The position numbers and the translations under genes are program-made. Below, piece after piece: positions 1-64,000 of a stretch of 64,000 nt of DNA. The number at the start of each line of letters is the position of its first letter. Within the stretch, counting starts at the first letter, position 1. The notes below the pieces were generated by a model. That model had not been told where the DNA came from. It made no database searches and was given only the letters and a program-made list of their open reading frames with translations. The stretch is from Microtetraspora sp. NBRC 16547 (lineage in GTDB: Bacteria; Actinomycetota; Actinomycetes; Streptosporangiales; Streptosporangiaceae). The DNA lies in NCBI RefSeq assembly GCF_030268965.1, contig NZ_BSSE01000001.1, positions 124,001-188,000 on the forward strand, in the 5' to 3' direction.

Positions 1-2
1 AC

Positions 3-104
3 CAGCTGGGCGCGATGGTGAGCGACGTCGTGGTGGAGCAGGTCGCCAGCCTGCTCGGCCTCACTCCGGAGACGATCGACCCCGGCTACGACGACCGGCA
101 CTGA
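3..104 (+). CDS. C-terminal end of an unidentified protein (5' partial)
   Basis: An open frame enters from the left edge and stops with TGA at 102-104. The 33 visible residues include the stretch VEQVASLLGLTPETIDPG and end in YDDRH. I do not recognise the family. The gene is convergent with the DUF5719 gene. Just after the stop the sequence repeats the motif TGACCGGC several times up to about 148, a short low-complexity stretch. Without the upstream part no function can be given. Confidence 0.5.
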   Translation, partial: QLGAMVSDVVVEQVASLLGLTPETIDPGYDDRH

Positions 105-167
105 CCGGCACTGACCGGCGGACCCTGACCGGCGGACCCCGACCGGCTCCGGGCTACTGGCTACGGG

Positions 168-1637
168 CTACGGCAGGACGACGCCGGGCCATTCCACGGT
201 GGCCGGCACGATCGCCCACGTCCTGGCCAGCGCGAGTGGCTGCGCGGTGAGCAGCACGCCCTGGCCGGTCTCCTCGCTCAGCACGCGCGCGCCGTACACC
301 GGACCGGATCCGGGGGCCGGAACGATGTGGACGGCGAAGCCGGAACCCGCGCCGGGAGGCGGGGTGAGCTTGATCTCCTTGCTCCGGGCCGCGGGCAGCG
401 TCACCTCGACCGGCGCGGTCGGGGCGCCGTGCTGGGGCAGGAGCTGGATCCGCACCGTCGCCGCGGTGAAGGGCGCGGACAGCACCAGGCGGGACTCCTG
501 CTTGCCGCCTCCCCTCCCGGGTCTCTTGCCGGGACCGCCGTCGGCCACCACGCTGCCGAGGTCGATCGGCGCCGCGCCCGCGGTGAAGGCCACGTCCTGC
601 ATGGACCCCGTCCCCGTCATCTTCATGCCGGCGACGATGGGCTCGTCCGAGGTCAGGACCAGGGCGCCGGGCTGCCCACCGACGCCGGTGGTCAGGTCGA
701 GCGTGGTCGTGGAACCGGCGGGAACCTCCACGGACTCCTTGTTCTTCAGCGCGTAGGAGCCGTCCTTCAGCACCGCCTTCACCTGCACGACCGTGTCCCG
801 CTCGCCAGGTGCGGCGACGTACAGCTCGCGCTGGCCGGCGAGTCCCGGGATGCCGGGCACCACCACCCGGGTGGACGGCGGCGCGGCGATGGGGAGCCAG
901 TCCACTCCCTTGCCCTCGCCCAGGGACTCCCTGATCGCGGCGGCCACCCGGCCGCCGCTGGTCGTCACCTGCACGGCCATCACCAGGGGCGACGGCGCCA
1001 GGTCCCGCAGCTTGACCTCGCGGTACTCGCCGGGTTTGACGACCAGCCCGTTGCCGCGGTCGGAGAGCACCGGCCCCTCGCCCGCGTAGATCATGACGGC
1101 GACGTCAGCCGGGGCCGCGTCGGAGTTGGCGAGGTGGAGGGTGACGTCGGCGGCGGCGGGTCCCGGGCCGATGAACCAGGCCTCCGCGCCGGGCTCGACG
1201 CAGCGCACGCCGGACAGCCCGCGCTGGGCGCCCGATGTGACCTGGGTGGTCTGCGCCGCCTCCAGGCCCGCCGCCATCGCGCCCATCCCGTCGACTGTGA
1301 CCGGGCGGGTGCGCACCGGCACGTTCTGCCGCCACAGCGCGCCCACCTTGTCGAGCGTGGCCAGCGGCTTGCCGCCCTTCATCGGGGCGACCGTGGCGGC
1401 CCCGCCGTCGTTCCCGCTCGGCGTGCCCTGCCCGCCCAGGGGTGTGACCGCGGTCATGCGGCCGCCGCCGGGGTCGGGGCAGACCATGGACACGGACTCC
1501 ACCGCGACCTTGACCTGCTGGGCCGCTTTCTCCGGGACGGGCGCGGGACGGCTGACGAAGGCCACGCCGTACAGCGCCCCGAGGGCGACCAGCACCAGGG
1601 CGAGCAGCCCGAAGCGGTTCTCGATCAGGCCCTTCAT
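168..1637 (-). CDS. DUF5719 family exported/membrane-anchored protein
   Basis: This 489-residue protein has one hydrophobic segment near residues 8-28 (GLLALVLVALGALYGVAFVS), which acts as an uncleaved anchor or signal, and then an extracytoplasmic region. The body reads as beta-rich, with VVPGIPGLAGQRELYVAAPG in the middle and GSGPVYGARVL near the end. These match my memory of the DUF5719 protein that lies in the same place near whiB in Streptomyces; the role of that family is unknown. The start is ATG at 1637, overlapping the stop of the upstream glycosyltransferase by 4 nt (ATGA), so the two are translationally coupled. An envelope glycan role is inferred only from this coupling. Confidence 0.75.
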   Translation of the reverse strand: MKGLIENRFGLLALVLVALGALYGVAFVSRPAPVPEKAAQQVKVAVESVSMVCPDPGGGRMTAVTPLGGQGTPSGNDGGAATVAPMKGGKPLATLDKVGALWRQNVPVRTRPVTVDGMGAMAAGLEAAQTTQVTSGAQRGLSGVRCVEPGAEAWFIGPGPAAADVTLHLANSDAAPADVAVMIYAGEGPVLSDRGNGLVVKPGEYREVKLRDLAPSPLVMAVQVTTSGGRVAAAIRESLGEGKGVDWLPIAAPPSTRVVVPGIPGLAGQRELYVAAPGERDTVVQVKAVLKDGSYALKNKESVEVPAGSTTTLDLTTGVGGQPGALVLTSDEPIVAGMKMTGTGSMQDVAFTAGAAPIDLGSVVADGGPGKRPGRGGGKQESRLVLSAPFTAATVRIQLLPQHGAPTAPVEVTLPAARSKEIKLTPPPGAGSGFAVHIVPAPGSGPVYGARVLSEETGQGVLLTAQPLALARTWAIVPATVEWPGVVLP

Positions 1638-4477
1638 GCCGGCACCTGCTCCTCGGGGTTCCTCGAACGCCTCCGGGAGGGCCGGGTCGGCTCCGGGGCG
1701 TCGCCGTAGTCTTCCACCTGCTCGGCCGTACGAGCGCCGGGCGAGGCCAGGACCAGCACGAGCGCGACGAGCGCCGCCTGCACCCACAGCCAGGTGCGGT
1801 GCAAGGTCTCGCCACCCGAACCGGGCGGGGGCACCGTGACGGTCCCCGCCACCCGCCACAGCCCGCCGGTCGGCGAGAGACTCACCCGTTCCAGTGCTGG
1901 TTCGGAGTCCAGCGCGCGCTGCAACGCCGTATCGACGGGCCCGGGCACGGTGACGAACTGGATGCCCTGGGCGGCCAGGGTCTGGACGTCGGCGCCGCCC
2001 CTGCCGGAGGCCAGCCCCGCCACGGCGGTGCCGACGCGGGCGGTTTCCGCCGCCGGGGAGCGCAGGTCGGACTCGCCGATGTACAGGGCGCGCCCGGGCA
2101 GGATCGTGTACGCGAGGCGGCCGCCCTCGGGGCGCAGAAGCAGCGTGCGCTCGCCGTTCGGCGACCAGGCCGCGGCGAGCGGCGGCACGGGGTCGGGCAG
2201 GTCGCCGCGCAGCGGGCCGCCCGCGCCATTGAGAATCCACAGCCCGGCGGCCGCCAGCGGCGTGGCGAACGCGACGACGACGATCAGCAGGGCGCCCATC
2301 CTGCGCAACCCGCCCGCCGCGCGGAACTCGGCGATCCGGTGCGCCGTGAGCGCGGTGGCGACGAGCAGGCCGGTGGCGGCGAACGCGAGCGGGACGCCGG
2401 GCCATTCGCCCAGCCGGCCCACCACGATCGCGAGCAGAACGCCGAAGAGCGTGACACCCCAGCCGATCGCGACGATCGTCTGGTGGCGGCGCAGCAGCAG
2501 CGCGCCGAGCGCGACGGCGACCAGCCCGGCGGTGACCCAGACAGGCGGCGTGCCCGGGCCGCCGGGGTTGAGCATGAGCAGCGCCTCGGCGCCCAGCCGC
2601 GGGTCGGCCAGCGCGGGGTCGGCCAGCCCTGCTTCGAGCAGGATGCGGCGCGGCTCCCGCACGATCTCGGCCAGCCAGGGGAACAGCAGGACGATCGGCG
2701 TGCCGAGGCCGATTCCCAGGGACAGTCCGACCCCCCGCCGGACACCGGCGAACGACACGGCGGCGAGCCCGCCCAGGATGGCGACCACGACGTAGACGAG
2801 AGGAGCGAAGGCCGTTCCGACGGCGAGGAGCAGGCCGAACCCCCACGCGGCGCGGCGGGACCCGGCGACGACCCGGGTGGCGAGGGCCGCGTAGACCGGG
2901 ATCAGCACGAGGATCACCGCGGTGCCCACGCGGCCGCTCGCGACCACGCCGGTCGCCACCGGCAGCAGGGCGTACGTCGCCGCCAGCCACACCCGGGCCG
3001 GGGTGTAGGAGATCATCCGCCTCGTCGCGACGTACGCCGAGAGCCCGGCGAGCGGCACGCATCCCAGCAGCAGGACGGACACGGCCAGCCAGGTCTTGCC
3101 GAGGAAGATCGTGGACAGCGCCGCGAGGACCGCCACGTACGGCGGGGCCCAGGTGTCCGAGCCGAGGCCGGCGGAGTGGTGGTTCTCGATGTAGAGCCGC
3201 CACAGGTCGGAGGCGCCGCCGGTGACCGGCACGAGTGCGCCTCCTCCGAGCAGCCCGCCCGCGAAAAGCGACCACTCGGCGGCCACGGTGATGCCGGCGA
3301 GCAGGAGGAAGAGCAGCACTCCGGGGCTGGAGGACATCCGCTGGAACAGCCCGGAGTCGGTGAGCAGCTCGTCGCCCTCCTCCTCCGAAGAGGTGTCCAT
3401 GGCGTGGTGCCGCCCGGCGGAGTCGACCGGCCCCTCACCCGCCAGGTAGCGCTGGATCATGTCGGCCAGCCGCCGCCAGGTGGCTCCGGAGGGGGTGAGC
3501 AGCCGCGCGACGGCGGCGTACCCCTGCTTCCTGCCCTTCTTGCGCGCCCTGCGCGCCTGGACGAGCCGCCCGGGATGGCCGAGGACCGAGCCGAGCGCGG
3601 CGATCTCGTCCAGGGCGTTCGCCGGTTGCTTGGCCAGGACGAACAGGACCGTGCGGAGCAGCGAGCCGGTGATGTTGCGGAACACGGAGCGGACCAGCGC
3701 CCAGAAGGGCAGGTTCGCCATGATCACAAGCAGCGCGTTGCGCCGGTCGATCCGGCGGGGGTGGTCGTCGCTGACGGCGATGCGCCTGCGGCGCCGGGAC
3801 GCCGCCTCGGCGTGCCAGGCGACGGCGGCGGTCACGTTGAGCACGCGGTGCCCGGCGACCCTGGCCCGCCAGCACAGATCGAGGTCGTCGCGGAACAGCG
3901 GGAACCGCGGGTCGAGCCCGGCGAGCTCCTCCCACACGTCGCGGCGGATCAGCATGCCCGCGGTCGAGACGGAGAGGACGTCCAGCACACCGTGGACGCC
4001 GTCGTGCTGGCCCTGGTCGTACTCGCGGGGCTCCAGACCGGTGTCCCTGCGCCCGGAGCGGCCGACGGTGACGCCGATCTCCAGCAGGACGCGCCGGTCG
4101 AGCCAGTCGCGGAGCTTCGGGCCGAGGATCGCGGCCTTGGGGTTCTCGTCGGCGGCGCGCAGCAGGGCGTGCAGCGCGTGCGCGTCCGGCGCGCAGTCGT
4201 CGTGGAGCAGCCACAGCCACTCCTGCCCGCCGGAGGCCCGCGGGAGCCGCCGCACGACCTCGTGCACCGCCTCGCCGAATCCGGTGGACCTCGGCAGGCT
4301 CAGCACACTGCTCGGTCCGAACGCCTCGGTGAGGAGCCGGCCGCTGCCGTCGCGGCTGCCGTTGTCGACGCCCGCGACGCGGTCGAGTGGCCGGGATTGG
4401 CGGAGCACCGCGTCAAGCGTCTCCTTGAGCCAGCGGGCGCCGTCGTGAGCGACGACGATCGCGGTGACGGAGTGCAC
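1634..4477 (-). CDS. Large GT2 glycosyltransferase with polytopic membrane C-terminus
   Basis: The protein is about 947 residues. Residues 1-260 form a family 2 glycosyltransferase domain: TAIVVAHDG at the N-terminus, the nucleotide/metal-binding HDD at residues 92-94, and FRDDLDLCWRARVAG further on. From about residue 270 many hydrophobic helices follow, ending in a basic tail (RPSRRRSRNPEEQVPA). I chose the GTG at 4477 because GAGGA lies about 9 nt upstream and the protein then begins MHSVTAIVVAH. A TTG at 4516 is also in frame but adds residues unlike the family. It is coupled to the DUF5719 gene and sits next to whiB, an arrangement also seen in Streptomyces. The membrane part suggests a lipid-linked substrate; donor and acceptor are unknown. 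Confidence 0.85.
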   Translation of the reverse strand: MHSVTAIVVAHDGARWLKETLDAVLRQSRPLDRVAGVDNGSRDGSGRLLTEAFGPSSVLSLPRSTGFGEAVHEVVRRLPRASGGQEWLWLLHDDCAPDAHALHALLRAADENPKAAILGPKLRDWLDRRVLLEIGVTVGRSGRRDTGLEPREYDQGQHDGVHGVLDVLSVSTAGMLIRRDVWEELAGLDPRFPLFRDDLDLCWRARVAGHRVLNVTAAVAWHAEAASRRRRRIAVSDDHPRRIDRRNALLVIMANLPFWALVRSVFRNITGSLLRTVLFVLAKQPANALDEIAALGSVLGHPGRLVQARRARKKGRKQGYAAVARLLTPSGATWRRLADMIQRYLAGEGPVDSAGRHHAMDTSSEEEGDELLTDSGLFQRMSSSPGVLLFLLLAGITVAAEWSLFAGGLLGGGALVPVTGGASDLWRLYIENHHSAGLGSDTWAPPYVAVLAALSTIFLGKTWLAVSVLLLGCVPLAGLSAYVATRRMISYTPARVWLAATYALLPVATGVVASGRVGTAVILVLIPVYAALATRVVAGSRRAAWGFGLLLAVGTAFAPLVYVVVAILGGLAAVSFAGVRRGVGLSLGIGLGTPIVLLFPWLAEIVREPRRILLEAGLADPALADPRLGAEALLMLNPGGPGTPPVWVTAGLVAVALGALLLRRHQTIVAIGWGVTLFGVLLAIVVGRLGEWPGVPLAFAATGLLVATALTAHRIAEFRAAGGLRRMGALLIVVVAFATPLAAAGLWILNGAGGPLRGDLPDPVPPLAAAWSPNGERTLLLRPEGGRLAYTILPGRALYIGESDLRSPAAETARVGTAVAGLASGRGGADVQTLAAQGIQFVTVPGPVDTALQRALDSEPALERVSLSPTGGLWRVAGTVTVPPPGSGGETLHRTWLWVQAALVALVLVLASPGARTAEQVEDYGDAPEPTRPSRRRSRNPEEQVPA

Positions 4478-4651
4478 GTGGATGAATCCTCGGGGGTTGT
4501 CCCACCATCTCAGCAAGTGTCACGAGATCGTGGGGAATATCGGCTTAACGCGCGACAACCCTACGGCACCCCCGGCTCACCCGATCACGGGAGAGCCGAA
4601 TCGGTCGGCGCGGTTGGCGGGGTCACGCGTCGACCGCGTGACCCCGCCATC

Positions 4652-4909
4652 TCACACCGCCTGGCGCTTGATCCTGCGCCGTTCCCGCTCTGACAGCCCA
4701 CCCCAGATGCCGAACCGCTCGTCGTGTTCGAGCGCATACTCAAGGCACTCCGCTCTCACCTCGCACGAGCGGCACACCTTCTTGGCCTCTCGGGTCGAGC
4801 CACCCTTCTCCGGAAAGAACGCCTCCGGGTCGGTCTGAGCGCACAGCGCACGCTCTTGCCACCCAAGATCCTCACCGTCGAGCGCCTGTGCCATGACCAG
4901 TTCGGCCAT
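4652..4909 (-). CDS. whiB: WhiB-family iron-sulfur transcriptional regulator
   Basis: This 85-residue protein has the four cluster-binding cysteines at 23, 46, 49 and 55 (C-x22-C-x2-C-x5-C), the turn GIWGG at 67-71 and a basic tail (RERRRIKRQAV). The core GWQERALCAQTDPEAFFPEK is nearly the same as Streptomyces WhiB, the sporulation-septation regulator that works with WhiA (mycobacterial WhiB2/WhmD is the orthologue). The start is ATG at 4909, with GGAGG 6 nt upstream; a longer in-frame reading to 4954 has no such site. It stands alone on the minus strand with a 190-nt upstream region holding hairpins. The neighbourhood (DUF5719 and glycosyltransferase downstream) also fits whiB itself, not another Wbl paralogue. 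Confidence 0.92.
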   Translation of the reverse strand: MAELVMAQALDGEDLGWQERALCAQTDPEAFFPEKGGSTREAKKVCRSCEVRAECLEYALEHDERFGIWGGLSERERRRIKRQAV

Positions 4910-5009
4910 TGCACACCTCCCTGTCGCTCGCCAGCCCACAATGGAGCCCCCCATGGAACGCCTTCCTGGTTACCCAGTTATTGGAAGGCGTAACAACATG
5001 TCTGTAATT

Positions 5010-5028
5010 ACACGCGCGTGGCGCGTGT
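5010..5028. promoter_or_regulatory. Perfect 8-bp inverted repeat upstream of whiB
   Basis: ACACGCGC (5010-5017), GTG, GCGCGTGT (5021-5028) form a perfect short-loop inverted repeat about 100 nt before the whiB start. It could be a regulator site in the whiB leader/promoter region or a second hairpin behind the gene ending at 5103. The sequence cannot decide between these. Confidence 0.35.
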
Positions 5029-5051
5029 GGCGTCAAGCGGCATACCGATAC

Positions 5052-5076
5052 CCGGGGAAAGACCAGCTTTCCCCGG
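5052..5076 (-). terminator. Strong hairpin terminator between the Q/P-rich membrane protein gene and whiB
   Basis: CCGGGGAAAG (5052-5061), loop accag, CTTTCCCCGG (5067-5076) is a perfect 10-bp stem lying 27 nt past the stop codon at 5103. On the plus strand it is followed by TTT, but on the minus strand, where the gene is, there is no T-run. U-tract-less hairpins are common as actinobacterial terminators. Confidence 0.6.
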
Positions 5077-5102
5077 TTTCGCGACCCTTGTGTTCAGCCG
5101 TG

Positions 5103-7025
5103 TCAGCGTTGGGAACCGTACCAAGGGGCCTGCGGATCAGCTCCGTGACCTGCCTGTTCTGTGCTCACACCTTCCTCAAGCTTTGCCTGGGACCGCTCGG
5201 GGGCATAGATCGCAGTCGGGTCGATGGTGTCCTCGCGACGCAACGGCCCGCTGAGCGGGTCCCCCTGATAGAGGCTCGCGTCGAAGCGCATGGTCTGGTC
5301 GCTCGGAGCGGAGTACCGGGAGGAATCGGGCGTCTGGTCGCTCGGAGCGGAGTACCGGGAGGAATCGGGCGTCTGGGCGTGGCCGAGCGGGTTGTCGTAG
5401 TACTCGGGGTAGTCCTGGGGCGCGGTCTGGGATCCGGCGTAGTCCGCCGGCTGCGCGTGCTGCTGGTAGTTCTGCGCCTGCTGGTAGGCGGCGGCGAGTT
5501 GCTGCTCGCGGGGGTCCACGGCCTGCTCGTACGGCCGGGACGGGTCGAACCCCTGGGCGGGCTGCTCGAACGAGGACGCCTGCTCGGCCGCCTGGTTGTG
5601 GCCGAACTGCCCGCCGGAGTAGCCGGAGAACGACGCCGGGCCCTGCTGGCCGTACGGCTCGGCCTGCTGGCCGTACTGCTCCTGCTGGTGCCCGAACGGC
5701 TGGGCCTGCTCGGCGGCCGGGTAGGCGGACTGGCCGAAGCTCTGATCGGTATAGCCCTGGTTGGCGTAGCCGGGGGCCTCGATCTGGGGGACCGGCGGGA
5801 ACGAGGAGTTGTCCTGCTGGGCACCGAAGGCGCCGTAGCCGGCGGCCTCGCCCTGCTGGCCGGCGTAGCCGTGCTGGTCGAACATCGGGCCCTGCGGAGG
5901 CTGCGGGTACCCGCCCGTCGCCTGTGGGAACGCCTGCGGGACGGGCTGCACCGGGGGCTGCGGCGCCTGCTGCACCGGCTGGACCGCCTGGACCGGCGGC
6001 GCGGGCTGCACCGGCGGCTGGGACGGCGCGTGCTGCGGCTGCGCGGGCTGCTGGCCTCCCGGGGAGGGCTGCTGGGAGGGCTGCTGCTGGCCGTACGGCA
6101 CGACGGCGGCGGGCTGCTGCGGCTCGGCGTATCCCTGGGGTTCGGAGCCGTAGCCCTGGGACTCAGGGGCGTGGCCCTGGGAGCCGAAGTGACCGACGGG
6201 CTGCGGCTCCTGCGGGGGGTAGCCATGGTTCGCCGGCTGCGGGGCCGGTGCGTACCCGTCCTGGAAGCCCTGAGCGGGCGAGGCGGACGAGGCGGCGTAG
6301 GGCTGCGACTGACCGTACGCGGGCTCGTTCTGGGCCTGACCGAAAGTGGGGTCACCCTGAGCCTGACCGAAGGCGGGCTCGTTCTGGGCCTGGCCGAAAG
6401 CCTGCTCACCCTGAGCCTGACCGAACGCGGGGTCGCCCTGACCGGCGACGTAGGCCTGTTCGACCTGCGTCGGCGCGTAGGAGGGCGCCCCCGACGCGCC
6501 CTGAACCGGCTGCATCAGCTGCGCCTGCTGAGGGTTGTATCCGGCGAAACCCTCGTCCGGGAAGCCGAAGAACCGCTCCTCGGAGCGGGCCGCCCCTCTG
6601 CGCGGCACGTCGGCGCCGATGGAGCTCCGGGCGAAGAGCATGCCGACGGCGGCGAGCGCGACCTGGGGCAGCGCCAGGATCAGGTACTCGATCTTGTCAC
6701 CGAACGACCCGCCGGCGAAGAACCCGCCGATCGTGGCGACCAGGCCGAGCAGGGCGGCCAGGCCGAGCAGGGCCATGGTGCCGAGGTTGACCAGCCGGGC
6801 CCGCGCGGTGGGGTCGCCCGCCCGGGTCACCAGCAGCACCGCGGCCGCGGCCAGCGCCGTGTTCAGGGGGCTCACGAACGCCGACAGATAAGCCATGGCC
6901 CGCATCGTGAACGACGCCGAGCCGAAGAAGAGGTGGACGACGCCGAAGAGGACGTTGGTGGCGACCACCGCCAGCATGATCCACGCGGCAGGCTCGCGCA
7001 GCCGTCCGGAATCTACCTTGAGCAC
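5103..7025 (-). CDS. Four-helix membrane protein with long Gln/Pro/Tyr-rich cytoplasmic tail
   Basis: The protein is about 640 residues. Residues 1-155 hold about four membrane segments (for example AAWIMLAVVATNVLFGVVHL). From about 170 to the end it is low-complexity, rich in Q, P, G, A and Y, with degenerate AFGQAQ(G/N)EP repeats and a perfect 13-residue duplication (DSSRYSAPSDQTP) near the C-terminus. The last 50 residues (GDPLSGPLRREDTIDPTAIY) are more ordered and acidic. The start is one of two adjacent GTG codons at 7028 and 7025, preceded by GGGGG. I do not recognise a named family. Such tails on actinobacterial membrane proteins often bind partners at the septum or wall machinery, but that is inference. 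It is divergent from fbiA. Confidence 0.7.
   Translation of the reverse strand: MLKVDSGRLREPAAWIMLAVVATNVLFGVVHLFFGSASFTMRAMAYLSAFVSPLNTALAAAAVLLVTRAGDPTARARLVNLGTMALLGLAALLGLVATIGGFFAGGSFGDKIEYLILALPQVALAAVGMLFARSSIGADVPRRGAARSEERFFGFPDEGFAGYNPQQAQLMQPVQGASGAPSYAPTQVEQAYVAGQGDPAFGQAQGEQAFGQAQNEPAFGQAQGDPTFGQAQNEPAYGQSQPYAASSASPAQGFQDGYAPAPQPANHGYPPQEPQPVGHFGSQGHAPESQGYGSEPQGYAEPQQPAAVVPYGQQQPSQQPSPGGQQPAQPQHAPSQPPVQPAPPVQAVQPVQQAPQPPVQPVPQAFPQATGGYPQPPQGPMFDQHGYAGQQGEAAGYGAFGAQQDNSSFPPVPQIEAPGYANQGYTDQSFGQSAYPAAEQAQPFGHQQEQYGQQAEPYGQQGPASFSGYSGGQFGHNQAAEQASSFEQPAQGFDPSRPYEQAVDPREQQLAAAYQQAQNYQQHAQPADYAGSQTAPQDYPEYYDNPLGHAQTPDSSRYSAPSDQTPDSSRYSAPSDQTMRFDASLYQGDPLSGPLRREDTIDPTAIYAPERSQAKLEEGVSTEQAGHGADPQAPWYGSQR
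5293..5370 (-). repeat. Two perfect 39-bp tandem copies inside the Q/P-rich gene
   Basis: Positions 5293-5331 and 5332-5370 are identical, and 6 bases of a third copy follow. The unit is 13 codons, so the reading frame is kept. Exact identity at all codon positions points to a recent slippage or recombination duplication. Confidence 0.9.
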
Positions 7026-7193
7026 CACTACCCCCAACGCCTTCCAAAAGACACTCGGGGAAGTTTGGCACAAGAGCGACTTTAGTGTCGGTAGACCCAA
7101 GAACCTCAGACAACTGCAACTGTTTCTTAGCTCACATTCTGCCCCATAAGAGGCGTGTGCCGCCCGCCTGCCACCTGGTGCGAGACTGGCGGC

Positions 7194-8144
7194 ATGCGCA
7201 TCGTTTGCCTCGCCGGCGGGATCGGCGGCGCCCGTTTCCTGCGCGGCCTCAAGGCGGCCTGTGCCGCCTCGGAAGAGCCCGCCGAGATCACCGTCATCGG
7301 CAACACCGGGGACGACATCACCCTGTTCGGCCTGCGTGTCTGCCCCGATCTCGACACCGTGATGTACACCCTCGGCGGCGGCATCAACGAGGAGCAGGGC
7401 TGGGGCCGCACCGACGAGACCTTCACCGTCAAGGCCGAGCTGGCCGCCTACGGCATGGAGCCCCAGTGGTTCGGTCTCGGTGACCGCGACTTCGCCACGC
7501 ACATCGTGCGTACCCAGATGCTGGCCGCGGGCTACCCGCTGTCCCAGGTCACCGAGGGGCTCTGCGCGCGCTGGCAGCCCGGCGTCCGCCTGCTGCCCAT
7601 GACCGACGACCGGGTCGAGACCCACGTCGTCGTCGAGGACGAGCAGGGCAGGCGCGCCATCCACTTCCAGGAGTGGTGGGTGCGGCTGCGCGCCTCGATC
7701 CCGGCCCACCAGATCGCCCTCGTGGGCGCGGACGAGGCGAGCCCGGCGCCCGGCGTGCTCGACGCCATCCGCGAGGCCGACTTCGTGATCCTGCCGCCGT
7801 CCAACCCCGTGGTGAGCATCGGCACGATCCTCCAGATCCCCGGCATCAGGTCCGCCCTCTGCGAGAAGACCGTCGTCGGCGTCTCCCCCATCATCGGCGG
7901 CGCGCCGGTGCGCGGCATGGCCGACGCCTGCCTGGCCGCCATCGGCGTCGAGACGAGCGCCCAGGCCGTTCTGGAGCTGTACGGCTCCGACCTCGTCGAC
8001 GGCTGGCTCGTGGCCGAGGAGGACAAGGCCGTCTCCCTTTACGGAGTGACCGTCGAGGCCCGCCGCCTCCTCATGGACTCCCCCGAGGCGACCCAAGACA
8101 TCGCCGCCGGGGCGGTCGCGCTCGCCCGCGGCCTCGCCTCGTGA
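7194..8144 (+). CDS. fbiA: 2-phospho-L-lactate / phosphoenolpyruvate transferase (F420 biosynthesis, CofD/FbiA)
   Basis: This 316-residue protein begins [19 protein letters not shown], the glycine-rich nucleotide-binding start of the CofD family. It continues with [31 protein letters not shown] and [14 protein letters not shown], all family signatures. The enzyme joins the phospholactyl or phosphoenolpyruvyl group carried by GPP/GMP-type donors to the deazaflavin Fo, giving (dehydro)F420-0. Length is normal for the family. The ATG at 7194 is placed directly before the nucleotide-binding motif; no good ribosome-binding site precedes it, so it may be leaderless. It is first in an operon with fbiB: its TGA overlaps the GTG of the next gene. 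Confidence 0.93.
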
Positions 8145-9532
8145 CCGCGCGAGAGGATGGACCGTTGACCCCGACCGAGCCCCCTGCCGAGCCCACCACC
8201 GTGCCGCCTGCCGTGCCCACCACGGTGCTTCCCGCTGTGCCGCCTGCCGTGGCCCGGATCACCATCACCGGCGTGCCCGGCCTGCCCGAGATCCGGCCGG
8301 GCGACGACATCGCCGCCCTGGTGGCGGACGCCGTACCCGACCTGGCCGACGGCGACATCCTCGTGGTGACCTCGAAGATCGTGAGCAAGGCGGAGGGCCG
8401 GGTCCGGCGCGGCGACAGCCGTACCGACGCGATCGCGGAGGAGACCGCGCGGGTGGTCGCGCGGCGCGGCGACACGGTCATCGCCCAGACCCGGCACGGC
8501 TTCGTGATGGCCGCCGCCGGGGTGGACGCGTCGAACACCGAGCTCGGCACGGTCCTGCTGCTGCCCGAGGACTCCGACGCCTCCGCGCGGCGGATCAGGA
8601 AGGGCGTGCGGGCCCGGTCCGGCGCCGACGTGGGCGTGATCGTCTCCGACACCTTCGGGCGCCCCTGGCGCCACGGGCTGACGGATGTGGCGATCGGCGC
8701 GGCGGGGGTGCGGCCCCTGGACGACTTCCGCGGCGCGACCGACGCGTACGGTAACCCGCTGCGGGCGACGGTGACCGCGCTGATCGACGAGATCGCGGCG
8801 GCGGCCGAGTTGGCCAAGGGCAAGCTCGCCGGGGTGCCGGTCGCGGTCGTACGCGGGCTCGGCGACCTCGTCACCAGCGAGGACGGCCCCGGCGCGCGCG
8901 TCCTCGTCCGGCCCGCCGACGAGGACATGTTCCGGTACGGCTCAGCCGACGTCGTCTTCGCCCGCCGGACGATCCGCGAGTTCTCCGGCGCTCCCGTGGA
9001 CCCGGCGGCGGTACGGCGGGCGGTGGCAGCGGCCGTGGCCGCCCCGGCGCCGCACCACACGACACCGTGGCGGTTCGTCCTCCTGGAAACCGCGGAGGCG
9101 CGTACGGCGCTGGTCGACGCGATGCGGGACGCCTGGATCGCGGACCTGCGCGGCGACGGCTTCTCCGAGGAGTCCATCGCCAAGCGGATCAGGCGCGGGG
9201 ACGTGCTGCGTAATGCCCCCTACCTGGCCGTTCCGTGCCTCGTGATGGACGGCTCGCACACCTACCGCGACGACAGGAGGAACGCCGCCGAGCGCGAGAT
9301 GTTCGTCGTCGCGACCGGCGCGGGCGTGCAGAACTTCCTGGTCCAACTCGCGGTGGAGGGCCTGGGCTCCGCATGGGTGTCGTCCACGATGTTCTGCCGT
9401 GACACGGTGCGGGACGTGCTCGGCCTCCCGGAGAGCTGGGACCCGATGGGCGCGGTCGCGATCGGCCACGCCGCCGCGCCGCCCAGGGACCGGCCGCCAA
9501 GGGACGCCGCGGACTTCGTCGTCACCCGCTGA
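8141..9532 (+). CDS. fbiB: Bifunctional F420:gamma-glutamyl ligase / FMN reductase (FbiB)
   Basis: This 463-residue protein has the two-part build of actinobacterial FbiB. Residues 30-260 are the CofE ligase ([35 protein letters not shown]), which adds the glutamate tail to F420-0. Residues 275-463 are a nitroreductase-fold domain ([36 protein letters not shown]), which reduces dehydro-F420 with FMN. GTG at 8141 overlaps the fbiA stop as GTGA. A TTG at 8165, with GAGAGGA upstream, is an alternative start that removes 8 residues. The first 35 residues are a Pro/Thr/Val-rich repeat ([20 protein letters not shown]) not typical of the family. Confidence 0.93.
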
Positions 9533-9563
9533 GCCGCCCGCCGCCATGGAACCGCAATCACGC

Positions 9564-12197
9564 TCACGCGATGGGCAGGGTCCTCCTGACGCTCCGGCAG
9601 ACGCCGTCGCTGCGCTCCGCCGCAGCGAGCCGCTCGGAGCCGGGCTCGCCGTACGACGTGGTGCGCTGGCGCAGCGGGCGGCCCGTGGGCGCCACCATCG
9701 CGGCGATCTCGCTGATGGTCTTGTAGGAGCCGTTCTCCGAGCCGGCCATCCGGCTGATGGTCTCCTCCATCAGCGTGCCGCCGAGGTCGTTCACGCCTCC
9801 GTCGAGCACGGCGCGGCAGAGGTCGTCGCGGAGCTTGACCCATGAGCACTGGATGTTGGGGATCGCACCGTGCAGCATGATCCGGGCCAGGGCGTGCACG
9901 GCGCGGTTCTCGCGCGCGGTCGGCCCGGGACGTGCCACCCCCGCGAGGTAGATCGGGGCGCTGTGGTGCACGAACGGCAGCAGCACGAACTCCCGGAACC
10001 CGCCCGTCTCCTCCTGGATGCTCCGGATGAGCCGGATGTGCCGGACCCAGTGCTCATGCGTGTCGACGTGGCCGTACATCATGGTCGAGGTCGTCGGGAT
10101 GCCCACCTTGTGCGCGGTGGTGATCACCTCGATCCACTCCTTCGCCGGGAGCTTGCCCTTGGTCAGCACCCAGCGGACGTCGTCGTCGAGGATCTCGGCG
10201 GCCGTGCCCGGCAGCGAGTCGACCCCCGCGTCCTTGGCCGCGTGCAGCCATTCCGCTATGGACAGGTTTGTACGGCTGGCGCCGTTGATGACCTCCATCG
10301 GCGAGAAGGCGTGCACATGGATGTCCGGGCAGCGTTCCTTGACCGCGCGGGCGATGTCGAAGTAGGCCGTGCCCGGCAGGTCGGGGTGGATGCCGCCCTG
10401 CATGCAGACCTCGGTGGCGCCCGCGTCCCACGCCTCCGCGGCCCGGTCGGCCACCTCGGAGAGCGACAGCGTGAAGGCGTCGGCGTCGGTGCGGCGCTGC
10501 GCGAACGCGCAGAACCGGCACCCGGTGTAGCAGACGTTGGTGAAGTTGATGTTCCGGTTGACGACGTAGGTGACGTCGTCGCCCACCGCCTCACGGCGCA
10601 GCCCGTCCGCGATCCGGGCCAGCTCGTCGAGGCCCGCGTCGTCCGCGCCCGCGCCGTTCTGGTCCCCGGCCAGGCCGAGCAGGGCCAGCGCCTGCTCGTC
10701 GGTCAACCCCGCGGGGTCGCTCTCCGCGACACGCAGCGCCTCCCGGACCGTCGCGGCCAGGCCGCCGCCGCCGTTCGCGGGGCGGGGCAGCCGCTCGCGG
10801 AGGGCGTCCCAGTCGCCGTAGACGCTGTCGAAGTCGGCCCGCCGATCGGCGGTCCGCCCCTCGGAGTCGATCGCGATGTGCAGGTCGGCGCGGCCCGTGC
10901 TCCGCGGCGCGCCGGAGGCTCCCGCGTCTGCCTGAGCGTGGGCCTGGAAGCCGCCGTCGGGCTCCTGCCACGGCCGTCCCTCCGGCACGACGCCCTCGCG
11001 GGCCAGGCCGGTACGGGGATCGGCCAGGGCGGCGACGTGCTCGCGCAGCCGGGGGTCGAGCCACGGCTCCCCGGCAAGCACATATTCCGGATATATCGTC
11101 AGGCGTTCCCGGAGCTCGAACCCGGCGGCGGCCGTACGCGCGGCGAGGTCGTCGATCTGCGGCCACGGGCGCTCGGGGTTCACATGGTCGGGGGTGAGCG
11201 GCGAGACGCCGCCCCAGTCGTCGATGCCCGCGCGGATCATCAGCGTGAACTCGGCGTCGACCAGGTTCGGCGGCGCCTGGATCCGGACCTTCGGCCCGAG
11301 CACGAGCCTGGCCACGGCGATCATCGCGGCGAGCTCCTGAAGGTCGGCGTCCGGCATGCCGCGCATCGCAGTGTCCGGCTTGGCGCGGAAGTTCTGGACG
11401 ATCACCTCCTGGATGCCGCCGTACTCCCGTGCCACGCGGCGGATCGCGAAGATCGCCTCGGCGCGGTCCTGGACGGTCTCCCCGATGCCGATCAGGATGC
11501 CGGTGGTGAACGGCACGCTCGTGCGCCCGGCGTCCTCCAGGACGCGCAGCCGTACGGCGGGGTCCTTGTCGGGCGAGCCGTAGTGCGCCTGGCCCTTCTC
11601 GGTGAAGAGCCGCTCGGACGTGGTCTCCAGCATCATGCCCATCGACGGCGCGACCGGCTTGAGCCGCTGGAGGTCGCGCCATGTCATCACGCCCGGGTTG
11701 AGGTGCGGCAGCAGGCCGGTCTCCTCCAGCACCCGTACGGCCATGGCCCGGACGTACGACAGGGTGTCGTCGTAGCCGTGGGCGTCCAGCCACTCGCGAG
11801 CCTGGTGCCAGCGGTCCTCGGGGCGGTCGCCCAGCGTGAACAGGGCCTCCTTGCAGCCCATCGCGGCCCCCTGGCGGGCGATCTCCAGCACCTCGTCCGG
11901 CGGCAGGAAGGGGCTGTCGAGCTTGTGCGGCGCGGTCGCGAACGTGCAGTAGCCGCAACGGTCCCGGCACAGCCGCGTCAGCGGGATGAAGACCTTCCTG
12001 CTGTAGGTGACGATCCCCGACCGGCCCACCGCCGCCAGCCCGGCGTCCCTGACCCGCGAGGCGTGGTCGAGCAAGGTTTCCAGGTGCTCGCCTCGGGCGT
12101 GCAGCAGGACGGCGGCCTCCGTGACGTCGAGGGCCTTGCCGTCACGGGCCCGAGCCAGTGCGCGCCGCAGCGCGGCGTCTGTGGGGTTCGCGCTCAT
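9564..12197 (-). CDS. fbiC: 7,8-didemethyl-8-hydroxy-5-deazariboflavin (Fo) synthase, fused FbiC
   Basis: This 877-residue fused radical-SAM enzyme makes the deazaflavin chromophore Fo from tyrosine and the ribityl-diaminouracil intermediate of riboflavin synthesis. The CofG-like half carries C-x3-C-x2-C at 77, 81 and 84 (CRDRCGYC). The CofH-like half carries it at 556, 560 and 563 (CYTGCRFC). A linker of about 100 low-conservation residues lies between. Length is normal for fused FbiC. The start is ATG at 12197 or a GTG three codons earlier (12206); neither has a clear ribosome-binding site. It converges on fbiB with a 31-nt gap, so all F420-specific core genes except fbiD lie within 5 kb. 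Confidence 0.95.
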
Positions 12198-12267
12198 GGG
12201 CTGCACATTACGTCGCGATGGAAAACCCGCCCTCGCCGGGGCCAGGCAGATCGTGCGGTCAGCGCGG

Positions 12268-13392
12268 TCAGAACGACCGGTAGTCGCGAACGGGCATCCG
12301 CGGTCCGCGCGACGGCGGCCTGCGGCCGCTGAGCGCGATCAGCCACGTCACCCGGTGACGCTGGCCCCGGAACGGCTCCAGGAGCTCCAGCATGGCGGCG
12401 TCATCCACCTTCTGCCCGGTCAGCGCGTAGCCCACCAGGCCCGACAGGTGGAAGTCCCCCACGCTCGGCGCGTCGGGATCCCCGTGGGAGCGCTGGCGGA
12501 CCTCCGCCGACGTCCAGACCCCGATCCCCGGCAATGCCCGCAGCAGGCGATCCGCCTCGGCGAATCCCCCCGCCGGCGAAGTCACGGTCGCTTCCAGCTT
12601 CGCGGCGTGCGAGCCGGCATTGATGATCGTCCGCGCGCGTACGGCCTCCGCCCCGGCCCGGTGCCACTCCCAGGACGGGATCCGGCACCACACCTCGGGC
12701 GGCGGGATGACGATCATGCCCTCGGGCGCGGGTCCGGGGGCGGCCTCGCCGTACTTGCGCAGCAGCCAGCGCCAGGCGCGCCACGCCTCCCTGCCGACGA
12801 CCTTCTGCTCCAGCACGGCGGGGACCAGCGCCTCGAAGACGCGCAGCGTCCGGCCGACCCGCAGGCCGGGATGCCGGGAGGCCAGCTCCCCGACGAGGGC
12901 GACGGTACGCGCTGTGCGCGCGTCGCCTGACGCGGCCGCCCGCGCCAGCGTGTCCGCGAAGGCGGAGACGTCGTCATCCGCTCCAAGCAGCGAGGGCAGC
13001 GTGTCCAGCAGCCATTCCGCACCCGGTCCCCACGCCTGTCCGAGCACCTCTCCCGCCGCGGCGGTGATCCGCAGCGTGCCGGGGCCGTCCGGAGTGCGCG
13101 AGGTCCGCCAGATCGCGCCGTCGGGGGTGCGGCGCCAAATGGGGTCCCCTCCCCCGTGCCGATGCGGTGACAGGGTCAGGGCGACGTCAAGGGACGCCAC
13201 GGGCCGCCACCGGCGCTCCCGCGTGCTCGTCGCCGCACCCGTCACCCGGCCTGTCACCTTGCCCGTCACTTGGCCCGTCACTTGGCCCGTCACTTGGCCC
13301 GTCACTTGGCCCGTCACTTGGCCCGTCACTTGGCTCGTCGCAGCGCCGGTCACCGCACCTGTCATCGCGTCCGTCATCGCGTCCGTCATCAC
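12268..13392 (-). CDS. AlkA-type DNA-3-methyladenine glycosylase with repeat-encoded N-terminus
   Basis: The conserved body is about residues 55-374: a helix-hairpin-helix ([14 protein letters not shown]), then the catalytic aspartate segment [12 protein letters not shown], with [13 protein letters not shown] earlier. This is the HhH-GPD base-excision family, which removes alkylated purines. The first ~50 residues are an unusual run of T-G-Q-V and T-D-A-M repeats from short DNA repeats at 13261-13392. No family member I know has this, and every VTG unit contains a possible GTG start. The true start may therefore lie inside or after the repeats (for example near 13247), leaving the repeats as leader. 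Function is confident; the start is not. Confidence 0.85.
13261..13332. repeat. Six perfect 12-bp tandem repeats
   Basis: The unit GCCCGTCACTTG occurs six times without change, with degenerate copies on both sides and a related GTCCGTCATCGC pair at 13369-13392. On the minus strand it reads as VTGQ codons. The 12-bp period keeps frame, so copy-number change would alter protein or leader length without a frameshift. Confidence 0.9.
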
Positions 13393-13536
13393 GCCTGCCG
13401 CCCCACCGTCTCAACGTACTCGGACGCCGCCGCTCACCTGTCCGCCGCGGACGGTCACGGGAGGCCGTGGGCGCCGAGGTGGCCCGGGGCCTCGGGAGGG
13501 CCCAGAGCCCGGGCTGGGCGTGGCGAGCCGGGGGGG

Positions 13537-13592
13537 TCGCGGAGCCGTGGTCGCGGAGCCGTGGCCGCGGAGCCGTGGCCGCGGAGCCGTGG
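13537..13592. repeat. Four 14-bp tandem repeats in the gap before the NDP-sugar pyrophosphorylase stop
   Basis: The unit (T/C)CGCGGAGCCGTGG is repeated four times, two copies with T and two with C first. It lies in the 212-nt gap between the AlkA-like start and the pyrophosphorylase stop at 13605. Nothing else recognisable is in this gap. Confidence 0.85.
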
Positions 13593-13604
13593 CCGGAAGG
13601 CGCG

Positions 13605-14708
13605 TCAGACGTCGCTGGAGAACCGGACCGAGCACTCGCCCAGCGTGACACCGGGCCAGACGCGGGCGCCGGCGGCGAGCTCGTTGCCCGGGCCGATGAC
13701 GGCGCCGTCGCCCACGACCACGTCACGCAGCACCGCGCCGGTCGAGATCCGGGCTCCCACGCCGACGATCGAGTCGATCACAGTGGCCCCCGGCTCCACC
13801 ACGGCGCCGTCGCCGAGGACGCTTCCCTGGACGCTGGCCCCCGCCTCGACGCTCACTCCGGCGCCGACGACCGTCCCGCCCCCGACCTTGGCCTCGGGCG
13901 AGACCGTCGCGCCGTCCAGCAGGAGGACCTCGCCCACCGGCCCCGGCAGGGCATGCGACTCCAGCTTGCCCAGCACGAGGTCGGCGGAGCCCTGCACGAA
14001 GGCGGCCGGGGTCCCCACATCGAGCCAGTACGACGCGTCCGAGTACCCCAGGACCAGCTCACCGGCCTCGATCAGGCCGGGGAAGGTCTCCCGCTCCACC
14101 GAAACGACCTGGCCGGGCGGGATCGAGTCGATGACCGAGCGCTGGAAGACGTAGCACCCGGCGTTGATCCGGTTCGTCACCGGATTGGGCGTCTTCTCCA
14201 GGAACGCCGTGACGCGGCCGTCGGAGTCGGTCGGCACGCAGCCGAACCTGGACGGGTCGTCGACCTCGGTCAGGTGGAGCGTGGCCGCGGCGCCGCGCTC
14301 CACATGCATCCTGATCTGGTCGGAGATGTCGTGCCCGGACAGGATGTCGCCGTTCAGCACCAGCACCGGGTCGTCCGGACCGCAGGTGAGCGCCTGGGCA
14401 GCGTTCCGGATCGCGCCGCCGGTGCCCAGCGGCGTCTCCTCCGTCATGTAGACGATGTCCAGCCCGAGGGCGGAGCCGTCGCCGAAGGCCTCAGCGAACA
14501 TCGAGGCGCGGTAGGAGGTGGCGAACACGATCCGCCGCACCCCGAACGAGCGGGCCTTCGCCAGTTGGTGCGCGAGGAACGGAACCCCGGCCGTCGGCAG
14601 CAACGGCTTCGGCGTAAAAAGCGTCAAAGGCCGCAAACGCGTACCTTGACCTCCTACCAGAAGAATCGCCTCATAATGGGCCGACTCCGGCAAACAGCTC
14701 GTCCTCAC
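13605..14708 (-). CDS. NDP-sugar pyrophosphorylase, probably mannose-1-phosphate guanylyltransferase
   Basis: This 367-residue protein has an N-terminal nucleotidyltransferase domain (AILLVGGQGTRLRPLT, PKPLLP, LVLNGDIL, ETPLGTGGAIRNA). The C-terminal left-handed beta-helix of hexapeptide repeats (GATVSPEAKVGGGTVVGAG and on) starts near residue 240. This matches the actinobacterial protein near whiB/fbiA usually called mannose-1-phosphate guanylyltransferase, which supplies GDP-mannose. The exact base and sugar cannot be read from sequence. The start is GTG at 14708; a TTG a few codons in is possible. It stands alone, with 150 nt to the next gene. Confidence 0.85.
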   Translation of the reverse strand: MRTSCLPESAHYEAILLVGGQGTRLRPLTLFTPKPLLPTAGVPFLAHQLAKARSFGVRRIVFATSYRASMFAEAFGDGSALGLDIVYMTEETPLGTGGAIRNAAQALTCGPDDPVLVLNGDILSGHDISDQIRMHVERGAAATLHLTEVDDPSRFGCVPTDSDGRVTAFLEKTPNPVTNRINAGCYVFQRSVIDSIPPGQVVSVERETFPGLIEAGELVLGYSDASYWLDVGTPAAFVQGSADLVLGKLESHALPGPVGEVLLLDGATVSPEAKVGGGTVVGAGVSVEAGASVQGSVLGDGAVVEPGATVIDSIVGVGARISTGAVLRDVVVGDGAVIGPGNELAAGARVWPGVTLGECSVRFSSDV

Positions 14709-14858
14709 AGTGGCGAGGTTAGCCTAACGATCCGCAGGACGCCGGGCGGAAACCAGATGTGCCCGACCGGAGACCGGCCCATGGAATTCCGCTGGCCTGG
14801 CAAATGCCCATGAATCACACAAAGCCGCCGGGCGTGGACGTGTCCCGGATCACGCCCG

Positions 14859-15803
14859 CTATTCCATCGGCGGATCGTCCCGTCCGGACGTGACCCCGGA
14901 CAGGGCGGGGGTCGCCCGCCGCGCGGAGATCCCGGCGAGGCCCGCGCACACGAGGTCTCCCACGGAGACGATCAGCCGCGAGCAGAGCGTCGCGGCGATC
15001 GCGGCATCCTGGTGGAGCACGGGCGCCAACGCCGCGATCATCGCGACCTCGCGCACTCCGGCGCCCGCGGGCGCGACCACTACGACGAAGCCCAGACACC
15101 AGGCCAGCGCGAACGCGCCGACGCTCAGCAGCACCGCCTTCGGCCCCGTCGCGCTGAGGCCGTGGACGATCAGCGCGAGATGCGTGCCATACGCGGCCCA
15201 GCCGCCGAAGGCCCAGCCGCACGCGACGAGCACGCCGCGCCGGGTCAGCGGCCGCTCCAGCGGCGGCTTGCGCAGCAGCCGGAGCCCGCGATTGATGCCC
15301 CAGTTCACCACGGACGGATGCAGGGCGGCCGCCAGCACCGGGATCAGCAGCAGCAGCCAGGCGAACCTCGCCACGGAGCCGCCCGCGAGCACCGGCAGCG
15401 TCACGGCCGCCGTCAGGAGCCCGCTGCCGAGGTAGACGGGATAGGTCAGGAAGAAGGCCGCCGCGCTGCGCGACCTCGGGACACCGTGGTCACGGCCCAT
15501 CTCCATCTGGGCCAGCACCGGCCAGAGCGACCCGGGGATGTACTTCCCGAGCTGGCCGACGAAGAAGATCTTCGCGGCGTCCGGGAACGCCAGCGGCGAG
15601 CCGAGATCGCCGAGTAGCGCCCGCCACATCATCATCCCGCAGCCCAGGGCGGCGATCACGGCGAGCAGGGATCCGCCGAGCTCCGGCCAGGACAGCCGCG
15701 CGAAGCCCTCGGACACCTCGGTCCACCGGCTCGCGACCGCCCAGACGCCGAAGCCCAGCGCGACGGCCAGGAAGAGCAGCCGGACGACCTTGCGCCCGCT
15801 CAC
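14859..15803 (-). CDS. Flippase-like integral membrane protein (lysylphosphatidylglycerol-synthase TM family)
   Basis: This 314-residue protein has about seven or eight membrane helices and the family motifs FFVGQLGKYIPGSLWPVLAQ, RDHGVPRSRSAAAF and VVVVAPAGAGVREVAMIA. These mark the UPF0104/AglD-like group, whose members are proposed to move or assemble lipid-linked glycans. The start is GTG at 15803, 10 nt after the methyltransferase stop, so the two form an operon. A paralogue with the same motifs lies at 16853-17800 on the other strand. A weak hairpin (GGGCGTG/CACGCCC, 14830-14857) follows the stop. Confidence 0.82.
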   Translation of the reverse strand: MSGRKVVRLLFLAVALGFGVWAVASRWTEVSEGFARLSWPELGGSLLAVIAALGCGMMMWRALLGDLGSPLAFPDAAKIFFVGQLGKYIPGSLWPVLAQMEMGRDHGVPRSRSAAAFFLTYPVYLGSGLLTAAVTLPVLAGGSVARFAWLLLLIPVLAAALHPSVVNWGINRGLRLLRKPPLERPLTRRGVLVACGWAFGGWAAYGTHLALIVHGLSATGPKAVLLSVGAFALAWCLGFVVVVAPAGAGVREVAMIAALAPVLHQDAAIAATLCSRLIVSVGDLVCAGLAGISARRATPALSGVTSGRDDPPME

Positions 15804-15813
15804 GGTGCACCGG

Positions 15814-16659
15814 TCATGGCGTGCGCACCGGCTCGGGCGGCTGGGGAAGCACGGGCCCGCGCGGGCGGCGCGGCGTCCTGGTCGCGACCCACAGGTACGT
15901 CGGCACGATCGGCAGCAGGGCCTTCAACGCCCCGCGCGGCGCGCGCTCCAGGGTGCTCTTGGCGACCCGCCCCACCGCTCCGGGGAACAGCTCGCCGCCG
16001 GCGAACCGCTCGGGCGAGGCCAGCACCGGGAACGTGTAGTCCCACACGTGGAAGTCCCCGAGCATCCTCCGCAGGCCGCCGCGGGTGCGGAACCGCTCGT
16101 AGTAGCTGTCCGCCCGGCCGAACGCCCGCACGTAGCGGTCGGCGGCGGCCGGCGGCAGGTAGGACAGGAACGGCAGCTTGTAGTGCGGCTCCATGACGCC
16201 GAGCCGGTTGCCGAGGCCCAGGTAGAGCACGCCGTCGTCGGCCAGCACCCGGTGCATGTCTTTGATCACCGCGTCGGGGTCCACCACGTGCTCGTAGATG
16301 TGGTTGAACACCAGCACGTCGACCGAGCCATCGGGGAACGGCAGCGCGCCGCCGTCCGCGCACACGAACTCGACCCGCTCGCCGAACCGCTCCGCGGCCT
16401 TCCGCAGCCCGGGGACGTCGATGTCCACCCCGAAGGTGCGGCTCGCCCCCGCAGCCGCGAGCTCGTCGGCGATGAACCCGGCGGAACAGCCGATGTCGGC
16501 GACCGTCAGCCCGGCCAGCGGGCGGGCGGGATCCTCGGCGCCCAGGAAGTGGCCGAGCACGGCGATGATCTTGGCCGCCTTGCGGCGGCGCTTCTCCTCG
16601 TCCAGCATCGCGGACTGGAACTCGGAGTACTCCAGCTGGGCGGCACGTTGCCTGCTCAC
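15814..16659 (-). CDS. SAM-dependent class I methyltransferase
   Basis: This 281-residue protein carries the Rossmann motif VADIGCSAGFIADELAAAG (about 53-71), the acidic GVDIDV and the post-motif FNHIYEHVVDPDAVI typical of methyltransferase type 11/UbiE-like folds. The C-terminal third (LPPAAADRYVRAFG and on) resembles methyltransferases in glycan clusters. The start is GTG at 16659. The gene is first of a two-gene operon with the flippase-like protein. The substrate is probably a sugar or lipid-linked glycan intermediate, inferred only from neighbours. Confidence 0.82.
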   Translation of the reverse strand: MSRQRAAQLEYSEFQSAMLDEEKRRRKAAKIIAVLGHFLGAEDPARPLAGLTVADIGCSAGFIADELAAAGASRTFGVDIDVPGLRKAAERFGERVEFVCADGGALPFPDGSVDVLVFNHIYEHVVDPDAVIKDMHRVLADDGVLYLGLGNRLGVMEPHYKLPFLSYLPPAAADRYVRAFGRADSYYERFRTRGGLRRMLGDFHVWDYTFPVLASPERFAGGELFPGAVGRVAKSTLERAPRGALKALLPIVPTYLWVATRTPRRPRGPVLPQPPEPVRTP

Positions 16660-16852
16660 CGGTCGCTCACCACTCCCCTGCCGCGCGGCCCGATCCGGTC
16701 GCCATGCCAGGCCGGCCGCCGCTCATCGGCCCGCTCAACGCTCCTCCGCTTCCCACGCCGCCCAACAGTACCGGCGCGCCAGGGCCGGCTCGGCCCGCCT
16801 TGTGGACAACTCACCCCTACCAATCAGTAGCTTCGGACCGTACTCTTGGCGG

Positions 16853-17800
16853 ATGCTGAGCCGCCTGCGGTCGAGCCGACTGATCAGGGGCCTCCTGGCC
16901 CTGATCGCGCTGGGGTTCCTGGGATACGGCCTGGCCAGGAACTGGACGGAGACGTCGGCCGCCGTCGCCCGCCTCTCATGGTGGTCGCTCGCCGGATGCC
17001 TCGCCGCCGTGCTGGCGGGCTTCGCCTTCATGCTGCTCGCCTGGATGGCCGTCCTGGGCGGGCTCGGCTCGCGCCTGCCGTTCCGGGTGGCCGCCCGCGT
17101 CCTGTATGTGGGGCAGCTCGGCAAGTACATCCCCGGATCGGTGTGGGCGTTCGCGGCCATGATGGAGCTGGCCCGCGACCACGGGGCGCCCCCTCGGCGC
17201 ACGTTCAGCTCCACGGCGCTCGCCCTGGTCACGTCGCTCGGCTGTGCCCTCACCCTCGCGGCGGCCACGCTCTCCCGGCAGATCGCCGGCCAGGCATGGC
17301 AACTGCTGACGCTGATCCCGCTCATCCTCGTCGGCCTGCACCCCCGCGTGCTGACCTGGGGTCTGAACCTCGCCCTCAGGATCGCCAGGAAAGAGCCCCT
17401 CGACCGGGTGCTCAGTGGGGCCGACATGGTCAGGGCCGCCACCTGGACGATGATCGGCTGGCTCTGCTACGGCGTCCATCTGTGGGTCCTGGTCGCCGAC
17501 ATGCGCCCGGGCGGCCTCTCGCTCTACGCCGTCGCCGCCGGGGCGTACGCGCTGGCCTGGGCGACCGGGATCCTGACGGTCGTGGTCCCGGCGGGCATCG
17601 GGGTGCGCGAGGGGGCGTTGGTCGTGGCCCTGGCGCCCGTCCTGGACACGCCGAGGGCGCTGGTGGTCGCCGTCGTGTCGCGGGTCGCCTTCACGCTGGG
17701 CGACGCCGCCTGGGCCGGGCTCGGCTTCCTTCTCGCCCGCACCGTCCCGCGTCCCGCCCTCCCTCTCGGTCAGGAGAGCCCGAACAGCGTGTCGAGGTAG
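16853..17800 (+). CDS. Second flippase-like integral membrane protein
   Basis: This 315-residue paralogue of the protein at 14859-15803 shares VLYVGQLGKYIPGSVWAFAA, LARDHGAPPRR and TVVVPAGIGVREGALVV. It belongs to the same lipid-linked-glycan flippase-like family. The ATG at 16853 has only GGCGG upstream. A TACTCT hexamer ends 6 nt before it, so the transcript may be leaderless. Its 3' end overlaps the convergent GT4 gene by 31 nt. Two paralogues 1 kb apart suggest two lipid-linked substrates or a duplication. Confidence 0.82.
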   Translation: MLSRLRSSRLIRGLLALIALGFLGYGLARNWTETSAAVARLSWWSLAGCLAAVLAGFAFMLLAWMAVLGGLGSRLPFRVAARVLYVGQLGKYIPGSVWAFAAMMELARDHGAPPRRTFSSTALALVTSLGCALTLAAATLSRQIAGQAWQLLTLIPLILVGLHPRVLTWGLNLALRIARKEPLDRVLSGADMVRAATWTMIGWLCYGVHLWVLVADMRPGGLSLYAVAAGAYALAWATGILTVVVPAGIGVREGALVVALAPVLDTPRALVVAVVSRVAFTLGDAAWAGLGFLLARTVPRPALPLGQESPNSVSR

Positions 17801-18846
17801 GCGGCCCAGAACGGCTCGGGATCGACGGCCTTGACCCCTTCGGCCAGCCGCCGCGCCGTACCCGGCTCGTAGAAGCGGGTGATCGCCTCCGCCAGCGCGT
17901 CCACGGAGCCGGGCTCGACGAGCAGGCCGTCCACGTCGTCGATCACGTTGTCGGGAAGCGCGCCGACCCTGGTCGCGATCACGGGGACGCCGTGCTCGTG
18001 GCCGAGCCAGACGTTCTGGCTGGCCGTCGCCGATCGGTACGGGAGCACGAGCGCGTCGGCCCGCGCGAACAGCCCCGGCACGTCGTCCGCCGCCACGTAT
18101 CCCGGCCGCAGCTCGACCCGGTCGCCCAGCCCGAGCTCGCCGATGAGCGCCCTGGTCTCCTCCAGGCCACCCCAGAACTCGCCCGCGACGGTGAGGCGCA
18201 CGTCCGGGACCCGGGCGAGCGCCCGCAGCAGCAGGTCGAGCCCCTTGTACGGCCGGACGATGCCGAAGAACAGCAGCTCCCGGCGCGACTCGCGCTCCCG
18301 CGACGTGGGGCCGCCGACCGCGGGCAGGTGCGGCGCGAGCGCGGACTCCGCAACCGGGACCCCGGTGAGCCCGCGGGCCAGCTCCGCCTGCTGCTCCGAA
18401 TGCGCCAGGACCGCGTCGACCCGCGCGAGCAGCGCCTTCATCAACGGCCGGTCGTACGGCTTGCGCTCGTGCGGCAGCACGTTGTGGCACAACGCCACCA
18501 CCCGGGTCCGGCGGCGCAGGCCGTACAGGATGCCGAGGTAGGCGGGCACCTGCACCGGGCTGAGCACGGCCAGGATCACGAGGTCGGCCTCCCGCAGGCG
18601 CCGGCCGCAGCGGACCCAGCCGTCGGGCCGCCGCCAGTCGAGCTCGCGGCGCGTCCGGGGGTACGGCTCGCCCTCCGGCGTGTCGATCGTCTGCTGACCG
18701 GGATAGAGGAAGGAGGGGTACTGCGCCTTCCACGACTCGATCACCACGTCGTGGCCGCGCGCCCGCAGCCGGTGGGCGAGCTCGGTCGTGTGCTGGGCGC
18801 CCCCGCCCTTGTAGGGGTAGGTCGGGCCGACGATCGCGATCCTCAT
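17770..18846 (-). CDS. GT4 family glycosyltransferase
   Basis: This 358-residue GT-B enzyme starts MRIAIVGPTYPYKGGGAQHT, the usual acceptor-side loop of family 4. It has ELLFFGIVRPYKGLDLLLRA at the start of the C-terminal domain and the donor-binding segment HEHGVPVIATRVGALPDNV. Length is normal. The start is ATG at 18846, 10 nt after the stop of the GT2 gene, so the two are co-transcribed. It probably adds a sugar to a membrane-linked glycan; donor unknown. Confidence 0.87.
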   Translation of the reverse strand: MRIAIVGPTYPYKGGGAQHTTELAHRLRARGHDVVIESWKAQYPSFLYPGQQTIDTPEGEPYPRTRRELDWRRPDGWVRCGRRLREADLVILAVLSPVQVPAYLGILYGLRRRTRVVALCHNVLPHERKPYDRPLMKALLARVDAVLAHSEQQAELARGLTGVPVAESALAPHLPAVGGPTSRERESRRELLFFGIVRPYKGLDLLLRALARVPDVRLTVAGEFWGGLEETRALIGELGLGDRVELRPGYVAADDVPGLFARADALVLPYRSATASQNVWLGHEHGVPVIATRVGALPDNVIDDVDGLLVEPGSVDALAEAITRFYEPGTARRLAEGVKAVDPEPFWAAYLDTLFGLS

Positions 18847-18856
18847 CCTGCCGCCG

Positions 18857-19786
18857 TCACTCGGCCCGTGAGCGGACGATCAGGTCGGCGAGCAGCGCCA
18901 GCGAACCGATCAGCATGCCCGAGATGAAGAGCACGATCGTGTTGCTGGTCAGGTAGAAGCCGTATTTCACCACGTCGTAGAGCCCCTTGGCCAGCGCGAC
19001 GCCGACCAGCCACAGCGCGGGCGGCATCAGGACCTTCAGCGGGTTGAAGTACATGATCATCCGGAGCACCTGGAGGATGTACCGGTAGGCGTCCGAGACG
19101 AAGCTGAACTTCGACTTGCCGGCCCGCTTGGCGTAGTCGATCGGCAGGTAGTAGACGTCGTGCTGGTTCGACAGGAACGCCAGCGTGATCGTCGTGACGC
19201 AGGAGAACCCGGGCGGCAGCAGCCGGAGGTACGGCCTGGCGACCGACTTGCGGAACGCCCGCAGGCCGGAGTTGAGGTCGGGGATCTTCTGTCCGGCAAG
19301 CCGTTCCGCGACCTTGCGGATGAACCATTTGGCGGGCACCCGCAGGAGCTTGTGCGAGCCCTCCTCGGTGGTCCGCGCGCCGACGACCTGGTCGATGGTC
19401 GGGTCCTTCTCCAAGATGGAGACGAGCTCGGGGATGCGCTCGTTGGGGTAGGTCATGTCGGCGTCGGTCCACACGACGATCTCGCCGCGGGCCTCCTGGG
19501 AGCCGATCCTGCGCACCGTTCCCGATCCGCCGTTGCGGTGGAATGCCTTGACCCGCATGTGCGGGAACCGCGGCGCGGCGTCCTGGAGCCGGGCGAGCGT
19601 CTCGTCGCTGGAGCAGTCGTCGACGGCGAGCAGCTCGTAGGTGTAGCCGCTGGAGTCCATGGCCGCGCAGATGCGCTCGACCTCGTCGATCACGTGGTCC
19701 TGCTCGTTGTAACAGGGCAGGACGATCGTCACGTACGGGTTATCGGCGGGGATCACGGCGCTTCCAGAGGTATCGGGCGTGCTCAC
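18857..19786 (-). CDS. GT2 glycosyltransferase of the polyprenyl-phosphate-sugar synthase type
   Basis: The protein is about 309 residues. The N-terminal GT-A domain begins YVTIVLPCYNEQDHV, with VDDCSSDETL and the metal-binding WTDADMTYP. Two hydrophobic segments occupy the last 90 residues (MPPALWLVGVALAKGLYDVV and NTIVLFISGMLIGSLALLAD). This build is that of DPM1/GtrB-like enzymes, which make polyprenyl-phosphate sugars for GT-C enzymes. GTG at 19786 or TTG at 19795 are both possible starts, and neither has a good ribosome-binding site. The polytopic proteins at 20803-23007 and 23103-24623 could be the GT-C users of the product. Confidence 0.85.
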   Translation of the reverse strand: MSTPDTSGSAVIPADNPYVTIVLPCYNEQDHVIDEVERICAAMDSSGYTYELLAVDDCSSDETLARLQDAAPRFPHMRVKAFHRNGGSGTVRRIGSQEARGEIVVWTDADMTYPNERIPELVSILEKDPTIDQVVGARTTEEGSHKLLRVPAKWFIRKVAERLAGQKIPDLNSGLRAFRKSVARPYLRLLPPGFSCVTTITLAFLSNQHDVYYLPIDYAKRAGKSKFSFVSDAYRYILQVLRMIMYFNPLKVLMPPALWLVGVALAKGLYDVVKYGFYLTSNTIVLFISGMLIGSLALLADLIVRSRAE

Positions 19787-19855
19787 GACGGGCAAGGGTA
19801 CTCTGCCCCGGCGACCCCCCGGCCCCGCATCGCGATCTCGTACGGTCCCGGACGG

Positions 19856-20770
19856 CTACGGCCGCGCCACAGCGGTCACACCGGCCACTCCGGCCATGCC
19901 GGCGAGTGACTTCTCGACCTGCGGATACGTACCGGTATCGGCGAGCTTGAGATAGAAGGCCTCCGGCAGTTCGGCGAGATCGCCACCCCCGAACGGCATC
20001 ATCCACTCGGCGTGGTCGCGCACCTTCGCCGCGTGCGCCGGGTCCTCGACGTAGATCTTCTCCACGCCGGGCAGCGCGCGGATCCGGTCGAGAACGGCCT
20101 CCTTCTCGCTCTCGGTGGCCCGAGCGCGCCCTTCACATCGCTTCGCGAACCGGTGTGCGGCGTCCTCCGGGCAAAGGGTGACCGAGACGTCCGCCTTCCC
20201 CCACCAGAAGTTGTCCCGATGGGTGTCCACGACGCCTACCCCGGGCAGGTCGGCCAGCTCGCGGAGCAGCGCGCGCCAGTCTCCCCGTGCGAGGGTGCCT
20301 CCGTAGGCGACGTCGGGCATGTTGTCCACGGTGATGAGTTCACCGACCCGATAATCCTGACGCGCGATGGCCAGTGCCTCCTCACGCGTCCGGCGCCCGT
20401 ACGACGTGATCTCCGGGAGCGACGCGAGTGCGCGCTCGATGCCTCGCGTCTCCTCGACCGTGGCGGCACCGCCGCCCTCGCACCTTTCCCACCCACGGGC
20501 GCTGTCGTCCTCGCAGAGAAAGATGAGGAAGGTGCCCGTTTCGGGCCAGGGGCCCGCTGGGGGCGGCAGCAGCGGCATGTGACGGCTGTAGGCCACGACC
20601 CCGGCGATGAGGAGTCCCACCGGGACGACCACCGCGATCGGCTTCCACACGCGCGAATTCCTCAGCCGAGAACCGAGGCTCCACCACCGGCTGGCCGGTC
20701 TCGGTTCCCGAGAAGGCTCCTTCCCGAAGGACAACTCCTCGCCTTCCGGGATATCCGACGACGAATCCAT
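19856..20770 (-). CDS. Single-pass membrane protein with two FtsX-ectodomain-like repeats
   Basis: This 304-residue protein has a cytoplasmic N-terminus, one membrane helix near residues 44-62 (PIAVVVPVGLLIAGVVAYS), then two similar extracytoplasmic modules. Each has a strand ending in a cysteine (IFLCEDD; VTLCPED), a second cysteine 10-11 residues later (RCEG in both), and a helix with ERALASLPEI or LDRIRALPGVEKI. That pattern is the FtsX extracellular domain, which in FtsEX controls wall hydrolases. The four-helix permease part of FtsX is absent and there is no FtsE next to it. It may act as a stand-alone sensor or binder of wall enzymes. The start is ATG at 20770. Confidence 0.7.
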   Translation of the reverse strand: MDSSSDIPEGEELSFGKEPSREPRPASRWWSLGSRLRNSRVWKPIAVVVPVGLLIAGVVAYSRHMPLLPPPAGPWPETGTFLIFLCEDDSARGWERCEGGGAATVEETRGIERALASLPEITSYGRRTREEALAIARQDYRVGELITVDNMPDVAYGGTLARGDWRALLRELADLPGVGVVDTHRDNFWWGKADVSVTLCPEDAAHRFAKRCEGRARATESEKEAVLDRIRALPGVEKIYVEDPAHAAKVRDHAEWMMPFGGGDLAELPEAFYLKLADTGTYPQVEKSLAGMAGVAGVTAVARP

Positions 20771-20802
20771 GCGGCAGACCCTAGCGCCATGATCGCTCAG
20801 AA

Positions 20803-23007
20803 CTATCGGGGCTCGACCATCCAGACATCGACTTTGAGGGACCAGACGGCGTCGGGAGGGTCGGCCAGCGACCGCTCGTCCTGAGTGGTGTCCAGCCGCA
20901 GCACCTGGGTGGCCGTGCCGTACGGCGCGAGCTGGTCCTCCTGCGCGGCGACCAGCACGGGACGGCGGCCCGTCTCCCGCACCTCGCCGATCAGCCTGCG
21001 GACGTCGAATCCCAGCGCCACGCTCGATCCCTTGGGGTTCTTGATCCGGGCAGTGGGGATGCCGCACTGCCCGCGCACGAGCTGGGTGAACCTGTCCCCG
21101 GTGACCCTCTCCACGATCAGCACGGACGCGTCGCGGGGGATCGCCGCGCACATCCGGGCGATGGCCGCGGCCTCACCCCGCTCGACGGGCGAGAACGCGG
21201 TCCCGATCGAGGTCACGACAGGGGGGACCACCAGCAGGAGGACGCCCGCGGTCATCGCCAGACGGGTGCCGCGCCCCGTGATACGGAGGCGGTCGCGCGC
21301 CCACCGCAGGCCCCAGACCGCGAGCAGGATCAGCCCCGGGATCACGACCGGCACCAGCCGCCGCGCCGCGAACGGATGGTCCGGGGTGATCGCGGGACGC
21401 CAGAGCGTCGTCACGGTCGTCCAGCCGATGATCGCCAGCGGCAGCAGCCACTCCAGGCCCCTCCCCCGGGCCAGGCGCCGCGCGAGTACGGCGGCGGCGA
21501 TCGTGGCCAGCACGACCACCGGCACCCCGACGTACCAGATCACCCAGTAGAGGGAGTCCTCGTAGTAGAGCCGGGTGCCGTCCACCGGGAGCCGGTTGGC
21601 CATCTGAGCTTTCTGGATGAAGTCCGCGGTGAGCTGGTCCTCCTGGGTCACCGCCACGCGGCGCACGGTCTGCAGCCAGGGCCGTACGGCGAAGCCGGCC
21701 ATGACGAGCACGACCAGCGCGGCGGACCACTCGGGCAACCGCGGCCACCTCCGCGCCCCGGGCAGCCTCCTCGTCACCCCGCCGGACCGCCTCTGAGAGG
21801 CCCGCCGGGCGGCGACCCGTACGGCGATCCGGGGAGCGAGAGCCGTGCCGACGGCGGTGACCACGACGACGGCGGCGCAGATCGCGAGCAGCGGGAGCAA
21901 CGACCCCGAGAGGTACTCCAGGTAGGGACGGGCCAGCAGATAGCAGGCGGCGAACCCGCAGAAGCCCCCCACCGCCAGACCGGCCAGGAGCGGCGCGCCC
22001 AGCCGTCCGTCCGGGAAGCGGCGCGACGGATCCGGGCGCGCGAGCTCGGGCGACGGCGGCCCGGAGATGCGGCGCAAGGCGATCAGCAACCCCGCGTACG
22101 CGAGGACCGGGAGCACGTCGCGCAGGCCGTCGATCCGGACGAGCAACGCGAGGCCGAAGACGAGCCCGGCCAGCCCCGCCGCGGTCAGGGCGCCGCTCCC
22201 GGCCCGCAGCCGGCGGCGGGCGTCGAGCAGCAGCGTCATGCCGCCGAACAGCAGGATCAGCGACGGGATCTCGCTGAACGTCGTCCGCGATGTATAGAGG
22301 ATCGGCATGCTGACCGCGAAGACCAGCGCCGCGAGCGGCGCCCAGCGGCCTCCGGCCAGGCGGGCGACCGTTCCGGCGAAGACGAGCACCGCCAGCGCCC
22401 CCAGCACCGGCGGGACCAGCAGGAGTCCGGGCACGCCGCCGAGCCAGTAGCCGATCCCGTCCAGCATCGGCGGGCCCGGCATGAACTGCGGCACGATCGC
22501 GCCGTGGAAGTCGTAGAACCCCATGCTGTCGAAGCGCAGCGCGGGATCGGGACCGCCGAAGGCGCCGTCGCCGTAGGGGATGGGCAGCGACCCGTGCCGG
22601 GCCATCCAGATCGCGTACTGCGCGTACGTCGCGGGGTCGCGCCGCACGAGGAGCTGCTCGCCGTGCAGGAACCCGTTGAACAGGCCGGACGCGAGCGCGA
22701 TGCCGATCACGGCCGCCGTGTGCCGCGCCAGGGCGTCCACGGTCTCGGGGAGGCGGCGCAGGCCGTACCAGCAGAGGAGGACGGCGGTCCCTCCACCGAG
22801 CAGCGCCATCGGCAGCGGACGGAACCAGCCGAGGAGGAGCAGTGGCAACCCCGCGAGCAGCCATCCGGCGAGGGCGAGCGCGGGCATGGCGGAGCCGGCG
22901 GCGAGCACCCGGCCCGCCGAGGGCCATGTCGTTCGCGGCCGGAGCCGGCCAAACCGTTTCGTCGGGATGAGCCGAGCGTAACGGCCTGCCCCGGGTGATC
23001 GGCCCAA
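20803..23007 (-). CDS. Polytopic membrane protein, possible GT-C glycosyltransferase
   Basis: The protein is about 734 residues with a dozen or more hydrophobic helices. A large loop after the second helix pair has the acidic motif RRDPATYAQYAIWMARHG; in ArnT/PMT-like GT-C enzymes a similarly placed loop carries the catalytic aspartate. A soluble C-terminal domain from about 600 contains SVLIVERVTGDRFTQLVRGQ. I cannot name a family. The TTG start at 23007 has AGGGG about 8 nt upstream; a GTG at 22908 and an ATG at 22887 are shorter options. It probably uses polyprenyl-linked sugars, inferred from fold and neighbours. Confidence 0.65.
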   Translation of the reverse strand: MGRSPGAGRYARLIPTKRFGRLRPRTTWPSAGRVLAAGSAMPALALAGWLLAGLPLLLLGWFRPLPMALLGGGTAVLLCWYGLRRLPETVDALARHTAAVIGIALASGLFNGFLHGEQLLVRRDPATYAQYAIWMARHGSLPIPYGDGAFGGPDPALRFDSMGFYDFHGAIVPQFMPGPPMLDGIGYWLGGVPGLLLVPPVLGALAVLVFAGTVARLAGGRWAPLAALVFAVSMPILYTSRTTFSEIPSLILLFGGMTLLLDARRRLRAGSGALTAAGLAGLVFGLALLVRIDGLRDVLPVLAYAGLLIALRRISGPPSPELARPDPSRRFPDGRLGAPLLAGLAVGGFCGFAACYLLARPYLEYLSGSLLPLLAICAAVVVVTAVGTALAPRIAVRVAARRASQRRSGGVTRRLPGARRWPRLPEWSAALVVLVMAGFAVRPWLQTVRRVAVTQEDQLTADFIQKAQMANRLPVDGTRLYYEDSLYWVIWYVGVPVVVLATIAAAVLARRLARGRGLEWLLPLAIIGWTTVTTLWRPAITPDHPFAARRLVPVVIPGLILLAVWGLRWARDRLRITGRGTRLAMTAGVLLLVVPPVVTSIGTAFSPVERGEAAAIARMCAAIPRDASVLIVERVTGDRFTQLVRGQCGIPTARIKNPKGSSVALGFDVRRLIGEVRETGRRPVLVAAQEDQLAPYGTATQVLRLDTTQDERSLADPPDAVWSLKVDVWMVEPR

Positions 23008-23102
23008 TCTGCCCGCCCCTGTGGAAACCGGAGGCGGCGCGATGTGTCATGGCCAGCCGGTAGCGTACGCCGGGAGGAACACCGGGGAGACGGGGAGTCA
23101 GG

Positions 23103-24623
23103 GTGTCGTGGATGGGGCGCGTCGCGCCTTGGGCTCGCCGTCACGGGTGGTTCCTGGGCGTGCTCGGGCTCGGGACGGCGCTCCGGATCGTGACCATGCT
23201 GGGGTACCGCCCCGCGCTCTGGTTCCCGGACTCCTACAGCTATGTCGTGACGGCGATGCGGCCCCGGCCCGATCTGGTGCGCCCCGCGGGCTACTCGATG
23301 TTCCTGCGGTTGTTCGAGCCCCTGCACGACTTCGGGTTCGTCACGCTCGCCCAGCACGTGCTCGGCCTGCTGACCGGCGTGATGATCTATGTGGCGGTGG
23401 CGCGCCGGCGTCGGCCGCTGTGGGCGGCCTGTCTCGCGTCGGCCCCCGTCCTGCTCGACGCGTACCAGGTCCAGCTTGAGCACCTGCTCGTCTCCGACTC
23501 GCTGTTCACGTTCCTGATCGTGGCCGCGGTCTGCGTGGCGCTGCGCCCCCTGACCTGGCGCACGGCCGTCGCCACCGGGCTGCTCCTGGCGGCGGCGACG
23601 CTGACCAGGACGGTGGCCCTCCCGCTGATCGCCGCCTTCGGGATCCTCCTGCTGTGGTACGGCCCGCGCGCCGTCGGGAACGGCGCCGGAAGCGCGGGCG
23701 GCACCGGGAGCGCGAGCGGGAGCGCGAGCGGCAGCGGGAGCGCGAGCGGGCGGGCGCGGCGCGGCCGGCTGCCGTGGCGGGTCACCGGTGTGTTCCTGGC
23801 CGCGGCGCTGGTGCCGGTCGCGGCCTACGGCGGCTGGTTCTGGGCCGCCCATCACCGGGTGGGGATCGTCGGCTCGAACGGGGTCTTCCTGTACGCGCGG
23901 ACCATGACGTTCGCGGACTGCGCGGTCATGAAGCCTCCGGCCGACCTCGCGGTGCTGTGCGACGACCGGCCTCCGGCCCGCAGGCCGCCGTCGCAGGACT
24001 ACGTCTGGGATCCGGACTCGCCCCTGGTCCGGCTGCCCGGCATCACGTTCCTCCGTGAAACCGACGCGCTGGCGGGGAGGTTCGCCTGGCTGGCCATCCG
24101 CAGCCAGCCGCTGGACTACGTCGCGACCACGCTGGACGAGCTCGCCCGGTCGTTCGCGTGGGGCAGGCCGGTCTATCCGGACCCCGAGGTCTACGCGTAC
24201 TACGAGTTCCCCGAGAAGACCCCCGACCCGCCAGGTCGCCATCCGGCGATCGTCGGCACCATGTTCGCCGAGCAGTACCAGCGGGGCCCGATCGACACCA
24301 GGGTCGTCGAGCCGTTCGCCGGCGTGATGCGGGCCTACCAGAGCGTGGCCTTCCTGCCCGGAGTGCTGCTGCTGCCCGTGCTCCTCTTCCCGCCGCTGGC
24401 CGCCGCCGTACGGCTCGCCCGGCGGTCGGCCGCCTCCCGAGGGGCGGGATCCCGTACGGCGGAGGCGTGGCGCCTGGCCTGGGTGGTGCCCTGGGCGGTC
24501 GCGGGGCTGCTCCTGCTCATCCCGGCCGCGACGACGGAGTTCGACTACCGGTACGCACTGCCGGCGGCCCCTCTGGCGTTCCTCGCCGCCGCGCTCGCCA
24601 TCCGGCCGCGCTCCCGCCGGTAA
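23103..24623 (+). CDS. Polytopic membrane glycosyltransferase-like protein (GT39/ArnT-like)
   Basis: This 506-residue protein has about ten helices. The first periplasmic loop carries ALWFPDSYSYVVTAMRPRPD followed by RPAGYSMFLRLFEPLHDF, a GT-C-style acidic loop. Residues about 195-223 are a Gly/Ser/Ala linker made of GGGAGCGCGAGC-type DNA repeats. GTG at 23103 is preceded by GGGGAG at about 7 nt; an ATG three codons in is possible. It is divergent from the polytopic gene on the left with a 95-nt gap. A sugar-transfer role is likely but the substrate is unknown. Confidence 0.7.
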   Translation: MSWMGRVAPWARRHGWFLGVLGLGTALRIVTMLGYRPALWFPDSYSYVVTAMRPRPDLVRPAGYSMFLRLFEPLHDFGFVTLAQHVLGLLTGVMIYVAVARRRRPLWAACLASAPVLLDAYQVQLEHLLVSDSLFTFLIVAAVCVALRPLTWRTAVATGLLLAAATLTRTVALPLIAAFGILLLWYGPRAVGNGAGSAGGTGSASGSASGSGSASGRARRGRLPWRVTGVFLAAALVPVAAYGGWFWAAHHRVGIVGSNGVFLYARTMTFADCAVMKPPADLAVLCDDRPPARRPPSQDYVWDPDSPLVRLPGITFLRETDALAGRFAWLAIRSQPLDYVATTLDELARSFAWGRPVYPDPEVYAYYEFPEKTPDPPGRHPAIVGTMFAEQYQRGPIDTRVVEPFAGVMRAYQSVAFLPGVLLLPVLLFPPLAAAVRLARRSAASRGAGSRTAEAWRLAWVVPWAVAGLLLLIPAATTEFDYRYALPAAPLAFLAAALAIRPRSRR

Positions 24624-25035
24624 AATCCCTCTGCCGGCCCAGCACCCTGCCCCCGGGTGCCCGCCCTGTGCCCGACCCTGTTTCCGGCCCTGTTTCCGGC
24701 CCTGTGTTCGCCTTCTCGCCTTCTCGGCGCGTCTTCGCGCGTTGACCTGGAAGGTTGCTGAGAGTCGGGCATTCTTCGGCTATTTGACATACCCCGAAAT
24801 ATCTATGTTTAAGTATGCTTCCTGCTGGATCACCTTCGCCGAAGCAAAAGACGGGTCACGTCCCAAATCAGCGGCTACGGCATCCGCCCTCCGCGCGCGA
24901 CCTAGCCTCGGCAACAAGCTGTCATGCTCACGGTCAAGGGACCGTAAAGCGAGGAGGCCACGTGTGCGTGCGAAGCAGTAGTCCGACCGGCTGTTCGCCC
25001 ACACGTCCAGCGCGCCCTGTGACGAGGAGTGGCGC
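24624..25035. other. 412-nt intergenic region without a gene
   Basis: The left third holds CTGTTTCCGGCC-type direct repeats (about 24675-24705). Around 24780-24825 is an AT-rich patch with TTGACA at 24784 but no well-spaced -10 hexamer (TATGTT follows at 14 nt), so I do not call a promoter. The LCP gene must be served from this region. No open frame here looks coding. Confidence 0.5.
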
Positions 25036-27231
25036 ATGAGCGACCGCCGCCAGCATCCGGAGACGCGGGAGAACGACCAGCGGGTCTGGGGCCGCGAGGA
25101 GTCGGGCGCCCGATACGCACGGACGGACCGGCAGGACCGTTACGCCGCCGACCCGCGCGGGCGGGACGACCAGACCGGGCGTCAGGGGGCCTACCAGGAC
25201 TCCCATGACGCCCCGCGCGCCCGCCGCCGGGATGGCGGCAGGGCCGCCGGGCACCCCGGCGCGCAGGATCACGGATACCGCGACCAGGGCTACCAGGACC
25301 AGGCGTACCACGAGCAGGGTTATCAGGACCCGGCGTACCAGGACCAGGGATATCGGGACCACGGATTCCGCCAGGACGAGTACGACGAGCCCGAACGCGG
25401 CCCCTGGGGTGAGCGCGAGCCCGACGACGACTACCTCGACGACCCGCCGAAGCGGCGGTGGGGCCGGCGCTCGAACGTCGACCCCTGGGACGAGCCCGAC
25501 GACGAGGAGCCGCGCAGGAAGCTCTGGGGTCGGCGCAAGTCCGGGGACGAGGCCGCCACGGACGCCGGGCACGACGATGAGCCGACCGGCGCTCAGCGTG
25601 CCGGGCGCGGCGGCCACTACGAGATGGCCAGGAACGACGCGGACGACGCCGACGCCACCGCATCGGCTGCCGCCGGGCGAGGTTCCCGCCGGGCCAAGGG
25701 AAGGGGCGGCGACGGCCCCCCCGGAGGCCCGCCCGGCGGCGGGCCGCGCTCGCGCCGCCGCGACGACTCGGGCGGCGGCAAGCGCGGCCTCGGGGTGCTC
25801 GGCTGGACCAGCGTCGCCCTGACCACCGTCATGGTCGCGAGCACGCTGACCGGATACAAGATCTACCGGGACACCTTCAAACTCATCGAGCAGGAGGCGA
25901 GCGATGACGACCTGGACAAGAACCGCCCGGTCAACCAGACCGGCGCGCTCAACGTCCTGCTCGTCGGATCGGACACCCGCGCGGGAAACAACAAGAAGTA
26001 CGGCCAGCACATGCAGAACGACGGCGAGCGCACCGACACGATCATGCTGCTGCACATCGCCCCGAACCGGGACGGCGCGACGCTGATCAGCTTCCCCCGC
26101 GACTCCATGGTCGCGATCCCCGAGTGCCACGACGTCAGGACCAAGGCCGTCGTCCCGGCACACTTCGGCATGATCAACTCGGCGTTCTCGTCCGGCGGCA
26201 TGATCTGCACCCGCCGGACCATCGAGACGCTCACCCAGATCCACATCGACCACTACGTGAAGGTCGACTTCTCCGGCTTCAAGAACATCGTGAACGCCCT
26301 GGGCGGCATCGAGATCTGCGTGCCGAGGGACGTCAACGACAAGAAGGCCAAGCTGGTTCTGAAAAAAGGCACGCAGACAGTTCGCGGCGAAACCGCCCTC
26401 GCCTACGTGCGCACCCGCTACGGACTCGGCAACGGCGGCGACATCGACCGGATCCAGCGTCAGCAGATCTTCATCTCCCAGGTGGTCAAGAAGGCGACCA
26501 GCAGCGAGCTGCTCACCGACTTCGGCAAGCTGAAGGCGTTCATCGAGGCCGCGGCTGCGTCCGTCAAGACGGACAACAAGCTCAGCGCCGACGTGATCCT
26601 CGAGATCGCCAAGAGCGCCTCCAAGCTCAGCGCCAAGGGCTTCAAGGCCAAGACCGTGCCCTGGGAGCCGTACGTCGCGGACAAGAACCGCGTCCAGTGG
26701 AAGCAGCCGGCCGCGAACAACCTGTTCGCCGGCATCCGGGGCGACGTGGAGGTCACCGCCTCCCCGAGCCCCTCGGCCTCCGCGTCCGGCGGCGCCCCGC
26801 CCGCCGCCCCGACCGTCACCAAGCCGGAGCAGGTCAAGGTCCAGGTGTTCAACGGCACCAACACGGACGGCAAGGGCAGGGAGGTGGCCGAGGCGCTCAC
26901 CGCGCAGGGCTTCCGCGTGGTCGGGGTCGGTGACGCCCGCAAACCCGACGGCAGCGACCAGCCGACGACCATGATCCGCTACACCGGCCAGGGCTGGGAC
27001 CAGGCCAAGATCCTCAGCGGCAAGCTGCTGAACACCGTCCAGCCGGAGACCGGCAAGCTGGCCACCGGCCCGGTGATGCCCTTCGCGTCCGCCACGGCCC
27101 CGCCTGCCCAGGGACGGGTTTCGGGCCCGATCATCCAACTCGTGGTCGGCGCCGACTGGGAGGGTGTCAAGGTCGCACTGGACGTGGGTGACGACGCCGT
27201 GACCTCGGAAACGGACATCTGCGCCGGCTGA
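25036..27231 (+). CDS. LytR-CpsA-Psr (LCP) family wall glycopolymer ligase with LytR_C domain
   Basis: This 731-residue protein has a charged, repetitive cytoplasmic N-terminus of about 250 residues (YQDQ/YRDHG repeats, then basic and glycine-rich). One membrane helix follows (GWTSVALTTVMVASTLTGYK). The LCP catalytic domain has LNVLLVGSDTR, GERTDTIMLLHI, ISFPRDSMVAIP and ALAYVRTRYGLGNGGDIDRI. A Ser/Pro/Ala linker then leads to a LytR_C domain (VKVQVFNGTNTDGKGREVAE). LCP enzymes move polyprenyl-pyrophosphate-linked polymers onto peptidoglycan; the conserved arginines and acidic residues are present. ATG at 25036 follows GAGGAG. A second LCP gene lies at 46476, framing the glycopolymer region. 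Confidence 0.92.
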   Translation: MSDRRQHPETRENDQRVWGREESGARYARTDRQDRYAADPRGRDDQTGRQGAYQDSHDAPRARRRDGGRAAGHPGAQDHGYRDQGYQDQAYHEQGYQDPAYQDQGYRDHGFRQDEYDEPERGPWGEREPDDDYLDDPPKRRWGRRSNVDPWDEPDDEEPRRKLWGRRKSGDEAATDAGHDDEPTGAQRAGRGGHYEMARNDADDADATASAAAGRGSRRAKGRGGDGPPGGPPGGGPRSRRRDDSGGGKRGLGVLGWTSVALTTVMVASTLTGYKIYRDTFKLIEQEASDDDLDKNRPVNQTGALNVLLVGSDTRAGNNKKYGQHMQNDGERTDTIMLLHIAPNRDGATLISFPRDSMVAIPECHDVRTKAVVPAHFGMINSAFSSGGMICTRRTIETLTQIHIDHYVKVDFSGFKNIVNALGGIEICVPRDVNDKKAKLVLKKGTQTVRGETALAYVRTRYGLGNGGDIDRIQRQQIFISQVVKKATSSELLTDFGKLKAFIEAAAASVKTDNKLSADVILEIAKSASKLSAKGFKAKTVPWEPYVADKNRVQWKQPAANNLFAGIRGDVEVTASPSPSASASGGAPPAAPTVTKPEQVKVQVFNGTNTDGKGREVAEALTAQGFRVVGVGDARKPDGSDQPTTMIRYTGQGWDQAKILSGKLLNTVQPETGKLATGPVMPFASATAPPAQGRVSGPIIQLVVGADWEGVKVALDVGDDAVTSETDICAG

Positions 27232-27431
27232 GGTCCGTCCTTCACAGCAATTATTGATGTCCGTTACAGGAGTGCTCGGTGAGACTTGCGTTAAGGTTGG
27301 GCGAAGCGGACGCATTCCGTGCTTCCACGTTCGCCTGACCGCACGGGACGTCCGCGCTAGCGTCTTGAACGCAGGCTCTATTTCGGATGAGCCACCTGCC
27401 CCCGCTCGGCGAACCTTGAGAGTTTCCTCCC

Positions 27432-29600
27432 GTGACTGACACTCGCCCATCCCCTCACGTTCCGGGTGAACCGCACGATCCTTCCGAGGACGCACCCACC
27501 GGCGTGATCGGCCGTATCACCGGCGAGTGGCCGCCGCCCGCCGCTCCGGCAGCGCCCGCCGCTCGCGGAGGGGGCACGCCCACCGGCGCCGCCCCGGCCT
27601 CGGAGGCCGAGCCGCCCGTACGGCAGGCCTGGGCGGACCCGGGATCGGCGGGCGGGTTCGCGGCATCGCAGGACTCCCCGCCGTCGACCGGGCACTTCGC
27701 GTCCTTCGGCTCTCCGGCGACGCCCCCGGGACCGGCGGGACCGGCACCGTCCACTCCGTCGGCCGCACCGGCCTCGGCGCCGCCCCAGGCCCCCGCACCT
27801 GCCTCGACGGCGGCCGGCGCCCCGGGGATGCCCACGGCGTCCGGTGGGCCCGCCGCGTCCGGCACGGCCTCTGCCGATGCCGGCCAGGGTGCCGGACAGG
27901 ACCGGCCGCTGCCCAAGCGCAAGCCGCGCTCGCCACGAGCCGGAAGCCCTTCGGCGGCGGAGACGCCCGAACCGGCCACCCAGAGCTTCGACTATTTCTC
28001 CACGCCCCGCACGGCGGGCCCGGGAGCGGCCCCCGCGTCCGACCCTCTCGCCGCGTCCCCGCAGAGCTCCTTCGACGGGACCCCGCAGAGCCCCTTCGCC
28101 GCGCCGACCCCGGATTCCGCCGCCCCCGCGCGGGATCCCCTCGCCGCCTCCGCGCAGGACCCGTTCGCGGCACCGGTCCAGGACCCGTTCGCGGCACCGG
28201 CCGCCCCGGAAGCGCTGCCCAAGCGACCGCGCCGCGGGTCCGCCGAGGGACAGGCCCCGACGCAGGCGATGCCCGCCGTCCCGGCGGCCCCGGCCCAGCA
28301 GTGGCCCGAGCTGCCCGCCGACCCGTGGGACCCCTGGCGGCGCGCGGATCACGACGTCCCGCAGGGCCTCGCCGTACCGAGCACGGTGGAGCCGCCCCCC
28401 GCCGCCCCGCCCGCGCCGGCGCCCACCCCGCCGGCCCCGGACCCGCTGCCGCTGCCCGCGTGGGCCCAAGCACCCCAGCAGGCGTCGCCGTACGGCCCCG
28501 GCCCGGTTCCCGGCTTCGGCGCCACGGGCTGGGAGGAGCTGGGCCCCGAGGAAGAGGAGGAGCCCGCTCCGCAGCCCAAGCGGCAGCGCGAGCCGTACCT
28601 GGACAACGTCAAGTTCCTGCTGATCGCCCTCGTCGTCACCGGGCACGCGCTGCGCCCCACGGTCGACGTGCACGCCAACCGGGCGCTGTACATCTTCATG
28701 TACGCGTTCCACATGCCGCTCTTCGTCATGATCAGTGGCTACCTGTCCAGGAACTTCTGGAACTCCAACGCCAAGACGAACAAGCTCGTCGACACCTTCC
28801 TGGTGCCGTACGTGATCGTCGAGTTCGGGTACGCCGCGCTCCGCTTCGCCTTCGGGCACAAATGGAGCGTCTCGATCACCGACCCCGCCTGGCTGAACTG
28901 GTATCTCATCGCCCTGTTGTTCTGGCGACTGTCCACACCGGTGTGGAAACGCATGCGCTACCCGCTCGTCGCGGCCGTGGTGGTCTGCCTCTTCTCCGGT
29001 CTGTCCCAGCTCAACGGCGAATTCAGCATCGACCGCGTCTTCGGCCTGCTGCCCTTCTTCGTGATGGGCCTCGTCCTCAAGCCCGAGCACTTCGACCTGC
29101 TCAAGCGCACCCCGGTCCGGATCGCGGCCGCGCTCGTGCTCGTCACCTGGGCGGTCGCGGCGTACCTCATGGCCCCCCGCCTCAAGCTGAGCCTGTGGTA
29201 CTTCAACGCCAGTTACCACGACCTGCACATGACGTGGTGGTACGGCATGGGCTTCCGGCTGGTGTTCCTGACCGGGGTCACCGTGCTGTGCTTCAGCGTC
29301 ATGGCTCTCGTGCCCCGGCGCCGGACATGGTTCTCCGACCTCGGCACCCGCACGCTCTACTGCTACCTGCTGCACGGCGTCCCCGTGATGATCGGCAAGG
29401 AGATGGGCTGGCTGAAGGCCGAGTGGCTGGACGGCCCCCTCGGCGTCGCCGCCATCGTCAGCGGCAGCTTCGCGCTGGCCATCATCCTGTGTCTGCCGAT
29501 CACCCGCACACTGTTCAAGTGGATGCTGGAGCCCCGCCTCACCTGGCTCTACCGCAGACCCAGGAAGATCGTGGATCAGCAGCCGGAAGTTCAGCGGTAG
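27432..29600 (+). CDS. Acyltransferase family 3 membrane protein with a ~385-residue Pro/Ala-rich N-terminus
   Basis: From about residue 387 (YLDNVKFLLIALVVTGHALR) to the end is a typical OafA/YrhL acyltransferase-3 domain with about ten helices and the catalytic-type histidine in VTGHAL. This family O-acetylates or succinylates surface sugars and polymers. The first ~385 residues are Pro/Ala/Ser-rich and predicted disordered, with repeats such as QDPFAAPVQDPFAAP. They must be cytoplasmic. GTG at 27432 has no clear ribosome-binding site and the 200-nt upstream gap holds no gene. A start closer to the domain is possible, but codon bias is coding throughout. It probably modifies the polymer made here. 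Confidence 0.85.
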   Translation: MTDTRPSPHVPGEPHDPSEDAPTGVIGRITGEWPPPAAPAAPAARGGGTPTGAAPASEAEPPVRQAWADPGSAGGFAASQDSPPSTGHFASFGSPATPPGPAGPAPSTPSAAPASAPPQAPAPASTAAGAPGMPTASGGPAASGTASADAGQGAGQDRPLPKRKPRSPRAGSPSAAETPEPATQSFDYFSTPRTAGPGAAPASDPLAASPQSSFDGTPQSPFAAPTPDSAAPARDPLAASAQDPFAAPVQDPFAAPAAPEALPKRPRRGSAEGQAPTQAMPAVPAAPAQQWPELPADPWDPWRRADHDVPQGLAVPSTVEPPPAAPPAPAPTPPAPDPLPLPAWAQAPQQASPYGPGPVPGFGATGWEELGPEEEEEPAPQPKRQREPYLDNVKFLLIALVVTGHALRPTVDVHANRALYIFMYAFHMPLFVMISGYLSRNFWNSNAKTNKLVDTFLVPYVIVEFGYAALRFAFGHKWSVSITDPAWLNWYLIALLFWRLSTPVWKRMRYPLVAAVVVCLFSGLSQLNGEFSIDRVFGLLPFFVMGLVLKPEHFDLLKRTPVRIAAALVLVTWAVAAYLMAPRLKLSLWYFNASYHDLHMTWWYGMGFRLVFLTGVTVLCFSVMALVPRRRTWFSDLGTRTLYCYLLHGVPVMIGKEMGWLKAEWLDGPLGVAAIVSGSFALAIILCLPITRTLFKWMLEPRLTWLYRRPRKIVDQQPEVQR

Positions 29601-29660
29601 TTCCGCATGGATTAACGCGCCACATCCGGGCGCGACGGGATAGGACCGCACAGTCGACAC

Positions 29661-30872
29661 ATGAGGGTATGTGTCGGCACAATCGTCCACCACCCCGAGG
29701 ACGTCCGGATCGCGCACAGGCAGATCCGGGCCCTGCTCGACGCGGGGCACCAGGTCACCTACGTCGCGCCGTTCACGCACTGCAACGTGACGCCGCCGCC
29801 GGAGGTCCGCGCCGTGGACGTGCCGCGCGCGGTCGGCCTGCGGCGCGGCAAGGCGCTCAGGGCCGCGCGGGCCGCGCTGTCGAGGGGCTGCCAGGACGCC
29901 GACCTGCTCCTGGTCCACGATGTCGAACTCCTGCTCGCGCTGCCCCGCAGGAGACCGGTGACGGTCTGGGACGTCCACGAGGACACGCGGGAGGTGCTGG
30001 AGGCCGAGGCGTACCTCCCGCGGCCGCTGCGCCCGGTCCTGCCGCCGCTGATCGGCGCTCTGGAGCGGCGAGCCGAGCGTCGCCTGCACCTCATCCTCGC
30101 CGAGGAGTCGTTCCGCGACCGCTTCCCCGGCGGCCATCCGGTGGTGCCCGACCTCTCCTACGTCCCGTCCGCGCCGCCTCCTCCGCCGGGCGACGACCGG
30201 CTGGTCTACGTCGGCCGCATCTCGCGGGCCCGCGGCGCCGTGGAGATGATCGAGCTGGCGCGGCGCCTGCGGCCGTACCGGATCCGGCTCGACCTGATCG
30301 GACCGGCCGACGCCGGAGTACGGCCGCTGCTGCGGGACGCCCAACGGGAGGGCCTGCTCGACTGGTTCGGGCACGTCCCCAACACGCACGCGCTCCGGAT
30401 GGCCGAGGGCGCCCTGGCCGGCCTGTCCCTGACGCATGACGTGCCGGCCTACCGGCACGCCTCGCCGACGAAGGTCATCGACTACATGGCGCACGGGCTC
30501 CCCGTGATCACCACGCCGCAGCCCGGCGCCGTCGCGCTGGTGACCGAGGCCGGGTGCGGCACCGTGGTCCCGTTCCCCATCGGAAGCGCCACCGGGATCT
30601 CGGCTGCCGACAACACCGCCGGAAGCCCCGCCGGAACCGCCACCGGGATCTCGGCTGCCGACGGCACCGTCGAGGCGACCGTGCGGGCCGTGCTCGCCCT
30701 CCGGGACGATCCCGAGGGTCGCGCCGCGATGGGGGCCCGGGGACACGCCGAGGCGCTGCGCCGCTTCCACTGGCCGGTACACGCGGCCGAGTTCGTGGCC
30801 CAGCTCGAACGCTGGGCGCAGGCCCCGGACCGCATCACCGCCCGCACCCGCGGGCGCGCCCTCACCGCCTGA
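29661..30872 (+). CDS. GT4-like glycosyltransferase
   Basis: This 403-residue GT-B enzyme begins MRVCVGTIVHHPEDVRIAHR. It has the linker-domain start RLVYVGRISRARGAVEMIEL and the donor-site segment RHASPTKVIDYMAHGLPVIT. In the C-terminal domain an unusual 17-residue near-duplication (ATGISAAD twice, 51-nt period, 30588-30660) interrupts the expected fold; other GT4 enzymes lack it. It lies 60 nt after the acyltransferase, in the same direction, so they are probably co-transcribed. Donor and acceptor are unknown. Confidence 0.85.
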   Translation: MRVCVGTIVHHPEDVRIAHRQIRALLDAGHQVTYVAPFTHCNVTPPPEVRAVDVPRAVGLRRGKALRAARAALSRGCQDADLLLVHDVELLLALPRRRPVTVWDVHEDTREVLEAEAYLPRPLRPVLPPLIGALERRAERRLHLILAEESFRDRFPGGHPVVPDLSYVPSAPPPPPGDDRLVYVGRISRARGAVEMIELARRLRPYRIRLDLIGPADAGVRPLLRDAQREGLLDWFGHVPNTHALRMAEGALAGLSLTHDVPAYRHASPTKVIDYMAHGLPVITTPQPGAVALVTEAGCGTVVPFPIGSATGISAADNTAGSPAGTATGISAADGTVEATVRAVLALRDDPEGRAAMGARGHAEALRRFHWPVHAAEFVAQLERWAQAPDRITARTRGRALTA

Positions 30873-30946
30873 CCGCGCGGGTACCCGTGACGCCCGAGCA
30901 CGCGTACGGCTACCGCCGCGGCCCGCGGCTTGCTCTACTGGGAAAC

Positions 30947-31681
30947 GTGAGCAGCCATCTCATCCAGGGACGCCGGGTCGACCTGCCGGTACGGATCAGG
31001 GACGCCTCGGCCGGCGCGGCCACGTATCTTGTGCGGGCCGACGCCGCCCGCGCCGTGATCGCGTACTCGGGCCTTGACGTAACCGAGGTGCTGCCCGGCA
31101 AGGCCACGTGCACGCTGGTCTTCGTCCAATACCGCGACGGCGACCTGGACGCCTACCACGAGTTCGGCATGGTGTTCCTGATCCGGCCGCCGGACGCGGG
31201 ACGCCCGCCGGGACGGGGCCTGCCGGCCGGGCGGAAGAACGCCCGCGCGGCGAGACCCGGCGCCTTCGTCCACTGGCTGCCGGTCGACCAGGGGTTCACG
31301 CTGGAGGCCGGCCGGCGGATCTGGGGCTTCCCCAAGGAGCGGGCCGACATCGACCTGCGGCTGGCCACACCGTACAAGCGGTGCACCCTCCGTCGGGACG
31401 GGCGGCTGGTGCTCGACCTACTCATCCGTCCCGGCATCCCGCTCCCGCCGGGCGACCTGGTGCGCATCGACGCCTACTCACATCTGGACGGGACCACCCG
31501 GCGCGTTCCCTGGACGGCGCGCGCGAGCGGGGTCCGGGCCCGGCCCGGCGGCGCCCTGATCAGGTTGGGGAACCATCCGATCGCCAAGGAGCTGAGCGAG
31601 CTCGGCCTTCCGGGCACCGCCCTGATGACGGCGACCGCCGATCACGTGACGATGTCGTTCGACGACGCCGTCGAGGTGTGA
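30947..31681 (+). CDS. Acetoacetate decarboxylase-like family protein
   Basis: This 244-residue protein has DLPVRIRDASAGAATYLVRA, the conserved VHWLPVDQGFTLEAGRRIWGFPKE and ALMTATADHVTMSFDDAVEV, typical of the acetoacetate decarboxylase-like superfamily. True decarboxylases use a Schiff-base lysine; here a lysine follows GFP (GFPKE), so the site may be kept. Many members catalyse other reactions. GTG at 30947 is chosen because family members begin close to SHLIQGR; a GTG at 30887 would add 20 residues. Its place among glycosyltransferases is probably incidental. Confidence 0.8.
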   Translation: MSSHLIQGRRVDLPVRIRDASAGAATYLVRADAARAVIAYSGLDVTEVLPGKATCTLVFVQYRDGDLDAYHEFGMVFLIRPPDAGRPPGRGLPAGRKNARAARPGAFVHWLPVDQGFTLEAGRRIWGFPKERADIDLRLATPYKRCTLRRDGRLVLDLLIRPGIPLPPGDLVRIDAYSHLDGTTRRVPWTARASGVRARPGGALIRLGNHPIAKELSELGLPGTALMTATADHVTMSFDDAVEV

Positions 31682-31744
31682 TCCGCGGCCGCTCCGCCGT
31701 TCCCCGCGCGAACGCGCGCCGTGCACGCTCAGCTCCGCCGCACG

Positions 31745-32446
31745 TCAGCGCGGCGCGGCCAGGAGGCGCAGGCCGACCACGGCCAGACCGACCGCTTCCA
31801 GGACCGCACCCGTGACCTCGAACCACTCGCTGCCGGCGATGAGCCCGGTCACATGCAGCACGGGCCACGCGATGACCGCGGCACCGGCCCAGAGCGGGAT
31901 CACCCGGCTACGGAGGAGCGCCAGCCCCAGCAGCAGCGTTCCGACCAGGTTGCCGAGCACGAAGAGGAGAAACACCCACAGGGTCGACGGGTCGCCCTGG
32001 CTGCTGTCGAGGACGGCCGCGTAGTCCGCGGTGGAGCTTGGATGTTCCACCATGGCGGCGGTGATGTTTCCGGCCAGGACGATCCCGAAGTAGCAGATGT
32101 ATCCAGCCCCCGTGAGCACCGCGCCGACGGAGCCGAGTTTCCGGCTCCCGCCTCCCACGAGTCGCTTGACACCGAGGGCCGCCGGGACCATGAGCAGACT
32201 CCCCAGCATCGCGGCGACGGTGCCGAGGCGGATCAGGCCGGGGTAGGCGGCCTCCAGGGCGAGCGCGCCCGCCCCGGTGCTGTCGCTTCCTCCGGCGCGG
32301 GTGGCCCACGCGTAGGCGCTGTTGGCGACGACGAATCCCCATGGTGCGGTGAACAGCGCCAGGGCCAGCGGGATGGCTCGCCGCGGCGGATCCGCCGGTG
32401 ACGCCGCGTCGGAGGACAGTTCGGAAGGCGGGAGGGACGTTTCCAT
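31745..32446 (-). CDS. Six-helix integral membrane protein, unknown function
   Basis: This 233-residue protein has about six hydrophobic segments (for example LALALFTAPWGFVVANSAYA and AGYICYFGIVLAGNITAAMV) and little outside the membrane. I do not recognise the family. The ATG at 32446 is set by GAGGAG 4 nt upstream. It converges on the acetoacetate decarboxylase-like gene and follows another small membrane protein gene on the same strand, which may be co-expressed. Confidence 0.65.
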   Translation of the reverse strand: METSLPPSELSSDAASPADPPRRAIPLALALFTAPWGFVVANSAYAWATRAGGSDSTGAGALALEAAYPGLIRLGTVAAMLGSLLMVPAALGVKRLVGGGSRKLGSVGAVLTGAGYICYFGIVLAGNITAAMVEHPSSTADYAAVLDSSQGDPSTLWVFLLFVLGNLVGTLLLGLALLRSRVIPLWAGAAVIAWPVLHVTGLIAGSEWFEVTGAVLEAVGLAVVGLRLLAAPR

Positions 32447-32482
32447 GATTCTCCTCGGGGGGTTGAGATCCACATGCCGTGC

Positions 32483-32525
32483 CGGATGCGAGGCGGATGC
32501 GAGGTGGATGCGAGGTGGATCCGGG
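32483..32525. repeat. Short 11-bp tandem repeat between two membrane-protein genes
   Basis: Three and a half copies of GGATGCGAGG(C/T) run from about 32483. They lie in the gap between the small membrane-protein gene and the six-helix gene. No function is evident. Confidence 0.7.
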
Positions 32526-32573
32526 CGCGGGCCGGGCCACGCGCGGTGGCCGGCACCGGCGACAGCGAAAAGA

Positions 32574-32924
32574 TCAGCCGCGGGACCGCAGCGCCGGCGC
32601 GACCAACGCGACGCAGACGAGAGCGAGCACCACGCCGACAGAGGCCGCGCCGACCGCCTCGGCGGGCACCCCGTCGACGAAGAAAGCCGGGACCGCGCTG
32701 AGCCCCGACAGCAGCCGGGTGACGATCACGGCCACCGCGCCGGCGCGGCTGCCACGCCAGGCGAGCACGACGCCACCCAGGGTGATCAGTCCGAGTACGG
32801 CGCCCGCGACGGCGAGCGCGAACGGAGGATGCTCGCCGTCACCGAGTACGACCCCGACCATGTCGATGAGGCCGAGCAGGCCGCCCAGGATCAGCCCGAC
32901 GACGAGAAGGCGGGAGCGCTTCAT
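32574..32924 (-). CDS. Small four-helix membrane protein, unknown function
   Basis: This 116-residue, almost wholly hydrophobic protein has about four membrane segments (LLVVGLILGGLLGLIDMVGV at the start). The ATG at 32924 follows AGGAGAACTC, a good ribosome-binding site. It is divergent from the sensor kinase with a 142-nt gap, so it could be a target or accessory of the two-component system. No family is recognised. Confidence 0.65.
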   Translation of the reverse strand: MKRSRLLVVGLILGGLLGLIDMVGVVLGDGEHPPFALAVAGAVLGLITLGGVVLAWRGSRAGAVAVIVTRLLSGLSAVPAFFVDGVPAEAVGAASVGVVLALVCVALVAPALRSRG

Positions 32925-33066
32925 GAGTTCTCCTGTGAGTGGGATGAACGTGCCGATGTCCGCAGTCTCGGCGTTGCCGCGCTTTCGCGGATCGGGGCCG
33001 GCTCGGAACCCGATCTCCGTACTGACACGTATTCACCCAAGGTCACCAAGGCTCTACCGTTAGCGC

Positions 33067-35058
33067 GTGGCGACTCCCCGTTTGTTCGCGTACGCTGCCG
33101 CGGTCCTGGCGTGCGTGCTGGCGGGCGCCGGAGTGGCGCTGGCCGTGCTGGCCGCCGATGGGGGCGCCATGACGGCGCTCGTGACCGGCGTGGCGTTCGG
33201 GCTCCCCTCCGTCGTGCTCGGCGTGGTGGTCGCCGCCCGGCGACCGGACAGCGTGGTCGGCCTGCTGCTCGTGCTGGTCGGCGCGACGGCGATATGGCTC
33301 GGCGTCAGCGAGCTGTACCCTCTGGCGGTCACGCGGCGGCCGGACCTGCCGCTCTCCGGGCTGTACGTCGCCCTGTCGGAGGGCAGCTGGATGTTCCTGT
33401 ACGTCCCGGCCGGGCTGCTCATGCTGCTCTTCCCCGACGGACGGCTGCCGGGCCCGCGCTGGCGTTGGGCCGCCGCCGGCCTGCTGGTCGTCCCGGTCCT
33501 GTTCACGTTCATCGTGGCGTTCGACCCCAGCCCGCTCCCACCGCCGTTCGAGAGCACACCACACGTTCTGCGGGCTCCAGAGGCCTACATGCCGGTGCTG
33601 TCGGCGGTGAGCATCGCCCTGTTGCCGGTCTTCCTCGGGTTGCTGATCGCGTCCGCGGCGGCGGTCGTGATCCGATACCGGCGGGCGACCGACGAGGTCA
33701 GGCGAGCGCAACTCAAGTGGTTCGCGCTCGGCGCCGGCTTCCTGCCGCTGACGCTGCTGCTGTGCTGGGCCAGCTATCTGTTCCTCGGCACGCCGGACCT
33801 GGTGGTCGCCGGACTGGCGCTGACGGCGCTGGCGATCCCGTCGGCGACCGCGATCGCCATGCTGCGGCACGACCTCTACGACATCGACCGGGCGATCAGC
33901 GCCGCCGTCACGTACAGCCTCGTGACCGCGATCCTGCTGGCCTTCTATACGGCCGCCTCCTTCCTGGTCGGCCTCGGCGCGGGCCGGACCTCACCGGCCG
34001 CGGCGGCCGCGGCCACCGCCGTCTGCGCCGCGGCGCTGTCCCCGCTTCGAATCCGGCTCCAGCGATGGGCCGACCGGCGGTTCTACCCCGTACGGCAGGC
34101 CGTGCTGACCGCCGTCGAGGAGCTGCGTGGCCGCACGCACGCCGGTCGGGCGCAGCCGGAACAATTGGAGGAGACGCTGCGCACCGCGTTGCGCGACTCG
34201 ATGCTCCGTGTCGGCTACCGGCTACCCGGCACGTCCACGCTGGTCGACGCGGCGGGCACACCGATCGACCCGGCCGGTGCCCACGTGACGGAGGTACGGC
34301 TCGGCGGCCACGGCATCGGTGCGATCGTGCGCGGCACCACCGGCAGCAGGGAGCTGTTGCGCGAGGTGGCTTCGGCCAGCGCGCTGCTCGTCGAGGTGGT
34401 CCGGCTGCGCATCGAGGTCAACCGCGCGCTCGACGAGGCCGAAGCCAGCCGCACCCGGCTGTTGCACGCCGGATACGAGGAACGGCGTCGGCTCGAACGC
34501 GACCTGCACGACGGAGCACAGCAGCGCCTGGTCTCCCTGGGCATGGCGATCCGCCTGGCGCAACGTCACCTCACCGACGGCACGGTCGACGTCGACGACC
34601 TGCTGGACCGCTCGGTGGCCGAGTTGGCCGCGGCTGTCACGGAGCTGCGGCAGATCGCGCACGGCCTGCGGCCGAGCAGCCTGGACGACGGACTCGGCAA
34701 CGCGCTGGCCATGCTGGCCGGCAAGGCGCCGGTGCCGGTGACGCTCGACGTCTCCGCCGACGACCTGCCTGACGACCTGCCTGACGACGTGGCCACGACC
34801 GCCTACTACGTGGCGAGCGAGGCGATGACCAACGCGGTCAAGCACGCGGGCCAGGCCGCGATCGGCATCCGCGTGAGCCGGAGGGGTGATCGGGTCACCG
34901 TGCAGATCAGCGACGACGGACCTGGCGGGGCCACGATGCGCCCCGGCGCGGGACTGGCCGGGCTGGCCGACCGGGTCAACGCCGCCGGAGGCGTCCTGCG
35001 GCTGACCAGCCCGGAGGGCGGCGGCACTCTGGTGGAGGCGGTGCTGCCATGCGCGTAG
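33067..35058 (+). CDS. Membrane sensor histidine kinase (HisKA_3 type)
   Basis: This 663-residue protein has about nine membrane helices in the first ~280 residues and a degenerate GAF-like stretch to about 455. The dimerisation/phosphoacceptor helix ERRRLERDLHDGAQQRLVSL has H481 as the phosphorylated histidine. An HATPase domain follows with TNAVKHA (N box) and ISDDGPGG (G1). This is the NarL-system kinase class. The start is GTG at 33067 without a clear ribosome-binding site. It overlaps the response-regulator gene by 10 nt. The membrane sensor suggests it reads an envelope signal; the ligand is unknown. Confidence 0.9.
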   Translation: MATPRLFAYAAAVLACVLAGAGVALAVLAADGGAMTALVTGVAFGLPSVVLGVVVAARRPDSVVGLLLVLVGATAIWLGVSELYPLAVTRRPDLPLSGLYVALSEGSWMFLYVPAGLLMLLFPDGRLPGPRWRWAAAGLLVVPVLFTFIVAFDPSPLPPPFESTPHVLRAPEAYMPVLSAVSIALLPVFLGLLIASAAAVVIRYRRATDEVRRAQLKWFALGAGFLPLTLLLCWASYLFLGTPDLVVAGLALTALAIPSATAIAMLRHDLYDIDRAISAAVTYSLVTAILLAFYTAASFLVGLGAGRTSPAAAAAATAVCAAALSPLRIRLQRWADRRFYPVRQAVLTAVEELRGRTHAGRAQPEQLEETLRTALRDSMLRVGYRLPGTSTLVDAAGTPIDPAGAHVTEVRLGGHGIGAIVRGTTGSRELLREVASASALLVEVVRLRIEVNRALDEAEASRTRLLHAGYEERRRLERDLHDGAQQRLVSLGMAIRLAQRHLTDGTVDVDDLLDRSVAELAAAVTELRQIAHGLRPSSLDDGLGNALAMLAGKAPVPVTLDVSADDLPDDLPDDVATTAYYVASEAMTNAVKHAGQAAIGIRVSRRGDRVTVQISDDGPGGATMRPGAGLAGLADRVNAAGGVLRLTSPEGGGTLVEAVLPCA

Positions 35059-35690
35059 TGATCGGAGAGGACTCCGTCCTGTTCCGGGAGGGGCTGGCCC
35101 GCCTGCTCGCCGACGCGGGACACGACGTGGTGGCCAAGGCATCGGACGCCCCTGGACTGATCGCCGCCGTCGCGGCGACGGACCCCGACCTGGCGATCAT
35201 CGACATCCGGATGCCGCCCGACCTCACCGACGACGGCGCCCGGGCGGCCGGGGAGATCCGCGCCACCCACCCACGGCTCGGGATCGTCCTGCTCTCCCAA
35301 CACGTCGAGACCCGGCACTCCGTCGAGCTGGTTTCCCAGGGGAGGTTCGGCTACCTGCTCAAGGACCGGGTCTTCGACGTGGACGACTTCCTCGACGCGC
35401 TGCGCCGGGTCGCGGCCGGCGGCTCGGCCCTCGACCCGGAGGTCGTCTCCCGCCTGATCGGCGGGCACCGGGCGGCCGATCCCCTGGCGGCGTTGACCGC
35501 ACGGGAGCGGGAGGTGCTGGCGCTGATGGCGGAGGGCCGCACCAACGTCGGCATCGCCCGGCGGTTGTGGCTCACGGACCGGACGGTGGAGACGCACGTC
35601 AGCTCGATCCTGACCAAGCTCGGCCTGGCCAGCTCAGTCGAGGACCATCGCCGGGTGCTGGCCGTTCTCCTCTACCTCAACCGGCGCTGA
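35049..35690 (+). CDS. NarL/LuxR-family response regulator
   Basis: This 213-residue protein has a receiver domain with acidic pocket E7/D8, phosphoacceptor D52 (IIDIRMPP) and a conserved lysine in YLLKD. The C-terminal LuxR helix-turn-helix is LTAREREVLALMAEGRTNVG followed by RRLWLTDRTVETHVSSILTK. The ATG at 35049 lies inside the kinase gene, whose GGAGGCG run near 35035 serves as ribosome-binding site. It is the partner of that kinase. Targets are not visible; the divergent small membrane-protein genes are candidates. Confidence 0.93.
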   Translation: MRVVIGEDSVLFREGLARLLADAGHDVVAKASDAPGLIAAVAATDPDLAIIDIRMPPDLTDDGARAAGEIRATHPRLGIVLLSQHVETRHSVELVSQGRFGYLLKDRVFDVDDFLDALRRVAAGGSALDPEVVSRLIGGHRAADPLAALTAREREVLALMAEGRTNVGIARRLWLTDRTVETHVSSILTKLGLASSVEDHRRVLAVLLYLNRR

Positions 35691-35719
35691 GTCCGCTCCC
35701 CCGCCGTGGGCGATGAACG

Positions 35720-36601
35720 CTAGACGATGGGCGGGCGGCCGAGGCGGAGCATCCGCCACGCCGTACGCCAGGCCATCGGACGGCGCTCGCCCGCCGACTC
35801 GCGCAGTCCCTCGCGGAAACCCTGGAACCAGGCCCTGAGCGACGCGCCCGACCGCTCCCTCAGCAGGGTGAGCGCGATCCAGTTGCCCAGATAGAGGACG
35901 GCGAGCGGCCAGGGCAGGTTCCGGCGGGCCAACCACACCCGGTTGCGCGCGTTCAGCCGGAAGAAGTCCGCGTGGCGGGTCGGCAGCACCAGCGGGTGGT
36001 ACATGACGGCCTCGGCGTCGTACTCGATCCGGTATCCCTCGCCCAGCAGCCGCCAGGCCAGGTCCGTCTCCTCATGGGCGTAGAAGAACTGCTCGGGCAG
36101 CCCACCGACCTGGAGGAACGCCGACCGCCTGATCGCGCAGGCGCCGCCGAGGAACGTGGTGACAGGCGAGGAACGCTCAGGGTCGCCGACGCGCAGCCGC
36201 GGCACGTGCCGCCGCTGCACCGAGCCGCCGTCCGGTTCCATGACGCGGAAGGAGATCACCGCGAGGTCGGGCTCCGCGGCGAACCTCTCCCGGATCCGCG
36301 CCACCAGCTTCGAGTCGGCGTACCAGCCGTCGTCGTCGAGGAACAGCACGACGTCGCCGGAGCACTCCTGGACCCCGCGGTTGCGCCCTTTGGGGATGCC
36401 CGCGTTGTGGTTGAGCCGGACCTTCTTGATCGTCGAACCGGAACCGGGCCGCGACCGCGCGGTCAGCTCCGGCACGTCCGCGCCGTTCCCGACGATCACC
36501 ACTTCGACGTCGCCGTCGTCCTGTGAGAGCGCGGACTCGACCGCGCGGTCCAGCTCGGCGACCCGGTTCCCCATGGTGAGGATGACGCACGAAATCTTCA
36601 C
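35720..36601 (-). CDS. GT2 family glycosyltransferase
   Basis: This 293-residue GT-A enzyme has ISCVILTMGNRVAELDRAVE at the start, the metal-binding FLDDDGWYAD, and the acceptor segment FLGGACAIRRSAFLQVGGLPEQFFYAHEETDLAWRLLGEG. It resembles rhamnosyl/galactofuranosyl-type wall transferases. The GTG at 36601 is chosen; upstream in-frame residues are not family-like. It reads the same way as the CDP-polyol genes to its right, 200 nt after the CDP-alcohol phosphotransferase, and may be the last gene of that unit. Confidence 0.85.
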   Translation of the reverse strand: MKISCVILTMGNRVAELDRAVESALSQDDGDVEVVIVGNGADVPELTARSRPGSGSTIKKVRLNHNAGIPKGRNRGVQECSGDVVLFLDDDGWYADSKLVARIRERFAAEPDLAVISFRVMEPDGGSVQRRHVPRLRVGDPERSSPVTTFLGGACAIRRSAFLQVGGLPEQFFYAHEETDLAWRLLGEGYRIEYDAEAVMYHPLVLPTRHADFFRLNARNRVWLARRNLPWPLAVLYLGNWIALTLLRERSGASLRAWFQGFREGLRESAGERRPMAWRTAWRMLRLGRPPIV

Positions 36602-36803
36602 CGCGTCATCGCCTCGACGCGCGGCAGCGGGCACACGATTTCATGATCACCGAGTCTGTACGGCCGAAGCATCCCGGACCTGTCTGGTTTACAGCGAATC
36701 AAGGGTATCGGAACAGCCGCCGAACCCCCGTCAAACACTCCGACGCGGCAGGCGGCTCCTCGGTTCCCCGATTCGCCTCCCGTAAACCACGCGGACGCCG
36801 GGC

Positions 36804-37562
36804 TCACGACAACCGCCGCGACGCCAGGATGCTGACGAGATGCAGGACGAGCTGGAGTCCGGCGATCACCGCGCAGGCCACGGTCAGGATCCGCGTCGCG
36901 GGGAACCAGAGGTCGAGCACCGCCGCGACCACCACGATCAGGGACAGCTCGACGGCCTGGATGACGCGGTGGAAGCGCAGCGCGGCGGCGACCTTCCTGG
37001 CCGCACCGAGGCGGCGCGACTGGAAGTGGCCGGCGGACGCCTCGGTGGCGGCGACCAGGCCGGAGCGCGCCCTGGCCACGTCGACCAGGTCGGTCTCCGC
37101 TTTGATCAGGATCGCACCGAGGGCGGCCGCGACGCCGAGCACGGTGTACCAGTCGGGCAGCACCTGCGACGCGCGGAAGCCCAGGCCGATGAGCAGCGCA
37201 GCCTCGGCGAGGTAGTGGCCCACCCGGTCGAGGTAGACACCGGTGATCGAGGTGCGGCCGGTCCACCGGGCCAGCTCGCCGTCGGAGCAGTCGAGCAGCA
37301 GGTAGATCTGGATCAGCACCGCGGCGCCGACGGCGGCCCAGATCCCGGGAATCGCGAGCACGGCTCCCGCCAGCACGCCGCACAGGATCATCAGACCGGT
37401 GACCTGATTGGGCGTGATGGGGGTCTTGGCCAGCACCCATGTCGCGTAGATGGACAGCTTCCGCATGTAGAGCAGGCCGGCCCAGTGCTCGCCGCTGCGG
37501 CGGTCCATTGTGGTCTGCGGCTGCGCGACCGCGCGCAGCTCAGCGACCGACGGCGCGGACAT
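36804..37562 (-). CDS. CDP-alcohol phosphotransferase with a non-canonical active site
   Basis: This 252-residue membrane protein has about six helices. The family signature D-x2-D-G-x2-A-R-x8-G-x3-D-x3-D is read here as D91, D94, G95, A98, R99, G108, D112, but the eighth position is H116 (DRVGHYLAEA) instead of the last aspartate, the usual catalytic base. The rest of the signature is intact, so it should bind metal and the CDP-alcohol, but chemistry may differ. ATG at 37562 follows GGAGG and overlaps the end of the glycerol-1-phosphate dehydrogenase gene by 23 nt, so the two are coupled. It probably moves a CDP-linked polyol phosphate onto an acceptor. Confidence 0.85.
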   Translation of the reverse strand: MSAPSVAELRAVAQPQTTMDRRSGEHWAGLLYMRKLSIYATWVLAKTPITPNQVTGLMILCGVLAGAVLAIPGIWAAVGAAVLIQIYLLLDCSDGELARWTGRTSITGVYLDRVGHYLAEAALLIGLGFRASQVLPDWYTVLGVAAALGAILIKAETDLVDVARARSGLVAATEASAGHFQSRRLGAARKVAAALRFHRVIQAVELSLIVVVAAVLDLWFPATRILTVACAVIAGLQLVLHLVSILASRRLS

Positions 37563-38598
37563 AATCCTCCACCCTCGTCCTGACCTCGGTCTCCGACAGC
37601 CGGAGGTGTTCGAGGATGGTATATCTGCCGGGCCGCGTCGATGGCGCCAGCATCACCGCGGCGATGAACTGCTCGGTCGTCAGGCCGAGGTCGCCGGGGG
37701 TGACGGGCAGCGAGTGCCGCCGCAGGCAGTCGGTGACCTGATCGAGGCGCTGGGCGTCCTCTCTCAGGAAGAAGCAGAACGCCGCGCCCACACCGGCGAG
37801 TTCGCCGTGGTTGGACGTTCCGGGAAAGAGCTGATCCACGGCATGAAGGATCTCATGGTCGCCACCACTCGAAGGACGGCTCGACCCCGCGACGACCATC
37901 GCCATGCCGGAAAGGATCAAGGATTCGGCCAGGACGGTGAGGAACGCGTCGGACTCAATCGAGTCGCCCCGCCCGATCACCGCCTCGGCGGCCGTGCGCG
38001 CCATGGAGACGGCGACGCCGTCGATCGGCTCGCCGCGCTCGGCGTTGCTGAGCTGCCAGTCCTCGATCGCGGACAGGTTGCTCACCACGTCGCCGACCCC
38101 GGACCGGACCAGGGCCGGCGGCGCGTCGTGCACGAAGTCGAGGTCCACCATGATCGCCAGCGGCATGGGCACCCCGAAGGAGGGCTTGCCCCCGTCGTGG
38201 ACGAGGGAGGCGACGGGCGAGCAGATGCCGTCGTGCGAGAGGTTGGTGGCGACCGCGACCATCGGGATGCCGGCAAGAGACGCGGCGTATTTCGTCGCGT
38301 CGATGGTCTTGCCCCCGCCGATGCCGATGACCGCCTCGTACGCGCCCTTGCGCAGATCGGCGCCGAGCGAGACGGCGGCGTCCACCGAACCGTCGGGCAC
38401 CCGGAAGACCCGGGCCTCACCGAGGGACGGCGCGATCACCTCGGCGATCTTGTCTCCCTGGCTCACCCCGACGGCGACCGCCACCCGGCCGGAGGTGGCG
38501 ACCCGGCTGTCCGACAGCAGCGCACCGAGCTGCGCGATCGCGCCCCGCCGTACCTCCATCGTGAGGGGGGCGGGGAGCATCCTGGCCAGAATCGGCAA
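37540..38598 (-). CDS. sn-glycerol-1-phosphate dehydrogenase family enzyme (archaeal EgsA type)
   Basis: This 352-residue protein carries the NAD-binding IGIGGGKTIDATKYAA and the G1P-dehydrogenase signatures SHDGICSPVAS, GDVVSNLSAIEDWQL, AGSSRPSSGGDHEILHA, NHGELAGVG and RPGRYTIL. Predicted Zn ligands are D170, H248 and H264. These motifs match archaeal EgsA and bacterial AraM more than other iron-containing alcohol dehydrogenases. The family reduces dihydroxyacetone phosphate to sn-glycerol-1-phosphate. The start is a TTG at 38598, fixed by AAGGAG 6 nt upstream. It is followed by the CDP-alcohol phosphotransferase and preceded by a LicC-like nucleotidyltransferase, suggesting a CDP-polyol route. 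Another polyol-phosphate substrate is possible. Confidence 0.85.
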   Translation of the reverse strand: MPILARMLPAPLTMEVRRGAIAQLGALLSDSRVATSGRVAVAVGVSQGDKIAEVIAPSLGEARVFRVPDGSVDAAVSLGADLRKGAYEAVIGIGGGKTIDATKYAASLAGIPMVAVATNLSHDGICSPVASLVHDGGKPSFGVPMPLAIMVDLDFVHDAPPALVRSGVGDVVSNLSAIEDWQLSNAERGEPIDGVAVSMARTAAEAVIGRGDSIESDAFLTVLAESLILSGMAMVVAGSSRPSSGGDHEILHAVDQLFPGTSNHGELAGVGAAFCFFLREDAQRLDQVTDCLRRHSLPVTPGDLGLTTEQFIAAVMLAPSTRPGRYTILEHLRLSETEVRTRVEDYVRAVGR

Positions 38599-38622
38599 GT
38601 GGGTCTCCTTAGGCGACGAGAG

Positions 38623-38742
38623 CTAGTGCCCCGACCGGCAGGATCTGCCCGGAAGGAGCGGCGTCCAGGGGGGTGCATCGCGCGGCGGCGGGGTGCCGCT
38701 CCGGGCGACGCGATGGGGCGGAGAGCGACCGCAGGGGACTAG
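38623..38742 (+). mobile_element. 120-bp MITE-like element, short form
   Basis: It begins CTAGTGCCCC and ends GGGGACTAG, imperfect terminal inverted repeats on CTAG. Its first 58 bases match the reverse complement of the right end of 45145-45361 at 52 of 58 positions, and its last ~50 bases match the other end at lower identity (GGTGCCG and GGGCGACGCGA are shared). About 97 bp of the middle are missing. The right-hand CTAG gives the TAG stop of the nucleotidyltransferase gene. No open frame is inside. Confidence 0.75.
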
Positions 38743-39470
38743 TAGCGGCAGGCGATCTCGCGAGCCTTGGTCAGGTCGTCATGGTTGTCCACCTCGACCC
38801 AGTCGACCTTGCCGATCGGAGCGACCGAGATCTTCTCGCCCCGGCCGACCATCTCCTGGTAGCCGTCCTCGTAGTAGAGCTGCGGGTCGCGCTCGAACGT
38901 GGCGCGCAGCGCGTCGGCCAGCCGCTCGGCCGCGCCGGGACGGATCAGCGTGGCGCCGATGTACTCGCCGTACGCCTCGGCCGGGTCCATCAGCTTGGTG
39001 ATGCGCTTGAGGCTGCCGCCGTCGAGGGTGACCTTCATCTCCTCGTCGGCCAGGGCCTTCACGTCGTCCACCGCGAGCAGGATGTCGCTGGTGGCCTCCG
39101 CCGACAGCAGGGTCTCCTCGACCGAGACGGGGTGCACGGTGTCGCCGTTGACCAGCAGCGCGCCCTGGGCGAAGTGGTCGCGCGCGCACCACAGCGAGTA
39201 GGCGTTGTTCCACTCCTCCGCCTTGTCGTTGTGCACGAGGGTCAGCTTCACGCCGTGCCGGCGCTCCAGGTCCGCCTGGCGGTCGTGTACGGCCTGCGCC
39301 TGGTATCCGACGATGACGACGACATCACGGAGGTCCACCGCGGCGAGGTTGCGCAGGGCGATGTCGAGGATCGTGGTCTCGCCGTCGACCGGCACGAGCG
39401 CCTTGGGCAGCGTGTCGGTGTACGGCCGCAGGCGGCGTCCGGCTCCGGCGGCCAGCACCATTCCCAGCAA
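38739..39470 (-). CDS. LicC-like nucleotidyltransferase (phosphocholine/polyol-phosphate cytidylyltransferase type)
   Basis: This 243-residue protein opens with MVLAAGAGRRLRPYTDTLPKAL, the nucleotide-binding loop and lysine of the sugar-nucleotidyltransferase fold. It has VIVGYQAQAV, NNAYSLWCARD, LVNGDTVHP and a C-terminal VEVDNHDDLTKAREI, as in LicC-type cytidylyltransferases. The TTG at 39470 is chosen because AGGAG lies 6 nt upstream; the internal ATG at 39461 is too far. The stop codon TAG is part of the CTAG end of the 120-bp element. With the dehydrogenase and CDP-alcohol phosphotransferase it could make CDP-glycerol or a related CDP-polyol. Confidence 0.85.
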   Translation of the reverse strand: MLGMVLAAGAGRRLRPYTDTLPKALVPVDGETTILDIALRNLAAVDLRDVVVIVGYQAQAVHDRQADLERRHGVKLTLVHNDKAEEWNNAYSLWCARDHFAQGALLVNGDTVHPVSVEETLLSAEATSDILLAVDDVKALADEEMKVTLDGGSLKRITKLMDPAEAYGEYIGATLIRPGAAERLADALRATFERDPQLYYEDGYQEMVGRGEKISVAPIGKVDWVEVDNHDDLTKAREIACRY

Positions 39471-39589
39471 CGTGCACTCCTAAGGTCGAGCGACTGACAG
39501 TAACCCCAAAGATTAGTTGCCTTTGTGCCCTGATCGTGTAATCCGTACGTGGGCCGGGGTTCATCAGGCGCGGCTCCTGAGGTGCCGGA

Positions 39590-40213
39590 TCAGTCTCCGG
39601 CACCGAGGTCGGCCGCCTCGACGCCGGAGCGCGGCGCCGCCAGCCAGCAGGTCAGGCTCTCCCAGCAGAACAGACCCCAGAGGTAGAGGCCGAGCAGCGC
39701 GAACGTCGCGGTGACCAGACCGACGGCGCCGCCGATCGCCACGACCAGCATCCGTCCGTCCCAGCCGAGCCCGGCCAGCGGCAGCCACGAGGGCGGGTAG
39801 ACGTGCTGGCGCACCCGGTACACCGTGTCGTAGTGGTGGAACACCATCGCGCCGAGGAGCGCGAAGATCAGCAGGGGCGGGACGTTGTGCGCGAAGCCCA
39901 CGCAGGCGACGAAGCCGTACTCGGTCAGCCGCAGGATCGGCGGGACCAGCCAGTCGAGCCGCCCGTCGTGCCGGTGCGAGCTGCCCGGACCGGCGAGCAG
40001 CAGGGCCACCGCCGGGGCCAGGACCGCCAGGCCCTCGGCGCCCGCGACCCCGACGAACAGCAGCATTCCGGTGACGAAGGCCCCCGTGACGGCGGGCGGC
40101 AGCGGCGGGAGCTGCCCCGCGACCAGCAGGCCCATCGCCCGGGACAGCGCCCCGTCGTCGCGGTAGGCGACGACCGCGCTGCGCGGCACCGGCGTCATGT
40201 GCACGGAGATCAT
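39590..40213 (-). CDS. DUF5941-like membrane protein
   Basis: This 207-residue protein has about five hydrophobic segments and the stretch LTEYGFVACVGFAHNVPPLL followed by FHHYDTVYRVRQ. From memory, in some actinobacteria a similar domain (DUF5941) is fused to the C-terminus of a CDP-alcohol phosphotransferase. Here it is a separate gene starting 13 nt after that phosphotransferase's stop. ATG at 40213 follows GGGAGAG. It probably forms a complex with the upstream enzyme; its own chemistry is unknown. Confidence 0.65.
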   Translation of the reverse strand: MISVHMTPVPRSAVVAYRDDGALSRAMGLLVAGQLPPLPPAVTGAFVTGMLLFVGVAGAEGLAVLAPAVALLLAGPGSSHRHDGRLDWLVPPILRLTEYGFVACVGFAHNVPPLLIFALLGAMVFHHYDTVYRVRQHVYPPSWLPLAGLGWDGRMLVVAIGGAVGLVTATFALLGLYLWGLFCWESLTCWLAAPRSGVEAADLGAGD

Positions 40214-40226
40214 GCCCGCTCTCCCG

Positions 40227-41825
40227 TCATGTGAGGGACCTGCCGACCCGCCCGGCAAGGGTGTAGACGAGCGCGCCCGCCCCCCAGACGAGCAGGGCGA
40301 GGAACGTCACCCTGGCGTTGAACACGGCGGCGGTGACCGCGATGAGCGCCATCCGCTCCCCGATCGGCAGCACGACGACCTTCTTCGCCCATCGGGTCGC
40401 GGTGCCGAGGTCGAGCCGCCGGGAGAGACCGATCACGCGGCCTGCGACCGAGACGCCGGAAGCGCCGCCGGGAGTGCCACCGGGCCCGTGACCGGACGCG
40501 CTCTGGGCGGCACCGCCGGGGAGGGCGCCGCTGGACGCGCCGCCCCTCGCATCGTCGAGGCGGGGCAGGTCCGAGGCGACGGAGAGCGGAAGCGGCGGGC
40601 GGTCCCAGTCGCCGCGGGCCCTGGCGTCCGCCAGGGCTCCGGCGTACGAGAAGTCGATCATGTGCCGGAGGGCCTGCACCAGCATGGCGGCGACCGCGAG
40701 AGCCCAGATGCCACCCGGCCCGGTCACCCCGGCCGCGGTGCTGCCGGCGTACCCGATGGCGAGACCGCCGTAGACGAGGTATTCCTTCACCCGGTCAAAG
40801 GTGGCGTCGAGCCAGGAGCCCAGCGGCGAGAAGCTCCGGGTGTAGCGGGCGAGCTGGCCGTCCACGCAGTCGAGCACGAACGACAGGTAGAGCGCCACCG
40901 CGCCGACGACCTGACCGGTCCGCTCCCCCGCCGAGAACCAGATCGCGGCGATGGCGGCCAGGCCGACCGAGACTCCGGTGACCGCGTTGGGCGTCATGCG
41001 CAGCCGCGCGGCCAGCCGTACGAGATGGGGGGACCAGGTGCTCACGCAGTAGGTGGTGAACAGGCCGTCGTCGGACTTGACCGCGGCCCGGAGCCTGGCC
41101 GCGCCCTCGTCCACCTCGGCCAGCCGGCGCACCGCCTCGTCGGCCGCGGCCTGGCTCCCGGCCCGCTCACAGTGCAGGCCGCCGAGCTGCGCGGCGCGTA
41201 CGGGGACCCCGGCGCGGACCAGACCGGCGAGCAGCAGGTCGGCCACCTCGGTGTCGCCCGCGCGGCCGAGCCTGCGGTTCTGGGCGAGGTCGGCGAGCTC
41301 CTCAGCCACGTCGGCGAGGCTCGCCAGGTGGGCCTCCCCCACCTGGAGGACGCCGCGAAAGGTGGCGTCCGGCGACTCGACCCGGTGGAAGGAGTTGCCC
41401 GCCGCCACAATCCGTCCCCGCTCGGTCCGCACCGGCGGGAGGAGCGGGGTGGCGGAGCCGGGCGCGACGAGCGCGGCGGAGCCGTGTGAGGGATCGTCGA
41501 TCATGACGGCCAGGGCCTCGGTGTGGGCGACGAGATCGCCGTAGAGCACGGCCACGGGATGGCTGGAGGCGCGGGCCACCTTGGCGACGGAGCGCAGGTC
41601 GTCGGCGAGACCGCCGCCGGTGTCCTCGGCCCGGGTCATGACCTGGACGTCACGCACGGACAGCGTCCGCAGCTGGACGGTGAGGCGATCGAGGAGGCTC
41701 GTCCTCGCGGACGTGACGCCGGATGTCATGCCGACCGTCATGCCGGCCGAGGGCGTCGTCGCGAAGACCACGACGACGGCGCCGGATGTGGTGCCGGGCG
41801 CGCCCCGGGCCGCTTCTGCCCCCAT
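40227..41825 (-). CDS. CDP-alcohol phosphotransferase fused to a degenerate nucleotidyltransferase domain
   Basis: The protein is about 532 residues. Residues 1-230 resemble a MobA/IspD-like fold (VVVVFATTPSAG, VAVLYGDLVAHTEALAVMID) but the glycine/arginine nucleotide-binding loop is missing, so this part is probably inactive or has a new role. Residues 255-530 are a membrane CDP-alcohol phosphotransferase with the full signature DCVDGQLARYTRSFSPLGSW followed by LDATFD, all aspartates present. A low-complexity Gly/Ala/Ser loop lies near 430-460. ATG at 41825 is preceded by GGAG; a GTG at 41849 has none. The order resembles archaeal inositol-phosphate cytidylyltransferase/DIPP synthase fusions. 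It heads an operon with the DUF5941-like gene. Confidence 0.8.
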   Translation of the reverse strand: MGAEAARGAPGTTSGAVVVVFATTPSAGMTVGMTSGVTSARTSLLDRLTVQLRTLSVRDVQVMTRAEDTGGGLADDLRSVAKVARASSHPVAVLYGDLVAHTEALAVMIDDPSHGSAALVAPGSATPLLPPVRTERGRIVAAGNSFHRVESPDATFRGVLQVGEAHLASLADVAEELADLAQNRRLGRAGDTEVADLLLAGLVRAGVPVRAAQLGGLHCERAGSQAAADEAVRRLAEVDEGAARLRAAVKSDDGLFTTYCVSTWSPHLVRLAARLRMTPNAVTGVSVGLAAIAAIWFSAGERTGQVVGAVALYLSFVLDCVDGQLARYTRSFSPLGSWLDATFDRVKEYLVYGGLAIGYAGSTAAGVTGPGGIWALAVAAMLVQALRHMIDFSYAGALADARARGDWDRPPLPLSVASDLPRLDDARGGASSGALPGGAAQSASGHGPGGTPGGASGVSVAGRVIGLSRRLDLGTATRWAKKVVVLPIGERMALIAVTAAVFNARVTFLALLVWGAGALVYTLAGRVGRSLT

Positions 41826-41842
41826 GGTCTCCCGCTCCACTC

Positions 41843-41886
41843 TGATCACTTAAAAGTCCACACCGCAACGTAACCGAGTGATCACT
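41843..41886. promoter_or_regulatory. Two TGATCACT direct repeats in a divergent promoter region
   Basis: TGATCACT occurs at 41843-41850 and 41879-41886, 36 nt apart, between the CDP-alcohol phosphotransferase and the IspD-SDR gene. The core TGATCA is palindromic. Position and spacing fit a shared regulator site for both operons. No regulator is identified. Confidence 0.35.
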
Positions 41887-41953
41887 AGGTGGCAATGCCA
41901 TTCGGCGGCGGTTCGCGAAGGGCCTGCGGGTATGGTCAGTGCGGGGAGGCATC

Positions 41954-43360
41954 ATGATCGCGAAATCGCGTCTGCGCACGGTCGGAGTCGTACTGGCCGG
42001 CGGGGTCGGCCAGCGGGTGGGGTTGAACACCCCCAAGCAACTGCTGAAGATCGCAGGCAGGACCATTCTGGAACACACGCTCGGTGTGTTCGACGGCCAT
42101 CCGGAGATCGACGAGGTCATCGTGCTGATGACCCCCGGCTTCACCGACGAGGTCGCCTCGCTGGTCGAGCGGAACGGCTACACCAAGGTCACCAAGATCC
42201 TCGAAGGCGGCGCGAGCCGTACCGAGACCACGTGGCGCGCCCTGCAGGCCCTCGGCGACGAGGAGTGCGACGTGCTGCTGCACGACGCGGTCCGTCCCCT
42301 CGTGGAGCCGCGCATCATCAGCGACTGCGTCACCGCCCTCGCCCGGTACGAAGCGGTGGACGTGGCCATCCCGTCGTCTGACACCGTCGTCGTGGCCGTC
42401 CCCGGGCCGCGCGGCGAGATCATCCGCGACATCCCCGACCGCTCGCGGCTGCGGCGCGGCCAGACTCCCCAGTGCTTCCGGCTGTCGGTGATCCGGGCGG
42501 CCTACGAGCGCGCCTTCGCCGACCCCGATTTCGACAAGCTCCCCGCGACGGACGACTGCGGCGTCGTGCTTCGCTATCTCCCCGACGTGCCGATCTACCT
42601 CGTGCCGGGCAGCGAGCACAACATGAAGGTCACCCACCCGGTCGACGTCTTCATCGCCGACAAGCTGTTCCAGCTCGCCGAGAGCACCGCCCCGGCGCTG
42701 ACCGAGGAGGGCTACCACGCGGCTCTGCGCGGGAAGAGCCTCGTGGTGTTCGGCGGCAGCTACGGCATCGGCGCCGACATCGTGAAGCTCGCCCGCGGCT
42801 ACGGCGCGACCGTGCACTCCTTCTCCCGGACCGCGAACGGCGTCCGCGTCCAGGACGCCTCTGCCGTCGAGGACGCCCTCGCCGGGGCGTACGCCGAGAC
42901 CGGCCGCATCGACTACGTCGTGAACACAGCGGCCGTCCTGCACATGGGCAAGCTGGGCGAGGCCGACCACGCCACCATCGAGGAGACGATCGGCGTCAAC
43001 TACCTCGGCCCGGTCAACATCGCCCGCGCATCGCTCAAATACCTGGCGGAGACCCGCGGCCAGCTCCTCCTCTACACCTCCTCGTCGTACACGCGGGGCC
43101 GGGCCGACTACAGCCTCTACTCCTCGACCAAGGCGGCGGTCGTCAACCTCACCCAGGCGCTCGCCGACGAGTGGGCCGACCAGGGCGTGCGGGTGAACTG
43201 CGTCAACCCCGAGCGCACCGCCACGCCGATGCGGTTGCGGGCCTTCGGCGACGAACCGGCCGGAACACTGCTTTCCCCGGCCGCCGTCGCCCGTACCAGC
43301 CTCGACGTGCTCATCTCCCGCCTCACCGGACACGTCATCGACGTGCGGCTGACCAGGTGA
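41954..43360 (+). CDS. IspD-like cytidylyltransferase fused to SDR reductase (CDP-ribitol synthase-like)
   Basis: This 468-residue two-domain protein begins with about 235 residues of IspD/TarI fold: VVLAGGVGQRVGLNTPKQLL, LHDAVRPLVEPRIISDC, RGQTPQCFRL. From about 255 it is a short-chain dehydrogenase/reductase with the nucleotide loop FGGSYGIGADIV and the catalytic Y-x3-K in SLYSSTKAAVVNL. The same domain order occurs in Haemophilus Bcs1/Acs1, which reduces ribulose-5-phosphate and activates it as CDP-ribitol; TarI/TarJ do this as two proteins. ATG at 41954 follows GGGGAGG. It is followed by a TagF-like polymerase. CDP-ribitol is the best guess; another CDP-polyol is possible. Confidence 0.85.
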   Translation: MIAKSRLRTVGVVLAGGVGQRVGLNTPKQLLKIAGRTILEHTLGVFDGHPEIDEVIVLMTPGFTDEVASLVERNGYTKVTKILEGGASRTETTWRALQALGDEECDVLLHDAVRPLVEPRIISDCVTALARYEAVDVAIPSSDTVVVAVPGPRGEIIRDIPDRSRLRRGQTPQCFRLSVIRAAYERAFADPDFDKLPATDDCGVVLRYLPDVPIYLVPGSEHNMKVTHPVDVFIADKLFQLAESTAPALTEEGYHAALRGKSLVVFGGSYGIGADIVKLARGYGATVHSFSRTANGVRVQDASAVEDALAGAYAETGRIDYVVNTAAVLHMGKLGEADHATIEETIGVNYLGPVNIARASLKYLAETRGQLLLYTSSSYTRGRADYSLYSSTKAAVVNLTQALADEWADQGVRVNCVNPERTATPMRLRAFGDEPAGTLLSPAAVARTSLDVLISRLTGHVIDVRLTR

Positions 43361-43378
43361 GTGGGTAGGCAGCGATGC

Positions 43379-45148
43379 ATGGGGGGATCGTTCAGGGGAA
43401 GAAACGCCCTGCTCATCGGGGTCGTACTCGCGTCTTATCCGGCACTGATGGGCGCCGCGCTGTACCCGCTTCCGTGGGTCTTCGTAATCCTGGTGCCGGT
43501 GTCGTACGCCGCGGAGCTGGCCCTGCCGCCGCAGGCGACGGAGCGGCTCGGCCGGCTCCAGCTCGCGGCCACGCTGCGCTTCCTGATGCGCGAGATGGCG
43601 GCCGTGCTGCTGCTCGCCAGGACCGCCGGAGCCGAGTCCCCGTGGTTCGCCCTCCTCGCGGGCGGCCTGTTCCTGTTCCACTGGCTGCGCGCCGCCCAGA
43701 GCGCGCTGGCCACCTATCTGAACCGGTGCCACAACCTGAAGCCGGTCGCCACCAGGAACCTCGACGTCACCTTCCCGCCCGCGCCGCCTGAGACGCTGGT
43801 CAACTGGCGCGGCGCGCGTCTGCTGTACCTGGACGTGCTGCCCGTCGGGATGACCGCGTTCGGAGCGCTGACCGGGAAGGACTGGCTCGGCGCGGCCGGC
43901 GCGGCGGGCGCGCTCGCCCTGGAGGCCGCCGCCGTGCTGGCCCTGTCCGTCCACGTGTGGCGCGCCGCCCCGTTGGCCGACCGGCGGCGGGTCATCGCGA
44001 CCGTGGACCGCCAGGTCCGCGCCTACCGGCCCGAGGTGCTGCTCTACTTCTCCGGCCCGGCCGACTCGGCCTACCAGGCCACGATGTGGCTGGGCACGCT
44101 GGAACGGATCGCCAGCCGGGTGCTGGTCGTGCTGCGGGAGCGGGAGCTGCTGGCCGCGCTGGGGAAGACGACGCTCCCGGTGCTGTGCATCCCCTCGGCC
44201 GTCGACATGATGAACTTCCGCGGCCTGGACACCGCGCGGGTCACCCTGTTCGCGTCCAATGTCGGCAACAACATCCACATGCTCCGGATGCCGGGCGTCA
44301 CCAGCGTCTTCATCGGGCACGGCGACAGCGACAAGGAGGCCTCGTTCAACCCCTTCACGAAGGTGTACGACGAGGTCTGGGTCGCCGGTCCGGCCGGGCG
44401 TGACCGCTACCGCCGCGCGCGGGTGGGAGTGCGCGACGAGGCCGTCGTCGAGGTCGGGCGGCCCCAGCTCGACGGGGTGCTGCCGACCGGGCCCGGCCTG
44501 CCGTACCCGAGCGTCCTGTACGCGCCGACCTGGGAGGGGTGGACGGACGACCTGTTCCACACGTCGGTCGCCGCGATGGGACCGACACTGGTCCGGGAGC
44601 TGCTCGCCCTCGGAGTGCGGGTGATCTACAAGCCGCACCCGCTCACCGGCCACCGCTCCGCGACCGCGCGCGAGGCGCACGGCGCGATCACCCGGATGCT
44701 GCGCGACGCCGGACTCGGGGCGGCGGCCCCACCGCACCTGGTGGTGACCGGGGACGAGCCGCACCTGTACGAATGCTTCAACCAGGCCGACCTGCTGATC
44801 AGTGACATCTCCAGCGTGATCGCCGACTTCCTGGCCAGCGGCAAGCCGTACGCCGTCACGAACGTCGCCGGGCTGCCCGAGCGCGAGTTCCGGGAGCGAT
44901 ATCCGACCGCCGCGGCGGCCTACCTGCTCGGCCCGGACTGCGGCGAGCTGCCCGGAGTCGTGTCCCGGGTCCGCCCGGAGGACGACGTCCTCGCGGAGGC
45001 CCGGCGCGAGCTGAGGAGCTATCTGCTCGGGCCGGACCACCCGGACGCGCTCACCCGGTTCGACGAGGCCGTCACGGCCGCCCGCGCCAGAGCGGACGCG
45101 GGCGACGCGGGGAAAAGCCTCGCGACGGCGGGTGACGAGGTGGCCTAG
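43379..45148 (+). CDS. TagF/TarL-like CDP-polyol glycerophosphotransferase family protein with membrane N-terminus
   Basis: The protein is about 589 residues. Three to five hydrophobic helices fill the first ~200. The rest has the poly(glycerol/ribitol phosphate) transferase marks FIGHGDSDKEASFNPFTKVY, VLYAPTWEGW, VRVIYKPHPLTG and ADLLISDISSVIADFLASGK. These enzymes extend teichoic acids from CDP-glycerol or CDP-ribitol. Classical TagF has no such multi-helix N-terminus; it may tie the enzyme to its lipid-linked acceptor. Start is ATG 43379 or GTG 43361, uncertain. It directly follows the IspD-SDR gene, so donor synthesis and polymerisation are linked. Its TAG stop is the CTAG end of the 217-bp element. 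Confidence 0.87.
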   Translation: MGGSFRGRNALLIGVVLASYPALMGAALYPLPWVFVILVPVSYAAELALPPQATERLGRLQLAATLRFLMREMAAVLLLARTAGAESPWFALLAGGLFLFHWLRAAQSALATYLNRCHNLKPVATRNLDVTFPPAPPETLVNWRGARLLYLDVLPVGMTAFGALTGKDWLGAAGAAGALALEAAAVLALSVHVWRAAPLADRRRVIATVDRQVRAYRPEVLLYFSGPADSAYQATMWLGTLERIASRVLVVLRERELLAALGKTTLPVLCIPSAVDMMNFRGLDTARVTLFASNVGNNIHMLRMPGVTSVFIGHGDSDKEASFNPFTKVYDEVWVAGPAGRDRYRRARVGVRDEAVVEVGRPQLDGVLPTGPGLPYPSVLYAPTWEGWTDDLFHTSVAAMGPTLVRELLALGVRVIYKPHPLTGHRSATAREAHGAITRMLRDAGLGAAAPPHLVVTGDEPHLYECFNQADLLISDISSVIADFLASGKPYAVTNVAGLPEREFRERYPTAAAAYLLGPDCGELPGVVSRVRPEDDVLAEARRELRSYLLGPDHPDALTRFDEAVTAARARADAGDAGKSLATAGDEVA

Positions 45149-45361
45149 TGCCCCGCCCGTCAATCTTTGCCCCGTCGCGTCGCCCAGGGCGGCACCTCGC
45201 CGCGTTGTCGCCCCACCCACGAAAACTCCTCGCAGGCTCGGACTTTCCGCGGGGCCCGGGAATGTCGGCCGTAGGCTCCGCTACGACCTCCTCCTCCGCC
45301 TTGCGATGCACCACCCTGGACACCGCTCCTTCCGGGCAAACCTTGCCGGTTGGGGCACTAG
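45145..45361 (-). mobile_element. 217-bp MITE-like element, long form, with CTAG terminal inverted repeats
   Basis: Left end CTAGTGCCCC and right end GGGGCACTAG are a perfect 10-bp inverted repeat, extended imperfectly to about 29 bp (TTTGCCC shared). It lies exactly between two convergent genes and its CTAG ends provide both TAG stops (45146-45148 plus strand, 45358-45360 minus strand). No coding frame is evident. It is the fuller relative of the 120-bp element at 38623. CTAG targets are known for parts of the IS5 family, so a parent there is possible. Confidence 0.78.
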
Positions 45362-46428
45362 TCGCCCAAGTAATCCTGCGTGTAGGCCTTCTCGAGCGCC
45401 GGACGCGGCTTGCTGAGCCCGGGCGGGCTGGTCAGGAAGCCGGTGCCCCACGAGATGTGCATCGTGGCGTAGACCAGCGGCAGCCGGAGCAGGGCGGCGG
45501 CGGACAACCCGCCGCCGGTCAGCGCCGAGCCGGCCAGGACCGCCGCGAGGTACGCGCCCGGGACGAGCAGGCCGGGCCAGAAGAACGGCGAGACGACGAT
45601 GCCGAGGACCATGGCGACCACCGCGGCGGGCGGCGCGAGGTAGCGCAGGTTGATCGTCCCCTGGTGGGTGCGGGAGACCACCCGCCGCCAGCGGCCGTAG
45701 TGGAAGTACTGCTTGGCCAGGGCCCGCGCGTTCGGCCGGGGACGGTAGGACACCCGCATGCGCGGCTGGAAGAAGACCAGGCCGCCGGTCTCGCGGATGC
45801 GGTGGTTCATCTCCCAGTCCTGGGCGCGCTGGAAGTGCTCGTCGTAGCCGCCGACCCGCTCCAGCGCCTCCCGGCGGAAGACGCCGAGGTAGACGGTGTC
45901 CGCGGGGCCGGCCTGGCCGCCGGTGTGGAAGCGAGCGTTGCCGACGCCGATCTTGGAGGTCATCGCGCACGCGACGGCCTGCTCGAACGGGGTGACACCC
46001 TCGGCGGCCATGATGCCGCCGACGTTGTCCGCGCCCGTCTGCTCCAGAGTCTCGACGGCGGTGGCCAGGTAGTCGGCCGGGAGCATCGCGTGCCCGTCCA
46101 CCCTGGCGATGATCGGATAGCGGGACGCGCCGATGGCCGCGTTGAGCGCGTTTGGCGTGCGACCGGTGGGATTCGGCACGACGACGACGCGCGGGTCGGC
46201 CGCGGCGAGCGCGTCGGCGACCTCCTGCGTGCGGTCATGGGACGGGCCGACGCTGAGGACGACCTCGATGGGGCCCTCGTACTGCTGGGCGAGGACCTGC
46301 CGTACGGCTTCCGCCAGGTGCCGCTCCTCGTTGAGCACCGGCATGATCACCGAAATCGGCGGCCAGTCGCGCGTGGGCGGCTGGCTCGTTTGTGGCGAGT
46401 CGGGGAAGGGCTTCATGGCCTGGCTCAC
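45358..46428 (-). CDS. GT2 family glycosyltransferase with membrane C-terminus
   Basis: This 356-residue protein has a GT-A domain: PPISVIMPVLNEERHLAEAV, the metal site ARVDGHAMLPADYL, and the acceptor segment AQDWEMNHRIRETGGLVFFQ. Two or three hydrophobic helices near 265-330 follow. It resembles succinoglycan/hyaluronan-type transferases. The start is GTG 46428 or ATG 46416; TACAGT lies 4 nt before the GTG and may be a -10 box, which would favour the ATG. It is divergent from the second LCP gene with a gap of only 47 nt, so the two share a regulatory region. Its stop comes from the 217-bp element. Confidence 0.85.
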   Translation of the reverse strand: MSQAMKPFPDSPQTSQPPTRDWPPISVIMPVLNEERHLAEAVRQVLAQQYEGPIEVVLSVGPSHDRTQEVADALAAADPRVVVVPNPTGRTPNALNAAIGASRYPIIARVDGHAMLPADYLATAVETLEQTGADNVGGIMAAEGVTPFEQAVACAMTSKIGVGNARFHTGGQAGPADTVYLGVFRREALERVGGYDEHFQRAQDWEMNHRIRETGGLVFFQPRMRVSYRPRPNARALAKQYFHYGRWRRVVSRTHQGTINLRYLAPPAAVVAMVLGIVVSPFFWPGLLVPGAYLAAVLAGSALTGGGLSAAALLRLPLVYATMHISWGTGFLTSPPGLSKPRPALEKAYTQDYLGD

Positions 46429-46475
46429 GCTACTGTACGTGGGGGCGGAGACGGCAACCGAAAGGTGACCGCGGC

Positions 46476-47972
46476 ATGCGTGGCGACCACGAGGAGGACT
46501 CCGGCGTTCACGTGGGGGGCGACGGCAACAGCGGAGTCAGGCTCGCCGCGCGGCGCGCCAGACGCGGCCGCACCAGCTTCCGATCACTGATCGTCTCTGG
46601 CTCGCTCTCGGGCGCTGTGCTGCTCGGCTCCGGCGCGCTGTGGGCGATTCCCAACTACGCCGCCGGCCAGATCAGGTCGGTCGACGCCGGGACCGAGGCG
46701 TCGGCGCCCCAGGGGGCGATGAACATCCTCCTGGTCGGCCTGGACAAGCGCGACGATCTCACCCGGCAGTTGCAGAACCAGCTCCATCTGGGCCATGAGC
46801 AGGGCCAGCGCACCGACACGATGATGGTCATCCATCTCTCGGAGGACCACAAGAAGGTCACCGTCGTCAGCATCCCCCGGGACACCTGGACCGAGATTCC
46901 CGGACAGGGCACGCACAAGATCAACTCCGCCTACCAGTACGGCGGGGCCAAGCTCGCGGTGCGCACGGTCCAGCAGGCCACCGGGCTCAAGATCAACCAC
47001 TACGTGGAGGTCAACGTCCTGGGGTTCATCGACGTCGTGGAGTCGCTCGGCGGCGTCACGGTCTGCACGCCGGTGGCGATCGACGACCCGAAGACCAAGC
47101 TGACCCTCCAGCCGGGGACGCACGAGCTCAACGGCGCCGACGCGCTCGCCTACGCCCGCACCCGCGCCACGGCGCGCTCCGACCTCGACCGCATCGACCG
47201 CCAGCAGCAGGTGATCTCCGCGCTCATGCAGAAGGCCATGAGCGGGGGCACCCTGACCAACCCGGTCATGCTCACCGGCCTGGTCAACTCCGCGCTTAAG
47301 ACGCTCACCGTGGACGACCCTCTCAAGAAGGACCTTCTGGGCCTTGCCAACCAGCTCAAGGACGTCTCGTCGGACGACGTGACCTTCATGACCGTCCCAC
47401 TGGCCGATGTGAACTACAGGACGCCGACCAACGAGTCCGCCGTGCTGTGGGACAAGAAGGCCGCGCGCGACCTGTTCCAGCGGATCGACTCCGACCAGCC
47501 GCTGAGCGGCCCGACCGCCGCGGCCTCCCCCGCCGCCTCCGGGAAGGCGTCCGCCGCCCCCTCGCCCAAGGCCTCAGCGTCCCCGGCGTTGACCGTGCCG
47601 CCGGAGCGGATCGCGGTCCGCGTGCTGAACGGCACCCTGGTCACCGGGCTCGGTGCCAGGACCAAGGCCGCGCTGGTCGGGGCCGGCTTCATGGTGCCCA
47701 CCCCGCCGGGCGACACCGCCAAGCGTGACTTCACCACCACCGTGGTCCGGTACGCCAAGGGCCGCGAGGACTCGGCGCGCACGGTCGCCGCCGCGATTCC
47801 CGGCGCCGAGTTGCGGGAGGCGGACGTCCAGGGGATCGAGGTCGTCGTCGGCCAGAACCACAACACGGTCAAGAAGGTGAAGGTCGCGGTCCAGCCCGCC
47901 GCCAACCCATCCGCGACGCCCACGCCCACGCCGTCCGCCAGGACCGCGACGGAGAACATCTGCAAGAAGTGA
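46476..47972 (+). CDS. Second LytR-CpsA-Psr (LCP) family wall glycopolymer ligase with LytR_C domain
   Basis: This 498-residue protein has a short basic cytoplasmic N-terminus and one membrane helix near 38-60 (LIVSGSLSGAVLLGSGALWA). The LCP domain has MNILLVGLDKRDDL, GQRTDTMMVIHL, VSIPRDTWTEIPGQGTHKIN and ADALAYARTRATARSDLDRI. An Ala/Ser/Pro linker then leads to a LytR_C domain (IAVRVLNGTLVTGLGARTKA). It should transfer lipid-linked wall polymer onto peptidoglycan outside the membrane. ATG at 46476 follows AAAGGTGA. It lacks the long N-terminal extension of the LCP protein at 25036. Adjacent teichoic-acid-like genes suggest it is their ligase. Confidence 0.92.
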   Translation: MRGDHEEDSGVHVGGDGNSGVRLAARRARRGRTSFRSLIVSGSLSGAVLLGSGALWAIPNYAAGQIRSVDAGTEASAPQGAMNILLVGLDKRDDLTRQLQNQLHLGHEQGQRTDTMMVIHLSEDHKKVTVVSIPRDTWTEIPGQGTHKINSAYQYGGAKLAVRTVQQATGLKINHYVEVNVLGFIDVVESLGGVTVCTPVAIDDPKTKLTLQPGTHELNGADALAYARTRATARSDLDRIDRQQQVISALMQKAMSGGTLTNPVMLTGLVNSALKTLTVDDPLKKDLLGLANQLKDVSSDDVTFMTVPLADVNYRTPTNESAVLWDKKAARDLFQRIDSDQPLSGPTAAASPAASGKASAAPSPKASASPALTVPPERIAVRVLNGTLVTGLGARTKAALVGAGFMVPTPPGDTAKRDFTTTVVRYAKGREDSARTVAAAIPGAELREADVQGIEVVVGQNHNTVKKVKVAVQPAANPSATPTPTPSARTATENICKK

Positions 47973-47987
47973 CCGGCACCGCGACCG

Positions 47988-48006
47988 GGCGGCGCCTCAC
48001 GCCGCC
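47988..48006 (+). terminator. Hairpin after the second LCP gene
   Basis: GGCGGCG (47988-47994), loop cctca, CGCCGCC (48000-48006) lies 15 nt past the stop. It has no T-run, as is common in actinobacteria. Confidence 0.5.
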
Positions 48007-48156
48007 TCGGGTGCCCACCGCTCCGGGCGCGGCTGCCGTACGGGCGTGAACGCGGCGGCGATCGTCCGCTGCCCCGCTCGAAACGTACCGGACGGTCGAC
48101 TCGACAACCAGACTCGGCTCAGGCCGCTTGCTCAGGCGGTTTCCTCAGCCACGTCC

Positions 48157-48888
48157 TCAGCTCGTCGATCGTGGGAGGCCGGCCGCGAGACCGTCGAGCA
48201 GGCGTTCCAGCCCGTACTCGAAGCGCTCCTCGATGTCGGCATAGGCACGTCCGCCCTCGGTCGTCATCTTGGTGATCACGGGATAGTCGCCGCTCGCGAT
48301 CACCGAGCCCAGGTAGGGCGCCTGGAGGGCCATCCACTGCTTGAGGTCGAGCCCCGTACGGCGGAGCGCCTCGGCTTCGGCCAGCTCGCTCTGCACGAAT
48401 CCGTTGACGTAGGCGAAGACCGCCCCGATGAGGGTCATCATCTCGTCGACTCCCAGGCCGAATCCGTCGACGATCCCCAGTGACGCCTCCAGCAGCCGCA
48501 ACCGGTTGGGGCTCGCCCCCTGACGGCTCGCGGCCAGCGGCGCCAGCCACGGATGGCGCAGGATGGTCCGCCTGGCCCGCCGTGCCATCGCGCCGAGATC
48601 GGCCCTCCAGTCACCGGAGAGCGCGGTGCCTTCCGGGAGGTAGTCCGCCACCACGGCGTCGATCATCAGCTCGATCACGTCGTCCTTGCCGGAGACGTAG
48701 CGGTACAGCGACATGGTGCCCGCGCCGATCTCGGCGGCCAGCCGCCGCATCGAGATCGCCTCCATGCCCTCCGCGTCCGCGACCCGGATCGCCGCCTCGG
48801 TCAGCGCCGCCCGGCTGAAGCTCGGCTGCGGCCCCCGAGAGGAGCGCTCGGGGCGCATCCACAGGTTTTCGCGCGCCATCGCCTTCAC
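48157..48888 (-). CDS. TetR family transcriptional regulator with TetR_C-type domain
   Basis: This 243-residue protein has its helix-turn-helix near residues 27-70: ALTEAAIRVADAEGMEAISM, then RRLAAEIGAGTMSLYRYVSG. The C-terminal domain resembles the tetracycline-repressor class that binds small molecules (HPWLAPLAASRQGASPNRLR). The start is GTG 48888 (AGGGGG upstream) or ATG 48879. It is divergent from the orphan atpB gene, and a GTACCTGG/CCAGGTAC inverted repeat lies between them, so it probably represses atpB and itself. The ligand is unknown. Confidence 0.88.
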   Translation of the reverse strand: MKAMARENLWMRPERSSRGPQPSFSRAALTEAAIRVADAEGMEAISMRRLAAEIGAGTMSLYRYVSGKDDVIELMIDAVVADYLPEGTALSGDWRADLGAMARRARRTILRHPWLAPLAASRQGASPNRLRLLEASLGIVDGFGLGVDEMMTLIGAVFAYVNGFVQSELAEAEALRRTGLDLKQWMALQAPYLGSVIASGDYPVITKMTTEGGRAYADIEERFEYGLERLLDGLAAGLPRSTS

Positions 48889-48908
48889 CGCCCCCTATTG
48901 CGTACGCC

Positions 48909-48944
48909 GTACCTGGTGAGTATGGTCGAAACGTATCCAGGTAC
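48909..48944. promoter_or_regulatory. Probable TetR operator between tetR and orphan atpB
   Basis: GTACCTGG (48909-48916) and CCAGGTAC (48937-48944) are perfect 8-bp arms around a 20-bp spacer, in the 90-nt gap between divergent genes. A GTACGGTGTAC half-palindrome follows. Spacing is wider than a single TetR site, so it may bind a dimer pair. Confidence 0.55.
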
Positions 48945-48978
48945 GGTGTACCCAGTTTTAGAGTCCGGAGGGGCGCAC

Positions 48979-49767
48979 ATGCCGACACCCCCGACAGGAG
49001 ACGTGTTCCGGGCTCCCGGCGTGGAGCTCTTCGACTTCCCGCCGCTGTGGCCCGGCGCCCCGTTCTGGCTGACCAAGCCGGTCGTGATGGCCGTGACCGG
49101 GGCGTTCCTGCTGTGCGCGCTCGCCTGGGCCGCCTTCGCCAAGCCCACACTGGTGCCGAGGGGGATGCAGAACGCCGGAGAGATCGTCTATCTGTTCGTC
49201 CGCGACCAGGTGGCACGGCCGTTCCTCGGCAAGGACGCGGACCGCTGGATGCCGCTGCTGCTCAGCCTGTTCTGCCTGATCCTGCTGTGGAACTTCATGG
49301 GGGTCGTTCCGGGGATCCAGTTCCCGATCAACTCCCACATCGCGTTCCCGATCGTGTTCGCGCTCGCCGTCTACGTCATCAAGATCTATCTCGGTATCAA
49401 GCACCAGGGCCTCATCGGCTACTTCAGGAACCTGATGTTCCCGCCGGGGCTGCCCAAGCCGCTGGCGCTCGTGCTGTACGCGCCACTCGAACTGCTCTAC
49501 ACCTTCGTCACGGCGCCGCTCACACACGCCGTACGACTGTTCGCCAACATGTTCGCCGGGCACCTGCTCCTGGCGTTCTTCAGCGCGGTCGGATTCTGGT
49601 TCCTGTACGAGCACCCGACCGTGGCCGGGGCGCCGGTGGGGGTGCTGAGCGTGGCCGCGGCGATCGCCCTGACCGGCTTCGAGATGTTCCTGCAGTTCCT
49701 CCAGGCGTTCCTGTTCACCATGCTCACCGCGATGTACATCGGCGGCGCCCTCCACCCCGAGCACTGA
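48979..49767 (+). CDS. Orphan F-type ATP synthase subunit a (AtpB-like)
   Basis: This 262-residue protein has about six helices. The proton-path signature HAVRLFANMFAGHLLLAFFS contains the essential arginine, and NFMGVVPGIQFPINSHIAFP and LQFLQAFLFTMLTAMYIGGA are typical of actinobacterial subunit a. In the usual operon atpB is followed by atpE (c) and the rest; here no other ATP-synthase gene is present and the next 1.5 kb has no clear gene. ATG at 48979 follows GGAGGGG. It is the only target next to the divergent TetR gene. It may be an inducible replacement for the housekeeping subunit, for example under an ATP-synthase inhibitor; that is inference. Confidence 0.88.
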   Translation: MPTPPTGDVFRAPGVELFDFPPLWPGAPFWLTKPVVMAVTGAFLLCALAWAAFAKPTLVPRGMQNAGEIVYLFVRDQVARPFLGKDADRWMPLLLSLFCLILLWNFMGVVPGIQFPINSHIAFPIVFALAVYVIKIYLGIKHQGLIGYFRNLMFPPGLPKPLALVLYAPLELLYTFVTAPLTHAVRLFANMFAGHLLLAFFSAVGFWFLYEHPTVAGAPVGVLSVAAAIALTGFEMFLQFLQAFLFTMLTAMYIGGALHPEH

Positions 49768-51302
49768 GGGACTGACCCGCACCCGTCCCGCCGAGAACGG
49801 CTGACGCGAGGATGACGTGAAGCGGGATACCCCGCCCTGATCAGCGCGGCGAGGTCACATACCCGGGGCATGAGCCGACGCGTTTCCGCGGCGTTGAGCG
49901 TGCGCTTGCAAACAAATGGCCACGTAACCTTCCGGGAATCTCCTTGCCCCGTTCCGGCATGTGCGGGTGTCGCCGTCGGCGGTTGTGCGCACCTGTCGCA
50001 GTACGCCACCGTTGTATCGCGTTCCAGCGACCCGGGGCGGCAATTTAGCCGGACTCCTCACGCGTCGCCCTTTTCCGCCTTCTCTAATCCGGTTTCCAGC
50101 ACCGCCCGGAACTCACTCTCCGTGGCCGCACCCCGACCGCGAATGCCACCACGTGACTGACGGCCGCCGGCTCGTCAGGTGTCAGCGGCACCGCGGACCG
50201 CGGCCCGCACCTGGCGTCACCAGTGCTGCGGGGCCGACGGGCAGATACGCGAGCGGCGCGCCCGGGCTCGCCACGAGGCCGCGAAGAACCCGCATCACAG
50301 TCGCCCGCCGCGCGAGCGAAATCCAGAAGCGCGATATCACGACGTCGCACGGCCGATCGCCGGGCATCACGATGATTGGCATTTTCTCGCGTCCTGCCGT
50401 GCACCGTGCGGCGCATTCCGTGAATCCGTCAGCTCGCCGACGAGTTCACCAAGAAAGCCATCGACACCGAAGAAGGGTCCGTCCGTACACGATCCGTGCC
50501 GATGGCGTTCCGAATCGGCCGTGAACATTTTCCTCCACAGTCACGTTGTCAGACAGAAGGCGAGCAAACGAGAATCCGCGCGACAAAGCACAGTTCGCGA
50601 CGAATGAAGCAATATTCAACCTGGTTCGGCCCATTCGAAGACGCCCGATCGTTCCAGGGCGTGTTCTTCGAATTCGACGGCTACGAAATCGTCGTTCACA
50701 CGGTGGCGTTTCACCGTACATATCGTTCGAAATGAACGCGGGGGACTGCCGGGACGCCCACGATCCCGCGGCGGTTCACCCGGCCCGGCTTCCCACGATC
50801 ATGTGGATCGGCCGACCCGCACAGAGGGCCTCTGACCAGCCTGAACACGGAGAGTGCGCAGCTCAGGCAGCATGTGGCCGGTGCCTCGGCCGGTCCGGTG
50901 CCCACCATCACCGCGCGGGCGGCGCCGGGCTCCTCGCCCCGCCCGGCGCCCGGCACATCGGACGCGTACGCTCGGCCACCCCCCGGCCCGGCACGGAGCG
51001 GCGGCGATATCCCGTCCGACCTGGGAGGGAGAGCGACACGGGACTCACCGATCCGGTGGCGCACCCATTTGTTTCGGCCGGATCCACCGCCGGGCTCCGG
51101 ACTGTAAAGCACCCATCACCCCCGACATTCTGCGCGCGTGCGGAAAAACTGAGGGTTGACATGTTTGCATTCATCCCAGAGACTACCTGAAAATTTGCAG
51201 TCAACGGCCGATCGGGAGCGTCCAAGAGCACCCTCAAAGAACAGCTCGAATAAATGGACGCGTTTCTGTTTCCAGTTCGTCTGCAGCAAGAAAGGTCCCC
51301 CC
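49768..51302. other. 1.5-kb region with no recognisable gene
   Basis: Codon bias is lost here and GC content falls, most clearly around 50300-50740. Short open frames exist on both strands (for example 50496-50735 plus, 50446-50721 minus), but none has family features or a convincing ribosome-binding site. This may be decayed coding DNA. The right end holds the leader and likely promoter of the carboxypeptidase gene. Confidence 0.5.
51156..51184 (+). promoter_or_regulatory. Possible promoter of the M14 carboxypeptidase gene
   Basis: A consensus -35 TTGACA at 51156-51161 is followed after 17 nt by GAGACT (51179-51184), a fair actinobacterial -10. It would leave a leader of about 110 nt before the ATG at 51303. 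Confidence 0.4.
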
Positions 51303-52772
51303 ATGTCTTCACGAGGCTCGCAGCCGCCCACGACTCCAAGCGCCAGGAAACGCGTTTTGACGCTTGCGTTGGGCGTCGGATTGCTGGGAGGTCTCAGCAT
51401 TCCGGCAGCCACGACCAGCTTCGCCGAGTCGACCGACCCCGCGGCGACCGTCCAGGAACTGGCGGCGCAGACGGCGGCTCTGCCCAGCGGCCGAACCACC
51501 TACCGGACGATCACGGACTACAACGACGAGATGCTCGCGCTGAGCACCCAGCACCCCGATCTCGTCAAGCACATCACGTTGCCGCACAAGACCCGCCAGG
51601 GCCGCGAGGTGTACGGCATCGAGGTGACCCACGATGTCAACGGCTCCGACGGCAAGCCGGTCCTGTTCATGATGGGCATGCACCACGGGAACGAGTGGCC
51701 CTCGGGTGAGCACACGCTGGAGTTCGCCTACGACTTGATCAACAACGACGGCAAGGACGCGCAGATCACACGCCTGCTCGACCAGGCGCGGGTCATCTTC
51801 GTCCCGGTCGTCAACGTGGACGGGTTCATGCTCAACCGGCGGACCAGCTGCGGCGTCTCGCCGACGTGCGCCAGCAGCGGCGGGGTCGACATCAACCGCA
51901 ACTACCCCTTCGGCTGGGGCAGCAACGCGGGTTCCAACGCGACGAACCGTGGCCCCGGGCCGGGTTCCGAGCCCGAGGTGCAGAACATCATGGAGCTGAC
52001 CTCGGCCAACCAGGTCACCGTCCTGATCACGAACCACACCTCCGGTCACACCCTCCTCCGTCCGCCGCTGGAGAAGCGCGCGGGCGACACCCCGGACGAG
52101 GCCGTCTACGCCGCCCTGACCGACGCGATGTCGGCCAAGAACGGCTACACGGGCATGAAGTCGGGCTTCGACTACGAGACGACCGGCGAGACCCCGGACT
52201 GGTCCTACTACGCCACCCGCGGCCTCGGATTCACGTTCGAGATCATGAAGACCCAGTCGACCAACAACACCTACCCCGAGGTGATCGAGGACTACCTGGG
52301 CACCGGTCGCTACGAGGGCAAGTCGAACCGTGAGGCGTTCATGGTGGCCCTGGAGTACACGGCGGACCCGGCGGGACACTCCGTGATCACGGGCCAGGGG
52401 CCGAAGGGCGCGGTCCTCACGATCACGAAGGACTTCGACCTGTGGACCGCGCCGATCAAGCAGGCGGGCAGCGTCATCGACCCGCCCGTGGCGGTTCCGA
52501 CCCACCTGGAATCCCACCTGATCACTCCGACCAACGGCAAGTTCACCTGGCACGTCAACCCGTCGGTGCGGCCGGTCCCGGCCTACACCGAGAACGGCGT
52601 CGTCGCCACCGGCCCGGGCAACTTCCTCAAGGAGAGCTGGACGCTCACCTGCGCCCGGCCGACCGGCGAGGTTCTCGAGACGGTGCACGTCACCGTCGAC
52701 AGGGGCGAGAAGGTCGATGTGCGACTGCAGGAGTGCAAGACGCGGTTCAACGGCAACGGCCCGAAGAACTAA
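51303..52772 (+). CDS. Secreted M14 family zinc carboxypeptidase
   Basis: This 489-residue protein has a signal peptide at 1-41 (basic RKR, hydrophobic LTLALGVGLLGGLSI, cleavage near SFA|ES). The M14 domain has H128-x2-E131 (HHGNEW), a third zinc ligand H245 (NHTSGH), NRNYPFGWG for substrate binding, and the catalytic base E313 (FTFEIMKTQ). A C-terminal beta domain of about 100 residues follows. It probably trims peptides or proteins outside the cell. ATG at 51303 is preceded by AAAGG. A strong terminator follows, so it is monocistronic. Confidence 0.92.
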   Translation: MSSRGSQPPTTPSARKRVLTLALGVGLLGGLSIPAATTSFAESTDPAATVQELAAQTAALPSGRTTYRTITDYNDEMLALSTQHPDLVKHITLPHKTRQGREVYGIEVTHDVNGSDGKPVLFMMGMHHGNEWPSGEHTLEFAYDLINNDGKDAQITRLLDQARVIFVPVVNVDGFMLNRRTSCGVSPTCASSGGVDINRNYPFGWGSNAGSNATNRGPGPGSEPEVQNIMELTSANQVTVLITNHTSGHTLLRPPLEKRAGDTPDEAVYAALTDAMSAKNGYTGMKSGFDYETTGETPDWSYYATRGLGFTFEIMKTQSTNNTYPEVIEDYLGTGRYEGKSNREAFMVALEYTADPAGHSVITGQGPKGAVLTITKDFDLWTAPIKQAGSVIDPPVAVPTHLESHLITPTNGKFTWHVNPSVRPVPAYTENGVVATGPGNFLKESWTLTCARPTGEVLETVHVTVDRGEKVDVRLQECKTRFNGNGPKN

Positions 52773-52790
52773 CCGCCCACACCCGACGAG

Positions 52791-52819
52791 CCGGGCGGTC
52801 CCTTCAAGGGGCCGCCCGG
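52791..52819 (+). terminator. Strong hairpin terminator after the carboxypeptidase gene
   Basis: CCGGGCGGTCCC, loop ttcaa, GGGGCCGCCCGG forms a 12-bp stem with one G-T wobble, 18 nt past the stop. No T-run follows. Confidence 0.75.
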
Positions 52820-52917
52820 CGGGTTCGACTCCCACGCCGGTCCCCGCACGGCGCTGCTGCACACCATGCTGGACACACTCGCCGCCGAAGGGCAGGCCCA
52901 GCTCGAAGCCGCATGGG

Positions 52918-53265
52918 TTATCGGTGCCCGAGGACGTTGACCACACGGCCGTTCGGATCACGAACGAAGAACCGGCGGACTCCCCACTCCTCGTCCCGGA
53001 GAGGATGCACGATCTCCGCACCACACTCACGCATCGCCGCGTAGACCGCGTCGACGTCGTCAACTTCGACGCTCATGTCCGGAACGACGGACGCGGTCTT
53101 GTCGTCGGTCATGAGGCTGACCTGTGCCGTGGGGTCGGAAGGGGAAGCGAGAGTCACGATCCATCCAAGGTTCATGACCTCCTCGAACCCCAGCAGGCCG
53201 TAGAACTTCGAACTCTCCTGCAAGCCTTCTGACCGGATGTTGGGGACGGCACGCCGGATCGACAT
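52918..53265 (-). CDS. VOC (glyoxalase/bleomycin-resistance fold) family protein
   Basis: This 115-residue protein has the paired beta-alpha-beta3 modules of the vicinal-oxygen-chelate family: SEGLQESSKFYGLLGFEEVM, MSVEVDDVDAVYAAMRECGA, and RRFFVRDPNGRVVNVLGHR at the end. A metal-binding glutamate common at the end of the last strand is not seen (VVNVLG), so it may bind ligands without catalysis. ATG at 53265 follows AGGAGA. It stands alone between the carboxypeptidase terminator and a TetR operon. Substrate unknown. Confidence 0.85.
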   Translation of the reverse strand: MSIRRAVPNIRSEGLQESSKFYGLLGFEEVMNLGWIVTLASPSDPTAQVSLMTDDKTASVVPDMSVEVDDVDAVYAAMRECGAEIVHPLRDEEWGVRRFFVRDPNGRVVNVLGHR

Positions 53266-53457
53266 CGGTGTCTCCTAAGGCAGACGGGGCGGTGCGAGTC
53301 TGATCTTTCCGCTGGCCGACGGTGGGTACATCCCGTCACCGGCTTCCGCAACGGACTCTAGCGCGGTCTTGATCGCCTTTACCGCGACCAGGATGCAGGG
53401 GTTGACGCGGTGATCGAGCGACTGACCAAGCGGTCGGGAGGCCGCGGCCCGCGTGTC

Positions 53458-54111
53458 TCAGGGGCGAACGTCGTCTCCTCGGGCATTACCCCTGGCTCGG
53501 CGGAGCCGGCCGCGGACGGTTCGCCGTGTCAGCGGGCCCAGTTCCTCCAGCAGGGTGACGAGATCCGACAGCTGCTCCAAGGATGCGAGAGCACGCTCTG
53601 CTCCATCCTTGTCGACGCCCTCGTACAGCTCCAGGCCGACGAAGGCGGCGGCGGCGGCGCGCGCCAGCCCGCCGACGTCGACGAATTCCGCGAGCGGGGT
53701 GTCCACCAGGACCCGGCCGAGCACGTCCTCCAACTCCGCGACCCACATGCCGAGGCCTGCCGCGGTGGCGGGGGCGAGCTTGTCATCCGTCTGGCTGCCG
53801 GCGAGCATCTGGGCGAGCACGGCGAGGTTGCCGGCGGCACGCTCCTCCTCATGGAGCGCGCGGCCGAGTTCGAGCAGTTCGCGAAGCGAGGTGACGGCGG
53901 CGAAGCGGGTCCGGTACAGGGCCACCCGCTGCTCGGCGCCATGCCGCAGGGCCGCGGCGAGAAGGTCGTCGACGCTGCCGAAGTGGTAGAAGACGAGCGC
54001 CTGGTTCACGCCGGCGGTAGCGGCGATGGACCGGGCGGACGTCGTTGCGATGCCCTGGGTCCGCAGCGTCTCCAGCGCACCTTCGAGCAGCTTGGTGCGG
54101 GTGTCCCCCAT
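53458..54111 (-). CDS. TetR family regulator, last gene of a self-regulated operon
   Basis: This 217-residue protein has an N-terminal helix-turn-helix, TKLLEGALETLRTQGIATTS then ARSIAATAGVNQALVFYHFG, and an all-helical C-terminus. ATG at 54111 follows GGAGAG. It lies 22 nt after the DUF4166 gene and shares its promoter, which is flanked by two perfect TTGAGCGATCGCTCAA palindromes of the size TetR dimers bind. It therefore probably represses its own operon. The inducer is unknown. Confidence 0.9.
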   Translation of the reverse strand: MGDTRTKLLEGALETLRTQGIATTSARSIAATAGVNQALVFYHFGSVDDLLAAALRHGAEQRVALYRTRFAAVTSLRELLELGRALHEEERAAGNLAVLAQMLAGSQTDDKLAPATAAGLGMWVAELEDVLGRVLVDTPLAEFVDVGGLARAAAAAFVGLELYEGVDKDGAERALASLEQLSDLVTLLEELGPLTRRTVRGRLRRARGNARGDDVRP

Positions 54112-54133
54112 TTTCTCTCCGTTCGGTGCCGCA

Positions 54134-54811
54134 TCAGGTGCGCATCTCTTCACGTCGCGGCATCACGCTAGCGGGCACGCCGTTCTCCGCGACATCGACG
54201 TAGTCGGCGGTGAAGGTCCCCGAGTATCCGAAGAGCGGCCCGAACCTGCGGTTGACGACCGTGACCTGGATCCGGAATCTCCCGGCTTCGTCGTCGTACG
54301 ACTCTCGGACCTCCGCGGTTCCGGCGAGCAGTTCGGGCACGCGGCAGGAGAGCCACCTTTCGTGCAGTCGATGATCGCCCGAACGGATGACGAGACCTCC
54401 ATGCTCGTCGGCCCAGAAGTCCAGGTCAGTCGCTATGTGCTGGTGCGACCCCAGGTAGTCGACGATCCGGCTCCGCTGGTGGTCGTACACCATCGTGGCG
54501 TCGAAACGCCGCTGCCGCCCGGGGAGATGGAAGGTCCGGACGAAGGTGACAGTCTCGCGTCCGTAGGAGTCGACGTACGGGTAGTTCTCTATCCTGAACG
54601 GCACATTCCGCCCAGCGATGGGGACCAGTACATTTCGGGTGCCGCCGAGAGCGAGGAACGGCCGGGCGAACGCGGCGTGCCAGATGCGGTCCATCACCCC
54701 GGTGCCGACGCACGCCACCCCGTCGGCGACGTTCACGCTGAAGCGGCGCTGTAACTTCGGGTGGAGCCGGGCGAAGTCGCTGCCGAGCGCCTGCAGGAAG
54801 ATCGAGCTCAA
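54134..54811 (-). CDS. DUF4166 domain protein
   Basis: This 225-residue protein has SDFARLHPKLQRRFSVNVAD, AGRNVPFRIENYPYVDSYGR and FTADYVDV, matching the DUF4166 domain found alone or fused to YndJ-like proteins; its function is unknown. The start is a TTG at 54811, overlapping the stop of the upstream gene as TTGA with GGAGAG 3 nt before, so translation is coupled. It is the second gene of the three-gene TetR operon. Confidence 0.82.
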   Translation of the reverse strand: MSSIFLQALGSDFARLHPKLQRRFSVNVADGVACVGTGVMDRIWHAAFARPFLALGGTRNVLVPIAGRNVPFRIENYPYVDSYGRETVTFVRTFHLPGRQRRFDATMVYDHQRSRIVDYLGSHQHIATDLDFWADEHGGLVIRSGDHRLHERWLSCRVPELLAGTAEVRESYDDEAGRFRIQVTVVNRRFGPLFGYSGTFTADYVDVAENGVPASVMPRREEMRT

Positions 54812-55509
54812 GGTCTCTCCAGTTCGGTGAGTGTGGCAGGCGCCGTCGCGACCCGCCGATCGGGCGGGCGCCGCAGGCAACGCCTGGCTGCCGGGGTGTT
54901 CGGCAGCGGGGGCAGGAGGATCGCGGTCGCGGCGACCGCGATGGCGAGCGCAGGTGACATGACGGCCAGCGCCGCGACAGTGACGGTGACGCGGACGCCC
55001 AGTTCGACGAGGGCCTGTCGCAGGGACCGCTCGGGGGTCCTGCCGCTCTCGAGCCACAGGCGGAGCCGGTCGAAAGACCAGGCTGTCGCCCAGCCCATGA
55101 TCGGCCGGAAGGCGAGGTCGATCACCACTCCCCATCCACCCCAGCCCGGGTGGTAGCCGTACCCGGTGACGAAGCGGATGCCGTCGTCCGTGGGGATGTA
55201 GCGCCAGAAGCCGGAACCGGAGCGAATGAGCGAGATCGGATCCTGTGAGGAGAACCGCAGCGCCGAGGTTCTGCTGCGGTTCGCCCCGTGACGTTCGCGG
55301 GCGGTGATCCCCGTTCCGGCGATGGCGAGCCAGGGCAGGGGCCGAAGCGTGTAGCGGAATCGCTGGGGTTCGCCGGGGGCGCGGGGAAGGTAATCGATCT
55401 CAGTGAACCGCAGATCCCAGCGTTGGTGAAAGTCGGGTCGCTGGGTCCGCCGCCACAGCTCGTCGATATCGGCCCTGATCAGGGTCTCAACGTAGACGGA
55501 CCTCGCCAT
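54808..55509 (-). CDS. SRPBCC/polyketide-cyclase-like protein with membrane segments
   Basis: This 233-residue protein has an N-terminal half with the START-like pattern YVETLIRADIDELWRRTQRP and RFRYTLRPLPWLAIAGTGIT, suggesting a hydrophobic-ligand pocket. The C-terminal half has two hydrophobic helices (VRVTVTVAALAVMSPALAIA and following) and a basic tail. Its ribosome-binding site AAGGAGGTGG before ATG 55509 is near perfect, so it is highly translated when derepressed. It is first in the TetR operon. Binding or export of a lipid or aromatic compound is possible, not shown. Confidence 0.78.
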   Translation of the reverse strand: MARSVYVETLIRADIDELWRRTQRPDFHQRWDLRFTEIDYLPRAPGEPQRFRYTLRPLPWLAIAGTGITARERHGANRSRTSALRFSSQDPISLIRSGSGFWRYIPTDDGIRFVTGYGYHPGWGGWGVVIDLAFRPIMGWATAWSFDRLRLWLESGRTPERSLRQALVELGVRVTVTVAALAVMSPALAIAVAATAILLPPLPNTPAARRCLRRPPDRRVATAPATLTELERP

Positions 55510-55524
55510 CGGCCACCTCCTTGG

Positions 55525-55571
55525 TTGAGCGATCGCTCAAAAAGCTTAGAAGCATTTGAGCGATCGCTCAA
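55525..55571 (-). promoter_or_regulatory. Promoter with two perfect 16-bp palindromic operators
   Basis: TTGAGCGATCGCTCAA occurs at 55525-55540 and 55556-55571, 31 nt apart. On the minus strand, -35 TTGAGC (55571-55566), a 17-nt spacer and -10 TAAGCT (55548-55543) fit well. One operator covers the -35 and the other lies just after the -10 over the start site. This is a textbook repression layout for the TetR encoded at the end of the operon. Confidence 0.85.
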
Positions 55572-55769
55572 GCCATGCCGCTGCCCGAGTCGACTGCCGG
55601 GAACACGCAAGCCGATGTGACGAAATGACGAAACGGCGCTGCGCCGAGGGCCGCCGAACGGGAGATCGAGATCGCCGGGCAGGTGACCGAGTACCGCAGG
55701 GGTGGGCGTTCGCCACCAAAGGCGAACCGGCGATGCGGATGGTCGCGCGGGCGTGGCGGAGGTCGGCAG

Positions 55770-55784
55770 AAGGCCGAGGGCCTT
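55770..55784 (-). terminator. Short hairpin at the end of the mycothiol-type enzyme gene
   Basis: AAGGCC, loop gag, GGCCTT overlaps the stop codon at 55784-55786. The stem is 6-7 bp and perfect. It may end the maleylpyruvate-isomerase-like transcript. Confidence 0.45.
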
Positions 55785-56416
55785 CAGGGGCGCTCGCGGA
55801 GTACGGCCACGCCATCGCCGGTGAGGTCGTCGAGCGCGACTTTGCGCCCGGTCATGGCCAGCAGGAGAGCGATTGCCGGGCCGCTGACGAGAGGACCGGC
55901 GCCGTGCCGCCAATCGGCGTCGGTCGCGCGGAGCGCCACTCCGGCGATCCGCCGCTTCGCACCGATCAGCAGGTTGCTGGTCTTGTAGAAGTCGGCCACC
56001 GCCAGAACATGTTCAACCGGGTGGTCGCGGTAGCCATCGAGTGCGCGGAAGATGTCCTCGCCGTGGACGAGCATCTCACCGAGCCATGAAATCGTGGGCC
56101 CTGGCGGCGCGGTACGTGCGTCGACACGGGACCGGAACAGGTCCACCAGTTGCCGATCGGTCTTGCCGGCGGTCACCCGCCGGATGTTCTTCGCGGTCAT
56201 CTTCTCGAACCGGAAGCCGCTCGCCGCCAAATCAGAGAAGAACTTCACCGGTGTCATGTTCGCTGTAGCGATCATGTGCCCGACGACGTCCCGGACGGTC
56301 CAGTCCGCACACAGCGAGGGCCTGTCCCAGTCGGCGTCAGGCAACGCAGCAAGGGCGTTCGCCAGCGATGCACGCTCGGCCCGAATCATCTGCCAGGTGT
56401 CCATGACCGCCCCCAT
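55784..56416 (-). CDS. Maleylpyruvate isomerase/DinB-like family protein (mycothiol-dependent type)
   Basis: The protein is about 210 residues. The N-terminal DinB-like helical part begins MIRAERASLANALAALPDAD and has the family marks LCADWTVRDVVGHMIATANM and MLVHGEDIFRALDGY, in which histidines usually bind metal. The family includes mycothiol-dependent maleylpyruvate isomerase, but most members have unknown roles. The start is ATG 56416 (AGAGGA 7 nt upstream) or ATG 56404. It is single, between the TetR operon and the DUF3592-like gene. Confidence 0.82.
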   Translation of the reverse strand: MGAVMDTWQMIRAERASLANALAALPDADWDRPSLCADWTVRDVVGHMIATANMTPVKFFSDLAASGFRFEKMTAKNIRRVTAGKTDRQLVDLFRSRVDARTAPPGPTISWLGEMLVHGEDIFRALDGYRDHPVEHVLAVADFYKTSNLLIGAKRRIAGVALRATDADWRHGAGPLVSGPAIALLLAMTGRKVALDDLTGDGVAVLRERP

Positions 56417-56478
56417 CTACCAGTCCTCTACAGTCTCCTCCAGTCCACACAGGCCCCTGTCGGGCACCCACATGGCTC

Positions 56479-56499
56479 ACGTGCCGTTTTCCGGCACGT
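56479..56499 (-). terminator. Hairpin after the DUF3592-like gene
   Basis: ACGTGCCG, loop ttttc, CGGCACGT is a perfect 8-bp stem with outer GGCTC/GAGCC bases that can extend it. It lies about 100 nt past the stop at 56601 on the same strand, upstream of the next gene. Confidence 0.5.
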
Positions 56500-56600
56500 A
56501 ACTGAGCCACTACCCCGGGAGGTGGCGGTCGTGCTGCTCACCCACCGAGCCGAACAACGCGGCCCGAGCACGACCGAGATGGAGGACCGTTCACCGACGC

Positions 56601-57194
56601 CTATCGTCGTCCCCTGCGCCTACGCCTACGTTCCCACGATTCCATCCGGCTCCAGCCAATTAATCGGGGGCCTTTATGCCACATTGAAATCGCTAGTGGA
56701 ACGAGCAGAAGGACTAAAGCGGCACCCAGCCAATGTGTGGCGTGGACAAACTTCACTCGGCTATCCAGCACTTCGCCCCTCGGATCAATCGGATCGTAGA
56801 GCACTTGCCGAGAATCGCCCGTCTCGGGGGTACCGTCCCAACGCTGCGCACCGACCCTCGTCTCAATCTCAACGCCGCTGCGCGTGGTAAATCTGACTTC
56901 GGGCTCATCGGGAAGACGTTGACGGTAATGCACGCCGGTGACTGTGGCCGTAGCCGGAATGCCGTGTTCCTGCAATTGTTGCACTCGTCTGAAGTCATCT
57001 ATCGTCGCGATCGAGATGACGACAGCCGTCAACATGATCAGGATCGCGGCCTCGCCGTGAATAGAGGAAAGTCGATCCCATGCCGACAATTGAGCATAAG
57101 AAGGGGAATCGACCGGTGTAGAATCGTCTGGCCTCCCAGACTGACGGAAAATCATCCGTCTACGCTTTCTGCGGGTAGTCTTTCTGCGGCCCAT
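56601..57194 (-). CDS. DUF3592-like membrane protein
   Basis: This 197-residue protein has a basic N-terminus, a membrane helix near 48-65 (AAILIMLTAVVISIATIDDF), an extracytoplasmic domain with GIPATATVTGVHYRQRLPDE and VLYDPIDPRGEVLDSR, and a second helix near 155-170 (LGAALVLLLVPLAISMW). It ends in a run of arginines. This is the DUF3592 layout; no function is known. GC is lower than in neighbouring genes. The start is ATG 57194 or an ATG 13 codons in. Confidence 0.72.
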   Translation of the reverse strand: MGRRKTTRRKRRRMIFRQSGRPDDSTPVDSPSYAQLSAWDRLSSIHGEAAILIMLTAVVISIATIDDFRRVQQLQEHGIPATATVTGVHYRQRLPDEPEVRFTTRSGVEIETRVGAQRWDGTPETGDSRQVLYDPIDPRGEVLDSRVKFVHATHWLGAALVLLLVPLAISMWHKGPRLIGWSRMESWERRRRRRGRR

Positions 57195-57793
57195 CTTGGC
57201 CCCATTCCCGTTTTGCTGGGATCAACGATCCGCCATGGCACCAAGTTCCCACGGACGGGATTCACGGTGCAAGCATGCACGTGCCTCGCCCAACGGGACC
57301 GTACGAGCGACTCGGGCGGATGCCTGAACAGCCGCGCATGTCAAGCATGCGGGTCCGCGCGCACACCTGCGACTGCCTAAAGCCCTCTACGAGCTGTCCG
57401 GAGCCAGGGGTCGTACTTCCCTCCGCCGCCCCGAAGCGAGGACCACGCGGGAAACCCTGTCGAGCGGTGGCGATTGGTTTCGGCGTAAGAGCCGGATCCT
57501 GAATGCGACGATCTTTCGGAAAAGGGCGAACCGGTCGAGCGAGATCGACATCATGGGCGCATAAAGCGTCTCCCCCTTTCGGAACCCTTGCCGCGCTCGT
57601 GGTGCGCGGGGCGGCCCTCTTGATCTCGCGCGCGGAGGGAGACGCGCCTCCGGTTCCGGTGTCGTGCCCCGAGCGGTGGGGTCGGGACGGCATGGGAGGG
57701 TGGGTGCCCGCCGCCGCGAACATCCCGGAGAAGACTGCTCCAGGCGGACATCAACGACGTGATTCGCGGACATATGACGGCACTCGCTCCCGA
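57195..57793. other. 600-nt region without a recognisable gene
   Basis: Short frames exist on both strands, but none has family features or steady codon bias. Base composition is mixed. The region borders regulator and recombinase-like fragments and is probably degraded accessory DNA. Confidence 0.4.
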
Positions 57794-58041
57794 CTAATCG
57801 TCGCCAAGTGGTTTGTCCCCGGGTGACTCGCACTGCTTCCTCCTGGGCAGCCCGCCAGGCTCCTTGAATGACCTCACGCGCGGGCAATGCGTCAAGGGGG
57901 TGCCGGTGACGAGCCGGTGAACTTGGGAGGCCGAGAGACTGATGCCGCGGTCGGCGAGGAGCGGGACGAGTTCGGTGCGAACATGCCGTTCTGGGCCATG
58001 ATCTCCCGCAGCCGCCAGGAGTAGCCGACCTTGCGTTTCAC
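57794..58041 (-). pseudogene. Frameshifted helix-turn-helix regulator remnant
   Basis: From GTG 58041 one frame reads VKRKVGYSWRLREIMAQNGM. A second frame then continues TELVPLLADRGISLSASQVH and RLVTGTP. Together they form the N-terminal half of a small XRE/HTH protein common in Streptomyces mobile cassettes, split by a small deletion near 57982. After TGTP the sequence is unrelated. It is clearly broken. Confidence 0.6.
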
Positions 58042-58190
58042 GACGTCCCACCCTTCTTCCCCGCCGCGGCCAGGGCGGCCGCGATGGTGGCGTCCAAGGT
58101 GTGGCGGAGCGTTCGGGTCCGGAAGTCCGATGACACGCAGAACACCTGCTCCTCGGGCCGCAGCAGCTGCACCCCCGAGACCAGCGACAA
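58038..58190 (-). pseudogene. Short fragment, possibly of a tyrosine recombinase N-terminus
   Basis: The frame reads LVSGVQLLRPEEQVF, which recalls the start of Streptomyces integrases often paired with the HTH protein above. It then changes to unrelated sequence and stops at 58038-58040. The TGA overlaps the GTG of the HTH remnant, as in an operon. Identification rests on one short motif. Confidence 0.3.
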
Positions 58191-58244
58191 CCGGGCCGCC
58201 CCGGCACCTGCCCGCTCACTCCGAAGCCCGGCGCAGCGCCCGCG

Positions 58245-58275
58245 TTGTAGCGACTATTCATCGAATGTATAGTCG
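58245..58275 (+). promoter_or_regulatory. PadR promoter with operator between -35 and -10; leaderless start
   Basis: TTGTAG (58245-58250), 17-nt spacer, TATAGT (58268-58273) is a good promoter whose start site falls at or next to the ATG 58281, so the transcript should be leaderless. The perfect inverted repeat CGACTAT (58251-58257) / ATAGTCG (58269-58275) covers the spacer and -10, a likely PadR autoregulation site. Confidence 0.7.
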
Positions 58276-58280
58276 CGATC

Positions 58281-58787
58281 ATGTCAACCGGTCATGTGCT
58301 ACTTGGCTTTCTCATGGAGCATCCGAAGCACGGCTACGAGCTCAAGAAGGAGCACGATCACCGTCTCGCCGGTGCGAAGCCGCTGGCGTACGGACAGGTC
58401 TATGCCACGCTGCAACGCCTGGAACGCGACGGTCTGGCGGAGGTGGCCGAGACGCAGCAGGAGGGCGGCCCCGAGCGCACCCTGTACGCGATCACTGACG
58501 GTGGCCGGGCGGAGCTGGAGCGGTGGCTGAACACTGTCGAACCGTCGGCGCCGTACGTCGCCAGCCCCTTGTTCGCCCGGGTCGCCGTCGCGGGAAAGGC
58601 CGCCGACGGCTATCTCGTACGGCAACGCGAGGCGCACCTGGCCCGCATGCGGGAGCTGACCGCCGAGAAGACGTCCGGCACGCCCGCCCAGGTGCTGGCG
58701 GCCGACTACGCGCTTCAGCACCTTGACGCCGACCTTCGCTGGATCGAGACCGCGCTCGCGCGGATGAAGGAGGACAGCAATGCTTGA
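58281..58787 (+). CDS. PadR family transcriptional regulator
   Basis: This 168-residue protein has the PadR winged helix at 1-80 (LLGFLMEHPKHGYELKKEHD, AYGQVYATLQRLERDGLAEV) followed by a helical dimerisation domain (Vir_act_alpha_C type) with REAHLARMRELTAEK. ATG 58281 has no ribosome-binding site but sits 7 nt after a TATAGT -10 box. It overlaps the ABC ATPase gene by 8 nt. PadR proteins beside ABC exporters usually repress them until a drug or peptide binds. Confidence 0.92.
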   Translation: MSTGHVLLGFLMEHPKHGYELKKEHDHRLAGAKPLAYGQVYATLQRLERDGLAEVAETQQEGGPERTLYAITDGGRAELERWLNTVEPSAPYVASPLFARVAVAGKAADGYLVRQREAHLARMRELTAEKTSGTPAQVLAADYALQHLDADLRWIETALARMKEDSNA

Positions 58788-59445
58788 GGCCAGGGGCCTG
58801 GGCAAGTCATCCGGCCGGACCAGTGCGCTGACCGGTGTCTCCCTGGAGATCGCGGAGGGCGAGATCGTCGCCATCACGGGGCCGAGCGGCGCGGGCAAGT
58901 CAACGTTGCTGCACTGTCTGGCCGGGGTCGTCCGGCCGGAGTCCGGCGAGGTGGTCCTGGACGGCAGGCGGATCGACACGTTGCCCGAGGCGGAGCTGAC
59001 CGCACTGCGGCGCGAGAGCTTCGGTGTCGTCTTCCAGTTCGGCGAGCTGGTGCCCGAGCTGACCGCGGCGGAGAACGTCGCGCTGCCGCTGCTGTTCAAT
59101 CGACACGGCAGGCAGGAGGCGATGACCGTCGCGGCGGAGTGGCTGGCCCGGCTGGAGGTGTCCGATTGCGCCGACCAGCGCATTGGTGAGCTGTCCGGGG
59201 GCCAGCGGCAGCGGGTGGCCGTCGCGCGGGCGCTGGTGACCGGCCCGCGTGTTGTCTTCGCCGACGAACCCACCGGAGCACTGGACACGCTCGGCGGCGA
59301 GCAGGTGATGAGCGCGCTGCTCGGCGCGGCCCGCAGCAGCCATACCGCTGTCGTCCTGGTCACCCATGACAACCGGGTGGCCGCCTATGCCGACCGGGAG
59401 ATCGCCTTGCGCGACGGAGCGGTGCTGGCAGGGGTGGACCGATGA
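58780..59445 (+). CDS. ABC transporter ATP-binding protein (MacB/LolD type)
   Basis: This 221-residue ATPase has Walker A GPSGAGKST (34-42), Q-loop VVFQFGELVPELTAAENVAL, signature ELSGGQRQRVAVARAL, Walker B VVFADEPTGALD and switch VTHDNR. The ENVALPLL segment and following order are typical of the MacB/FtsE-like class paired with FtsX-type permeases. It overlaps PadR by 8 nt and the permease by 4 nt, so three genes form one coupled operon. Probable role: export or resistance to an amphipathic compound. Confidence 0.93.
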   Translation: MLEARGLGKSSGRTSALTGVSLEIAEGEIVAITGPSGAGKSTLLHCLAGVVRPESGEVVLDGRRIDTLPEAELTALRRESFGVVFQFGELVPELTAAENVALPLLFNRHGRQEAMTVAAEWLARLEVSDCADQRIGELSGGQRQRVAVARALVTGPRVVFADEPTGALDTLGGEQVMSALLGAARSSHTAVVLVTHDNRVAAYADREIALRDGAVLAGVDR

Positions 59446-60668
59446 TCGCTGTGCTGCGGATGTTGAACAGGGGACGCTCGCGAGCCGAGCGGGTACGCGC
59501 CCGGCTGGTCGCCGCGGGCGCGGCGGTGGCGACGTTCCTGGTCTGCACGGCCGTCAGCCTGGCGGACTACCGGGATGAGGGCGACTCGCTGACGGGGCTC
59601 GGCCTGGCCCTGCTGGCCGTGCCGGTCGGTGGCCTGGTCCACCAGGCCAACCGGCTGGCCTCGGCCACCAGGGAGCGGCGGCTGGCCGCCCTGCGGCTGG
59701 CGGGGGCGACGCCGGGCGACGTGCGGCGGCTGGGCGCCATGGAAGGAGGCTTGCTGGGACTGGGCGGGTCGCTGGGCGGCGGCGCGCTCTACGTGGTCAC
59801 CCATCTCGCCGGGCCGCTGCCGCAGGTGCCGGTGGTCGTGGCTTTGGTGACGCTCGGCGGGGTCCTGTCGGGGGCACGCGCCGGCCGGCACGTCGTCGCC
59901 TCGCCGCTGGGAGTGGCCCGCCGTGCGCGCGTGCGGGGGCCGCGCGTGCGGGACCTGCTCCTCTTCGCGGGGGGCGTCGGCCTCTTCGTTCTCGGACTCG
60001 TGGTGAAGGGCCGTTTCCCGATCGTCAGTACGTACGGATCCGTGGCGTCCATGATGGCCGGGCTGGTACTGCTGCTGTTCGGCGTGACCCTGGCCGCGAC
60101 CTGGTTGATCAGGGCGTACGCCCGCAGGGCCGGTCGGCGGGCCCGGTCGGCGGAGGCGCTGCTGGCCGCGCGGCTGGTCGAGGCGGATCCGCGGGCGTGG
60201 GCCAGGGCCCTGTCCGTGGTGAGTCTGACCGTGTTCTTCGGCGCGGCAGCCGGGGCCCAGCAGGCCGGCGTCGGCTACTCCCAGGCGCACGCGCTGGTGG
60301 ACGTCGCGCTCCTGGTGGCCCTGGTGACCTCAGCGGTCGCCCTGGTGGTGCACCAGGCGGAGGAACTGATAGACCTTCGCCGCTCGTTCGCCGCGCTGGC
60401 CGCTTCCGGGGTGCAGGAGCGGGCACTGGGCGGGGTGCTCGTGCGGCAGGCGGCCATCGCTGCGCTGCCGGTCTGCGTGGTGGCGGCCGTGTCGGGGGTC
60501 GCGGTGGTGGTCCTGACCATTATGGACGTCTACCAAGTTCAGTGGCTCGGCTGGGCGGTTGCCAGGGCCGTGGCCATGGCGGGCGTCGGGGTGCTCGCCG
60601 CGGTGCTCGTCGCCCTGGCGGCACGCCCCCTGTTGCGCGGCGCACTCCGTTTTGAGACGCGAATATGA
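59442..60668 (+). CDS. FtsX-like ABC transporter permease
   Basis: This 408-residue protein has about ten hydrophobic segments and the FtsX-like cytoplasmic loop TRERRLAALRLAGATPGDVR, repeated in a related form (IDLRRSFAALAASGVQERAL) in the second half. That gives two four-helix permease units in one chain. There is no large extracytoplasmic domain, unlike MacB. ATG 59442 overlaps the ATPase stop (ATGA). The transported substrate is unknown; control is by the PadR gene at the head of the operon. Confidence 0.88.
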   Translation: MIAVLRMLNRGRSRAERVRARLVAAGAAVATFLVCTAVSLADYRDEGDSLTGLGLALLAVPVGGLVHQANRLASATRERRLAALRLAGATPGDVRRLGAMEGGLLGLGGSLGGGALYVVTHLAGPLPQVPVVVALVTLGGVLSGARAGRHVVASPLGVARRARVRGPRVRDLLLFAGGVGLFVLGLVVKGRFPIVSTYGSVASMMAGLVLLLFGVTLAATWLIRAYARRAGRRARSAEALLAARLVEADPRAWARALSVVSLTVFFGAAAGAQQAGVGYSQAHALVDVALLVALVTSAVALVVHQAEELIDLRRSFAALAASGVQERALGGVLVRQAAIAALPVCVVAAVSGVAVVVLTIMDVYQVQWLGWAVARAVAMAGVGVLAAVLVALAARPLLRGALRFETRI

Positions 60669-60729
60669 CCACGATCGCGTAGCAGGCCCTCCACTCGGGT
60701 CCGTGCGATACGGGGAAATGTAGCTGTGG

Positions 60730-61149
60730 GTGACCGGGGCTACGCTGAGCGGCCCCGGCTCTGAGTCGTCGCCCCGCGCGGACCCGCTCCTGAGGCTTCA
60801 AGAAACCATCGTTTTTGAGGCGACCGAGCGCGAAGGCACGCCCGCCGCAATGGCGCGGCTGGCGGCCTGCTACGACCTGGCAGCGGAGACGCTCAACAAG
60901 GTCGGCGCCACCTGAGCTGATCTGGCGCGCGTCTGGTGGCAGTGGGGCAAGCCTGAGCAGACGGCGTCGGCCCTGCTTGAGGCGCACCGGCACGCCCCGA
61001 GCGAGGTCCGTGACCGGCCTGCGATACGGCAGATAGCGGTGGAGCTGGCCGAGCGGCATCCGCGCGTGGCTGGTGTGCCTGAGCTCGCCGCCGCGATCGG
61101 CGCGATCGGTCATAGCCGCGGACCACGCCCCTGCATGTACACCACCTGA
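60730..61149 (+). pseudogene. C-terminal remnant of a TPR-type XRE regulator, with in-frame stop
   Basis: The frame reads AMARLAACYDLAAETLNKVG, then TGA at 60913-60915, then ADLARVWWQWGKPEQTASAL, LLEAHRHAPSEVRDRPAIRQ and ERHPRVAGVPELAAAIG. The second part matches the C-terminus of large Streptomyces helix-turn-helix/TPR regulators. The N-terminal DNA-binding domain is missing and an internal stop is present, so it is a relic. It follows the permease gene by about 60 nt. Confidence 0.6.
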
Positions 61150-61187
61150 CTCAAGGCTGGGACCCAGCCGAACAGGCGATTCACTCA

Positions 61188-61682
61188 TCACTGGCTGCGG
61201 ATCCGGAAGACCGGATACTGGTGCGAGACCCCCTCAAACTCCGACAGCGGTGCCCGCCGGTCTACGGGGATGTGGGGCCGCGCGCCAGGAGCGACGGCGA
61301 GATAGCGACGTAGCACGGGAGCTCGTTGCTCCACCGGAATCTCTTCCAGCGTGACCACCTCGCGGCCACGTCGGCGCAGGATGGCGTGTCCACCCGCGGC
61401 GCGGACGTTGCGCACCCAGTTCGCGTTCGGTCCGAGCATCGACACCAGGTAGCGCTCCCCGTCATGTTCCGCGACAGCGACCGGCAGCGATATCGGCCGC
61501 CCTGTGCGCCTCCCGACCACCTCCAAGGTGACCGCATTTCGCGGGAAGAAGACTCCCGATGCGTATAGCCGTGCGTCAATGCGGTTCCACGCCCGCATGA
61601 ACGACCCCGGCCGACTGCCTTCGTACAGCTTGCGCTTGAGCGCACCGAAGTGCCCGACCAGCGACTGGGTGATTCGGTTCAT
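61188..61682 (-). CDS. F420-type deazaflavin-dependent nitroreductase/quinone reductase (DDN family)
   Basis: This 164-residue protein has ASGVFFPRNAVTLEVVGRRT, YLVSMLGPNANWVRNVRAAG and a C-terminal FEGVSHQYPVFRI, the split-barrel pattern of the DDN family, whose members use reduced F420. ATG 61682 has AGGGT upstream. A longer in-frame reading to 61862 lacks conserved residues. The cofactor is made by the fbi genes at the other end of the window. The substrate is unknown; family members reduce quinones or nitro compounds. Confidence 0.87.
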   Translation of the reverse strand: MNRITQSLVGHFGALKRKLYEGSRPGSFMRAWNRIDARLYASGVFFPRNAVTLEVVGRRTGRPISLPVAVAEHDGERYLVSMLGPNANWVRNVRAAGGHAILRRRGREVVTLEEIPVEQRAPVLRRYLAVAPGARPHIPVDRRAPLSEFEGVSHQYPVFRIRSQ

Positions 61683-61895
61683 TGCGACCCTGCGGGAGCG
61701 GTCGCGGTATGCAATTCCCTTGCAATGACGTCCTGGCTCAGCCGACGGTCCGCCACATGCGGCCGTCGCCCGTCTCGTGCTTTGACGGCAACGGCATGTT
61801 GCTTCAGCGGTTGCGCCCGCCGATATCCCGGGAAGGTCATGGCTCCGGGTTTCTGCGGGCACCGTCCGTAGGTAGGCCTGAGGTCACGCATTCGA

Positions 61896-62354
61896 TCACG
61901 CCTGCGACGTCGGTCGCGATCCCCTCCACAGCAGCGCGACCGCCAGGAGTCCGGCCAGGCTCGGCACCATCCCGACCCAACCGAGCAGCGGCGGCAGGCC
62001 CGTGTCCCCGGAGCTGTCCCGCACGAGCAAGGCGAACAGGGCGACACTCAAGCTGAGTGCGAACACCAGGGTCGCGACGCTGCGGGCCCACCGCTTGCCC
62101 GCCCTGACCGCCCAGATGGCGAAGAACCACCAGATGATGCCGAGTGCTCCGACAACTGACAGGCAGACAAGCCACGTCATGACGGCGGTGTCGATGCGGT
62201 CCTGCGGGAAGGTGGGATAGCCAGCTCGGATGTGTCCGGCCAGCACGTTGCCGGTGGCAAGGTCGATCCACGGGACGATCATTGCGACAACGGTGAGCCC
62301 GAGGCCCGCGTACATCGCGCCGACGGCTGACTGCTTACGACGGGTCTTGGTCAT
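61896..62354 (-). CDS. Small four-helix membrane protein under TetR control
   Basis: This 152-residue protein has four hydrophobic segments (AMYAGLGLTVVAMIVPWIDL, MTWLVCLSVVGALGIIWWFF, and two more) and short loops. ATG 62354 is fixed by AAGGAGACAG upstream. No family is recognised. It is divergent from the TetR gene at 62514 across three operator-like sites, so it is the likely target of that repressor. Confidence 0.72.
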   Translation of the reverse strand: MTKTRRKQSAVGAMYAGLGLTVVAMIVPWIDLATGNVLAGHIRAGYPTFPQDRIDTAVMTWLVCLSVVGALGIIWWFFAIWAVRAGKRWARSVATLVFALSLSVALFALLVRDSSGDTGLPPLLGWVGMVPSLAGLLAVALLWRGSRPTSQA

Positions 62355-62436
62355 CGATCTGTCTCCTTCAAAGTAAGCCGCACATGCCGTACGCAACTGG
62401 CGGAATCAGGTGGTCACGCCGCTGCTCGGCCTACTA

Positions 62437-62487
62437 CCTACACCGTAAGTATTACCTACGGCGTAGAATATAGGCCTACGGTGTAGG
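62437..62487. promoter_or_regulatory. Three CTAC-N3-GTA(G) operator-like sites between divergent genes
   Basis: CTACACCGTAA (62438-62448), CTACGGCGTAG (62456-62466) and CTACGGTGTAG (62476-62486) share one consensus and lie 18-20 nt apart. The outer two also form a perfect 11-bp inverted repeat (CCTACACCGTA / TACGGTGTAGG). They fill the gap between the TetR and membrane-protein genes. Confidence 0.7.
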
Positions 62488-62513
62488 TTGAGCAAGACGC
62501 GAGAGGACGGCGA

Positions 62514-63185
62514 GTGACGAAACGCGGACAGGGCAAACCGGCCGGGCTGAGCCGCGAGCGGATTGCCGCCGCGGCGGTGGACCTCGTCGATCGCCAGGGG
62601 CTGGAGTCATTCGGGGTGCGGCGCCTGGCATCCGAACTCGGCGTCGATCCGATGTCGATCTACAACCACATCAAGGGCAAGGCCGCGCTGCTGGACGCCA
62701 TCTCCGAAGCCGTCCTGGCCGAGGTTTCAGCCACCGCCGCACAGTGGCCGGACGACTGGACGGACATCGCGCTCACGATGGCCCGCGGATACCGGGACAT
62801 GGCGATACGCCATCCCCGAATCTTCCCGTTGCTGGCGACCCGAGCGCAGACCTCAGCGGTGGCCTTCGAGGCGCTTGAGCGGCTGACTACGGCGATGCGC
62901 CGCGCCGGGATCGCCGACCAGACGATCGCGGACGCCCCCCTGGTTCTCTTCGGCTTCCTCAACGGGTATCTGCTCGCCACCCTGAGCACGGATCCCGGCG
63001 AGGCCGGTGACCCCGCGATGGGCGCGACCCAACCGGCGTTCGATCCGGCCCTGTATCCGACCATGGCCGCCCTGGCTCCCCTGCAAGCGGGGTTCGGTGG
63101 TGAGGCTGAGTTCGAGCGGATGCTGGAAACGGTTCTGGTCGGCATCGCCGCGGGTGCAACCAGACCGCAGGTGCGGCAACAGTGA
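62514..63185 (+). CDS. TetR family transcriptional regulator
   Basis: This 223-residue protein has its helix-turn-helix at about 13-58 (SRERIAAAAVDLVDRQGLES, then LASELGVDPMSIYNHIKGKA) and a TetR_C tetracycline-repressor-like C-terminal domain with MAIRHPRIFPLLATRAQ. GTG 62514 follows GAGAGGA. The three operator-like sites upstream suggest it represses itself and the divergent small membrane-protein gene. A strong terminator follows. Confidence 0.9.
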   Translation: MTKRGQGKPAGLSRERIAAAAVDLVDRQGLESFGVRRLASELGVDPMSIYNHIKGKAALLDAISEAVLAEVSATAAQWPDDWTDIALTMARGYRDMAIRHPRIFPLLATRAQTSAVAFEALERLTTAMRRAGIADQTIADAPLVLFGFLNGYLLATLSTDPGEAGDPAMGATQPAFDPALYPTMAALAPLQAGFGGEAEFERMLETVLVGIAAGATRPQVRQQ

Positions 63186-63214
63186 TCGTTTAGCGTCGGG
63201 ATCAGGAGACAGCG

Positions 63215-63246
63215 AACCCCGCCCTCCACAATGGGAGGACGGGGTT
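63215..63246 (+). terminator. Hairpin terminator with T-run after tetR
   Basis: AACCCCGCCCTCC, loop acaatg, GGAGGACGGGGTT is a 13-bp stem with one mismatch, followed by TT, 29 nt past the stop. Confidence 0.8.
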
Positions 63247-63287
63247 TTAGCTGGTCAACTCCTACTTCAACAGCTGGCGGGCCATGA

Positions 63288-63500
63288 CCATGCGAAGACG
63301 GAGCCCGCATCGCCGACGCGATTCGGCACCGCCTGTCCAGCGCGCGACCCGCCGCCTCTCCGGCTCCGGCCGAGGCTCCCGTCTCCGGAGATGACGATGT
63401 GTTCGAGGCTTTGCGGAAGCTGGGGGAGCTCCGTGACAAGGGTGTGATCACCGACGCGGAGTTCGCGGCGAAGAAGGCCGAACTGCTCGCCCGGATCTGA
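63288..63500 (+). pseudogene. SHOCT-domain protein remnant lacking its start
   Basis: The frame ends with VFEALRKLGELRDKGVITDA then EFAAKKAELLARI, a clear SHOCT (short C-terminal) domain, after a Pro/Ala linker. Upstream it meets a stop at 63285 and has no start codon before the domain itself. It is therefore the 3' end of a truncated gene. Confidence 0.65.
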
Positions 63501-63705
63501 TGCGCTACCCGGTCGAACGCGGCCACCGCGAGCGCGACGAGGAAGCGGGTGAGGACCAGCGCGCCGCCGACGGTGTCCTCGCCGAGCAGGGTCTGCGCGG
63601 TGAACTGCACGTCCACCACACCACGGCAGACCTAAAGTCCCTGTGCTGCGGGGGTCCGATATGTTCTCTTTGATCACGTCTTGCTCGGTCTTGGGGGTGT
63701 GTTCC

Positions 63706-64000
63706 GGTGCGCGGAATGCTGCTGATCATGGCTCTTGCCTTGAGCCTGTCCGGCTGTGGTGTGGTCCCCGGGCTCGCCGACGCGCCCACGCCGACCCCGG
63801 TCACCTCACAGGCCACGTCACCGTCTCCTTCGTCGGGCGCCGCGCCCTCCGCGAGCGCCGACCGCTCCGCGACCAAGGCGGCGCTGACCATCTCCCAGGC
63901 TAGGCAGGCTATGCGGGAGTGGGTGGGCAAGTACAACGCGGCGCTCAAGAAGCGCAAGTGGTGGCGACAGAACGCCCTGGTCGACTCGCTGTTCCTCGAG
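63706..64000 (+). CDS. Predicted lipoprotein (3' partial, cut by window edge)
   Basis: 98 residues are visible. A signal peptide with hydrophobic core LLIMALALSLSGC has the lipobox L-S-G-C, so the mature protein would begin at the cysteine with a lipid anchor. A Pro/Ser/Thr-rich spacer follows (TPTPVTSQATSPSPSSGA), then a helical, basic segment (AREWV-like REWVGKYNAALKKRKWWRQN). The GTG at 63706 is the likely start. The frame runs off the window, so the function is not visible. Confidence 0.7.

Follow-up and report, generated by a model that had tools for sequence, protein, structure and literature searches.

A probable superfamily of hairpin MITEs in actinobacteria with a conserved folded core and lineage-specific ends

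Two short elements bounded by CTAG, of 120 and 217 bp, lie in a 64,000-nucleotide stretch of the genome of Microtetraspora sp. NBRC 16547 (contig NZ_BSSE01000001.1; hereafter the window). They belong to a mobile, non-autonomous family, as shown by its copies, its ends and one empty site. We consider it likely that both are members of a superfamily of hairpin MITEs of actinobacteria, probably moved by IS5-type transposases, with a core that acts single-stranded. A typical copy would be composed of a CTAG, a lineage-specific terminal inverted repeat, a conserved folded core, a second inverted repeat and another CTAG. Insertion at CTAG would duplicate these four bases, as seen at one site. Movement would be provided in trans by DDE transposases recognising the terminal repeats, most likely those of the IS5 family (DUF4096), and the core would work as a single strand, either RNA or single-stranded DNA. 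Its strand polarity and orientation may keep a strong hairpin off the exposed lagging-strand template or may reflect insertion at replication forks.

The two elements of the window

The features of both elements are listed in Table 1.

Table 1. Coordinates of the two elements in the window and of their parts
Feature	Position	Strand	Remark
120-bp element	38623..38742	+	Old centre-deleted member; G-rich, structured strand is +
Left CTAG of 120-bp element	38623..38626	.	
Right CTAG of 120-bp element	38739..38742	.	CTA is the minus-strand TAG stop of the NTP-transferase gene 38739-39470
217-bp element	45145..45361	-	Insertion, missing in 3/3 congeners; G-rich, structured strand is -
Left CTAG of 217-bp element	45145..45148	.	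One copy of the duplicated target
TAG stop of TagF-like gene 43361-45148 (+)	45146-45148	+	Inside left CTAG of 217-bp element
Right CTAG of 217-bp element	45358..45361	.	Second target copy; includes the stop (CTA) of GT2 gene 45358-46428 (-)
Left terminal inverted repeat arm, 217-bp element (TGCCCCGCCCGTCAATCTTTGCCCC)	45149..45173	+	
Right terminal inverted repeat arm, 217-bp element (TGCCCCAACCGGCAAGGTTTGCCCG on -)	45333..45357	-	
Conserved hairpin core, 217-bp element	45159..45345	-	Match of model R1; apical extension of ~51 bases

The shorter element reads CTAGTGCCCC...GGGGACTAG and the longer one CTAGTGCCCC...GGGGCACTAG. The 217-bp copy carries a perfect CTAGTGCCCC at either end, and the 120-bp copy has one at a single end. 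The neighbours of the 120-bp copy are the NTP-transferase gene and an Fe-ADH-type gene, and those of the 217-bp copy a TagF-like Glyphos_transf (glycerophosphotransferase) gene and a GT2 glycosyltransferase gene. The initial annotation described the 120-bp element as a centre-deleted form of the other, and this description holds. In a comparison by eye with the reverse-complemented 217-bp element, 52 of the first 58 bases are identical, with 6 differences, and what the shorter element lacks in its centre is the apical portion of the conserved core. The two best matches in the window to a covariance model of the core (R1) are these same elements, at 45159-45345 on the minus strand (83.5 bits) and at 38639-38729 on the plus strand (34 bits, with 44 apical model positions deleted); the third match reached 16.9 bits. 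The 120-bp copy is an old insertion which has lost the tip of its core. A second short form was seen in another genome (G159, L287:897-984), where a centre-deleted element between CTAGs lies upstream of a full core element and is separated from it by a gene.

Copies in the genome of strain NBRC 16547

The draft genome (7,819,122 bases in 151 contigs) gave 43 BLAST matches to the 217-bp sequence (E ≤ 0.01), some of which are pieces of one copy; this copy count rests on 40 scored out of 107 first-look candidates. Thirteen of the 43 are near-full-length copies with 93-100% identity. Other copies are forms of about 166 bp in which part of the middle is absent. A degenerate pattern of the ends occurred at 71 places, compared to a single place for the reversed control pattern. 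Because of the BLAST copy number and this difference, the elements form a repeat family beyond chance. Five contigs (C1, C24, C34, C59 and C60) start or end within a copy. The genome also contains a second end type. Eight nearly identical loci (L020, L023-L029) match the 217-bp element solely within its bases 35-166; they carry the same core between AGTGTTTCGTGGATCTTTGCC and GATCCACGAAACACGACCTA, and most have CTAG or CTA outside. The MITE-like mobile family with CTAG ends that had been proposed from the window is thus borne out by many genome matches, an empty CTAG site and centre-deleted forms, and further copies were found both in the genome and in relatives.

Insertion site, age and gene order in congeners

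The orthologous regions of both sites were aligned for the three available congeners (G001, G002 and G003). The 217-bp copy is missing at the orthologous site in all three. In G003, the empty site GTCGCCTAGTCTCC holds a single CTAG where strain NBRC 16547 has CTAG-element-CTAG. G001 keeps the CTAG according to the alignment, and the site has changed in G002. The empty CTAG site that was to be looked for in relatives therefore exists for this copy, which is a true insertion at CTAG with its target duplicated, at this one site. A single CTAG at the empty site fits the duplication of the four bases and that of the TA within CTAG alike.

The insertion left both neighbouring genes intact. In G003, both convergent frames end on the one CTAG with an overlapping TAG on each strand, preceded by 491 and 392 stop-free codons which reach the locus edge or the previous stop. 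Each convergent gene retained its stop because the insertion duplicated the stop-bearing CTAG. The plus-strand protein has the C-terminus SLATAGDEVA in both strain NBRC 16547 and G003, and the minus-strand protein ends in GD in both, with ordinary divergence upstream. As the C-termini are the same, neither frame was altered by the 217-bp insertion.

All three congeners have the 120-bp copy at the orthologous position, where it is diverging, so that nothing marks it as a recent mover. It had also been suggested that recombination between the two copies could invert the CDP-ribitol/TagF genes. This was not seen. Both sites keep their order, strand and approximate spacing in the three congeners, which therefore show no trace of an inversion between them; the 217-bp copy itself is missing in these genomes.

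A conserved core between lineage-specific ends

In the search of relatives, distant actinobacteria matched the core alone. This core is a hairpin, TGCATCGCAAGGCGGAGGAGG…CGACAACGCNGCGAGGYGC, set between ends specific to each lineage. The named genomes were scanned with a 21-base seed from its 5' half (TGCRTCGCRAGGCGGAGGAGG), which gave at least 80 loci (at least 114 stretches) in Streptomyces, Kitasatospora, Microbispora, Sphaerimonospora, Microtetraspora, Frankia, Pseudonocardia, Nocardioides, Actinomadura, Sporichthya and other genera. The 3' half of the core, no part of the seed pattern, was present within 190 bases of the seed at 70 of 80 loci, compared to 9 of 3558 control windows. Of the ten loci without it, four are cut by the locus end, and the covariance model recognised three others (L128, L138 and L196). 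Among 111 collected cores, the span from TGCATCGC to GAGGTGC is 67 exactly in 51 and 119 in 21. The typical core measures 67 nt, and that of the window family reaches 119 nt through an apical extension.

The ends include the types GGGGTGTCTTGTCGATCAGG, GGTCTTTCGTTTGGATCAGG, GGCGTGTCTGACAATTC, GTGCCCC and more, and the two arms of any one copy vary in concert. Of 73 elements, 31 have CTAG at both ends and 22 at one end (random windows: 28 of 3200). In 42 distinct elements chosen for good ends, 827 of 924 arm positions of the terminal inverted repeats are complementary. The elements are of MITE size, with 120 and 217 bp in the window and typically 158 bp elsewhere, and have no room for a transposase gene.

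In a sample of 393 genomes of the class, for which a completeness of at least 90 was asked, the core was matched in 103 genomes from 28 of 123 genera (E ≤ 1e-4), with filters for large searches that lose some weak matches. A Streptomyces element matched 49 of 72,556 plasmid records, all from Streptomyces. Carriage by phages was rejected, as the same element matched none of 50,697 phage records and the exact seed occurred in no viral contig. A known RNA family was rejected as well: Rfam gave no match in the window, and at seven element-bearing loci it recognised a cobalamin riboswitch (L079) and a sub-threshold radC (L131), both off the elements. No earlier description of the elements or of the core's letters was found in the open-access literature.

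At seven loci of streptomycete relatives (L137, L141, L149, L167, L186, L189 and L197), the loop or arm of the core contains a further GC-rich hairpin repeat, some 30-50 bases long, so that these cores have served as insertion sites for another repeat. Close pairs of cores in the same orientation occur at G155:C1:3523017-3523315 and G194:C1:1486383-1488301. In a Microbispora locus (L180, ~1550-1850), the left end sequence restarts near the right end, which looks like a tandem or nested arrangement.

Search for the mobilising transposase

The initial annotation advised a search for an IS with the same terminal repeats, and the outcome was mixed. CTAG-flanked ISs do exist in relatives, but none carries the window family's own repeats. 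No transposon with these ends (GTGCCCC/GTGCCGTGACCGGCAAGG) was found in the genome of strain NBRC 16547 or at the DUF4096 loci of the genus and of eight core-bearing genomes. An autonomous partner in the strain's own genome was rejected: the unpaired ends and their flanks are short or truncated copies, none of which has an opposite end an IS length away. In the complete genome of Streptomyces griseofuscus (G060), no IS-distance pair of the local end type was detected among 52 places. Pairs of the same end 40-66 bp apart in that genome are hairpins without room for the core (e.g., C1:2116423-2116488, C1:3120497-3120561 and C1:8519543-8519584). In five plasmid regions with partial matches, no transposase was among the features listed in an incomplete gene table.

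More informative were the IS5-type genes with a DUF4096 domain, which were fetched from the genus and eight core-bearing genomes. Among 12 such loci, which come from five element-bearing genomes, eight belong to elements with inverted ends between CTAGs, namely five in G195 sharing the ends GGAGTGTCTGACGGATC, and L332, L337 and L335. The flanks of L333 are CTAG and CTAA, and the three other loci have no flanked ends. Another CTAG-flanked IS5-family DUF4096 element is found in a congener (L262). Several ends recur on core elements. The end GCGTGTCTGACAATTCG of L332 is found at the Kitasatospora core elements L119, L129 and L132, and a core element from a congener (L098) carries the end GTGTCTGACAAATG of L335. 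The end GAGGTCGCGCGG of a further IS5-family type (NCBIfam transpos_IS5_3) is also present on a Pseudonocardiaceae core element (L127). When all collected loci were searched for IS-sized segments that lie between CTAGs and have inverted ends, ten distinct ones were among those listed, including L309 and L348. Judging from ends and flanks, an IS5-family (DUF4096) partner for the core elements is likely.

Within single genomes the correspondence is looser. When one or two core elements from each of five genomes were compared with the IS5-type elements of the same genome, none of them had the ends of such an element, and the two sets of ends agree in a GTGTCT motif and scattered bases only. Ten IS loci searched with the model contained no intact core; the best model score of 20.3 bits belongs to a broken core copy beside the IS of L263, a locus of congener G002. 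There, an IS5-family element of the transpos_IS5_3 type sits inside the broken core copy (L263:753-905), at CTAA. A tblastn search with 18 stop-free runs from the DUF4096 loci against the other loci returned one match, L194, located more than 3 kb from the element.

The same family might instead be moved by another DDE transposase, above all one of the IS630/Tc1-mariner type inserting at the TA in CTAG, an alternative that we regard as unlikely but worth serious attention. The CTAG at both ends and the single CTAG of the empty site are just as compatible with a TA duplication, and a title on an IS630-associated transposon preferring the TA in 5'-CTAG-3' appears in the reference list of PMC2170065. 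Moreover, three of the eight core-bearing genomes (G079, G177 and G050) gave no DUF4096 match. In G177, an IS982-family element likewise lies between CTAGs (L319:1648-2655) and shares one CTAG with the adjoining core element; a CTAG flank is therefore not peculiar to IS5. Against another DDE transposase, the IS-size segments that combine core-like ends with a transposase are DUF4096 loci, most of which had been fetched for that very domain. Two candidates were discarded, the IS982-family element of L319 as a partner, its ends being unrelated, and L287 as an IS, which is a gene lying between the short centre-deleted element and a core element. The IS5 family remains the preferred source of the transposase.

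Fold and strand polarity of the core

For the fold alignment, 111 cores were reduced to 71 of the short form, to 58 at 95% identity and, after dropping the anomalous L149 and L162, to 56. Model R1 was built from these 56 cores, one of which comes from strain NBRC 16547 (L018). Their RNAalifold consensus has 31 pairs. In this alignment, 93.4% of the cells are paired, compared to 78.3 in shuffles, and 19 of the 31 pairs have changes on both sides (14.5 in shuffles). The covariation amounts to 0.431 versus 0.166 in shuffles, a value reached by none of 500 shuffles. Cells with double changes number 268, versus 99.3 in shuffles and 26-71 when partners are slid by 1-3 columns, a comparison in which the consensus is favoured over its slid versions by being derived from the same sequences. 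In the window, the 217-bp copy folds with -126.5 kcal/mol on the minus strand (z -7.1) and -93.7 on the plus strand (z -2.9), and the 120-bp copy with -68.4 on the plus strand (z -3.0) and -53 on the minus strand (z -1.3).

Polarity was read from a larger alignment, to which 100 sources (72 of the 80 named loci and 28 others) contributed 102 model matches, with 98 distinct rows. Over the 31 pairs, these rows hold 2425 Watson-Crick, 438 G.U, 11 A.C and 117 other cells, in an alignment fitted to a model that scores G.U above A.C. If double-stranded DNA alone mattered, G.U and A.C would be expected to be equally common because they are complements. Contrasts between close relatives, which should be little affected by the fitting, gave 44 single changes from Watson-Crick to G.U, 4 to A.C and 19 to other mismatches in 34 disjoint pairs (p=1.5e-9). 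When the pairs were redrawn and divided by region, the G.U:A.C counts were 28:3 for the outer stem, 9:1 for the invariant segment and 11:0 for the apical stem. Weak polarity is also present in the terminal repeats of the 42 elements (41 G.T versus 13 A.C), less than in the core. The fold of one strand is maintained, as seen in the covariation and in G.U taking the place of A.C. The polarity suggests that the core has a role as a single strand, and it fits RNA and single-stranded DNA alike, since A.C is less well tolerated than G.U or G.T in either.

Orientation relative to replication and genes

Seventeen genomes picked for their matches, mostly of few contigs, contained 220 matches, from 3 to 38 each. 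Orientation was scored relative to the position of dnaA for the 125 matches listed in 15 genomes, which are the best-scoring part; G177 (4 contigs) and G411 (20) were excluded. The G-rich folding strand has the lagging-strand sense in 88 of these 125 listed matches (p=5.8e-6), i.e., the best-folding strand is preferentially the leading-strand template. Whether a genome is circular or linear was assumed from its group and from where dnaA lies. In genomes treated as circular, 50 of the 63 matches listed have the lagging sense (G406 10/10, G155 10/12, G195 14/19, G159 10/13, G390 3/5, G391 2/2 and G150 1/2). In those treated as linear, 38 of the 62 matches listed do so, which is not significant (p=0.098); the bias is strongest in G194 (9/11) and reversed in G277 (4/10) and G356 (0/2).

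The gene context was determined for 60 of the 65 matches listed in five genomes (48 lagging, 12 leading), with genes called from frame composition. Among these 60, flanking genes lie 53 times on the strand of the G-rich strand and 67 times on the opposite one (p=0.24). The lagging:leading counts of the listed matches are 14:2 for co-directional, 8:3 for head-on, 17:7 for convergent and 9:0 for divergent genes. As the bias holds in every gene context, orientation goes with replication and not with transcription. It may stem from fork-linked insertion or from the loss of the other orientation. For several IS families, replication-orientation biases through beta-clamp contacts are reported in PMC5371812.

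A more daring version, which we put forward only tentatively, sees the core as a selfish single-strand device. It would be paired with varied IS-type ends and borrow whichever transposase fits, with G.U pairs folding one strand that is kept off the lagging-strand template. G.U pairing would thereby allow one strand to fold strongly without a perfect DNA palindrome.

Strand polarity and replication-linked orientation would also suit single-strand mobile repeats of the REP/BIME kind, mobilised by a Y1 (HUH) transposase that acts on the folded strand; for IS200/IS605, behaviour linked to replication is described in excerpts of PMC5371812 and PMC6006769. However, the better-folding strand is the leading-strand template and not the lagging-strand one. 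Moreover, neither long terminal inverted repeats nor the duplication of a palindromic target is known as a feature of the Y1 mechanism, which makes this explanation improbable. Transposition by a DDE enzyme, with a core that acts single-stranded, is preferred.

CTAG targets and stop codons

CTAG is strongly depleted in the window, with 13 sites versus 79 expected from shuffles. By a strict composition rule, at least one CTAG holds a coding stop in 23 of the 31 named elements with CTAG at both ends, compared to 27 of 81 other CTAGs at the same loci. In strain NBRC 16547, CTAG is present at both ends in 18 of the 23 copies given, and 9 of these 18 hold a coding stop; 1 of 8 other CTAGs in the window does so. 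The overlap of an element's CTAG with a stop is also seen in the plasmid annotation, in two regions. Since about a third of the other CTAGs hold a coding stop, insertion at such a gene end leaves the protein intact. The CTAG palindrome can hold a stop on both strands, and this raises the question of why it is a harmless landing site between convergent genes.

The strong fold, the position at gene ends with a stop in CTAG (23 of 31 elements versus 27 of 81 other CTAGs) and the retention of the 120-bp copy in 4 genomes could be those of hairpins kept for the host, as bidirectional terminators or small RNA genes, but this is the least credible explanation given the presence and absence at an orthologous site, the near-identical copies at many sites, the patchy distribution and an orientation unrelated to flanking genes (53 same, 67 opposite; 13 versus 13 in another count), on which ground a terminator or read-through function was rejected.

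Comparison with known systems

REP/BIME sequences with their RAYT transposases are small palindromic repeats in many copies, characterised by a GTAG-type tag beside a short palindrome and by a tnpA(REP) gene. The core elements differ from them by long inverted repeats, a duplicated CTAG instead of the GTAG-type tag, and a different conserved core. The text of a paper on GTAG/CGTC-tagged REPs mentions neither CTAG nor Streptomyces (PMC3733652). IS200/IS605 elements, which are related to REP/RAYT, are tied to the replication fork according to excerpts of PMC6006769.

Two bacterial MITEs offer partial parallels. For QMITE2 of Coxiella burnetii, passages of a review whose text names neither Streptomyces nor Actinobacteria (PMC10969869) state that the whole transcript is predicted to fold and that the direct repeats measure 7-9 bp; the core elements have CTAG in their place. 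For MITEPsy1 of Pseudomonas syringae, a possible origin from ISPsy2, an IS5-family element, was suggested by its authors. The excerpted text reports well conserved copies in one genomospecies only and describes no structured core across differing ends (PMC3189936).

Further related systems are the IS5-family DUF4096 elements collected here (L332, L335, L337, L262 and the five in G195), which have CTAG on both sides and a length of ~0.95-1.1 kb. Some of their ends are similar to the ends of core elements from other genomes. In contrast to the core elements, they possess a transposase gene and no core, and none has the window family's ends.

MITEs are usually seen as internal deletions of one IS, in which the ends count and the middle does not. 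In the core elements, the conserved part is the middle, found in 28 sampled genera, and the ends vary among the lineages read. This opens the question of what role the core of a MITE may have, and whether polarity and replication orientation guard hairpin DNA from loss. The core can also serve as a marker for unannotated repeats in genera used in antibiotic discovery.
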